Virus record (IMG/VR): IMGVR_UViG_3300047548_001098
Span: 1-37,821 of that record
Direction: 5' to 3' (one strand)
Source: a virus
Length of the DNA: 37,821 nucleotides
Under the pieces are notes generated by a model. That model searched no databases. It was not told the DNA's origin and saw only the letters and a list, made by a program, of their open reading frames with translations. Below, piece after piece: positions 1 to 37,821 of this stretch. Both the position numbers and the translations under genes were made by a program. Position 1 is the first letter of the stretch. Each line of letters opens with the position of its first letter.

Positions 1-1
1 C

Positions 2-3000
2 AATGGAATGTTTGTTTCTAATCAACAGACAAAACAAGGAAATATTCCAAGTGATTCCCTAGGATGTATTTTAGTCTCTCCAGGAAAAGCAGTTGTAAGA
101 GGATATGATATTGAAACTATAGATACAACAATCGTAGATTTTGAAAAACCAAGAACAACAGAAAAAGTAGTAAACCAATCAGTACCTTTTAGTGTTGGTA
201 GACAAATTGTATTAAATAATGTTTACGGTTCTCTTCCAGTTGGATTTGGTTCAACTTCCCAAGTACATCTTTATTCTGAAAGAACCTCCACTCCAGGAAA
301 TCCTTCTGGTGAAAAAATTGGTGTTGCTAGAATTTATGATTTAAAACTAAAAAATGCAGGGTATGCAAATGCTCTAAGTGAGTTTGATTGTTCATTATTT
401 GACATTCAAACATATACAACTATACAATTAAATGCATCTGTTACTTTAAATGCTTCTACATTTATAGAAGGAAAGAATAGTGCTTCGAGTGGTTATGTTG
501 TAGAAAATGTAATAAATTCAAATATCGTCAATTTATATCAAGTATCTGGTTCATTCAAAGTTGATGAAGGAATCATTATTGATGGTATAGAAGATGGAAG
601 AGTAATTACTAAAGTTAGAGATTACAATTTAACAGACGTTCACCAAATTGTTGGTGTAAACACAGCATCTGGAATTGGATCATTTACCGCAGATCCAGTT
701 TTATCTAAAAAGATTTCTTTGACAGAATCTGGTGTACAATACACTATTACTGATGGAGCATCTGGAATTAGTACAGTTACAACATCTACGACTAATTTTT
801 ATGTTGGAATAAAAACTGGTGACATTGTATCTTATACAAAACAAGGAAATACAATACCAACTTACAATGAAGTTGCTGACATTAATGTTTCTGAGAAAAA
901 ACTAATTCTCATCCCAACAAATAGTGTTGCTGGTATTTCTGATGGAACTCTTCCAAATTCAACAATTACTTCGAACGATTTTAAAAAAGTTACGTTAGAT
1001 GTATTAAACACTTCTAATGCATTCTTGTATGCAAAATTAAAAAATAATAATATTTCTAGTCTTGATTTAAATTCATCTTCAATCTCATTGAGAAAGTCAT
1101 ATCTAGTAACAGTAGTATCAAATTCCTTCAATGGCAATTTGGAAACAGACGTAAATCTGACTCTAGAACCATTTGATGAGGAAGATTATAGTCTTACTTA
1201 CATTTCTAATGGTTCTATAGAATCTTTAGATAATCAAAAAGTATATGTTTCTGGAAGAACTATTAGTTTAGTTAATCTAAGTGGAAATGGTCAAGCAATA
1301 TTAACAGTAACATACAAAAAAGTAAATACTAAACTAAAGAAAAAATTATTCAACAGATGCTCAAGCATCATTGTTGATGGTTCATCTTTAATTTCTTCTG
1401 GAATTGGAAGAACCACCTTGAATGATGGTTTAACTTTTAGAAAGTATTATGGACTTAGAGTTCAGGATAAGTCTATATCTCTAAACATTCCAGATGTTGT
1501 TAATATTCTTGGAATTTATGAGTCTTCTTCAACTTCAGAACCATCATTACCAAGAATTTATTTTACATCATTAAATTCAAGTTTAAATAATTTCATAAAA
1601 GGTGAAAAAATTGTAGGTAGCACTAGTGGTGCTGTAGCTTCTTATGTTTCCAATGATGGAACTAACAGCATCGAAGTAGTATACCTAAACGAAAACAGAT
1701 TCTCGTTGGGTGAACAGGTAATTTCTGCAGAAACCAATATTTCTGGAGTGGTTAATGCAATCTCGGTTGGTGATAAAAATATTAAGGATAATTATATTTT
1801 AGATAATGGACAAAGATCTGAATATTATGATTATTCGAGAATAATCAGAAAGAAAGAAGTATCTGCCCCAACCAAGAAAATAAAGGTAATATTTAACCAT
1901 TATACAATTAATTCATCCGATGATGGAGATTTTGTATCTGCAGACTCTTTCGATAGAGACAGATATACCAAGGATGTACCAGTTATTGATGGATATAGAA
2001 ATACTGATATTATTGACTTAAGACCAAGAGTATCAGAGTTTGATTCATCAACAGCAACTAGATCTCCTTTTGAATACTTATCCAGAAGATTCTCATTAAA
2101 TGCAAATGCATCAAACCACATCATAACAAAAGATAGAACCATAAATCTTTCATATAGTTACTTCTTACCAAGAATTGATAAATTATTCTTAACTAAAGAA
2201 GGTACTTTTGTTATTAATAGTGGTGTTCCATCGAATTCACCAAAGGCTCCAAATAATTTAGACTCTGGATTAGAAATAGCAACTTTCTATTATCCACCAT
2301 ATCTCTATGATATGAAGGATGTGCGTATCTCTGTTTCTAGTCATAAGAGATATACAATGAAAGATATCTCAAGACTAGAAAATAGATTATCTAACGTTGA
2401 ATATTACAGTTCACTATCACTTTTAGAAACAGATACAAAAAATCTTTCAATTAGAGACCCACAAACAGGATTAGATAAATTCAAATCTGGTTTCTTTGTT
2501 GATAATTTCAAATCATATGATGGTGGAGACATAACAAATCAATCATATAAAGCAAGTATTGATACTTCACTTGGTATTTTAAGACCACAACACTATACAA
2601 CTTCTGTTGATTTAATTTTAGGTTCTGAGGCAGTAATTGGAATTGGAACTACATCTAATCCAAATATTGATTTAAGATTTGCAAATGACTTGGGTTCTAG
2701 AAATGTAAAACGTATCGGAGACATTGTATGTTTAGATTATGAGGATGTAATTTATACTGAGAATAAGTTTGCAACTAGAACGGAAAACGTAAATCCATTC
2801 AATACCCCAAGTTGGGTTGGAACCATTGAATTAAATCCATCAACAGATACGTGGATTGAAACAAGAAGAACTCAAAGAACTCAAGATGTAGAGGGTAATT
2901 ACACTACAGCAATACAAATGCTTGGTGTTGATACTAATACTGGACTTTCACCAATTAATTGGAATGCTTGGGAAACAAACTGGACAGGAACCTCAATAGT

Positions 3001-6000
3001 ACAGGGACCTGTGATTACACAGGTACAAAACCCTTCCACATTCCTATCTTCCACTACTGTTACTTCTGGTAATGTTATAACAACAACTGATGTTTTCCAA
3101 GATTCAGTAACACAGTTTAGAAATAACACAATTACAACTACAACAGAACAAACTAGACAAGGAATTCAATTTGGAGTAAGTGAAAGATTTGATACCACAA
3201 GTTTGGGTGATAGAGTTGTCTCAAGGGCAATTATTACCCTTATGAGGTCTAGAAATATTGAAATAATTGCAAGAAGACTGAAACCATCCACAAGGTTGTA
3301 TGCATTCTTCGACAATAGAGATATGACTAATTTTGTCGTTCCTAAACTTCTTGAAGTTAGAATGACAAGTGGAACTTTTATAGAAGGTGAAACTGTAACT
3401 GGATTTATGCCAGTAACTGGAGTTAACAGATCAATAACATTTAGACTGGCAAAGCAAAATCATAAGTATGGTCCATATAATCAACCAACTGAATTCTACA
3501 AAGAAAATCCATACAATCCAACAAGTTCTATTTCTGGTTCCTATTCATCTACAACAACAATATTAAACGTAGACACAGCAAGTTTGGAGAATCAAGCCGA
3601 TTCAAGATTCTTTGGATCAGTAGCACCTTCAATGCAATTGGTCGGGTCTTTGAGTAATGCAGTTGCTACAGTAACTGATATTAGACTCGTAACAGATTCC
3701 TCTGGTACTTTTGTCGGAACATTGTTTATTCCAGACCCAACTATTCCATCTAATCCAACTTTTGATTCTGGAACAAAGACACTAACCTTAACAACAAGTT
3801 CAACAAATTCTACTGTTGGTGGTGCAGTTGATAGTATTGCAGAAGCAAACTTTACTTCTAGTGGTACTATAGACAATGTAGAGAGTCTCACATTAAGAAT
3901 CAGAAATGCAGATATTGAAAGAAATATTAGAACTGATTCCAGAACACTAACAGAAACTGAAGATAGATTAGTTGCAAATACAACTCTTACAAATAGATCA
4001 GTAGTATCTACAAGAGTAATTCAAACTAGATGGGTAGACCCATTAGCTCAAACATTTGAAGTTAATGAAAACAATGGAATTTTCGTAACAAAGTGCGAAG
4101 TATTCTTCAGAACAAAAGATGAAGCAAACATTCCTATAACTTTACAATTAAGAACATCTTATCTCGGACTTCCATCTCAGGAAATTCTTCCTTTCGGAGA
4201 AGTAGTATTGAATCCAGATCAGATTAATGTTTCTGAGGATGCTTCTGTATCTACTACCTTTACCTTCCCAGCACCAGTATTTTTGGAAAGTGGCAATGAT
4301 TATGCAATCGTTTTAATTTCTAATTCAAACTCATATAACGTTTGGATTTCAAGAATGACTGAAGTTGATGTATCAACTATCAATAAACCAGAAGCAGAAA
4401 AAATCATTGTTTCCCAACAACCAACTCTTGGTTCATTGTTTAAGTCACAAAATGGTGCAACTTGGGAACCATCTCAATTGGAAGACCTGAAATTTGTTCT
4501 TTACAGAGCAGAATTCAAATCAACATCAGGAAGTTTCAGATTCTACAATCCAGATTTGGGAGTTGGAAATAGACAAATTGCTTCTTTAAGACCAAACCCA
4601 ATAGTTGCGTATTCTAAGAAAATCTTAGTCGGTTTATCAGGAACTCTAACAAGTTTTGATGTTACGAATTTAGTTCCAGGAACAACAATACTTCAGTCAA
4701 ATTATCCTAATTTCTCAGGTAAATTAGCAAGTATTGTTGGTTCTATTGGAATTAATTCCACACTAAGCATAACAAATTCAGGAATAGGATATACTCAAAA
4801 TGCAACCTATTCAAATGTCGAATTATCAACTATTTCAGGAAGAGGTTCTGGTGCTAAAGTTGATTTAACAGTTCAATCTGGTGTTGCAGTTGCTGCTACA
4901 GTTTCTATTGGTGGAACTGGTTACGCAATTGGAGATACATTAACTGTTTCAAGTAGTTTGACTGGAAACTTCGGTAAGAATTTGGTCTTAACTATTCCAA
5001 ATTCAGTAGGAATAATTTCATCTTTCAATTCATTAATTATTGACCAAGTTCAAGATGAAGTAAATACATCAAACGTTGCAAATGAAATTTCATATGTAAA
5101 TCCAAGTAATGGAATTTCAACTATCACTAATGGATTGGTAAATTATTCTGAATTACTAGAGGACGGATTACATTTTAAAGTCAATCACAATAATCATGGA
5201 ATGTATGCTGATAATAATAGAGTTACATTATATGGAATTGAATCGGATGTTCCTCCAGAAAAGATTGTAAGTGACTTTAATCAGGCAGCAACTGGAAGTA
5301 TCCAAGTTTCATCTGTTGGCATTTTCACCAGTTTCGAAAATGTTGGAGTTTCTTCTGATAATCCAGGATACATTAAGATTAATAATGAAATCATTAGATA
5401 TACTGGATTTGAATCTTCGACAAATACTCTTACTGGAATAACCAGAGGTGTTGATATTGATCAGACTGGAGTTTTCAGTGTTAACATGATTCCATATCAT
5501 GTTGCAGGATCACCAGTATTTAAATATGAATTCAATGGAGTTTCCCTAAGAAGAATAAACAGAACTCATTCATTTAGTGATGTTGATGCTAATAAGTATC
5601 CAATTACACTGGATAGTTATCACATTAAAGTTAGAATGGATGAAAATGGAAAGGACAGAAGATTTGGTCCACCAAAGTTATTCTTTAAAGAAACCAAGAC
5701 TGGTGGAACATATGATTTAAATATAATTTCACCAAGTGCAAATACTATATCTGGTCCAAAGGCATCTCAAAATATCCAATTTGATAGCATTAGACCAAAT
5801 ATTCAATCGTTAATGCCAGAAACAACCTCAATTGCAGCAAAAATAAGAACCGTTACAGGAAAGAGTGTAAATGGTGAAGAACTACCATTTAGTGCAAGAG
5901 AATTTGAATCTATATCGCTAAATTCAAATAATTATTTTGAAAATCCAAGAATTATAGCATCTAGAGTAAATGAGGTTGCAAATTTACAAAGTTTCCTTGG

Positions 6001-6562
6001 TTACAAATCATTTGTTATGGAAATGACTTTATCCACTAGTGATACAAAAGTGTCTCCAGTTATAGACTTGGATAGAGTTAATGTGATTACAACAATGAAT
6101 AGAATTGATAAACCAATATCAAACTATATTTCTGATTCTAGAGTCAACAGTCTTTATGATGATCCAACATCTGCAATTTATGTTTCCAAAGTAATAAGAT
6201 TACAAAAGTCTGCGGATAGTCTCAAAGTTTACTTTGATGCATATAGAGATGTATCAAATGAAATTGTTGTCATGTATCGTCTATTGAGATCTGATACACC
6301 AGATGACCAGCAACTATTTGAATTATTCCCTGGATTCAGAAATGTTGATGCAAATGGAAATGTGATAGATGCAAAAAATAATGATGGAACACCAGATATA
6401 AACGTCTTACCTTCATCTACTGATTCTGAATATAGAAGTTATGAATATACAGCAAAAGATTTGCCACTATTTAATGGATTCCAGATAAAAATAATTATGG
6501 CAGGAACAAACCAATCAATTGTTCCAAAAATCAAAGATTTGAGAGCAATAGCAGTTCTATGA
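2..6562 (+). CDS. DUF4815-type giant virion structural protein (5' end missing)
   Basis: The frame is open from the first bases of the window, with no ribosome site in view. The first ATG (base 8) is probably internal, so the gene is truncated on the left; at least 2186 codons are present. The N-terminal part carries the cyanophage-type motif LVSPGKAVVRGYDIE, which I associate with DUF4815 structural proteins. The middle is Ser/Thr/Asn-rich beta sequence with no signal peptide or membrane segment. Residues about 1600-1660 hold a GGTGYAIGDTL module. Residues about 1780-1830 hold an EIIRYTG...LTGITRG module that recurs in the 1681-residue protein at the right end. The C-terminus ends in FNGFQIKIIMAGTNQS...KDLRAIAVL, a tail conserved in cyanophage structural proteins. 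From size and position it is probably a baseplate or tail-fibre-network component; the exact role is inference. It shares the ATGA overlap with the next gene. Confidence 0.75.
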   Translation, partial: NGMFVSNQQTKQGNIPSDSLGCILVSPGKAVVRGYDIETIDTTIVDFEKPRTTEKVVNQSVPFSVGRQIVLNNVYGSLPVGFGSTSQVHLYSERTSTPGNPSGEKIGVARIYDLKLKNAGYANALSEFDCSLFDIQTYTTIQLNASVTLNASTFIEGKNSASSGYVVENVINSNIVNLYQVSGSFKVDEGIIIDGIEDGRVITKVRDYNLTDVHQIVGVNTASGIGSFTADPVLSKKISLTESGVQYTITDGASGISTVTTSTTNFYVGIKTGDIVSYTKQGNTIPTYNEVADINVSEKKLILIPTNSVAGISDGTLPNSTITSNDFKKVTLDVLNTSNAFLYAKLKNNNISSLDLNSSSISLRKSYLVTVVSNSFNGNLETDVNLTLEPFDEEDYSLTYISNGSIESLDNQKVYVSGRTISLVNLSGNGQAILTVTYKKVNTKLKKKLFNRCSSIIVDGSSLISSGIGRTTLNDGLTFRKYYGLRVQDKSISLNIPDVVNILGIYESSSTSEPSLPRIYFTSLNSSLNNFIKGEKIVGSTSGAVASYVSNDGTNSIEVVYLNENRFSLGEQVISAETNISGVVNAISVGDKNIKDNYILDNGQRSEYYDYSRIIRKKEVSAPTKKIKVIFNHYTINSSDDGDFVSADSFDRDRYTKDVPVIDGYRNTDIIDLRPRVSEFDSSTATRSPFEYLSRRFSLNANASNHIITKDRTINLSYSYFLPRIDKLFLTKEGTFVINSGVPSNSPKAPNNLDSGLEIATFYYPPYLYDMKDVRISVSSHKRYTMKDISRLENRLSNVEYYSSLSLLETDTKNLSIRDPQTGLDKFKSGFFVDNFKSYDGGDITNQSYKASIDTSLGILRPQHYTTSVDLILGSEAVIGIGTTSNPNIDLRFANDLGSRNVKRIGDIVCLDYEDVIYTENKFATRTENVNPFNTPSWVGTIELNPSTDTWIETRRTQRTQDVEGNYTTAIQMLGVDTNTGLSPINWNAWETNWTGTSIVQGPVITQVQNPSTFLSSTTVTSGNVITTTDVFQDSVTQFRNNTITTTTEQTRQGIQFGVSERFDTTSLGDRVVSRAIITLMRSRNIEIIARRLKPSTRLYAFFDNRDMTNFVVPKLLEVRMTSGTFIEGETVTGFMPVTGVNRSITFRLAKQNHKYGPYNQPTEFYKENPYNPTSSISGSYSSTTTILNVDTASLENQADSRFFGSVAPSMQLVGSLSNAVATVTDIRLVTDSSGTFVGTLFIPDPTIPSNPTFDSGTKTLTLTTSSTNSTVGGAVDSIAEANFTSSGTIDNVESLTLRIRNADIERNIRTDSRTLTETEDRLVANTTLTNRSVVSTRVIQTRWVDPLAQTFEVNENNGIFVTKCEVFFRTKDEANIPITLQLRTSYLGLPSQEILPFGEVVLNPDQINVSEDASVSTTFTFPAPVFLESGNDYAIVLISNSNSYNVWISRMTEVDVSTINKPEAEKIIVSQQPTLGSLFKSQNGATWEPSQLEDLKFVLYRAEFKSTSGSFRFYNPDLGVGNRQIASLRPNPIVAYSKKILVGLSGTLTSFDVTNLVPGTTILQSNYPNFSGKLASIVGSIGINSTLSITNSGIGYTQNATYSNVELSTISGRGSGAKVDLTVQSGVAVAATVSIGGTGYAIGDTLTVSSSLTGNFGKNLVLTIPNSVGIISSFNSLIIDQVQDEVNTSNVANEISYVNPSNGISTITNGLVNYSELLEDGLHFKVNHNNHGMYADNNRVTLYGIESDVPPEKIVSDFNQAATGSIQVSSVGIFTSFENVGVSSDNPGYIKINNEIIRYTGFESSTNTLTGITRGVDIDQTGVFSVNMIPYHVAGSPVFKYEFNGVSLRRINRTHSFSDVDANKYPITLDSYHIKVRMDENGKDRRFGPPKLFFKETKTGGTYDLNIISPSANTISGPKASQNIQFDSIRPNIQSLMPETTSIAAKIRTVTGKSVNGEELPFSAREFESISLNSNNYFENPRIIASRVNEVANLQSFLGYKSFVMEMTLSTSDTKVSPVIDLDRVNVITTMNRIDKPISNYISDSRVNSLYDDPTSAIYVSKVIRLQKSADSLKVYFDAYRDVSNEIVVMYRLLRSDTPDDQQLFELFPGFRNVDANGNVIDAKNNDGTPDINVLPSSTDSEYRSYEYTAKDLPLFNGFQIKIIMAGTNQSIVPKIKDLRAIAVL

Positions 6563-6762
6563 TACCAATAAAAGACACATCTGGTCTCTTCAGAGATGAG
6601 GAGACCAATGCAATTCTAAATTGCAATGAACATGAATACAATGAATATTTGAAGATAAAAAATGCAAAATTACAAGAAAGACAAGAATTGGATAAAATAA
6701 AAGATGATATTCAAGAAATAAAAGATTGTTTAAAACTTTTGATAGAAAAGATAAATAACTAA
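6559..6762 (+). CDS. Small charged coiled-coil protein, conserved cyanophage type
   Basis: A 67-residue protein whose ATG overlaps the stop of the giant upstream gene by 4 bases (ATGA), so translation is probably coupled. The N-terminal half (MIPIKDTSGLFRDEETNAIL) resembles short proteins I have seen beside cyanophage structural genes. The C-terminal half (about residues 28-66) is a highly charged heptad-like helix rich in K, E, I and L, suggesting a short coiled coil. No enzymatic motif is present. It could be a small structural or assembly factor for its neighbour, but I cannot assign a function. A strong RNA hairpin lies within its first 50 bases. Confidence 0.7.
   Translation: MIPIKDTSGLFRDEETNAILNCNEHEYNEYLKIKNAKLQERQELDKIKDDIQEIKDCLKLLIEKINN
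6582..6607 (+). other. 11-bp RNA hairpin with GAGA tetraloop inside a gene start
   Basis: TGGTCTCTTCA pairs with TGAGGAGACCA around a GAGA (GNRA-type) loop, with one G-U pair. It begins 24 bases into the 67-codon gene. No T-tract follows, so it is not an intrinsic terminator. It is one of the strongest of the start-proximal hairpins noted in the findings. Confidence 0.55.
6750..6757 (+). promoter_or_regulatory. Candidate T4-type late promoter GATAAATA
   Basis: The octamer GATAAATA ends 21 bases before the ATG at 6779 and overlaps the end of the upstream gene. It differs from the T4 late consensus TATAAATA only at the first base, and the same variant occurs at the same spacing before the genes at 14253 and 21549. 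Confidence 0.5.
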
Positions 6763-6778
6763 AAAGTAACTTTTTTCG

Positions 6779-7114
6779 ATGTCTGCTAAGATTATAAATC
6801 TAGTACTAGAGCAAGGTGCTGATTTCCAAAGCACTTTTACGATTTATAATGAAAATGGTTCAAGATTGAACTTATTCAATTATACTGCAATAAGTTACAT
6901 CAAAAAAAGTCCATATTCATCAAGAACATATCCATTTACAATTTCCTTTCCAGATAGAGCACAAGGAAAAATAATGGTTTCTATGGGTAAATCGGAAACG
7001 TCTTTAATGGAAGGTGGGAGATATGTTTATGATGTTGTGATAACATCCCCATCAAATTATAATACTAGAGTTGTTCAAGGAAGTCTTTTAGTCACCCCTG
7101 GGGTTAGTATATGA
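6779..7114 (+). CDS. Small Ig-like beta structural protein
   Basis: A 111-residue all-beta protein (IINLVLEQGADFQSTFTIYN ... VVQGSLLVTPGVSI). The pattern of an early 'L..G.dF..tf' strand and a closing 'v.GslLVtPgv' strand is that of small Ig-like N-terminal domains in phage baseplate or fibre proteins of the BppU-N type. It is therefore probably a baseplate or fibre accessory, by pattern only. I see no clear Shine-Dalgarno sequence; the 15 bases before the ATG are T-rich (ACTTTTTTCG). It overlaps the next gene by 4 bases (ATGA), so the two are likely translated together. A 12-base perfect palindrome (6799-6810) and an 8-bp hairpin (6813-6837) lie near its start. Confidence 0.65.
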   Translation: MSAKIINLVLEQGADFQSTFTIYNENGSRLNLFNYTAISYIKKSPYSSRTYPFTISFPDRAQGKIMVSMGKSETSLMEGGRYVYDVVITSPSNYNTRVVQGSLLVTPGVSI

Positions 7115-7818
7115 GCAACTATGATGTAGTAGTATCCTCACCGAATTTTAATGTTAATTTAGTTCAAGAGGACCAATATAATATTGGAGTCAATTACGAA
7201 GCTCCACTAAGAAGTATCCAGTATACTAATTTAATATTGGACAATATTTCTTCTCAGTTTAATGGGTCTACTACTTTATTTCAGTTATCAGTTAATGGAC
7301 AACCATACACTCCAGCAAACGAACAGCAATTAGTTATTTCAATTAATGGAATTATATTAAGACCTTTAGTTGATTATCAGGTATCTGGAAGTACTTTGTC
7401 ATTTACTGCTCCACCAGCAGCAGGGGCAAATTTTTCTGGAATAGCACTGCAAACCACTGCAGATTTGACCAGAACGATTGTTTTTATGGTTGATAATGGT
7501 TCTCAAGACATTTCTCCTGGGAACAAAGGTTATTTGACATTGGATGTTAGTGGAACTCTAGAATCTTGGACAATTTTATCAGAGACAACAGGAACAATAG
7601 CATTTGATATAGAAAAATCATCTTATAGTAATTTTCCAAACAATTTCACTTCTATTGTAGGAAATGAATATCCTATACTAAATAATCAAAACAAAAACAA
7701 AGATGATAATCTTACGACTTGGACAAAACAATTAGAATTGGGTGATGTTTTAAGATTCAATGTTTTAAGTTGCACTGGAGTTCAAAGATGCTCCGTATTT
7801 TTGAAATTAAAAATTTGA
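7111..7818 (+). CDS. Two-domain tail-fibre module protein
   Basis: A 235-residue protein with two recognisable phage-fibre modules. Residues about 48-110 (FNGSTTLFQLSVNGQ ... ISINGIILRPLVDYQVSG ... FSGIAL) form the 'xNGvllxPgxDYxvsg' module common in cyanophage and other phage fibres. Residues about 135-235 (GYLTLDVSGTLESWTILSE ... DIEKSSYSNFP ... LGDVLRFNVLS) form a jelly-roll-like module found at the ends of many phage fibre proteins. No membrane or catalytic motif is visible. The start is fixed by the ATGA overlap with the previous gene. It is probably a minor fibre or baseplate decoration protein exposed on the virion. The family-level calls are from memory of the patterns. Confidence 0.7.
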   Translation: MSNYDVVVSSPNFNVNLVQEDQYNIGVNYEAPLRSIQYTNLILDNISSQFNGSTTLFQLSVNGQPYTPANEQQLVISINGIILRPLVDYQVSGSTLSFTAPPAAGANFSGIALQTTADLTRTIVFMVDNGSQDISPGNKGYLTLDVSGTLESWTILSETTGTIAFDIEKSSYSNFPNNFTSIVGNEYPILNNQNKNKDDNLTTWTKQLELGDVLRFNVLSCTGVQRCSVFLKLKI

Positions 7819-7829
7819 TTATTCCATAT

Positions 7830-7837
7830 TATAAATA
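7830..7837 (+). promoter_or_regulatory. T4-type late promoter TATAAATA
   Basis: An exact match to the T4 late-promoter octamer lies in the 61-base gap before the gene at 7880, about 43 bases upstream of its ATG. A good ribosome site (TTAGGAGA) follows downstream. Confidence 0.7.
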
Positions 7838-7879
7838 AGAGTATAAAGTTAATTAATAACGAGTTAGGAGACATTATCA

Positions 7880-9259
7880 ATGGCACTATTAGTACCAGAT
7901 TGTGGCGAACTTCAATCCCTAAGGTATCTTGTAAATAGTAATCATGAAATTCCAAGAAATCTAATTCTAAAACTATATTCCAGTGATACCAACCCAGCGG
8001 AATCTGATGTTCCTGCTCAGGATAAATTTTATGAGCCATATGATGCTTCTGGTAATATTGGGTATGGAACTGCTCCATCTAATGGATATCCATCAGTAAT
8101 CAATAATAGATTTGACCAGGATTATTCAAGACAGTACGGTATCCTCTTGAATGGTAATCTTTGGAACGTAAGAACTATCGTAAATCCAATTGTTACTACA
8201 ACTGGTTCAGGAACAGTAAACCAGTACACCATTACAGTTTCATCGACAACTAATATTGCTGTTGGTCATTATGTAGAAGGTGGTGGAGTTGGATCTCGTG
8301 CTACCGTTGCTGCTATTGACGGTAACACAATTGTCTTAACTGTTCCTAATACTGGAACATTCCTAAACCAGTCACTTTCATTTGGTAGAGGAACAACTAC
8401 TGCATCATATCCAGAGCAAACATTTACATTTAGTTCTGCTGCAAATAACCAGTATGGTTATTACTTGGTCAGAGCAAATAACATGCCAGTTGAGATTCAT
8501 GGTGTTCAGGATGCAGCAACAGTTTCTACAGCAGTAGCAGTAGCAAAGACACAAACTACTGGAACCATTGGTAGAAACTTTGTTACCCTCTTTGACAAGA
8601 AGTACAGTCCAACAGGTGTTGGTTCTACTGGATATTTCTCAGTTGATGTAGATTCCCCAACAGGAATCACAACAAACCAAAGAGTTGTTGGAACAGGAAT
8701 TGCTTTAGGTGCAAGAGTAGTTGGTGTTGCAGGAACCAATAGAATCGTATTAGACAAAGCAAATACAACAACAGTTACTGGAATCGTAACGTTTACAGAA
8801 AATGTTGGAGAAAACATTACTGTTGGTATGGCAGTAACTCATGGAAACGTTGTTGGTGAAGTTAATGCAATTCCAGAAAATACTTTAGTTACTGGTTTTG
8901 ATGAGAGTCAGAGAATTGTCTATCTAAGTAACAACCTAGTAAACAACATTCAGGCTGCTACTGGTGCTACAATTTACTTCAACTTCAGTGAAGTAACTGC
9001 ACCATCACATGGTCTTGTACCAGGAGATGTAATTTACATTGCAGCAGGAACTGGAAATACAACCACTCCATCATCAACATATACAGTTTTTGAAACAACA
9101 GACGCAAATACATTTAGAACTTCACCAGCACTCTCTGGTGTAGGAAGTGCAACTCTTTACAGCAGCATCATGTTTGCTGAAAGATTCACAAATGGTCCTT
9201 ACAACATTCAGAACAACGGAGACCAAATTAAGGTTACTCTCAATATCAGCCTCGACTGA
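7880..9259 (+). CDS. Virion structural protein with repeated beta modules
   Basis: A 459-residue protein of a type conserved in T4-like cyanophages (MALLVPDCGELQSLRYLVN start, ILLNGNLWNVRTI, NNQYGYYLVRANNMPVE). Residues about 95-175, 225-310 and 310-370 hold beta modules of the pattern 'V..G..V.G.gi...t.V..i.gn.ivL'. The C-terminal part has an 'APSHGLVPGDVIYI ... TYTVFETTDANTFRT' module, which recurs three times in the 1681-residue protein at the right end. It has no signal peptide, membrane segment or catalytic motif. The start is supported by TTAGGAGA about 10 bases upstream and by a late promoter. It is followed directly by an intrinsic terminator, so it ends a transcription unit. The exact place in the virion is not known to me. 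Confidence 0.75.
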   Translation: MALLVPDCGELQSLRYLVNSNHEIPRNLILKLYSSDTNPAESDVPAQDKFYEPYDASGNIGYGTAPSNGYPSVINNRFDQDYSRQYGILLNGNLWNVRTIVNPIVTTTGSGTVNQYTITVSSTTNIAVGHYVEGGGVGSRATVAAIDGNTIVLTVPNTGTFLNQSLSFGRGTTTASYPEQTFTFSSAANNQYGYYLVRANNMPVEIHGVQDAATVSTAVAVAKTQTTGTIGRNFVTLFDKKYSPTGVGSTGYFSVDVDSPTGITTNQRVVGTGIALGARVVGVAGTNRIVLDKANTTTVTGIVTFTENVGENITVGMAVTHGNVVGEVNAIPENTLVTGFDESQRIVYLSNNLVNNIQAATGATIYFNFSEVTAPSHGLVPGDVIYIAAGTGNTTTPSSTYTVFETTDANTFRTSPALSGVGSATLYSSIMFAERFTNGPYNIQNNGDQIKVTLNISLD

Positions 9260-9286
9260 TTTACTAAAAAAATATTTTTGTTATGT

Positions 9287-9317
9287 GGGGATTGCGTTTG
9301 TAATCCCCTTATTTTTT
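9287..9317 (+). terminator. Intrinsic terminator
   Basis: A perfect 7-bp stem (GGGGATT/AATCCCC) with an 8-base loop is followed by TTATTTTTT. It sits 28 bases after the stop at 9259 and closes the left block. Confidence 0.85.
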
Positions 9318-9319
9318 CT

Positions 9320-9327
9320 TATAAATT
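9320..9327 (+). promoter_or_regulatory. Near-consensus late promoter TATAAATT
   Basis: One mismatch to TATAAATA at the last base. It lies directly after the terminator and 43 bases before the ATG at 9371, the same spacing as the exact octamers at 7830 and 18658. It probably drives the giant repeat gene. Confidence 0.45.
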
Positions 9328-9370
9328 TTTGTTAATGGACATCAATGATTTCATAAAATAGAGGGAAATA

Positions 9371-12300
9371 ATGGCAGTATTTAGTTATACTGGAACTAAT
9401 ACTTCTCTCTCTTCTGGTTCATCGGAAGAGAGGGGTATTTTTTCGTATAACACAAGTTCCATTGTTTCTTTTGGTAGTGAAGATTATGGTTTAATTACTG
9501 AAATTTTTAGTTATTATGATGATTTTGGATTAATTACTGATGAAATAACTTCTGAAGAGCAGAAGTTTGATTATGGAACTATTACAATTCTCAGCAGTAA
9601 TGTTCCTTTCGGAAAACTAAGTATATCTACAGAATTTGCAGATGTAAGTCTAGTAAGAAGAAGTGTTGGTGGAATAACATTTCTTGTTCAAGGAAAGGCA
9701 AAGATATACGTTTTACCAATACATGTCGGTTCTGGAAGGATTCGAGGACTTGGAGAGTCTCAGAATTCCAGAGTTGCATATCAATCTGGGTCTGGAAAAC
9801 TATTTGGATTCAGTGGGGCAGTTTATGCTACCACCAACGCACCATCAGAAGGAATTAAACGTTCGATTAATTTCTCTGGTGGTGCTTTTCATGCATTCTC
9901 AAGAGGAAATTACAATACTACTGGCACATTCTCTGCATTTACTGGTGCTGGTCTCTCAAGAGTTATTATTACAAAAGCAGAAACAAATATATTCAGGTTC
10001 TCTGGTTCTGCGGCAGAAAAGAATACAGAAAACTACGTTGGTTCAGGAAATCTATTTGGATTTGTTGGACATGCAGAAAGAGTTGCTTATGACTATAACG
10101 AATCCTCTGTAGTAATACCAGAAGGAATTGATTACGGATTTATTGCGGAGTCGCATGTAGATGACGATGACTTCGGATTAATATCTGAGATAGTAAGTCC
10201 ACAGAAACCATGGAATAATATTGATTATGGATTTATTATTGACGATGATACTAGACTTCCATTCGGAAAACTAAAACTATCATCACTAACCAAAATTGCT
10301 CAATCACCATCAATATTTGGTGTTGATGGAATCTCAATATTTGGTTCCGCAAGAATCTTTGTACTTCCAATTCATAAGGGTTCTGGACAATTCGTTCTTG
10401 GTGGAAGTGCAGAACCAAAAGCATCTTTACTACAAGTTGGTTCTGGTTCCTTATTTGCATTCACTGGTTCTGCAGAGTCTATTGGTGCAAAACAAGAGTC
10501 CACAAATCTCTTTAAATTCTCTGGTTCCGTTGCAGACTCTATTGCACCAGCACCACATATTGGTTCTGGTCGTATTTTTGGATTTACTGGTGCTGGTCTA
10601 TCAAGAGTTATTATTACAAAGGCAGAACCAAACATATTCAGATTCTCTGGTTCTGCAGAAGAAAAGAATGCAGAAAACTATATTGGTTCTGGTTCACTAT
10701 TCGGATTCGTTGGTCATGCGGAAAGAGTTACTTATGACTATAACGAATCTTCTGTAGTAACTATTGAAGGTTTAGATTATGGATTTGTTTCTGAGATTCA
10801 TACAAGTGATGATGATTATGGACTAATATCCGAGATAGTAAGTCCACAAAAACCATGGAATAATATTGATTATGGACTCATAACAGAAACAGATAATATA
10901 TTCCCATTCGGAAAACTAAAACTATCATCACTAACTGAAATCGTCCAATCACCAGCAATTCCTGGTACTGTTGAAATTTCAGTATCTGGAAATGCAAGAA
11001 TCTTTGTACTACCAATTCACAAAGGTTCTGGTCAATTTGTTCTTGGTGGAAGTGCAGAACCAAAAGCATCCCTATCTCAAATTGGTTCTGGTTCACTATT
11101 CGCATTTACTGGTTCTGCAGAGTCTATTGGTGCAAAACAAGAGTCAACAAATCTCTTTAGATTCTCTGGTTCTGCAAAAGATTCTATTGCACCAGCACCA
11201 CATATTGGTTCTGGTTCACTATTCGCATTTACTGGTGCTGCAGACTCTAAAGTATCCAGACCAGCAACATCTGGACTATTCAAGTTCACTGGTTCTGCGG
11301 TCGAGAAGAGTGCAGAAAACTATGTTGGTTCTGGTTCACTCTTTGGATTTGTTGGTCATGCAGAAAAAGTTACTTATGATTACAATGAATTATCAATCGT
11401 AACCATTGAAGGTTTAGATTATGGATTTGTTTCTGAAATTCATACAAGTGATGATGATTATGGTTACATTACTCAACCTACAAATTATGGAAACCAGAAG
11501 GTTGATTATGGTTACATTACAGATAATGTAAATAGATTCCCATATGGTGTACTGAGATTCAGTACTAGTGATACCGCTAGAATTCAGGCAGCACTCAGCC
11601 ATGTTGGTAATGGATTTGTAAGAGTTGTATCTGGACCACCAACAGAAGTAAGGTCATTTGGTTATGCTGGTGATGGAACTATCAACATCACAAGAAGAAG
11701 CACTGCAAGAATTAGATTCAGTCTCACTCACGTTGGTTCTGGTTCACTATTTGCATTTACTGGTGGTGCAGAAGCAGTAGTTCCAACTATTCCACCTGGA
11801 AGTGGACTATTCAAGTTCACTGGTTCTGCAGTCGAAAGAAATACAGAATCCTATTTTGGTTCTGGTTCACTATTTGCATTTACTGGTGCAACATTTACAT
11901 CAGCAGCAAAAGAGAATCCACAAGGACTCTTCAAAATATACGGATCTGCAATACCAAAGGCAACTCTTGGTCATGTTGGTTCTGGCTCACTCTTTATCTC
12001 GGTCAACGGTCAAGAAGCAATTGTACCAGCACCAGAAGTTGGTTCTGGTACATTCAGATTTACTGGTTCTCTAGTAGAGAAGAATACAGAATCTTATGTT
12101 GGTTCTGGACGCATCTTCGCATTTACTGGTGCTACAGAAGTATCCAGCAATGCACCATCAACCACAGGACTCTTTAAATTCTTTGGTTCTGTATTTGAAT
12201 CTGTTGTTCCTGCTCCACACATTGGATCTGGTTCTCTCTTCACGTTCATTAGTTCTACTGAATCTATAAGAAAGGTAGAAGAGAAGACAGTACTATTCAA

Positions 12301-14224
12301 GTTCTCTGGTTCTGTAGTAGAGAAGAATACAGAATCTTATGTTGGTTCTGGTTCACTCTTTGCGTTCACTGGTGCTACAGAAGTATCCAGCAACGCACCA
12401 TCTACTACAGGACTCTTTAAATTCTTTGGTTCTGCAGTTGAAAGAAATACAGAATCCTATGTTGGTTCTGGTTCACTCTTTACATTCGTCAGCAAAACAG
12501 AATCACGTTCCATTTCCAGTGTTACTACTGGACTATTCAAGTTTACTGGTTCTGCAGAAGAGAAGAATACAGAAAACTACGTTGGTTCTGGTTCACTATT
12601 TGCATTTGGTGGATCTGCAGCAGTACTGTCTGGTGCATTAGATGTAGCAGGTCCACTGTTTAAATTCAGTGGAGCAGCATCTATTGGATTTACCCTCACT
12701 GAAGTTGGTGGAGGTTCATTTAACCTTAGACAAAAAGTTTCTGGACTTGATTCTCGTGATAAGCAACGTTATATTTCTGGAATTGAAAGTACAACAAGTG
12801 TTCCAAAAACCAAAGGTGCTCTACTCAGAGCATCTGGTGTTGTTACTCTGTTCTTCCAATATACAGAAGTTGGTTCTGGTTCAATTACTCTTGCTGGAAA
12901 TGCAAGAACACAGACCAAACCAGTTCATGTTGGTGAAGGAACTATTAATGTTCTTGGAAGTGCAGAAACAGCAAGAACAAGACCATATGTTGGTTCTGGT
13001 TCACTATTTGGATTCAATGCATCAACTACAGTTGCAATTAGTAGACCTCCAGTTACTGGTGCTCTATTTAAGTTTGTTGGTTCTGCGGTTGAGAAGAATA
13101 CCGAATCTTATATTGGTTCCACATCCTCAAAACTTTCTGGAACTGCAAACATAATAGCCAGACTCAAGCATATTGGTTCTGGAAAAACTACACTATTTGG
13201 TTCCGCAGAAGAAAAGAATACAGAAAACTACGTTGGTTCTGGACGTATCTTTGGATTCACAGGAGCAGCAGAATCTACTGGAAGAAGACTTCCAGAGTTC
13301 AAAACACTGTTTAGAATTACTGGTTCTGGTTCTGTTAATAATTCTTACGCACACGTTGGTTCTGGTTCACTCTTTACATTCGTTAGCAAGACTGAATCGA
13401 CAAGTTCTGTTGAAAGAAAAACATCTCTATTCAAATTCTCTGGATCTGCAACAGAAAGAAATACAGAATCTTACACTGGTTCTGGTCTTATCAGATTCCG
13501 TTCGAAAGATTCCATTCTGGACATCAACGGAAAAGTTATATTCATTAGTGCTACAGAATCTTATACTGCCGTTCCACCATTACAAACAAAACTCTTCAAA
13601 TTTGGTGGTCAGGCAAAAACAGAAAGAAATACAAACTGGACCACAACAGGTACTCTGTTTGGATTTGGTGGTGGAGCAGAACGAGTATCGTTTACTCCAG
13701 GAAAATCAACAGCACTATTTGACTTTGTTGGAAATGCTGGTGAGAGAAAAGCAAAGAGTTATGCTGGTTCTGGTTCTATCTTTGCGTTTGTTGGAACTTC
13801 AGAATCTTCTGCTGTTGTCAGTTCTGCTGGTGGACTATTCAGAATTACAGGTTCGGCAAAAGAATCTGCAATACCTGCAACCTATATTGGTTCTGGATCT
13901 CTATTTGCTATTGTCAGCAAAACAGAGTCTGTTACTTTCTCACCATCAGCAACCAACCTGTTCAAATTTACAGGAAATGCAGAGGAGAAACATACAGAGA
14001 CATATCGTGGAACAGGAAGAATATTTGGATTCCAGTCAGCAGGAATTGCAAGAGTTGTTCCATACGATAGAACTCAAATTCTATTCAGACTATCTGGTGC
14101 ATCTAAAGAAAACTTTGTTTATGCTGGATACAATGGATTCACCCAATCACAGTTTGTTGGTTCTTCTATAGATAGATATGTGGAATATGATTCACCAAAA
14201 CCTATAAGAATATACATAATTTGA
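9371..14224 (+). CDS. Giant repetitive virion protein (GSGSLFAF / FKFSGSA repeats)
   Basis: A 1617-residue protein made almost entirely of imperfect beta repeats of about 16-33 residues: VGSGSLFAFTGATE alternating with LFKFSGSAVEKNTESY, dozens of copies. Residues about 35-65, 250-300, 470-500 and 690-725 carry 'DYGLITE/DYGFI' segments, a hallmark I recall from giant cyanophage structural proteins. Residues about 112-700 form three larger tandem units of about 215 residues. Gly, Ser, Phe and Thr dominate; cysteine is almost absent. There is no signal peptide or membrane segment. The repeats suggest a long fibrous or beta-solenoid virion protein. The start is supported by GAGGGA 5 bases before the ATG. 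Its codon pattern leaves long false open frames in other frames. The structural role is inferred from family resemblance and neighbours. Confidence 0.75.
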   Translation: MAVFSYTGTNTSLSSGSSEERGIFSYNTSSIVSFGSEDYGLITEIFSYYDDFGLITDEITSEEQKFDYGTITILSSNVPFGKLSISTEFADVSLVRRSVGGITFLVQGKAKIYVLPIHVGSGRIRGLGESQNSRVAYQSGSGKLFGFSGAVYATTNAPSEGIKRSINFSGGAFHAFSRGNYNTTGTFSAFTGAGLSRVIITKAETNIFRFSGSAAEKNTENYVGSGNLFGFVGHAERVAYDYNESSVVIPEGIDYGFIAESHVDDDDFGLISEIVSPQKPWNNIDYGFIIDDDTRLPFGKLKLSSLTKIAQSPSIFGVDGISIFGSARIFVLPIHKGSGQFVLGGSAEPKASLLQVGSGSLFAFTGSAESIGAKQESTNLFKFSGSVADSIAPAPHIGSGRIFGFTGAGLSRVIITKAEPNIFRFSGSAEEKNAENYIGSGSLFGFVGHAERVTYDYNESSVVTIEGLDYGFVSEIHTSDDDYGLISEIVSPQKPWNNIDYGLITETDNIFPFGKLKLSSLTEIVQSPAIPGTVEISVSGNARIFVLPIHKGSGQFVLGGSAEPKASLSQIGSGSLFAFTGSAESIGAKQESTNLFRFSGSAKDSIAPAPHIGSGSLFAFTGAADSKVSRPATSGLFKFTGSAVEKSAENYVGSGSLFGFVGHAEKVTYDYNELSIVTIEGLDYGFVSEIHTSDDDYGYITQPTNYGNQKVDYGYITDNVNRFPYGVLRFSTSDTARIQAALSHVGNGFVRVVSGPPTEVRSFGYAGDGTINITRRSTARIRFSLTHVGSGSLFAFTGGAEAVVPTIPPGSGLFKFTGSAVERNTESYFGSGSLFAFTGATFTSAAKENPQGLFKIYGSAIPKATLGHVGSGSLFISVNGQEAIVPAPEVGSGTFRFTGSLVEKNTESYVGSGRIFAFTGATEVSSNAPSTTGLFKFFGSVFESVVPAPHIGSGSLFTFISSTESIRKVEEKTVLFKFSGSVVEKNTESYVGSGSLFAFTGATEVSSNAPSTTGLFKFFGSAVERNTESYVGSGSLFTFVSKTESRSISSVTTGLFKFTGSAEEKNTENYVGSGSLFAFGGSAAVLSGALDVAGPLFKFSGAASIGFTLTEVGGGSFNLRQKVSGLDSRDKQRYISGIESTTSVPKTKGALLRASGVVTLFFQYTEVGSGSITLAGNARTQTKPVHVGEGTINVLGSAETARTRPYVGSGSLFGFNASTTVAISRPPVTGALFKFVGSAVEKNTESYIGSTSSKLSGTANIIARLKHIGSGKTTLFGSAEEKNTENYVGSGRIFGFTGAAESTGRRLPEFKTLFRITGSGSVNNSYAHVGSGSLFTFVSKTESTSSVERKTSLFKFSGSATERNTESYTGSGLIRFRSKDSILDINGKVIFISATESYTAVPPLQTKLFKFGGQAKTERNTNWTTTGTLFGFGGGAERVSFTPGKSTALFDFVGNAGERKAKSYAGSGSIFAFVGTSESSAVVSSAGGLFRITGSAKESAIPATYIGSGSLFAIVSKTESVTFSPSATNLFKFTGNAEEKHTETYRGTGRIFGFQSAGIARVVPYDRTQILFRLSGASKENFVYAGYNGFTQSQFVGSSIDRYVEYDSPKPIRIYII
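9404..9435 (+). other. RNA hairpin near the start of the giant repeat gene
   Basis: Eight perfect pairs (CTCTCTTC/GAAGAGAG, 10-base loop) extend to 11 pairs with two G-U pairs. It begins 34 bases into the gene and is followed two bases later by TTTTTT, so it resembles a weak terminator or attenuator. It is part of the start-proximal hairpin pattern. Confidence 0.4.
9704..11463 (+). repeat. Three large tandem super-repeats of about 645 bp
   Basis: The block starting at the sequence for 'I[YF]VLPIH.GSG' occurs at 9704, 10355 and 11000 (spacings 651 and 645 bases). The YDYNE block occurs at 10091, 10736 and 11378. The AGTCCACA..AACCATGGAA block occurs at 10196 and 10841. The last copy is partly diverged after about 11230. 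All spacings are multiples of three, so the reading frame is kept. Confidence 0.8.
11463..14100 (+). repeat. Array of short protein-coding repeats (about 16-33 residues)
   Basis: Phrases such as GTTGGTTCTGGTTCACT and AGAAGAATACAGAA recur at irregular multiples of three bases through this part of the giant gene. They encode the VGSGSLF and EKNTESY elements. Similarity between copies falls toward the 3' end. Confidence 0.75.
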
Positions 14225-14230
14225 TAAATA
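14223..14230 (+). promoter_or_regulatory. Candidate late promoter GATAAATA
   Basis: It overlaps the stop codon of the giant repeat gene and ends 22 bases before the ATG at 14253, matching the spacing of the GATAAATA sites at 6750 and 21519. Confidence 0.55.
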
Positions 14231-14252
14231 AAGATATACAATCTCTATGTAA

Positions 14253-14702
14253 ATGGCAAACACAAAACGAGTTCAACTCAGAAAAGGAACTGAGCAAGAA
14301 CATGCTTCGTTTACTGGTGCTTTGGCTGAAGTTACTGTCGATACCGATAAAAATGTAATAAGAGTTCATGACGGTTTGACTGCTGGTGGTTTTGAAGTAT
14401 CAAAGGCAAGATATGCTGGCATTTCAACTTCAATTGCATTAAAAGCAAACACAAAATATCATGTAGATACAACTGGTGCTGAATATTCTGTTACTCTACC
14501 TACACTTGTAAACGTAGGTGACTATATCAGCTTGTTTGATTCAAAATCTTTCTGGAGCATAAATAATCTTATAGTAGTCACTCAAAATAATCAGAAATTT
14601 AAAAATGCTTCGGGGCTCATTGATGCCCCACTTGTATGTGATGTTTCTGGTGCTAGTGTCGAATTGATCTGGGAAGGTACTTACTGGAGGGTCTCCGCAT
14701 GA
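14253..14702 (+). CDS. Small fibre protein with Mtd-type N-terminal domain
   Basis: A 149-residue protein. Residues about 5-50 (RVQLRKGTEQEHASFTGALA ... VIRVHDGLTAGG) match the short N-terminal domain of the phage major tropism determinant and related fibres, with the typical 'qlRrGt..ehasft.a.gEv..dtd...l.vhDG.t.GG' pattern. Residues about 65-149 form a beta domain (KYHVDTTGAEYSVTLP ... GDYISLFDS) that recurs in the 112-residue protein at 19061. No retroelement or template repeat is present here, so I do not infer tropism switching. It is probably a virion surface or fibre-attachment protein. It overlaps the next gene by 4 bases. Confidence 0.72.
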   Translation: MANTKRVQLRKGTEQEHASFTGALAEVTVDTDKNVIRVHDGLTAGGFEVSKARYAGISTSIALKANTKYHVDTTGAEYSVTLPTLVNVGDYISLFDSKSFWSINNLIVVTQNNQKFKNASGLIDAPLVCDVSGASVELIWEGTYWRVSA

Positions 14703-15097
14703 CAATGTTTCTAAGCAATAGCATGGTATCATCTCCATCTAGTAGTAGTAGTTCGATTAACGATACTACTACACTAAAGAAGGAAAATGATTGGTACATT
14801 CATGCACTTCGCAGAGATTCTAGTGGAATGCTTTATTATACACAAGTAAGATCCACCGATTCTAATGTAGTTGGTGACTTTTATAGAACTGATGGAACCC
14901 AATATCCTGACTTTTTGGAAGGAATTGATTATGTTGAAGAAACTACTGAAGAAAAATCATATACTAATCATCCTGCAGATAAATATCAGCAGTTTAGATT
15001 TGATTTTAGAAGAATTTCTTATTTCATCGATGATGATGGATACTTTGTTGCCAGAGTTGGTGGCACATACGATTACAATACCCTAGGACCTAAGTAA
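14699..15097 (+). CDS. Small Ser/Thr-rich-headed structural protein
   Basis: A 132-residue protein of a type seen among cyanophage structural genes. After the N-terminal Met, residues about 10-27 form a low-complexity run of serines followed by threonines, a probable flexible linker. The rest is compact and acidic (DWYIHALRRDSSGMLYYTQV, GTQYPDFLEGIDYVE, QQFRFDFRRISYFIDDDGYF). No enzymatic motif is seen. The start at 14699 overlaps the upstream stop (ATGA) and has TGGAGGG upstream; a second ATG at 14705 (Met3) would also serve. The Ser and Thr codons (AGT and ACT) are complementary, so the transcript folds back here. Function is unknown; a virion role is inferred from its neighbours. Confidence 0.65.
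   Translation: MTMFLSNSMVSSPSSSSSSINDTTTLKKENDWYIHALRRDSSGMLYYTQVRSTDSNVVGDFYRTDGTQYPDFLEGIDYVEETTEEKSYTNHPADKYQQFRFDFRRISYFIDDDGYFVARVGGTYDYNTLGPK
14745..14772 (+). other. RNA hairpin from complementary Ser and Thr codons
   Basis: GTAGTAGT pairs with ACTACTAC, then TCG with CGA, with one bulged T and an ATTAA loop: 11 pairs in total. It starts 46 bases into the 132-codon gene. Confidence 0.45.
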
Positions 15098-15111
15098 GGA
15101 ATTAAACAAAA

Positions 15112-18100
15112 ATGGCTGATTTTAGATTAGGAAGACTAAAATTTAACTGGAGAGGTGCTTGGACAGCAAGTACAGACTATGTTATTGATGATATTGTTAA
15201 ATTTGGTGCAAATACTTATGTCTGTACCCAGAATCACACTTCTGTAGCATCCGAAACCAATTGGTACTCAACAGACCTAGCAAAGTGGTCTTTGCATGTT
15301 GAGGGAATCGCAAATAGAGGAGATTGGGCACCAACAACATTTTACAAAATCAACGATTTAGTAAAATACGGAAATACTCAGTATAGAGTAGTAACTTCCT
15401 TTGCTTCAACTTCTTCATTCAATGCTTCCAATCTAACTCCATATTTTGGTGGATTTAATTACGAGGGAAATTGGAACTCAGGAACAACCTATCAGCAAGG
15501 TGACGTTGTTCTCTATGGTGGAAACAATTATGTTTCTAAAACACTAAACACAAATAAAGCACCAAGTGCTAATTCCTCAGATTGGGATACATTAACCACT
15601 GGATTTGATTTTGTTGGAGCATATTCAACAGCAACTTCATACGTTCCAGGAGAAGTTGTAAGATTTGGTGGTTATTCCTACGTTGCTAAGGAAGAGGTTG
15701 GTGCTGGCATGACCAGCAATCCTGTTCAAGTTCCAAATAAATGGGATTTGATTATTAAAGGATTTGAGTGGAAAGGTGCTTGGTCTTCCGTCACTACCTA
15801 TCAGCAAGGTGACACAATTTATAGAAATTCAAATAGTTATGTTAGCATAGCATCAACTAACTTAAATAATGATCCAGCAACAGATTCATTAGGAACATAT
15901 TGGAATCCTTTAACACAGGGTTCTGCGACAAATGTTCTTGCTGCCACTGGTGACATCATTTATCAATCTGGTGCTGGTCCTGCAGCACTTCCTATTGGTG
16001 ATAATGGTAAGGTATTAACTGTATCACCAAATGGTGTTCCTGTTTGGGAAACAAATAATGTTACATATCCAGTATTTTACGTAGCAGAAGAAGGTAGTGA
16101 TTCAAACACTGGTGAAAACATTAACCGTGCATTTGCCACAATCAAACATGCTTGTGGTATTGTAACTGGTCCAGCAACAATTTACGTTAAAGCAGGAACA
16201 TACGAAGAGCAACTGCCAATTACTGTTCCAGCAAACGTAACAATCGTTGGAGACAACCTAAGAACAACTAAAATTGTACCAGCAGCAGGAAACGCAAATC
16301 ATCAAGTATTGACATTAAATTCTTCTCCATCAACAGCACTTCAGTATGGAGCAACTGTTTCAAATGGAGCAGGCACAAAAACTGCAAGAATTCTAGACTT
16401 TAATTTCTCACAGAAGAAAGTAGAAATCGAACCATTAACTGGTGGAACTTGGGTATCTGGTGTAGATACTTGGGAAAATGGAGCATCAGACATATCAATT
16501 GATAATGCTACTACATTATTGAATTCCCAGTCAACAATGTTTATGCTTAGTGATAGAACTATGCTTAAAGACATTGTTATGGAAGGACTGACTGGATTCC
16601 AACCAGCAGGAACATTACTAACCGCACCTTGCTCTATCTCTGGAACAATTTTAACCAACAGTACTGGTGAAATGTTCCCAGATTTAGTTGGCACAGTTGT
16701 TAGTGGAACAAATATTACAGTAGGAACAAAAGTAGTTACTTATATTAGCCCAACTCAAGTTGAAGTTGACACTTCCCAAACAGTATCACAGACAAACACA
16801 ACATTTACTGCAAGTGATAAAGATTTAAATAATGCTACTGTACGTGGTGTATTTGTAAAACTAAATCCAAATTCACCAATTACAAAGTCTCCATACGTAT
16901 CTAACTGTTCTGCATTCTCAACAGGTGGAGTTGGAGCAGTAGTTGATGGTAAAGTACACAAGCAATACGATAATACCCCACAAAGATCAAACAAATCCAT
17001 CGTTTTTGACTCTTGGACTAATATTCACGATAACGGTGTTGGTTTCTGGGTAACGAATAATGCTGCGGCAGAAATGGTTTCTTGCTTCACTTATTATGCT
17101 CATATCAGCTATTGCTCAACTCGTGGAGGAAGAATTCGTTCTCTTGCAGGAAATAGTTCTTGGGGTAACTATGGAATTGTAAGTTCTGGATACAACACTG
17201 ATGAAGCATTTTTAGCAGGAACCGTTGAAGGACTTCAATTAAAATATAATGTAGAGACCATTACTGCACCAGGATTCACTCAAGGTGAAAGAATTATCGG
17301 TGCAACTTCTGGGGCAGTTGGTGAACTAACTTCCGTACAAACTTCAATTGCTGCACTCTATTACAATGTAGTAACCTCTGGTCCTAGTGGATCTGGATTT
17401 AGACAAAATGAACTAATTACAGGTCAAACCTCTGGAACTCAAGCATTCTTAACAAATAATACAGATGCCAACAGAGGACAAAATGGATTTACCATTATTG
17501 TAAGAGGACTTCAAAACAATCTTCAGACTGGAGGAAGCGTTGAGTTTGTTACTGGAAGTGGAAATGGTGGTGTAATTGGAACCGCAGCAACAACTATTAC
17601 TGGTGCTGATCCGTTTACTTATGTTATTCAGAACGTAAGTTATGTTGCACCAGATGGAAGAGGAAATATTGGAGTAAACAGAGCACAACTTACTACTACT
17701 GCTGCAAAGCATTTTGGAACAAATAATAACATTAGAAATTATCCTTGGACAAATGTTACAGCAACTGTTGCTTCTCCAATTGGTGCCAATGACACTCAAA
17801 TCGTTGTAAGTTCAACTGCAGGATTCTTCCAAAATGGATTTGTATTAACTCCAACAAATGAGTTAATGAAGATTGTCAGCTTGGATTCCTCCATTGCAAT
17901 GACAGTTCTTAGAGCACAAGAGGGTGCTGGTATTGCAACTGGTTATTCAAATGGTACATCATTTAGAGCAATCGGTGTTGCAAATACAATCGCAGGAACT
18001 CAAATCATTAAAGACCAGTCACCTGTACAGTCATTCGTAAGAGTAAATAATACAACTGGTTTTGCTACTGATAACTTTATCAAGATTGATAGTGAGTTCA

Positions 18101-18645
18101 TGAAGGTAACTTCAATTGGAATTGATACTACTGGAACAACAACACTAATTCTTGCGGAAGAAAAAGCAAATAGAGCATATGATGAGCAAACATTTAGAAT
18201 TAGATACTTGTATTCACAAGTTAGATTGACTGGACATGATTTCCTTCAAATCGGTACTGGAGGAACTTCGACTACAAATTGGCCAGGTGTTCCTACAGTT
18301 GATCCAATTCCATCTAGAGAAGTTACTGAAGATTATCCAGGTCGTGTTTACTACGTATCCACAGACCAAAATGGTAACTTCCGTGTTGGTAAGTATTTCC
18401 GTGTTAACCAGGCAACTGGTGCTGCTACCTTGAATGCTTCTGCATTCGACCTTTCTGGTCTTACATCCTTGAGACTTGGTTCTATCGGTGCTCAGTTGGG
18501 TGCTCAAATTAATGAATTCTCTACCGATATTACACTATCTCAAAATAGTAACGAAAAAGTTCCAACACAGGCAGCAGTTAAGGCATACGTTGATAATACA
18601 ATTATTAAATCAAGACCATTCACCTACTGGGTTGCAACTTCTTGA
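15112..18645 (+). CDS. Large tail fibre: five W-rich modules plus beta-helix
   Basis: An 1177-residue protein. Residues about 12-275 hold five modules of about 50 residues with the pattern 'W.G.W...T.Y..GDVV.Y.g..Y......n', like the carbohydrate-binding CBM5/12 fold of chitinases. From about residue 322 (FYVAEEGSDSNTGEN, then ATIYVKAGTYEEQLP and VTIVGDNLR) the sequence is a right-handed beta-helix of the DUF1565/pectate-lyase type, running through about residue 700. Residues about 890-1020 hold two modules with 'F[IV]....E.MK[IV]' cores. The last 60 residues (KVPTQAAVKAYVDN) are a typical fibre end. No catalytic residues can be named. It probably binds cell-surface glycans as a long fibre or tailspike-like protein. 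TAAGGA lies about 12 bases before the ATG. Confidence 0.8.
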   Translation: MADFRLGRLKFNWRGAWTASTDYVIDDIVKFGANTYVCTQNHTSVASETNWYSTDLAKWSLHVEGIANRGDWAPTTFYKINDLVKYGNTQYRVVTSFASTSSFNASNLTPYFGGFNYEGNWNSGTTYQQGDVVLYGGNNYVSKTLNTNKAPSANSSDWDTLTTGFDFVGAYSTATSYVPGEVVRFGGYSYVAKEEVGAGMTSNPVQVPNKWDLIIKGFEWKGAWSSVTTYQQGDTIYRNSNSYVSIASTNLNNDPATDSLGTYWNPLTQGSATNVLAATGDIIYQSGAGPAALPIGDNGKVLTVSPNGVPVWETNNVTYPVFYVAEEGSDSNTGENINRAFATIKHACGIVTGPATIYVKAGTYEEQLPITVPANVTIVGDNLRTTKIVPAAGNANHQVLTLNSSPSTALQYGATVSNGAGTKTARILDFNFSQKKVEIEPLTGGTWVSGVDTWENGASDISIDNATTLLNSQSTMFMLSDRTMLKDIVMEGLTGFQPAGTLLTAPCSISGTILTNSTGEMFPDLVGTVVSGTNITVGTKVVTYISPTQVEVDTSQTVSQTNTTFTASDKDLNNATVRGVFVKLNPNSPITKSPYVSNCSAFSTGGVGAVVDGKVHKQYDNTPQRSNKSIVFDSWTNIHDNGVGFWVTNNAAAEMVSCFTYYAHISYCSTRGGRIRSLAGNSSWGNYGIVSSGYNTDEAFLAGTVEGLQLKYNVETITAPGFTQGERIIGATSGAVGELTSVQTSIAALYYNVVTSGPSGSGFRQNELITGQTSGTQAFLTNNTDANRGQNGFTIIVRGLQNNLQTGGSVEFVTGSGNGGVIGTAATTITGADPFTYVIQNVSYVAPDGRGNIGVNRAQLTTTAAKHFGTNNNIRNYPWTNVTATVASPIGANDTQIVVSSTAGFFQNGFVLTPTNELMKIVSLDSSIAMTVLRAQEGAGIATGYSNGTSFRAIGVANTIAGTQIIKDQSPVQSFVRVNNTTGFATDNFIKIDSEFMKVTSIGIDTTGTTTLILAEEKANRAYDEQTFRIRYLYSQVRLTGHDFLQIGTGGTSTTNWPGVPTVDPIPSREVTEDYPGRVYYVSTDQNGNFRVGKYFRVNQATGAATLNASAFDLSGLTSLRLGSIGAQLGAQINEFSTDITLSQNSNEKVPTQAAVKAYVDNTIIKSRPFTYWVATS

Positions 18646-18657
18646 TTTATTGTAGAT

Positions 18658-18665
18658 TATAAATA
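18658..18665 (+). promoter_or_regulatory. T4-type late promoter TATAAATA
   Basis: An exact octamer in the 60-base gap before the gene at 18706, about 41 bases upstream of the ATG. TTGGGAGA provides the ribosome site. Confidence 0.7.
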
Positions 18666-18705
18666 TTTGCATATAAGATTGAACCAAAAAAATTGGGAGA
18701 TTTAA

Positions 18706-19026
18706 ATGGCATCTGGAGTACTAGGACAAGTAGCAATTGCTTCTACAACTTACACAACAGTATATACTGTTCCTTCTAACACACTTGCATACGTTAATGT
18801 CAACGTTGCAAATAGAAATGCTACAGATATTGCTGTTCGTGTAGCACTTGCAGCAACAGAAACACCAACAAATGCTGAGTTTATTGAATTTAATTCTTTT
18901 ATTGCACCCAATGGTGTTCTCGAAAGAACTGGATTAGTTATAGATGCTGGCAAAAAAGTCATTGCATATTCTAATTCCAGTAATGTAAGCGTTAACGTTT
19001 ACGGTGTTGAACAATCCACACTTTAA
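18706..19026 (+). CDS. Small beta virion protein (single fibre module)
   Basis: A 106-residue protein composed of a single beta module: TTVYTVPSNTLAYVNVNVANRN ... RVALAATETPTNAEFIEFNS ... VLERTGLVIDAGKKVIAYSNSSNVSVNVYG (shown in parts). The same module occurs twice in the 358-residue protein at 30631, on the other side of the sugar island. Such one-domain proteins accompany fibre genes in T4-like cyanophages. It has no signal peptide, cysteine or catalytic motif. It is probably a virion decoration or fibre-tip accessory. It starts a late transcription unit with its own exact late promoter and a clear ribosome site. A perfect 16-base palindrome lies 50 bases into the gene. Confidence 0.7.
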   Translation: MASGVLGQVAIASTTYTTVYTVPSNTLAYVNVNVANRNATDIAVRVALAATETPTNAEFIEFNSFIAPNGVLERTGLVIDAGKKVIAYSNSSNVSVNVYGVEQSTL

Positions 19027-19060
19027 TTAATTAACAACCATAGAGGAGTAATTTAGAACA

Positions 19061-19399
19061 ATGGGACGTTTTATTTCTGCATCAACATTTACAACTGAGA
19101 TTGTAAATGTAAGTACTACACCATATACTGCAACTTCTGGTAGAACTTATCTTGTAGATACCACAAGTACTGCTATTACCTTTAATATCCCAAGTGCAGA
19201 TACTGCAAATATTGGTGATAGAATTTCTATCGTGGATCCATCAGGAAATTGGAGAAATAACTTTGTTACTGTTGGTGTTAACACTGCAACAACAAAGATT
19301 GCCAATTTAAATGAGAATCTCGTATTGAACATTCCTAATAATGCCATAGAACTTCTTTACAGTGGACCACAATACGGATGGGTAATTCTCAACTCATGA
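19061..19399 (+). CDS. Small beta virion protein related to the Mtd-N protein's C-domain
   Basis: A 112-residue protein. Residues about 25-112 (SGRTYLVDTTSTAITFNIPS ... NIGDRISIVDPSGNWRNNFV ... IELLYSGPQYGWVILNS) match the C-terminal domain of the 149-residue protein at 14253 in spacing and in the YxVDTT...GDxISxxD...W signature. It appears to be a stand-alone copy of that domain with a different N-terminus (MGRFISASTFTTEIVNVSTT). It is probably a virion surface or fibre protein. GAGGAG lies 12 bases before the ATG, slightly far. A perfect 10-bp hairpin begins 24 bases into the gene. Confidence 0.68.
   Translation: MGRFISASTFTTEIVNVSTTPYTATSGRTYLVDTTSTAITFNIPSADTANIGDRISIVDPSGNWRNNFVTVGVNTATTKIANLNENLVLNIPNNAIELLYSGPQYGWVILNS
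19085..19110 (+). other. Perfect 10-bp RNA hairpin near a gene start
   Basis: ACATTTACAA pairs perfectly with TTGTAAATGT around the six-base loop CTGAGA. It begins 24 bases downstream of the ATG at 19061 and has no T-tract. Confidence 0.55.
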
Positions 19400-19428
19400 T
19401 AATTGCCTAATAATTAGAGGAGAGAAAA

Positions 19429-20547
19429 ATGGCAAATTTAAGAGATTTAATTAGTTATACTGATCAGCAACAAATTGCTGCTTTCCAAACTGCAGGTATT
19501 AGTACAGTACCTTCAACACCTATATCCTTTCCTGGTTCTGAATATCAGCAATTGCAGTTTAGAACTCATTGTGCTGTAAACAGACATAAGCACTTTGAGT
19601 GCTACATTTGGAAACCCCCAGCAGGAACTACATTTATTAAGTTCGAAGTCTGGGGTGGTGGAGGAGGAGGACCAGGCACTTGTTGCTGTATGTGGGGAAC
19701 TCCTGGTGGTTCAGGTGCTTATGCATTTAAGTGCATTTGTACGGGATTTGATCTTGGTGGATGCACATATGAAATTTGTGTTGCATCTGCTTCTTGCTGC
19801 AGTCCATCTAATGCTGGTGCTCGTGGATGTAAGTCGTTCGTAGTTGGATATGGACTTAATAATTTCTGTGCAGAAGGTGGATACGGTGGATTGTCTCATT
19901 GTGCTTATCAATGGGAAATGACTTGTTTGTGCGATTATACACAAGCATGTTCTGAAGGAGCAAACCCACCATTTGGAAACTGCCAAATGTGTTGTGACCT
20001 CTGGGGAAACTGTGGTTTCTCTTGCTTTACACCTGGTGCTGGAATTGGTAACTATCCAATTGATTACCAAGATGTTACAGAAAATCAATATGATTTAATC
20101 GGTGCAGGAACTACATTTGGTTCAAATTGCCGTAGAGTTGATTATAGTCATGCCCTCAATCCTTGCTATGGTGCTCTTTGCTGGACTATGTGTGCTTATT
20201 GTGCTCCATTCTATGGTGCAGACGGTGGTGCAAGAGGACTACCTGGATTGCTAGGTTCTCCATGCAATCAATCTGCAGCAGATTGGTGTATGCTTGTTCA
20301 ATATCATCCATATCCTGGAGGACTAGTGAATACTAGAGGTGGATATCTTCCATACAGATATTCTGACATGAACCTTGCAGGTGAGCAAGGAACTCATTAT
20401 AGATTCTCAGACTTTTTTGGACACGCATCACAACGTGCAGACGAAGGTATTGTTGGAATGGGAGGAAGATCAGCATCTTCAACTGGAGGAAACTGTTATT
20501 GTGGTGGTCCAGGACATGCTGGAATGGTTCGTATCACTTACGGTTAA
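19429..20547 (+). CDS. Cys/Gly-rich putative adhesin, copy 1
   Basis: A 372-residue protein with 31 cysteines (about 8%) and many glycines. The N-terminus MANLRDLIS is shared in form with the next two genes. Near residues 75-95 a strand (FIKFEVW) runs into six glycines, then GTCCC, then TPGGSGAYA. Later landmarks are NNFCAEGGYGG, YGADGGARGLPG, YPGGLVNTRGGY and the end GHAGMVRITYG. The glycine-rich strands resemble the receptor-binding tips of phage fibres (Gly-rich adhesin domains, as in gp38-type adhesins), but this density of cysteine is unusual. No metal-cluster spacing, signal peptide or membrane segment stands out. It is probably exposed on the virion, where the cysteines may form disulfides or bind metal; this is inference. 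GAGGAGAG precedes the ATG. Confidence 0.7.
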   Translation: MANLRDLISYTDQQQIAAFQTAGISTVPSTPISFPGSEYQQLQFRTHCAVNRHKHFECYIWKPPAGTTFIKFEVWGGGGGGPGTCCCMWGTPGGSGAYAFKCICTGFDLGGCTYEICVASASCCSPSNAGARGCKSFVVGYGLNNFCAEGGYGGLSHCAYQWEMTCLCDYTQACSEGANPPFGNCQMCCDLWGNCGFSCFTPGAGIGNYPIDYQDVTENQYDLIGAGTTFGSNCRRVDYSHALNPCYGALCWTMCAYCAPFYGADGGARGLPGLLGSPCNQSAADWCMLVQYHPYPGGLVNTRGGYLPYRYSDMNLAGEQGTHYRFSDFFGHASQRADEGIVGMGGRSASSTGGNCYCGGPGHAGMVRITYG

Positions 20548-20560
20548 TAGGAGAATTTAA

Positions 20561-21523
20561 ATGTCTAGATTAAGAGAATTATTAAATACAGAGAATCAAG
20601 TTGAACTCCAGCAAAGAGTGTGCGGATTTCGTTCCACCCAATGGGGAAATGGTTGGGGTAATCTTTTAGTTGATGGTTTTGATATTTTCTATGGTGGTCA
20701 TTGTTGGTTTGACAACTGCAATACATCATACAGACAATGGTGTGGTGGATTTTGTGTTTACCCTGGAGTAACTACTGTACAATTCCATATTTGGGGTGGT
20801 GGTGGTTCAGGTGGAAGTGCTTGCTGCTGTCAGCAAGGTTCCCCAAGTGGTTCTGGTGCATATGCCATGAAGACCATATGTGCTAGAGATTTGGGATTAG
20901 ATACACTAGGTGGTATGTGCTACTTATGGTTTGTTGGTCCAAATGCTACATGTACATGTAACTGTTTCGGAACCACTGGATGTAAAACTTGGATAACTGG
21001 TTGTGGATTAACAAACTTCTGTGCAGAGGGTGGACTTCCAGGAAGAACTTGTTGTTTCATTTACCATGATGCACATGGTGCAAACTTAACTGGAACATAT
21101 GGACCAGGAGGAACAACTGGACCAACACCAAGAAATTCATTAGGTTGCTATACCTTAGACCCAGTATCTGGAACTTGCTATAGATGCGATTGTGCTTGTT
21201 ACTATGGTGCAGATTTTGGAGTGCCAGGAAGAGCAGGATGGTTCCGTGTAGATTGCATTTGCGGAAACAACTGTTTTGTAAGACTCGGTATTCCTCAACC
21301 AGGTGGATTTAGAGATAAAGAAACTAGATATATTATTCACAGAAACTCTGGAAATGCTTGCTGTAATGAAAGAGCAATGTGCTGGTTGGGTGAATGGCCT
21401 GGAAATGCAAACTGTTCAATGGGAATGAGAGGTGCAGGACATCCTTCAGCAACTTCATGTGCAGGAAACTGTTCTACTGCTGGACCTGGAACTCCTGGTC
21501 TCATCAGAATCACCTATAGATAA
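20561..21523 (+). CDS. Cys/Gly-rich putative adhesin, copy 2
   Basis: A 320-residue paralogue of the preceding gene, with 32 cysteines (10%). It has the same order of landmarks: MSRLRELLN start, VQFHIW then GGGGSGG, SACCCQQGSPSGSGAYAMK, TNFCAEGG, CYYGADFGVPG, and the end GTPGLIRITYR. The middle between AEGG and YGAD differs from the other copies and carries a GTYGPGGTTGPTP stretch. It starts 13 bases after the previous stop with AGGAGA as ribosome site, so the pair is co-translated. This copy has a shorter, more diverged C-terminal third. The role is the same inference as for copy 1: a receptor-binding tip or tip decoration with its own specificity. Confidence 0.7.
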   Translation: MSRLRELLNTENQVELQQRVCGFRSTQWGNGWGNLLVDGFDIFYGGHCWFDNCNTSYRQWCGGFCVYPGVTTVQFHIWGGGGSGGSACCCQQGSPSGSGAYAMKTICARDLGLDTLGGMCYLWFVGPNATCTCNCFGTTGCKTWITGCGLTNFCAEGGLPGRTCCFIYHDAHGANLTGTYGPGGTTGPTPRNSLGCYTLDPVSGTCYRCDCACYYGADFGVPGRAGWFRVDCICGNNCFVRLGIPQPGGFRDKETRYIIHRNSGNACCNERAMCWLGEWPGNANCSMGMRGAGHPSATSCAGNCSTAGPGTPGLIRITYR

Positions 21524-21526
21524 ATA
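21519..21526 (+). promoter_or_regulatory. Candidate late promoter GATAAATA
   Basis: It overlaps the stop codon of the second Cys/Gly-rich gene and ends 22 bases before the third copy's ATG. It has the same octamer and spacing as the sites at 6750 and 14223. Confidence 0.55.
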
Positions 21527-21548
21527 CCTTTAAGAGGAAATATTAAAA

Positions 21549-22508
21549 ATGGCAAATCTTAGAACTCTGTTGGGTTCAGCAGAACCAAATTTTACAGGAA
21601 TTCATTCTGGTGGTATTGGAAGACTCAGAGAGGGTCAAGTAACCTATTTTATGGCACACATGTGTGGTAACACTGATGGTAGTTATGAAACCACATGTTG
21701 TCAAGCACCAGCAGGTGACTTTACCATGGGTTACAATAATTTTGTATATTGCTGCTGGAAGGTTCCTTCATATCCTGGTGCAGGAACAACTGCAATTACC
21801 TTTGAAATTTGGGGTGCTGGTGGAGGTGGTGCTGGATCTTGCTGTTGTGCTTATGGTATTCCTGGTGGTGCTGGTGCATATGCATATAAGACAGTAGTTG
21901 GTGTTGCATCTGGAACTCCTTATGTTTTCAGAATTGGTTCCCCAACATGTAAAGTTCCTGGTCCTACTGGATTAAGAGGAGAGTGTACTACTGTTACTGG
22001 AACAGGATTGACTAATTTTTATGCAGAAGGTGGATGGGGTGGATGCAGTTTCTGCATTACTCAATTCTGTGGATTAAAGTGCTACTGGAAGACCGCAATT
22101 GGTGCTTCTGAAGGTTTTGGTGGAAGAAATAATATCGTAGGTTTAAGTACTTCTTGTGTTGGATGTTGTGCAACATATTCTGGTGCAGATGGTGGTGCAT
22201 TCGGATTGCCTGGTGCTTATGGTCTTTTCTGCCATCAAGATAAAGCTTGGAACCTAATGCATATCGCATATCCAGGTGGATTGGTCAATCAAAAAGGTGG
22301 TTGGGTTTCCTCTCACCAATGTGAAAACGCTACATGTGGATTCTGGAACCAAACATGGGCAGCAGGACAACTAGGATTTGGTGGATATTTTGAAAGCAAT
22401 TATGTTCCTGGACTTGGTGGTGCCTCAGCAACTACTTGCAATGGTGGATGCTGCTGTGGAAATCCTGGTTGGGCAGGTGCAGTTCGTGTCACTGTAAGAT
22501 ACGTCTAA
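21549..22508 (+). CDS. Cys/Gly-rich putative adhesin, copy 3
   Basis: A 319-residue third paralogue, with 24 cysteines (7.5%). Landmarks are MANLRTLLG, ITFEIWGAGGGGAG, SCCCAYGIPGGAGAYAYK, TNFYAEGGWGG (Tyr where the others have Cys), YSGADGGAFGLPG, YPGGLVNQKGGW and the end GWAGAVRVTVRYV. In the last 120 residues it is closer to copy 1 than to copy 2 (the YPGGLVN.[RK]GG segment is shared by copies 1 and 3). It has its own candidate late promoter overlapping the upstream stop, and AAGAGGAAA as ribosome site. It is probably a further receptor-binding or tip protein. Confidence 0.7.
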   Translation: MANLRTLLGSAEPNFTGIHSGGIGRLREGQVTYFMAHMCGNTDGSYETTCCQAPAGDFTMGYNNFVYCCWKVPSYPGAGTTAITFEIWGAGGGGAGSCCCAYGIPGGAGAYAYKTVVGVASGTPYVFRIGSPTCKVPGPTGLRGECTTVTGTGLTNFYAEGGWGGCSFCITQFCGLKCYWKTAIGASEGFGGRNNIVGLSTSCVGCCATYSGADGGAFGLPGAYGLFCHQDKAWNLMHIAYPGGLVNQKGGWVSSHQCENATCGFWNQTWAAGQLGFGGYFESNYVPGLGGASATTCNGGCCCGNPGWAGAVRVTVRYV

Positions 22509-22514
22509 TAAATA
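22507..22514 (+). promoter_or_regulatory. Candidate late promoter AATAAATA
   Basis: A one-base variant of TATAAATA overlapping the stop codon of the third Cys/Gly-rich gene and ending 25 bases before the ATG at 22540. Confidence 0.45.
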
Positions 22515-22539
22515 TCAATATAGATAAGGGAAAAGTACA

Positions 22540-23394
22540 ATGCCATTAATTTCACAGAAAATTACCTATGATATGCCAGATGAATATTTGGCACAGACTA
22601 ATGAACTTGGATTGACTGGTGAATACACCTATAATGGTCCAGATAAAGTATATGTTATGATTGATCCAAAAACAAATAAAATTGCCAATCATCTTGGTTT
22701 TCTTCCCTATCAAGATGAGTGGTCTGAAGAAGAGAATGAAGCATTTGCTGAGCAATTTTCTGGGTTATCTTTTGGATATGCATCCATCAGTTTTGACAAA
22801 GACCCCGTATTGTTAGCAGCAGTATTAGGTGGTTCTTATGACCCTCCTGGTGATTCAGTACCACAAAAAACTTATACTCTTGAGGGTGAAACTACCCCAT
22901 TCTATAGTAGACCAGAATCAACTTTCCCAAGTCACACAATAGAAGCATGGGATGTAGAGTGGGATGGTTCAGAATGGAAAAAACCATATCCATGGAAAAA
23001 ACCACATGTAACTAAGGATGAATTACTATCTGCTTTAGCTATTGTTATAAAGCAAGATAAAGAAGTAGATACTTCTTCATTTACATCCACACAAAAAACT
23101 AAGTGGAGTGCATATTTAACTGAACTTGAAAACGTTCCTGTAAAGTTTGCGGATTATTTGGATACACCTTGGATGGTTCCTTTCCCAACAAATCCAATGT
23201 GGTCTGATAATTGGAGTGCAGCAAATGGAAATTTCTTCGGAAATGACAATAAGGCAGGTGAACAAAAAGTTGAAAAACCAGAAGGTCCTGTTGAATATGT
23301 TGATGGAAAACCATACAGAGATGGTGTAGAATTAACTGAAGAGGAAGTAGCAGAAACATCAGAAGTACCAGAAGAAGCACCAGCAGCAGAATAA
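22540..23394 (+). CDS. Possible tail-fibre assembly chaperone-like protein
   Basis: A 284-residue protein with no signal or membrane segment. Residues about 120-160 are rich in W, K and P (TIEAWDVEWDGSEWKKPYPW). Residues about 190-225 (STQKTKWSAYLTELENVP ... DTPWMVPFP) have the pattern 'kW..Y...L..vP' seen at the end of phage tail-fibre assembly chaperones (Phage_tail_APC / Tfa-like). The last 45 residues are an acidic Glu/Pro/Ala-rich tail, probably disordered. A chaperone would fit its place directly after fibre genes and before a terminator, but the match is from pattern memory only and the protein could instead be a minor virion component. An 8-bp hairpin (one G-U pair, GAAT loop) lies at 22574-22593. 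Confidence 0.6.
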   Translation: MPLISQKITYDMPDEYLAQTNELGLTGEYTYNGPDKVYVMIDPKTNKIANHLGFLPYQDEWSEEENEAFAEQFSGLSFGYASISFDKDPVLLAAVLGGSYDPPGDSVPQKTYTLEGETTPFYSRPESTFPSHTIEAWDVEWDGSEWKKPYPWKKPHVTKDELLSALAIVIKQDKEVDTSSFTSTQKTKWSAYLTELENVPVKFADYLDTPWMVPFPTNPMWSDNWSAANGNFFGNDNKAGEQKVEKPEGPVEYVDGKPYRDGVELTEEEVAETSEVPEEAPAAE

Positions 23395-23423
23395 TAAAAT
23401 ATTTCGCAAGACTCATCTAAATA

Positions 23424-23448
23424 GTTGACTTTTTCGACCGAAAACAAC
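23424..23448. other. Imperfect inverted repeat before the terminator
   Basis: TTTTCG-AC-CGAAAA forms a 6-bp arm, flanked by GTTG on the left and CAAC on the right with three unpaired bases (ACT) on the left side. It lies between the stop at 23394 and the terminator. It could be an operator or part of an RNA structure; nothing else supports a role. Confidence 0.3.
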
Positions 23449-23457
23449 TAAAGTATC

Positions 23458-23482
23458 AGAGGGGAAATATCCCCTCTTTTTT
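23458..23482 (+). terminator. Intrinsic terminator closing the fibre block
   Basis: A perfect 7-bp stem AGAGGGG/CCCCTCT with loop AAATAT is followed by a run of six T. It separates the fibre genes from the sugar island. Confidence 0.9.
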
Positions 23483-23500
23483 ATGTACTAAATAACTTTG

Positions 23501-23513
23501 TATAATTTAAATA
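23501..23513 (+). promoter_or_regulatory. Candidate promoter of the sugar island
   Basis: TATAAT (23501-23506) could be a sigma-70 -10 box, without a convincing -35. TTTAAATA (23506-23513) is one base from the late octamer and ends 22 bases before the ATG at 23536, the usual late spacing. The two readings overlap and cannot be separated from sequence alone. Confidence 0.4.
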
Positions 23514-23535
23514 TCATCATTTTTGAGGCGACAAG

Positions 23536-24699
23536 ATGAGATCAAAAGCATTTTTTGTAAATGGTGGAGCAGGCAGAGTAATTTGCTCAATACCAGCATT
23601 TGAAAAATATCAAGAAGAAAATCCCGATGAAGATTTCCTGATCGTTTGCGAAGGAGGAACAGATTTCTTCAAAGGACATCCAACTCTTTTTCCAAAAGTC
23701 TACGATCACTGGCACAAAAATCTTTTCAGAGATAAACTGAAAGATATGGATATTGTGACCACAGAACCATATCGTATTTGGGAATACTATAATCAAAAGT
23801 GTAATCTTTCTCAGGCTTTTGATATTCAAATCAACGGAAAAGGAATTAGAGAATTACAAAAACCAACCATTAAACTTTCTAGACAAGAAATGATTAATGG
23901 TAAATTTGTTATTGAAGAAGTTAGACAAAAAACCAAAAAAGATAAAGTTGTTGTATTCCAACCATTTGGTCGTGGTACTCAAGTAATGGGTAATTTTATT
24001 ACCGATTCGAGTGGAAGAAGTTTTGAATTCAGTAATGTCGTGTCAATAATAAAAAAATTACAGAAAAAATATTCTGTAATTTATATGGGTGAAGTTGAAT
24101 TAGACTTCCAGAAAGAAGGGTGCAAAGACCCTGTTGCTTGCCCAAGAGGAATTGACTTAAGACAATGGGCAGGTATTATTGCAGAAGCAGATTTATTCCT
24201 AGGATGCGATTCTGTTGGTCAGCACATGGCGTATTCTTTGGATATTCCTGCTGTTGTTGTAGTTGGTGCAACATGTAAAGAGAATATTAGTTATCCAAAT
24301 TGTGACAAATTTGAAGTTCTTGATATGGGAGAAGGTCTACGGATTTATGATCCCATTAGAATCGCAATGGATGAAGTAAGTGGTAGAACTAATGATGGAA
24401 TAATGGCAATGAATGACAAAGTAGAATCAGTCATTCTCCAATCAGTAGATAAATTGATGAATAGATATTATGTTAAAAAAACTGATGCAGTTGTTCTCCC
24501 AACTATGGAACAACAACAAGCATCTTGCGGTATGCCCCCAGGAAAATTAGAGCAATCACCTCAATTCACTGGAGCATCAGCAGAACAAACTAAAAAAGCA
24601 ATGAATTCAATAGATGCTGTTTTGGAAGAAAATGGCATTAAACCTAATGGAAATAATAAAAAATCTTTAGGATTTATTGAAACAGTTAAAACTATTTGA
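23536..24699 (+). CDS. GT9 / heptosyltransferase-like glycosyltransferase
   Basis: A 387-residue protein with the layout of GT-B glycosyltransferases of family 9 (ADP-heptose:LPS heptosyltransferases). The N-terminal strand and glycine turn is FFVNGGAGRVICSIPAFEKY (residues 6-25). The C-terminal nucleotide-sugar part, about residues 205-250, has DLRQWAGIIAEADLFLGCDS followed by VGQHMAYSLDIPAVVVVG, the family's 'l...a.ll..a.l.vg.DSG..HlA.al..P.v.ifG' signature. No membrane segment is visible, so it is probably cytosolic. The C-terminal 60 residues (QQQASCGMPPGKLEQSP onward) are low-complexity and unlike the family. With ADP-heptose genes downstream, ADP-heptose is the likely donor; the acceptor is unknown. 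GAGGCG precedes the ATG. It is the first gene of a run with gaps of at most 10 bases. Confidence 0.75.
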   Translation: MRSKAFFVNGGAGRVICSIPAFEKYQEENPDEDFLIVCEGGTDFFKGHPTLFPKVYDHWHKNLFRDKLKDMDIVTTEPYRIWEYYNQKCNLSQAFDIQINGKGIRELQKPTIKLSRQEMINGKFVIEEVRQKTKKDKVVVFQPFGRGTQVMGNFITDSSGRSFEFSNVVSIIKKLQKKYSVIYMGEVELDFQKEGCKDPVACPRGIDLRQWAGIIAEADLFLGCDSVGQHMAYSLDIPAVVVVGATCKENISYPNCDKFEVLDMGEGLRIYDPIRIAMDEVSGRTNDGIMAMNDKVESVILQSVDKLMNRYYVKKTDAVVLPTMEQQQASCGMPPGKLEQSPQFTGASAEQTKKAMNSIDAVLEENGIKPNGNNKKSLGFIETVKTI

Positions 24700-24709
24700 G
24701 GTGTAAAAT

Positions 24710-26395
24710 ATGACTATTATTGCAGCATGTGCCCGTGGTCATAACGGAAGCACAACTCTTCTAAAAGATGGTGAAGTTATTTTTTATCTTGAAGAAGAAA
24801 GACTATCTAAATTTAAATATGATGGTTCACCCCTTCTTGGTCTTGAAAAGGTATTTGACTATGTTGACCATATTGACCACTTGGTTGTTTGTCATACTCA
24901 TAGGCATGGACCACAATTGGATTGGACTGGAGAAGACTTATATCACGGATGGGTGAGAAAACTTGCCAAGAAAAAGTTTGATTTTGAAGTTCACTTCATT
25001 GACACAATTCACCATGAAATGCACGCTGCATGTGGTTTTTATAACTCTGGGTTTGAAACTGCTGCTTGCGTAATTGCCGATGGTGCTGGAAGTTTCCTTC
25101 AATTTGAGGGTGTTGATGATGTGGTATTTGAATTTGAAAGTATTTTCAAAGCATCATACCCACAAAATTTTGAGGTAGTTTATAAGCACTTGGGAACAAA
25201 AGCACCCATAGGATGCAACGAAGTTAAAGAAGGAGTGTTTATAACTGAATATCCAGGACATACTAAAATGTATGAATCCGTTACGGAATATTGTGGTTTC
25301 CCTGCAATTGAAGCAGGAAAATTGATGGGACTTGCACCTTACGGAAAACCAAACGATTCTCTTCCAAAGTTTTTCAGTAATGGATGGGGTAATAGAGAAT
25401 TAATTATCCCAACATATCCAAATGCTGCAAAAATAAATGTGGGAAGATATGATGTTCTAATGGAAGATGTTAAGCATCATAAGGTTGGACAATATACAGA
25501 AATCCAAAAGGACATGGCATATGCTATCCAAGAAGCAACGTCAGATAGGATGGTTGAATTAATTCGTAAAGCACATGAAGAAACTGGAGAAACAAACATT
25601 GTTATTTGTGGTGGATATGGTCTTAACTGTGTTGCAAACTACAAATACTGGAAAGAATTCCCAGATTTAAACATTTATTGTGAACCAATTTCTCATGATG
25701 GTGGAACTTCTATTGGTGGTGCAAAATATATTTGGAATAAAATTGCATCAAATAAAAAACCACAAAAACAGGCATCTGTTTATTATGGACCAAAGTATGA
25801 TCCATCCTCTTATGAAGATGCTTTAGAAGGACTAGAAGTTACTGATACTTCTTATGATGAAGTAGCACAACTCATTCGTAATGGAAACATAGTAACTATG
25901 TATCAAGGACGTTCTGAGGGTGGTCCTCGTGCTCTTGGCAATCGTTCAATTCTGTTTGATCCAACAATTAAAGATGGAAAAGATATTGTCAATACAGTAA
26001 AACGTCGTGAATGGTTCCGTCCTTTTGCATGTACGATTAAAAAAGAATCTGTACATGACTGGTTTGACCTTGTAGGACGTGATGAAACTCCACATATGAT
26101 GTACGCAGTAAAATGCCACCAAGGCATTGAGGAAAAAATTCCTTCGGTTATCCATGTTGATGGCACTTGCCGTATTCAGACGGTTACTCCAGAGCAAAAT
26201 GAGCACTACTATAATCTCATTGATGCATTTGAAAAACTTAGTGAAGTTCCTATTTTGTTCAACACTAGTTTTAATCTTGGTGGTGATCCATTGGTAGAAA
26301 CTGTAGAAGATGGTGTAAATACTCTGAAAAAGAGTGATATCGAATACATGTATCTTCCAGAAATTCAAAAACTTGTTTATATTCCTAACGAGTGA
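24710..26395 (+). CDS. O-carbamoyltransferase (NodU/TobZ family), copy 1
   Basis: A 561-residue protein of normal family length. The N-terminal ASKHA-like domain opens with the GHNGSTTLL strand and EEERLSK motif. The metal-binding HHEMHA motif is at residues about 101-106, followed by the ADGAGS loop and GGYGLNCVANYK near 299-310. The C-terminal YrdC-related domain has GRSEGGPRALGNRS (about 400-413) and VKRREWFRPFA (about 430-440), and ends with VPILFNTSFNLGGDPLVET. These enzymes use carbamoyl phosphate and ATP to carbamoylate a hydroxyl, often of a sugar. Here a heptose or another glycan on the same pathway is the likely acceptor, by context only. GAGGTG lies before the ATG. It is followed after 3 bases by a paralogue. 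Confidence 0.9.
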   Translation: MTIIAACARGHNGSTTLLKDGEVIFYLEEERLSKFKYDGSPLLGLEKVFDYVDHIDHLVVCHTHRHGPQLDWTGEDLYHGWVRKLAKKKFDFEVHFIDTIHHEMHAACGFYNSGFETAACVIADGAGSFLQFEGVDDVVFEFESIFKASYPQNFEVVYKHLGTKAPIGCNEVKEGVFITEYPGHTKMYESVTEYCGFPAIEAGKLMGLAPYGKPNDSLPKFFSNGWGNRELIIPTYPNAAKINVGRYDVLMEDVKHHKVGQYTEIQKDMAYAIQEATSDRMVELIRKAHEETGETNIVICGGYGLNCVANYKYWKEFPDLNIYCEPISHDGGTSIGGAKYIWNKIASNKKPQKQASVYYGPKYDPSSYEDALEGLEVTDTSYDEVAQLIRNGNIVTMYQGRSEGGPRALGNRSILFDPTIKDGKDIVNTVKRREWFRPFACTIKKESVHDWFDLVGRDETPHMMYAVKCHQGIEEKIPSVIHVDGTCRIQTVTPEQNEHYYNLIDAFEKLSEVPILFNTSFNLGGDPLVETVEDGVNTLKKSDIEYMYLPEIQKLVYIPNE

Positions 26396-26398
26396 TTT

Positions 26399-28099
26399 AT
26401 GTGGATTTTATCATTCAATATTCATCATAATGCTTCCGTAACTTTAATGGAGGACGATAAGGTTGTCCTCCATATTGAAGAGGAAAGATTAACTCATGTT
26501 AAGCATGATAAATTTCCTCTTCATTCTTTACAACTGATAAAAAATTACACAAATACTATTGATTATTGTACTTTTACTTACCTTTGGGATTTTAATACAG
26601 ACCCTTCAGTGTATGTAAAATACCTTCAACACTTTTGTGGAATTAGAGTATTGAAATTTGAGCAATCCGAGCATCATCATTTACTACATGCAAATTGTGC
26701 ATTTGGTCATTCAGATTTTGATGATGCGATAGTTATTGTCCTTGATGGTGCTGGGTCAGATTTACCATATGGAAAAGAAAATGAAACCATTTTCCAATTA
26801 AGCAAAACAAATAAACCTAAAATTTTATATCAATCAGTTTTTGGAAAAGATGAATTAGTTAAATCATCAGAAGAATTACCTATCCCAAAATATGTAAATA
26901 AACAAAAAACCATTGGAGCAGGAATGGTATATGCTGCTGCAACAGAGTGGTTGGGGTGGGCTAGTTTAGAATGCGGAAAAACTATGGGGTTAGCACCATA
27001 TGGTGCCTATGATGAAAACATAAAACCAATGATAACCGAGTCTGGTGGAATACCAGAAAGATTTGGTATCCTAAGTTATCATAATGTTGATGACATTGGA
27101 GCAATTTTAAATGGATATGAATACATTGAAGCATCAGAATCACATTGGGCATCAGATGAAATAAAGATTTTATCTGGATATGTAACTTATGGTCCAAAAG
27201 AACTTGAAAGAAGAAGAAGAAATCTTGCGTATACTGTTCAATTTGAATATGAACAATATTTAATTAATCTAGCAAAAAGAGCATTATCATTATCGAATTG
27301 TAAAAATTTAATTTTAACTGGTGGTTGTGCTTTAAATTGTGTTGCTAACTACAAATTATTAAAGACTTTACCAGAAGATATAAATCTTTTTATCGAACCT
27401 CTTTCTTCGGATTGTGGGGTTTCTATGGGTGCTGCTTTTGGTTTATATGATAAACTAAATGAAAAAGGAAATTTCAAATTAAAAAATATTTACCTAGGAC
27501 AACAATTAGAATATAACTATGAATTAAAAGATTCAGAGGTAGAAACAATAGTAAGTCCAGATGATATTGCCCGTCTTTTAGTGGATGGGAACATCATCGC
27601 AATGGCACAAGGAAAATCAGAAGTTGGGCCTAGAGCATTAGGAAATAGGTCCATACTTTTTGACCCAAGACACCCAAATGGAAAAGATATTGTTAATACA
27701 GTAAAAAGAAGAGAATACTTTAGACCGTTTGCTGGTACTGTTTTACTAGAAAACGCTAAAGAATGGTTTGATATGGATAGACTTGAAGAAAGTCCATATA
27801 TGATGTATGCTGTTGATGTATTGGAAGAAAAGAAAAAAGAAATACCAGCAATAACACATGTTGATGGTACTTGCAGAGTACAAACTGTAACAAAAGAACA
27901 AAATAAAAACTATTATGATTTAATAAATTCTTTTTATGAATTAACTGGTGTTCCAATTTTGTTTAATACCTCATTTAATCTTGCTGGTGACACTATGGTA
28001 GAAACCATCATTGATGCATTTAGAACAATGAGAAATAGTCAGATTGAATACTTATATCTTCCAGAAATAGAAAAACTAATCTACTTCCCAAATAAATGA
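26399..28099 (+). CDS. O-carbamoyltransferase (NodU/TobZ family), copy 2
   Basis: A 566-residue paralogue of the preceding enzyme, with all main motifs kept: HHNASVTLM and EEERLTH at the N-terminus, HHHLLHA (about 92-98), VLDGAGSD, GGCALNCVANYK, GKSEVGPRALGNRS (about 404-417), RREYFRPFAG and VPILFNTSFNLAGDTMVET. It differs from copy 1 in the region between the metal motif and the LNCVANYK motif, where acceptor recognition is expected, and carries a KYVNKQKTIGAGMVYAAATE stretch. It is likely active on a different hydroxyl or acceptor; that is inference. The ATG is 3 bases after the upstream stop and the stop overlaps the next ATG by 4 bases. A perfect 9-bp hairpin lies at 26447-26473. Confidence 0.9.
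   Translation: MWILSFNIHHNASVTLMEDDKVVLHIEEERLTHVKHDKFPLHSLQLIKNYTNTIDYCTFTYLWDFNTDPSVYVKYLQHFCGIRVLKFEQSEHHHLLHANCAFGHSDFDDAIVIVLDGAGSDLPYGKENETIFQLSKTNKPKILYQSVFGKDELVKSSEELPIPKYVNKQKTIGAGMVYAAATEWLGWASLECGKTMGLAPYGAYDENIKPMITESGGIPERFGILSYHNVDDIGAILNGYEYIEASESHWASDEIKILSGYVTYGPKELERRRRNLAYTVQFEYEQYLINLAKRALSLSNCKNLILTGGCALNCVANYKLLKTLPEDINLFIEPLSSDCGVSMGAAFGLYDKLNEKGNFKLKNIYLGQQLEYNYELKDSEVETIVSPDDIARLLVDGNIIAMAQGKSEVGPRALGNRSILFDPRHPNGKDIVNTVKRREYFRPFAGTVLLENAKEWFDMDRLEESPYMMYAVDVLEEKKKEIPAITHVDGTCRVQTVTKEQNKNYYDLINSFYELTGVPILFNTSFNLAGDTMVETIIDAFRTMRNSQIEYLYLPEIEKLIYFPNK
26447..26473 (+). other. Perfect 9-bp RNA hairpin near a gene start
   Basis: ATGGAGGAC pairs with GTCCTCCAT around a 9-base loop, 48 bases into the second carbamoyltransferase gene. 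The arm contains a GGAGGA sequence followed by no nearby start codon. There is no T-tract. Confidence 0.5.
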
Positions 28100-28497
28100 A
28101 AAAAGTTTTTGTAAATGGCACATTTGATTTAATTCATTCTGGTCATATACATCTCCTAAACTACGCAAAAAGTTTAGGAGACTTTTTGTATGTGGCAATC
28201 GACACTGATGAAAGAGTCAAAGAAAAAAAGGGTTCTTCTAGACCTATATACAATCTCCAAGAAAGAATATTTCATCTGCAGAATATTAAACCAGTAGATG
28301 TTGTTCTTTCCTTTGCTACTGACAATCAACTGGAAAACCTTGTTAAAATAGTAGAACCTGATATAATGATAGTAGGATCCGATTGGAAAGGAAAACCAGT
28401 TATAGGTTCACAATATGCTTCAAATTTAGTATTTTTTGATCGTATAGAAGAGTATGCAACAACAAAAACAGTACAAAGTATTATTAATAGGGGATAG
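28096..28497 (+). CDS. hldC: HldE C-domain-like heptose-1-phosphate nucleotidyltransferase
   Basis: A 133-residue stand-alone cytidylyltransferase-fold enzyme. It starts with the nucleotide-binding strand VNGTFDLIHSGH, with the HxGH motif at residues 14-17. It then follows the HldE (RfaE domain II) pattern: GSSRPIYNLQERIFHL, then VDVVLSF, LVKIVEPDIMIVGSDWKGK, PVIGSQY, and the end EEYATTKTVQSIINRG, equivalent to the 'sTT.ii..i' of HldE. Expected reaction: D-glycero-beta-D-manno-heptose 1-phosphate plus ATP gives ADP-heptose. Closely related nucleotidyltransferases for glycerol-3-phosphate share the fold, but the SRPI, PD.m..GsDw and TT.tv features and the adjacent kinase favour the heptose enzyme. 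The start overlaps the upstream stop (ATGA); the 3' end overlaps the kinase gene by 44 bases. Confidence 0.82.
   Translation: MKKVFVNGTFDLIHSGHIHLLNYAKSLGDFLYVAIDTDERVKEKKGSSRPIYNLQERIFHLQNIKPVDVVLSFATDNQLENLVKIVEPDIMIVGSDWKGKPVIGSQYASNLVFFDRIEEYATTKTVQSIINRG
28153..28180 (+). other. Perfect 10-bp hairpin followed by a T-tract inside hldC
   Basis: CTCCTAAACT pairs with AGTTTAGGAG around an 8-base loop, then AC and TTTTT. It lies 57 bases into the coding sequence and looks like an attenuator-type terminator, yet sits inside the gene. Confidence 0.5.
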
Positions 28498-29218
28498 TTG
28501 TGAAGATGAGTACATATATGGAAAGTGTGAAAGACTAAATCCAGAAGCACCAGTTCCTGTAATGGTTTATTCCAAGATTGAAACTAAAGCAGGAATGGCA
28601 GGCAACGTTTGCTTGAATCTTCAATCATTTGATATTGATGTTACTTTTTTAACTAACTCAGAAAAAATAGTTAAAACTAGATTTATTGATCAAAAGTCAA
28701 ATCAACAATTACTTAGGGTTGATAATGAGGAGCAAATAAAACCATTGCTACTTCCTGTAAGTAGTAATGGTTTTGATGCAATAGTAATATCAGACTATAA
28801 TAAGGGATACTTAACTACTAAAAAATTATTTGAAGTAGTAGGGTCTTCAAGTATTCCCGTATTTATTGATAGCAAAAAAACAATCTTACCAAATAAAGAA
28901 AATTGTTTTATAAAAATTAATGATGTTGAGTATGAAAAATTAGAAAATCCAGGAGAATACAATAACCTAATAGTCACAAAAGGTTCTGATGGTTGCTTTT
29001 ACCGAGACACCCATTACCCAGGAGAAAAGGTTAATGTATATGATGTGGTTGGTGCTGGTGATACATTTCTTGCAGCATTGACTTATGGTTATCTAAAAAC
29101 TAATGATATTAATAAGGCATTGTGTTTAGCAAACAGGGCAGCTTCTATTGCTGTCCAAAATTATGGAACTTATGTATTAAGCAAAAATGACGTTAACAAC
29201 ATATGTAATAGACATTGA
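28454..29218 (+). CDS. hldA: HldE N-domain-like heptose-7-phosphate kinase (PfkB family)
   Basis: A 254-residue PfkB/ribokinase-family protein with HldE-specific features: GDSCEDEYIYGKCERLNPEA then PVPV (residues about 13-36), KAGMAGNVCLNL, KTRFIDQKSNQQLLRVDNEE, ISDYNKGYL, VTKGSDGCF, and the catalytic VVGAGDTFLA with Asp at about 203. Expected reaction: ATP-dependent phosphorylation of D-glycero-D-manno-heptose 7-phosphate to the 1,7-bisphosphate. It is about 60 residues shorter than the HldE kinase domain; the usual 'itPN..E' acceptor loop is IKINDVEY here. The start codon lies 44 bases inside the upstream gene. The first beta strand (YKVLLIGD) is encoded within the overlap, so the long overlap is real. 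No ATG alternative keeps that strand. Confidence 0.82.
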   Translation: MQQQKQYKVLLIGDSCEDEYIYGKCERLNPEAPVPVMVYSKIETKAGMAGNVCLNLQSFDIDVTFLTNSEKIVKTRFIDQKSNQQLLRVDNEEQIKPLLLPVSSNGFDAIVISDYNKGYLTTKKLFEVVGSSSIPVFIDSKKTILPNKENCFIKINDVEYEKLENPGEYNNLIVTKGSDGCFYRDTHYPGEKVNVYDVVGAGDTFLAALTYGYLKTNDINKALCLANRAASIAVQNYGTYVLSKNDVNNICNRH

Positions 29219-29522
29219 TGGGACTATCTGTATTAATGGAGACTGTTCATCCTGCAAATATGAAGGTAGTACTCCCATCTACGAAAGAATTGAAAAACTA
29301 AACTCCTTATATGATGCAGGTCATATCATAAAGTACTTTACTGCTCGTGGTATGGGAAGGTACAAAGATGATAAAGAAAAAGCAGAAGAAAAATTTTACA
29401 ATCTGACTAAAATGCAATTAGACATATGGGGATGTAAATACCACGAATTAATACTAGGAAAACCAAGTGGTGATATATACATAGATGACAAAGGTATGAA
29501 TGCTAATGACTTCTTCAATTAA
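29187..29522 (+). CDS. Small HAD-superfamily phosphatase
   Basis: A 111-residue minimal HAD protein. Motif I is DIDGTIC with nucleophile Asp9 and acid/base Asp11. Motif II is the FTARG strand (Thr at about residue 52). A GKPSGDIYIDDKG segment (residues about 91-103) carries the metal-binding Asp pair. There is room for no cap domain beyond a short CxxC-like loop (DCSSCKYEG). Such small HADs occur in polysaccharide and nucleotide-sugar clusters. In this context the missing activity would be the heptose 1,7-bisphosphate phosphatase (GmhB role), but it lacks the GmhB signature I would expect, so the substrate is inference. The gene overlaps the kinase by 32 bases and the cupin gene by 23 bases. 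Confidence 0.75.
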   Translation: MTLTTYVIDIDGTICINGDCSSCKYEGSTPIYERIEKLNSLYDAGHIIKYFTARGMGRYKDDKEKAEEKFYNLTKMQLDIWGCKYHELILGKPSGDIYIDDKGMNANDFFN

Positions 29523-29865
29523 ATTAGTCCCTAAGGGATGGGGATTTGAAAAATGGATAGTAAATAATGAGCAGTACTGTGGAAAACTTTTATATTTTGT
29601 AAAGGGGAAGCAATGCTCTTGGCATTACCATAAAATTAAAGACGAGACCTTTTATATTCAGTCTGGAAAAATTATATTGCTTTATGGTTATGATGATGAC
29701 ATAACTTTGGCAGAAAAAAAAGTCCTAAGGAAAGGAGATAATTTCCATGTTCCAGTGGGACTCAGGCATAGGATGTATGCTTTAGAGGATACAGAATTAT
29801 TTGAGTTTTCTACTCAGCATTTTGATTCTGATAGCTATAGAGTCATTGAAGGAGATACTGTCTAA
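29500..29865 (+). CDS. Cupin (type II sugar-phosphate isomerase-like)
   Basis: A 121-residue single-domain cupin. The first cupin motif is CSWHYHKIKDETFYIQSGK, with the metal ligands H, H and E. The second has FHVPVGLRHRM with the last His. The opening PKGWGFEKWI and the closing YRVIEGD resemble the C-terminal cupin half of mannose-6-phosphate isomerase/ManC-type proteins. It may therefore bind or isomerise a sugar phosphate, possibly supplying the pathway; whether it replaces the absent GmhA is speculation. The ATG at 29500 overlaps the HAD gene; the ATG at 29506 (giving MTSSIKLV) is equally possible. Its last 23 bases overlap the 3' end of the opposite-strand hldD. Confidence 0.72.
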   Translation: MLMTSSIKLVPKGWGFEKWIVNNEQYCGKLLYFVKGKQCSWHYHKIKDETFYIQSGKIILLYGYDDDITLAEKKVLRKGDNFHVPVGLRHRMYALEDTELFEFSTQHFDSDSYRVIEGDTV

Positions 29866-30589
29866 CTGTTTTAAATTCATAACCAGTTAACCATTCCATA
29901 TTTGCTTTTGTATAGTTTTGATATTTTCCTTTTAAATGTTCGGGGAAGTCGATGTATTCGATTTCCCCTTTTTTTATTTCTGCAACAAGTTCTGCAACTT
30001 CTTGAAAACTAATTGGATTTCCAGTACCTAAATCATAAATTCCAGATGGTGCTTTGTTATTAAGAACAATATTTACAATATCATCTACACAAACAAAGTC
30101 TCTTAAAAATTGGTCAGACCCTTTGAAAAGTTTAAGTTTTCCTGTTTCTTTAATTTGTTTGGTAAATTTTGAGATTGGTGATGCTTGGTCTTCTTTGTGC
30201 TCTTCACCATTTCCATAAACATTAAAATACCTAAATGATTGAATTGATGAGAATTTTGTAATTGCATAATAATTAAGTGGATTAATAGTCCCAAAAGTAT
30301 TTCCATATACTGATGCTGAAGATGCAAATTTTACTGGGATTTGATATTTAATTGCATAATCAAACAACTGCAACGTAAATGCAACATTGTTGTGGTGTAA
30401 AGTAGATATATTACGTTCTATCGTTGATGAAATTGCCCCCTGGTGAAGAATAAGACTTACCTTATTCCATTGGTCAAATGAGGACAGAAATCTAAAGCAA
30501 TCATCTTTTTCAACTTCAATAACTGGTTTATTAAGAGACTTAAGAAAATTTTTTCCAATAAAACCAGAAGAACCAGTAAGAATTATCAT
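29843..30589 (-). CDS. hldD: ADP-L-glycero-D-manno-heptose 6-epimerase-like (HldD)
   Basis: A 248-residue extended SDR protein, the only minus-strand gene. The NAD(P) motif GSSGFIG is at residues 6-12, HQGAISST at 49-56, the Ser of SSASVYGN at about 90-93, and the catalytic YxxxK at Tyr108-Lys112. HldD-specific stretches follow: FRYFNVYGNGEEHK, LFKGSDQFLRDFVCVDDIV, IYDLGTGNPISFQEVAELV, and GEIEYIDFPEHLKGKYQNYT (208-227). HldD converts ADP-D,D-heptose to ADP-L,D-heptose. Compared with the E. coli enzyme as I remember it, the helix right after YxxxK is shortened by roughly 15-20 residues. No clear Shine-Dalgarno sequence precedes the ATG. A TATAAATC sequence on the minus strand at 30598-30605 is a possible promoter. 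The 3' part contains a plus-strand terminator. Confidence 0.82.
   Translation of the reverse strand: MIILTGSSGFIGKNFLKSLNKPVIEVEKDDCFRFLSSFDQWNKVSLILHQGAISSTIERNISTLHHNNVAFTLQLFDYAIKYQIPVKFASSASVYGNTFGTINPLNYYAITKFSSIQSFRYFNVYGNGEEHKEDQASPISKFTKQIKETGKLKLFKGSDQFLRDFVCVDDIVNIVLNNKAPSGIYDLGTGNPISFQEVAELVAEIKKGEIEYIDFPEHLKGKYQNYTKANMEWLTGYEFKTVRQYLLQ
29942..29978 (+). terminator. Plus-strand intrinsic terminator inside antisense hldD
   Basis: GGGGAAGTCGA pairs with TCGATTTCCCC (11 pairs, one G-U) around loop TGTAT and is followed by TTTTTTTATTT. It lies 77 bases after the cupin stop and would end the plus-strand island transcript. The same bases encode KKGEIEYIDFP of HldD on the other strand. 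Confidence 0.75.
30523..30566 (-). other. RNA hairpin near the start of hldD
   Basis: On the minus strand CTGGTTTTATT pairs with AATAAACCAG (10 pairs, one bulged T) across a 24-base loop. It begins 23 bases into the gene. Confidence 0.35.
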
Positions 30590-30600
30590 AGTAAGTGATT

Positions 30601-30608
30601 TATAAATA
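30601..30608 (+). promoter_or_regulatory. T4-type late promoter TATAAATA
   Basis: An exact octamer in the 41-base gap between divergent hldD and the gene at 30631, ending 22 bases before that ATG. On the opposite strand the overlapping bases read TATAAATC, so the site may fire in both directions. Confidence 0.7.
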
Positions 30609-30630
30609 ATTAAAAGTTAAAGTATAGATC

Positions 30631-31707
30631 ATGGCTTTTGGCCTTTTATCGTCTAATATACCAATTCCGAATAAAAATACTATATTATATACTTCTTCTT
30701 CTGGGGTATTGGTAGACGGAAAAATAACCGTTTCCCACAAAAATTTTGAGCCAACAAGAATTAAAGTTGGAATTTCTACAAATGGTATTGATTCAAAGTA
30801 TATTGTTTCTGCTATTTTAGAAAGAGGAGAAACATATGAATCTGATACTATTTATTTTGGGAATGGTCAAAGTTTAATTATACAATCTTCTTTGCCAAAT
30901 ACCAACTTTGTTATATTTGGGGAAGAATATTCAGATACTACAGACTCAGTAATTCTAACCTCTCAAATATCAACAAAAAATAAAAGACTTCCATTATATA
31001 CTGCACCAGTAGGAAGATCTGTAGAGGTTACTGTAGTTGCCTCTAATTTGGGTTCATTAGATTCTAAAATTAGATTAGGAATTACCACATCATCAATATT
31101 AAACTTTAATAGTTCAGAATATATTGAATATAATGAAAATCTTCACCCAAATCAATCATATACAAGAACAAACTTAAAACTATCAAATGGGCAAACTCTT
31201 GTATATTCTTCGGATGATGGTTCTAAGGTATCATTTGTTGTATTTGGGAAGTCTGTAGAAGAACCACTTCCTCCAAATACTTTTTCTAATTTAACAGTAA
31301 CTGGTCCAGCAAGTATATCTGGAAATGTAAACGTTTCTGGTATTATTACAGCTACATCTATAGATGCTCAAGTAAGTGCTGAAGATGTAACTGGCAATCT
31401 TCCCGAAAATGTTTCATCAACGATAAGATTCCGTTCAAATCAAAGTCCCGTTGGTGTAGCAAGAACATTATCTGCAAACAAAAATTTAAATTTAACTATA
31501 ACGAACGGTATTGCAAATTTATCTGTTTCTGAAAGTATTTCAATTAATGATGGGGCAAGTATAGGGGGTCCATTAAGTGTTGGTTCAACAATCAATGCAC
31601 TAAATAATAAAGTTATAAATGTTGGGACTGCAACCTCTGATTTGGATGCCACTAACAAAAAATATGTTGATACAAGAGCAATTGTAATGGCAATCGCACT
31701 TTCTTAA
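30631..31707 (+). CDS. Fibre-like virion protein with two repeat modules
   Basis: A 358-residue all-beta protein. Residues about 15-100 and 110-205 are two copies of the module that makes up the whole 106-residue protein at 18706: LYT.p.g..v...v...N......[IK]R[VL]G[IV][ST] then Y...N..L..g....R..L....GQ.L...S. Residues about 215-260 (FSNLTVTGPASISGNVNVSG) are the typical 'ltvtG...isG.lnV.G' fibre repeat. The C-terminus (NALNNKVINVGTATSDLDAT then NKKYVDTRA) is the collar-like end seen in T4-like short and long fibres just before chaperone or tip regions. It is probably a tail-fibre or whisker-like protein. It follows an exact late promoter; the ribosome site is weak (AAAGTATAG). Confidence 0.72.
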   Translation: MAFGLLSSNIPIPNKNTILYTSSSGVLVDGKITVSHKNFEPTRIKVGISTNGIDSKYIVSAILERGETYESDTIYFGNGQSLIIQSSLPNTNFVIFGEEYSDTTDSVILTSQISTKNKRLPLYTAPVGRSVEVTVVASNLGSLDSKIRLGITTSSILNFNSSEYIEYNENLHPNQSYTRTNLKLSNGQTLVYSSDDGSKVSFVVFGKSVEEPLPPNTFSNLTVTGPASISGNVNVSGIITATSIDAQVSAEDVTGNLPENVSSTIRFRSNQSPVGVARTLSANKNLNLTITNGIANLSVSESISINDGASIGGPLSVGSTINALNNKVINVGTATSDLDATNKKYVDTRAIVMAIALS

Positions 31708-31733
31708 TTTGCACTATAAGGAGATAATCTTAA

Positions 31734-34700
31734 ATGGCTAAAAGACAAATTAGAGATTATGTTTTTACTCCTGGAATTTCTGGGGTTGGAAATGTAAAAG
31801 TTCTGGATAAAATTCAGAAGAATAAAATTTTGATGATCACAAATGTGACTCATAATAAAATTCTTTATAATTTTGCTGACCCATCAAATCCAGTTATCGT
31901 AGAGTTTACACCTGGAGATAGTGCAGAGTTCCCATATGCGGATTCTATCTCAAACGGTGTAACAACTATACATTTTCAGTTTGATACTTCTGACCAGTCC
32001 CCCACAGATTCTATATCAATTTTTATTGAAGACGAGGAAGTAAGATTTAGACCATATAATTTTGGTACTGATGCTATAGAAAGAATGAGGGTTGCTACAC
32101 CGCAATCCATGATTGATGCTGACTTCGAATATGGAATTCAGCCAACAAAATGGCAAACTATTGACCATTTAAGAGGTTATCCTAGCACCTATGAGATTCC
32201 AGGTTCCGACATTTCTGTATCTCAAGTTCAAACTGATGCAAGTCAAGGAACTGATGGGGTTGGTTCATCATTAATTACTGTACAAACAGTAGAACCACAT
32301 GGGTTTTCTTCTGGACAACCATTTAGAATGTTTGGTTTATTAGAAACAGTTGCAGGTTCTTCTAGAGCAGAAGGTTCATTTATAGTACAATCTGTACTCA
32401 ATCCAAACACATTTACATATTTTGCAAAAGGAAAAGTTGGAACAAGTGACCCAACAGAGAGTTTGTATGCACCATATACACAATTAAGAAGAGGTGGATT
32501 CTATACTGGAGCAGCAATAGGATCACCAACATATAGTTTAGTTTCAAATGGAGTAGTTGGTTCATTCACATCAAAATTCATAACTCGTTCTGGGTCAAAT
32601 AGAATTGGTTTTACTGGAGTAAATAATGCAATTCTTGGTTCACCACTAACTGCTTCTGGTATTCCATCAGGAGCACAAGTTACAGGAATAACAACAACCT
32701 CTGCAGTAACAACCTTATTAGAAGATGTTGTTGCACCTTCAAACACACTAACAGTAACAAGTGTTACTGACATTCAAGTTGGTTCTGCTCTGAATGATGG
32801 TACAGGAAATTCAACGTTTGTAACAAATATTGATGGAAACCAAATAACACTTTCAACTCCTTACCTAGTAAATGCTGTTGGTGGTTCAAATAATGTTGGA
32901 ATTTTATCAGCATCTCCAGAAAACTTTGGGGCTGGTGGTTCCGCAACTTTTGATGTTGATAGAACCCAAGGAAGATATTTGGTTAATTTAAATGCTCCAG
33001 GTGTAGCATACAAAAACAACCAGAGACTAATTATTCCAGGTTCAAGTTTGGGTGGAAACTCTGATAACGATTTAGTTGTACACATTAGAGGAGTTGATCC
33101 TGGAACTCTTGGAATTACCACATTTACAACATCAAAATTAGTTAATGTTATTGGTGGTGCTGTAATTTCACAATCACAAAAAGCTTTTGGTGTAGGTTCA
33201 CTTTTATTAAACCCTACTGATGGAACAACTACAGATGCAGTAGGAATAGATACAAGCATAGATTTTGATATTCAAACATCAGATTTTGCATTTGAAACTT
33301 GGATTTATAGAAATAGACAAGGAACTCAAGAAGTTTTATTTGATATGAGAACAACTGAGCCATCAGTTGCTCCAGTACTGAGAATAACTTCTACAGATGT
33401 TCTTTCTTACTATGTAAATGGAGTAGAAAGAATTGTTGGAGTTACTACTATAACACCAAGTGCTTGGACTCACGTTGCAGTTACTAGAACTGGAACATCA
33501 ACAAGATTATATGTAAATGGAGTTCAGCAAGGGTCAACATATAACGATACCAATTCATATCCTCAATCCCAAATAAGAATAGGAAATTCATTTAATGGAA
33601 CTTCTGGGTTTTTTGGTTTTATAGATGCAACCAGATTCTCCATAGGAAATTCACGTTATAGTGGATCTTCATTTGCTGTTCCATCCGAAGAAGTATTTGC
33701 GCTTGGATCACCATTCTATCCAGATGCGTATACTAAATTATTATTATCTTATAATGGAGTTCCTAACTCAACAGTTATATCAGATAATGCTTACGGATTT
33801 GCTATTCCTAGTTTTAGGACATATGCTGATGTTTCTGGAATATCAACTGGAACTGGAACTGGAGCAATATTTGATGTTTATAGATCTGGTTCTGCCTCAT
33901 ATACAGTATCATTCAAAACTGGTCAAACATCAACAGGTATTGGATACGCAAACAATGACACAATAGTTGTTGATGGTTCTATTTTAGGTGGTTCTTCTGG
34001 AACAAATAATTTAACAATTACAGTAACTTCTGTAGATGCATCTGGTTCTATAACAGCATTTTCTGCAGCAGGAACAGCATTCTCTGGAAATGTATCGTAT
34101 ACTGGTCTTTCTGGAACATTTACTGGAACTGGTGCAACATTTAATATAGCAAAATCTGCTAGTGGGTATTTGGTTTCTGTTGATTCTCCTGGATCTGGTT
34201 ACTTCCCAGGATATCAACTTAAAGTACCAGGAACATTACTTGGAGGAACAACTCCAACTAATGATTTGTTCATAACTATATCTACTACTGTACCAAATAG
34301 TTCCACGAGAGGAAGAATATCAACAGTTGTTCCATCAGGAACACCAAGCACTGGTCAAGTTCTAAACTTCTTCCCATCTGTTGCTATATCAGAGTTGACA
34401 ACTGCTCAGATTTCTGATGCAACTTCAATCTCCCATTCGTCACTTGCAAGATTTGAAGTAGCATTTGCTAATGCTCATGGTCTTGTGCCTGGAGATACTA
34501 TAACATCAACAATAACTTCTGCTGGTGCTGGTCATAGTTTAGCATCTGGCCCATTTGTTGTTGATAGTGTACCACAATTAAATACCATAAGATTTAGTGC
34601 TAGAACTATAGGTTCTGTTGATGCTGCTGGAATTGCTGGAACAGTATATCCAAGACCAGATTGCTTCTATGTTCACAGACCATTTGATGGTGGTGTTCAA

Positions 34701-36779
34701 TTAGGTGTTGGTGGACCATCTCATGGTGCTCATGCAGTTCGTCAATCCAAAAAATACATTAGATATCAATCAGGTAAAGGTGTAATGTATACAACTGGTG
34801 CTCTATTTGCACCAAGTTATGATATAAGATCTGTATCCGCAGCAAGTACTTCTATCGGAAGTTTAATTACAATAACAACAGATGATACAGAGCATGGACT
34901 TCAAGTTGGAGCAGAAGTACAAATAAGCAACATAACTTCTGCTGGTTATAATGGTCATTACACTGTAAATAGCGTAATTAACGAAAATACATTTACAGTA
35001 TTAGCAACAAATACACTAGCAACTACATCTCCAACATTAGGTAGACCACCAACTTTATCTTTGTATAGATGGAAGGGTGCTACTGTTCGTGCTGGTGCAT
35101 TCGATGACCAGAATGGTATTTTCTGGCAGTATGATGGCATTAACTTGTCTGTTGGACTTCGTTCTGCAACATTCCAATTGGCAGGAACAATATCTGCTAC
35201 TCCAGATTCAAACTTTATTTCTGGTACTAACACGAGATTTAGTGATCAATTAATTGTTGGTGATAGAATCGTAATACGTGGAATGACCCATGTAGTAACT
35301 TCTATTATAGGAAACAATGGAATGACAGTTTCTCCAGATTTTAGAGGAGTTTCTTCAATCTCTGGAGCAAAGGCAACCTTAGTTCAAGATATTATAATTC
35401 CACAGTATCAGTGGAACATTGATCGTGCAGATGGAACTGGTGCAAGTGGTTATAATATTGAAATCAATAAAATGCAAATGATTGGTTTCCAATATACATG
35501 GTACGGTGCTGGATTTATTGACTGGATGCTCCGTGGACCAAATGGTGACTATCTATTTGTACATAGATTAAAGAACAATAACAAAAATACTGAAGCATAT
35601 ATGAGATCTGGTAACTTGCCAGTTCGTTATGAAGTTATAAATGAGGGACCAAAAACAAGTCTTTCTTCAAATATAACAAACTCTCAGACAACAATTCCAT
35701 TGGTAGATGCTTCATTATATCCAAACTCTGGAACAATTTATGTCGATAATGAACTTATCAACTACACTGGAAAATCTGGAAATACTTTAACTGGAGTCAC
35801 AAGAGCAGCAACTTTTGGAAACTATTCATCTGGTTCATTCAGAACTTACAGTGCGGGAACAGCAGTTTCCCATGCTGCTGGTGCTGGTGCAATTCTATTG
35901 AGCAATACTGCAACACCAATTATCAGTCACTGGGGTTCTGCGTTCTTGACTGATGGACTATTTGATAGTGATAGAGGATACATCTTCAACTATCCATTCG
36001 TTGGTGGAACAATATCGACAACAAAAGCAACCACATTCATGATTCGTCTTGCACCAAGTGTTTCTAATGCAATTACTGGTGATTTGGGACAAAGAGAATT
36101 AATCAATAGAGCACAATTACTATTGAAGTCTCTTGAATTTACTCCAACTGGTGGTTCCACATCACAGGCAGTTATTATTGAAGGAATTTTAAATCCATCA
36201 AATTATCCATCAAATCCATCTACTGTTCAGTGGTTTACTCTTACTTCACAGGGTGCTGGTGGACAACCATCATTTGCTCAGATTGCTAACGCATCCGCAA
36301 TTACTTGGGAAGGTGGAGCACAAACAATAAATGCAACTACTTCATTAACACAAAATTACTTTACCCAATATCAAGTTTTTAATAATGTTGATGTTGCAAA
36401 CGTTAGAATTGGTTTCTTTGTCAGTGGTACTGGAGTTCCTGGAGGAACAAGAGTTATTAACATATTCAGATTCGATCAAACTAGGAATTATGTTCAGTTC
36501 TCAAACTCTGTGAATTCTGGACCATCTGGAACAACTTATACATTTACATCAAACACAGTATCTGCTGCTCCAGGGGAAACTGTATTCTCCTTTGTTGGTT
36601 CTGCTGTCGATAAATCTACTATCGATCTTTCTGAACTTAAGGAGTTGAATAACACTCCAATTGGAGGAAGAGGAACTTTCCCTAATGGACCAGATGTTCT
36701 TGCAATTAACGTTTATTTGACTACTGGTGCTCCTATTACAGGAAACCTTGTATTGCGTTGGGCAGAGGCACAGGCATAA
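31734..36779 (+). CDS. Giant virion structural protein with LamG-like domain
   Basis: A 1681-residue protein of a family I recognise in T4-like cyanophages by its start (AKRQIRDYVFTPGISGVGNV, then RFRPYNFGTDAIERMRVATP) and end (NVYLTTGAPITGNLVLRWAE). Residues about 480-660 are a concanavalin/LamG-like sandwich (DFAFETWIYRNRQGTQEVLF, WTHVAVTRTGTSTRLYVNG, QIRIGNSFNGTSGFFGFID), a probable glycan-binding or capping domain. Around it are three 'GY..gd.l.v.Gs.LGG....NDL' modules (about 404-465, 709-772, 800-855), three 'HG[LF]..G' beta modules, and a 'NELINYTG...LTGVTR' module. RPFDGGVQLGVGGPSHGAHA near residue 980 is another family landmark. AAGGAG lies 10 bases before the ATG. It sits directly before gp13, the place of the T4 whisker gene, but it is not fibritin by sequence. 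Confidence 0.78.
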   Translation: MAKRQIRDYVFTPGISGVGNVKVLDKIQKNKILMITNVTHNKILYNFADPSNPVIVEFTPGDSAEFPYADSISNGVTTIHFQFDTSDQSPTDSISIFIEDEEVRFRPYNFGTDAIERMRVATPQSMIDADFEYGIQPTKWQTIDHLRGYPSTYEIPGSDISVSQVQTDASQGTDGVGSSLITVQTVEPHGFSSGQPFRMFGLLETVAGSSRAEGSFIVQSVLNPNTFTYFAKGKVGTSDPTESLYAPYTQLRRGGFYTGAAIGSPTYSLVSNGVVGSFTSKFITRSGSNRIGFTGVNNAILGSPLTASGIPSGAQVTGITTTSAVTTLLEDVVAPSNTLTVTSVTDIQVGSALNDGTGNSTFVTNIDGNQITLSTPYLVNAVGGSNNVGILSASPENFGAGGSATFDVDRTQGRYLVNLNAPGVAYKNNQRLIIPGSSLGGNSDNDLVVHIRGVDPGTLGITTFTTSKLVNVIGGAVISQSQKAFGVGSLLLNPTDGTTTDAVGIDTSIDFDIQTSDFAFETWIYRNRQGTQEVLFDMRTTEPSVAPVLRITSTDVLSYYVNGVERIVGVTTITPSAWTHVAVTRTGTSTRLYVNGVQQGSTYNDTNSYPQSQIRIGNSFNGTSGFFGFIDATRFSIGNSRYSGSSFAVPSEEVFALGSPFYPDAYTKLLLSYNGVPNSTVISDNAYGFAIPSFRTYADVSGISTGTGTGAIFDVYRSGSASYTVSFKTGQTSTGIGYANNDTIVVDGSILGGSSGTNNLTITVTSVDASGSITAFSAAGTAFSGNVSYTGLSGTFTGTGATFNIAKSASGYLVSVDSPGSGYFPGYQLKVPGTLLGGTTPTNDLFITISTTVPNSSTRGRISTVVPSGTPSTGQVLNFFPSVAISELTTAQISDATSISHSSLARFEVAFANAHGLVPGDTITSTITSAGAGHSLASGPFVVDSVPQLNTIRFSARTIGSVDAAGIAGTVYPRPDCFYVHRPFDGGVQLGVGGPSHGAHAVRQSKKYIRYQSGKGVMYTTGALFAPSYDIRSVSAASTSIGSLITITTDDTEHGLQVGAEVQISNITSAGYNGHYTVNSVINENTFTVLATNTLATTSPTLGRPPTLSLYRWKGATVRAGAFDDQNGIFWQYDGINLSVGLRSATFQLAGTISATPDSNFISGTNTRFSDQLIVGDRIVIRGMTHVVTSIIGNNGMTVSPDFRGVSSISGAKATLVQDIIIPQYQWNIDRADGTGASGYNIEINKMQMIGFQYTWYGAGFIDWMLRGPNGDYLFVHRLKNNNKNTEAYMRSGNLPVRYEVINEGPKTSLSSNITNSQTTIPLVDASLYPNSGTIYVDNELINYTGKSGNTLTGVTRAATFGNYSSGSFRTYSAGTAVSHAAGAGAILLSNTATPIISHWGSAFLTDGLFDSDRGYIFNYPFVGGTISTTKATTFMIRLAPSVSNAITGDLGQRELINRAQLLLKSLEFTPTGGSTSQAVIIEGILNPSNYPSNPSTVQWFTLTSQGAGGQPSFAQIANASAITWEGGAQTINATTSLTQNYFTQYQVFNNVDVANVRIGFFVSGTGVPGGTRVINIFRFDQTRNYVQFSNSVNSGPSGTTYTFTSNTVSAAPGETVFSFVGSAVDKSTIDLSELKELNNTPIGGRGTFPNGPDVLAINVYLTTGAPITGNLVLRWAEAQA

Positions 36780-36782
36780 ATA
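36775..36782 (+). promoter_or_regulatory. Candidate late promoter CATAAATA
   Basis: It overlaps the stop codon of the giant structural gene and ends 25 bases before the gp13 ATG. It has one mismatch to TATAAATA. A strong ribosome site (GGGAGGAG) follows. Confidence 0.6.
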
Positions 36783-36807
36783 TCATTAAAGGGAGGAGTA
36801 TATTGCA

Positions 36808-37623
36808 ATGGCATCACCGAATTCTCGTCAAGGTCTTATCGAATATTGTCTCAGAAAATTAGGAAAACCAGTTTTAGAGGTAAATGTCGATGATGACCAG
36901 ATTGGTGATTTAGTAGATGATGCCTTGCAATATTTCCATGAAAGACATTTTGATGGAATAGAAAGAGTTTATTTAAAGCACAAATTACAACCAGGTGAAA
37001 AGGAAACAATAAGATCTGGAATACAAACAAGTACTGCCAATTCCTCTGTAGGAATAGCAACTGTATCTTATGAAGAAACTACAAATTTTCTCGCACTTCC
37101 AGATACAATTATTGGAGTTAATAATGTATTTAAAGTAGATTCAAGTACAATTTCTAGTGGTCTATTTAATATCAAATATCAAATCTTTTTAAATGACTTG
37201 TATTATTACGGGGCATTGGATTTGCTAAATTATGCAATGGTAAAAACTCATTTAGAAGACATTAGTAGAATTTTAACTCCAGATGTTCAATTAAGATTCA
37301 ACAAAAAGCAGCATAGATTATATCTAGATATTGATTGGCAACAAGTTGATGCGGATCAATACATCATTTTGGATTGTTATAGAATCATAAATCCAAATGA
37401 TTTTCCAAAGATATACAATGACTTTTGGCTAAAAAGATATCTTACTGCATTAATTAAAAGGCAGTGGGGACAAAATATGATTAAATTTAATGGTGTTCAA
37501 CTTCCTGGTGGAATAACATTAAATGGAAGACAACTATATGAAGATGCAATTAGAGAACTAGATGAGATAGAGAAATTACTCAAAACAGAGTATGAACTTC
37601 CACCAATGGACATGATTGGATAA
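36808..37623 (+). CDS. gp13: Neck protein gp13 (T4-like)
   Basis: A 271-residue protein matching cyanophage T4-like gp13 throughout: RQGLIEYCLRKLGKPVLEVN, DDQIGDLVDDALQYFHERHF, VYLKHKLQPGEKE, FKVDSSTISSGLFNIKYQIF, and YDRCYRIINP-type C-terminal text (here ILDCYRIINPNDFPKIYNDF), ending EKLLKTEYELPPMDMIG. In T4, gp13 and gp14 form the head-completion (neck) complex that seals packaged DNA and joins the head to the tail. No signal or membrane segment is present. It has a strong ribosome site and a candidate late promoter, and its stop overlaps the gp14 start by one base (TAATG). Its position gives the window's synteny with the T4 late region. Confidence 0.9.
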   Translation: MASPNSRQGLIEYCLRKLGKPVLEVNVDDDQIGDLVDDALQYFHERHFDGIERVYLKHKLQPGEKETIRSGIQTSTANSSVGIATVSYEETTNFLALPDTIIGVNNVFKVDSSTISSGLFNIKYQIFLNDLYYYGALDLLNYAMVKTHLEDISRILTPDVQLRFNKKQHRLYLDIDWQQVDADQYIILDCYRIINPNDFPKIYNDFWLKRYLTALIKRQWGQNMIKFNGVQLPGGITLNGRQLYEDAIRELDEIEKLLKTEYELPPMDMIG

Positions 37624-37821
37624 TGACACCATTAAATTCTTATTTCTTACAAGGTTCACCAAGTGAACAAAGATTAATTCAAGATTTGATTAATGAGCAA
37701 TTATCAATATATGGGCAGGATGTTGTTTACATGCCCAGAAAAATTATTAATGAGAAAAAAATAATTAAAGAAGTAATCGTCTCTAAGTTTGATGATAGTT
37801 TTAGATTAGAAGCATATATAT
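37623..37821 (+). CDS. gp14: Neck protein gp14 (3' end cut by window)
   Basis: The first 66 codons of the T4-like neck protein: TPLNSYFLQGSPSEQRLIQD, LINEQLSIYGQDVVYMPRK, then IINEKKIIKEVIVSKFDDSF. This N-terminus is characteristic of cyanophage gp14, the partner of gp13 in the head-tail neck. The ATG shares its A with the gp13 stop codon (TAATG), so the two are translationally coupled. The gene runs off the window, so its length cannot be judged. Two hairpins lie within it: 37654-37668 (6 bp, 3-base loop) and 37673-37694 (9 bp with one bulge). Confidence 0.88.
   Translation, partial: MTPLNSYFLQGSPSEQRLIQDLINEQLSIYGQDVVYMPRKIINEKKIIKEVIVSKFDDSFRLEAYI

Follow-up and report, generated by a model that had tools for sequence, protein, structure and literature searches.

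A candidate operon for making, transferring and carbamoylating a heptose-type sugar in the tail-fibre module of T4-like cyanophages

Introduction

What do the sugar genes found among the tail genes of T4-like cyanophages make, and to what would their product be attached? Sullivan et al. (2010, PMC3037559) listed T4-GC 304, 305, 307 and 308 as LPS genes that occur together, without settling whether they act at all. The question is raised again by the viral record IMGVR_UViG_3300047548_001098, analysed here over its whole length of 37,821 nucleotides (hereafter the window). We propose, with slightly better than even confidence, that it carries a conserved, late-expressed operon belonging to the tail-fibre module of T4-like cyanophages, whose enzymes make ADP-L-glycero-D-manno-heptose inside the infected cell and attach and carbamoylate a sugar of the heptose type.

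Organization and conservation of the operon

The eight consecutive open reading frames described by an earlier sequence-only reading are all present. Their constant upstream neighbours are three tandem genes for Gly/Cys-rich tail adhesin-like proteins (phrog_4205; positions 19429-20547, 20561-21523 and 21549-22508, plus strand), whose order is kept in the loci of relatives. Between the adhesins and the operon lies a gene for a phrog_9740 protein (22540-23394, plus strand), followed by a terminator-like hairpin (23458-23477, plus strand) that divides the operon from the structural genes upstream. A second hairpin of this type (29942-29968, plus strand) ends the plus-strand operon 77 bases past the cupin gene, within the convergent epimerase gene. 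The region holds nine terminator-like hairpin sites, compared with 4.3 +/- 2.1 expected. The downstream border is a tail fibre gene (phrog_11338; 30631-31707, plus strand), preceded in the divergent intergenic region by a late-promoter-like motif, ATAAATA (30602-30608, plus strand).

A T4-type late-promoter-like motif, CTAAATA (23488-23494, plus strand), is also located 48 bases upstream of the first gene of the operon. Of 85 distinct regions preceding the GT9-like gene, 64 contain the pattern [CA]TAAATA (4.9 expected); it was found before none of the carbamoyltransferase, nucleotidyltransferase, kinase or cupin genes. Judging by this motif, the operon would start at a T4-type late promoter, and we propose late expression in infection.

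The same gene order and place were observed in P-SSM2, S-CAM1, S-CAM3, S-SSM7, Sf-FS3 and more than 100 IMG/VR loci, a recurrence that puts the eight-gene order far beyond chance. The cluster had been thought possibly undescribed; it is already present in the first four of these phages, and linkage among its LPS genes was described in 2010 (PMC3037559). In the Prochlorococcus phages P-SSM2 and P-SSM5 the genes PSSM2_307-313 (T4-GC 302-308) lie between tail genes and agree with the window in order and strand pattern. The P-SSM2 set consists, as in the window, of GT9-like protein, carbamoyltransferase, nucleotidyltransferase, kinase, HAD, cupin and epimerase; it differs by one full-length carbamoyltransferase in place of two, an extra 2OG-Fe(II) oxygenase and an epimerase without deletion. 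The Synechococcus phages S-CAM1 and S-CAM3, and also S-SSM7 and Sf-FS3, have the same cassette and neighbours, including, in S-CAM1 and S-CAM3, three adhesins and the phrog_9740 protein. These two phages have a single carbamoyltransferase, whereas S-SSM7 and Sf-FS3 have an added short carbamoyltransferase and oxygenases, and S-SSM7 also a tryptophan halogenase.

Across relatives the genes are thus clustered and not scattered. A movable cassette, as suggested earlier, does not agree with a place and order conserved across genera; the variable part is the stretch from the carbamoyltransferase to the next structural gene, where the heptose core is either present or absent. Where the core occurs its genes keep close company: 89 well-covered loci contain the nucleotidyltransferase in 88 cases, the cupin in 86, the epimerase in 81 and the HAD protein in 77.

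Heptose core enzymes

Profile and structure matches support the assignment of the kinase, adenylyltransferase and epimerase to the ADP-heptose route. No core protein reaches its NCBIfam equivalog cut-off, so we regard them as divergent, shortened members of their families. The compact HldA-like D-glycero-beta-D-manno-heptose 7-phosphate kinase (28454-29218, plus strand; 254 aa) matches TIGR02198 with 156.5 bits (E 8e-46), below the curated cut-off of 345 bits, compared with E 1.5e-13 for ribokinase; it also matches structure 4e84, and its PfkB GAGD motif (G200, A201, G202, D203) is invariant in 10 phage kinases. The HldC-like D-glycero-beta-D-manno-heptose 1-phosphate adenylyltransferase (28096-28497, plus strand; 133 aa) contains the GTFD...HSGH nucleotidyltransferase signature and scores 107.7 bits (E 4e-31) against TIGR02199, rfaE domain II, versus 71.6 against glycerol-3-P cytidylyltransferase. 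The HldD-like ADP-heptose 6-epimerase (29843-30589, minus strand; 248 aa) matches TIGR02197 (190.8 bits, E 3e-56) and structure 1eq2 (E 2e-40). Alignment to 1eq2 reveals the hallmarks of HldD, namely the TGxxGxxG, YxxxK and HK...AS motifs; the Lys of the HK motif is presumably the second catalytic Lys of HldD. In these comparisons the core enzymes fit the heptose route better than other sugar pathways.

The epimerase of the window lacks 13 residues directly after YxxxK, and its fold there is not intact. Compared with contig L013, which is otherwise 100% identical to the window and has the 13 residues, 39 bases are missing in frame at 30252-30256. Only the window copy has this gap; the epimerases of L013, L012, L102 and the named phages are intact. 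Such a deletion might be expected if the genes were decaying remnants or filler DNA for headful packaging, an idea that Sullivan et al. (2010, PMC3037559) put forward for large cyanophages. We consider this very improbable, given the conserved order, the intact reading frames and the invariant catalytic residues across diverse phages.

The small HAD phosphatase (29187-29522, plus strand; 111 aa) is of the EcbF/BcbF kind, with matches to TIGR01689 (E 2e-7) and structure 9iqw. Its assignment to the GmhB step stands in part: the protein has no match to the GmhB families TIGR00213 and NF006506 and is not GmhB by family, but the genes around it point to the same step. The cassettes of L078, L083, L086 and L087 encode a GmhB-like protein but lack the small HAD, and L362 and L360 have a fusion of the small HAD with a nucleotidyltransferase. 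A strict rule of either small HAD or GmhB is weakened by the near relatives L102-L104, in which the small HAD is absent, and by others, all with neither gene nearby. The small HAD is a fairly probable candidate for the heptose-1,7-bisphosphate 7-phosphatase.

The kinase, adenylyltransferase, epimerase and GT9 fold match E. coli HldE, HldD and WaaC/WaaF step by step. The phage kinase and adenylyltransferase differ in being separate short proteins, Arg takes the place of the catalytic Asp of WaaC/WaaF, and the cupin and small HAD appear to stand in for GmhA and GmhB.

A cupin as candidate isomerase

The sequence-only reading had only GmhA missing from the route. Nine complete phages that have the core, and the IMG/VR records searched, do indeed lack the SIS-domain phosphoheptose isomerase GmhA, but the previously unassigned cupin (29500-29865, plus strand; 121 aa) is a strong candidate for this step. 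A GmhA-like gene and the cupin occur together only in SynMITS9220M01 and the L198 record, in separate modules. All 35 cupin-bearing phage records have a heptose-7-phosphate kinase, 31 of HldA type and four of GHMP/HddA type, the genes of the latter four adjoining the cupin gene. Conversely, the cupin is present in 31 of 31 cyanophage records with an HldA-type kinase, and no cyanophage record that has a heptose-7-phosphate kinase, whether for the ADP or the GDP route, is without it.

Foldseek places the fold of the cupin nearest to D-lyxose isomerases; by VIA Z-scores these are not set apart from other cupins. K29, H42, H44, K47, E49, H90 and E102 are invariant in 39 of 39 sequences, and D109 is found in 30. 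These eight residues align with the sugar and metal contacts K62, H75, H77, K86, E88, H143, E156 and D163 of TsLI, and the window cupin has all eight, including the four metal ligands. The window cupin scores 15.6 bits against Pfam Lyx_isomer (PF07385) and its relatives 13-20, under the gathering cut-off of 20.8. Compared with D-lyxose isomerases (TsLI, 7nzo; B. subtilis, 2y0o), the phage cupin has 24-29% identity and the same sugar and metal contacts, but is 121 rather than about 180 aa long and lacks the N-terminal helices. D-lyxose isomerase interconverts a ketose and a manno-configured aldose, and the chemistry of GmhA is of the same kind. The YCxK motif was considered as isomerase-specific and dropped, being shared by a NeuB-fused cupin that itself lacks one metal ligand.

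The absence of GmhA, the co-occurrence with the kinase and the kept contact residues together make the cupin the best candidate isomerase, and we put the chance that it replaces GmhA as sedoheptulose-7-phosphate isomerase at about even. Somewhat short of even is the likelihood that the cupin instead tailors the activated sugar, perhaps as an epimerase or tautomerase, with heptose 7-phosphate supplied by host GmhA. Campylobacter cupin C3/C5 epimerases do work on heptoses (PMC7949155), and NeuB-like synthases carry fused cupins of related sequence; however, RmlC-type epimerases are described as cofactor-free and as using a His-Asp dyad (PMC7949155), whereas the phage cupin keeps four metal ligands, at one of which the NeuB-fused cupin has Gln, and both active-site lysines of D-lyxose isomerase. 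Host supply is compatible with GmhA homologues in 27 of 121 host-family genomes (profile E 1e-3), but the other 94 have no match, in a family drawn round a Prochlorococcus single-cell genome that may not be the host of the window. A cupin common to the ADP and GDP routes is as expected of an isomerase.

Glycosyltransferase and carbamoyltransferases

The first gene (23536-24699, plus strand; 387 aa) encodes a glycosyltransferase-like protein with weak profile matches, PF01075 at E 0.0034 and TIGR02201 at E 8e-6, both under cut-offs. Its profile found nothing meaningful among solved structures by sequence, and only the fold shows the relationship. The predicted fold aligns to GT9 structures with Z 24.4-19.9 over 255-283 residues (WaaF 21.9, TibC 20.1, WaaC 19.9), while other GT-B proteins reach 12.8; the exception among non-GT9 folds is plant NDH-PSI subunits, with Z 18.8-19.8. 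The heptosyltransferase (GT9) fold proposed earlier for this gene is thus clear from the structure prediction.

On the nucleotide side, D225, S226, G228 and H230 of a D-S-x-G-x-H motif are invariant in 42 sequences, and the profile alignment to WaaF/WaaC covers the D-S/T-G-x-x-H motif region. Arg14 is invariant in the GT9-like proteins where WaaC/WaaF have conserved G12-D13 with catalytic Asp13, an equivalence that we infer from the motif with a one-residue offset in the fold alignment. The fold is shared with the TibC-type protein heptosyltransferases, which would suit a protein acceptor; identity to TibC is about 12%, and the catalytic Asp is not conserved in the phage protein.

Both carbamoyltransferases (24710-26395, 561 aa; 26399-28099, 566 aa; plus strand) are full-length, and in each the NodU/TobZ O-carbamoyltransferase domains PF16861 and PF02543 score above cut-off. 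The first is the orthologue of the single copy in S-CAM1 and S-CAM3. The second belongs to a separate deep clade made of second-in-tandem copies, which rules out a recent tandem duplication. The twin arrangement, also thought possibly undescribed, recurs in about 25 distinct loci.

Given Arg14, and loci with GT9-like and carbamoyltransferase genes but no heptose genes (L166, L169-L177, L300, L306 and others), the transferred sugar need not be heptose. The same two observations would suit a functional unit of GT9-fold protein and carbamoyltransferases acting on another sugar, with the heptose core as a separate passenger module. We find this rather unlikely: all 58 well-covered loci with both kinase and GT9-like gene also hold the nucleotidyltransferase, cupin and epimerase in one order, and the nearest folds of the GT9-like protein are ADP-heptose-dependent enzymes. 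Heptose is probably the sugar transferred.

The kinase, adenylyltransferase, epimerase and carbamoyltransferase domains, the GT9 fold, the late-promoter motif and the synteny are read from sequence or fold; around them the route may run as follows. The cupin would carry out the isomerase step to heptose 7-phosphate in place of GmhA, the kinase would add the 1-phosphate, the small HAD would remove the 7-phosphate, the HldC-like enzyme would add AMP and the HldD-like enzyme would epimerise C6. The GT9-fold protein would then transfer the sugar, and one or two O-carbamoyltransferases would decorate it. The likeliest acceptor would be the Gly/Cys-rich tail adhesins of the phage itself, whose genes lie immediately upstream.

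Possible acceptors of the sugar

Among complete cyanophages, the GT9-like gene follows the Gly/Cys-rich adhesins and not the heptose core: adhesin genes occur in five of five phages with the GT9-like gene and in none of 11 without it. In loci that lack the heptose core or have the block inverted, the adhesin and GT9-like genes are still neighbours. The linkage may reflect only shared inheritance of a tail module. Collagen-like repeats, considered as oxygenase or glycosylation targets, were not found in the fibre proteins of the window.

The operon might alternatively alter the host surface by decorating LPS or some other envelope glycan with carbamoylated heptose in the course of infection, possibly to block superinfection or release progeny from receptors, like classical phage O-antigen conversion. 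GT9 enzymes are mostly LPS heptosyltransferases, the five-gene core of S-T4, P-TIM68, S-SM2 and Sf-CH8 lies in large glycan clusters with several glycosyltransferases, and Sullivan et al. (2010, PMC3037559) term these LPS genes. Several observations nevertheless make this less likely in our view. In Synechococcus WH8102 and CC9311 the LPS offers no core of heptose or Kdo that could be extended (PMC4515613), and WH8102 is the host of the operon carrier Sf-FS3; a late-type promoter at the operon start would act late for host surface remodelling; and the phages with the core in glycan clusters lack the GT9-like gene, which tracks the adhesins. We therefore favour putative decoration of tail adhesins over putative modification of host LPS, although the adhesin as acceptor is itself only a tentative assignment.

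The full combination is improbable as a single claim: a complete cyanophage ADP-heptose pathway with a cupin of the D-lyxose isomerase kind for GmhA, and late attachment of carbamoylated heptose to the phage's own adhesins by a GT9 enzyme with Arg for Asp, in phages whose hosts have heptose-free LPS.

Conclusions

New here are the cupin as a candidate for GmhA, the late-promoter motif at the operon start and the tracking of adhesins by the GT9-like gene. Should the cupin prove to isomerise sedoheptulose 7-phosphate, bacteria and their phages would have a second, unrelated way of opening the heptose route, and the missing cyanophage gene would be explained. Such a role would also correct two misleading database annotations, 'phosphoheptose isomerase' for the HAD protein and 'cysteine dioxygenase' for the cupin. 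Both labels have spread through phage databases. If the sugar is placed on tail adhesins, the operon would give the phage its own system for glycosylating receptor-binding proteins, and the 'LPS genes' of marine phages would no longer be simply modifiers of the host surface, as they are usually read.

Conservation and content of the gene cluster

All eight open reading frames of the sequence-only reading are present at their stated positions, 23536–30589 of the window. In searches with curated profiles the adenylyltransferase matched TIGR02199 (107.7 bits), the kinase TIGR02198 (156.5 bits) and the epimerase TIGR02197 (190.8 bits), all three below the equivalog cut-offs; these scores exceed those for other sugar families and place the three in the HldE/HldD route. 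Both O-carbamoyltransferase domains were found in each of the two large frames. Loci with two carbamoyltransferases recur as a variant; relatives with a single copy have the orthologue of the first, whereas the second-in-tandem copies form a clade of their own. The window epimerase (29843–30589) lacks 13 residues directly after YxxxK, owing to an in-frame deletion of 39 bases at a 5-base repeat (30252–30256; reference, contig L013). Because L013 retains these residues and is otherwise 100% identical to the window over 9.1 kb, the window may carry a defective allele, or the assembly may have slipped between short repeats.

The GT9 signal of the first gene is weak at the sequence level. Its AlphaFold model (mean pLDDT 86.6) matches GT9 structures (Z 24.4 for Veillonella GT9, 21.9 for WaaF, 20.1 for TibC and 19.9 for WaaC), followed by plant NDH-PSI subunits (18.8–19.8) and other GT-B proteins (from 12.8 down). 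Asp13 of WaaC and WaaF is thought to be catalytic; since the phage family carries an invariant Arg14 in its place, we do not file the protein as a canonical heptosyltransferase.

The same gene order with the same kind of structural neighbours was found in P-SSM2, S-CAM1, S-CAM3, Sf-FS3 and S-SSM7. Most of the 178 loci from a profile scan share one order: adhesins, phrog_9740, the GT9-like gene, one or two carbamoyltransferases, nucleotidyltransferase, kinase, HAD, cupin, epimerase (minus strand) and a fibre gene. T4-GC 304, 305, 307 and 308 were listed as co-occurring LPS genes by Sullivan et al. 2010 (PMC3037559), and heptose genes are named in the SynMITS9220M01 announcement (PMC7378029). 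Given this conservation and these listings, the cluster is not new. Three contigs binned in Planctomycetaceae, Euryarchaeota and Acidimicrobiaceae MAGs (L185, L186, L198) resemble virus contigs of the cyanophage type.

Around the kinase, the nucleotidyltransferase is present in 88, the cupin in 86, the epimerase in 81 and the HAD in 77 of 89 loci with good flanks. This heptose core is separable from the GT9-like and carbamoyltransferase genes: S-T4, P-TIM68, S-SM2 and Sf-CH8 have it in larger glycan clusters without a GT9-like gene, and in the reverse case GT9-like and carbamoyltransferase genes lie beside adhesins with no heptose gene (L166, L169–L177, L300 and other loci). In L172, L173 and L176, of the latter kind, an SGNH-hydrolase-like protein separates the two genes, and the L173 cassette ends in a tryptophan-halogenase-like frame. 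The S-SSM7 (L006) and Sf-FS3 (L005) cassettes include 2OG-Fe(II) oxygenases, the former also a tryptophan halogenase and a methyltransferase; such enzymes can act on proteins.

Of 85 distinct loci, 64 have the motif [CA]TAAATA, which we take to be the T4-type late promoter of cyanophages, ahead of the GT9-like gene, against 4.9 expected; it was never seen before the genes that follow. By this distribution the plus-strand operon looks like a single late unit. Across the 25 gene starts of the window, ATAAATA lies 28–49 bases ahead of many plus-strand structural genes; the window has 14 [CA]TAAATA on the plus and 3 on the minus strand, consistent with T4-type late promoters.

A cupin as candidate isomerase

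The sequence-only reading saw no GmhA, and this absence holds in nine complete phages carrying the heptose core, where GmhA/SIS_2 profiles had no match; the other records searched gave nothing but one 18-bit fragment. Some phage glycan clusters have transketolase-like genes near the heptose kinase (L185, 5015–6135; L008, 7847–8992; L009, 6978–8186), and these could be a source of sedoheptulose 7-phosphate.

The cupin is present in 35 phage records. An HldA-type kinase accompanies it in 31 of these, and no cyanophage record with this kinase lacks the cupin. In the remaining four (Bellamy twice, SynMITS9220M01 and AG-345-E15) it is flanked by a GHMP kinase and a sugar-1-phosphate nucleotidyltransferase. 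The Bellamy and SynMITS9220M01 kinases match HddA-type heptose-7-phosphate kinase (NF049969, E 7e-83 and 3e-85) and the adjacent nucleotidyltransferases HddC-type guanylyltransferase, matches that assign these modules to a putative GDP-heptose route; AG-345-E15 has the same arrangement. The ADP- and GDP-heptose routes have only the isomerase and the phosphatase in common.

D-lyxose isomerases are the top Foldseek matches of the cupin model (pLDDT 95); this family converts ketoses to manno-configured aldoses and back, chemistry of the type that GmhA performs. In the VIA structure-comparison list they have the highest identity (29%), with Z-scores tied among cupins, and the cupin profile aligns over 92 positions with the B. 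subtilis enzyme 2y0o. The sugar and metal contacts of the Thermofilum enzyme, K62, H75, H77, K86, E88, H143, E156 and D163 (PMC8378251), correspond to K29, H42, H44, K47, E49, H90, E102 and D109 by the 2y0o profile alignment and matching spacing; all 39 phage cupins carry the first seven unchanged, and 30 have D109. The co-occurrence with kinases of both routes, the fold and the contacts therefore lead us to propose that the cupin acts as sedoheptulose-7-phosphate isomerase, a proposal we hold to be about evenly balanced. Against it, Campylobacter heptose C3/C5 epimerases are also cupins, though cofactor-free (PMC7949155), a NeuB-fused cupin has part of the motif, and in two records a GmhA-like gene exists as well, in a module apart from that of the cupin. 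In L355 a relative of the phage cupin, with Gln at one metal-ligand position, forms the C-terminal part of a NeuB-like synthase. In L360 (SynMITS9220M01) and L198/L362 a further heptose module, made up of a GHMP kinase, a HAD-nucleotidyltransferase fusion and a GmhA-like SIS protein, adjoins cupin-type modules of the same genome. The database names of PSSM2_311, PSSM2_312 (NC_006883.2) and their orthologues look wrong: 'phosphoheptose isomerase' is given to the small HAD (phrog_1238) and 'cysteine dioxygenase' to the cupin (phrog_7851).

The small HAD is by family an EcbF/BcbF-like capsule phosphatase and not a GmhB. A GmhB-like protein occurs in four records (NF006506, E about 1e-38 to 1e-42 for the three to which this model was applied), all four lacking the small HAD, and L360 and L362 encode the small HAD as a fusion with a nucleotidyltransferase. 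This alternation and fusion fit a candidate bisphosphatase acting directly ahead of nucleotidyl transfer; L102–L104 have neither protein, which counts against a strict either/or rule.

Possible acceptor of the transferred sugar

At 19429–22508 the window encodes three phrog_4205 proteins in tandem, rich in Gly and Cys and sharing a conserved core, WGGGGxGxxxCCC; they are likely tail-tip adhesins and are highly variable between phages. Of 16 complete cyanophages, 5 have the adhesin family together with the GT9-like gene and 11 have neither, and four of these 11 (S-T4, P-TIM68, S-SM2 and Sf-CH8) retain the heptose kinase and cupin. The two genes remain adjacent in inverted blocks. Another possible reason for their linkage is that the tail module is inherited as a unit. 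According to published analyses (PMC4515613), heptose and Kdo are both lacking from the LPS of Synechococcus strains WH8102 and CC9311. The first of these strains is the host of Sf-FS3. A strong HldD match was found in only 3 of 121 host-family genomes and a GmhA-family match in 27. From these observations, tail adhesins are a more economical choice of acceptor than a host LPS core.
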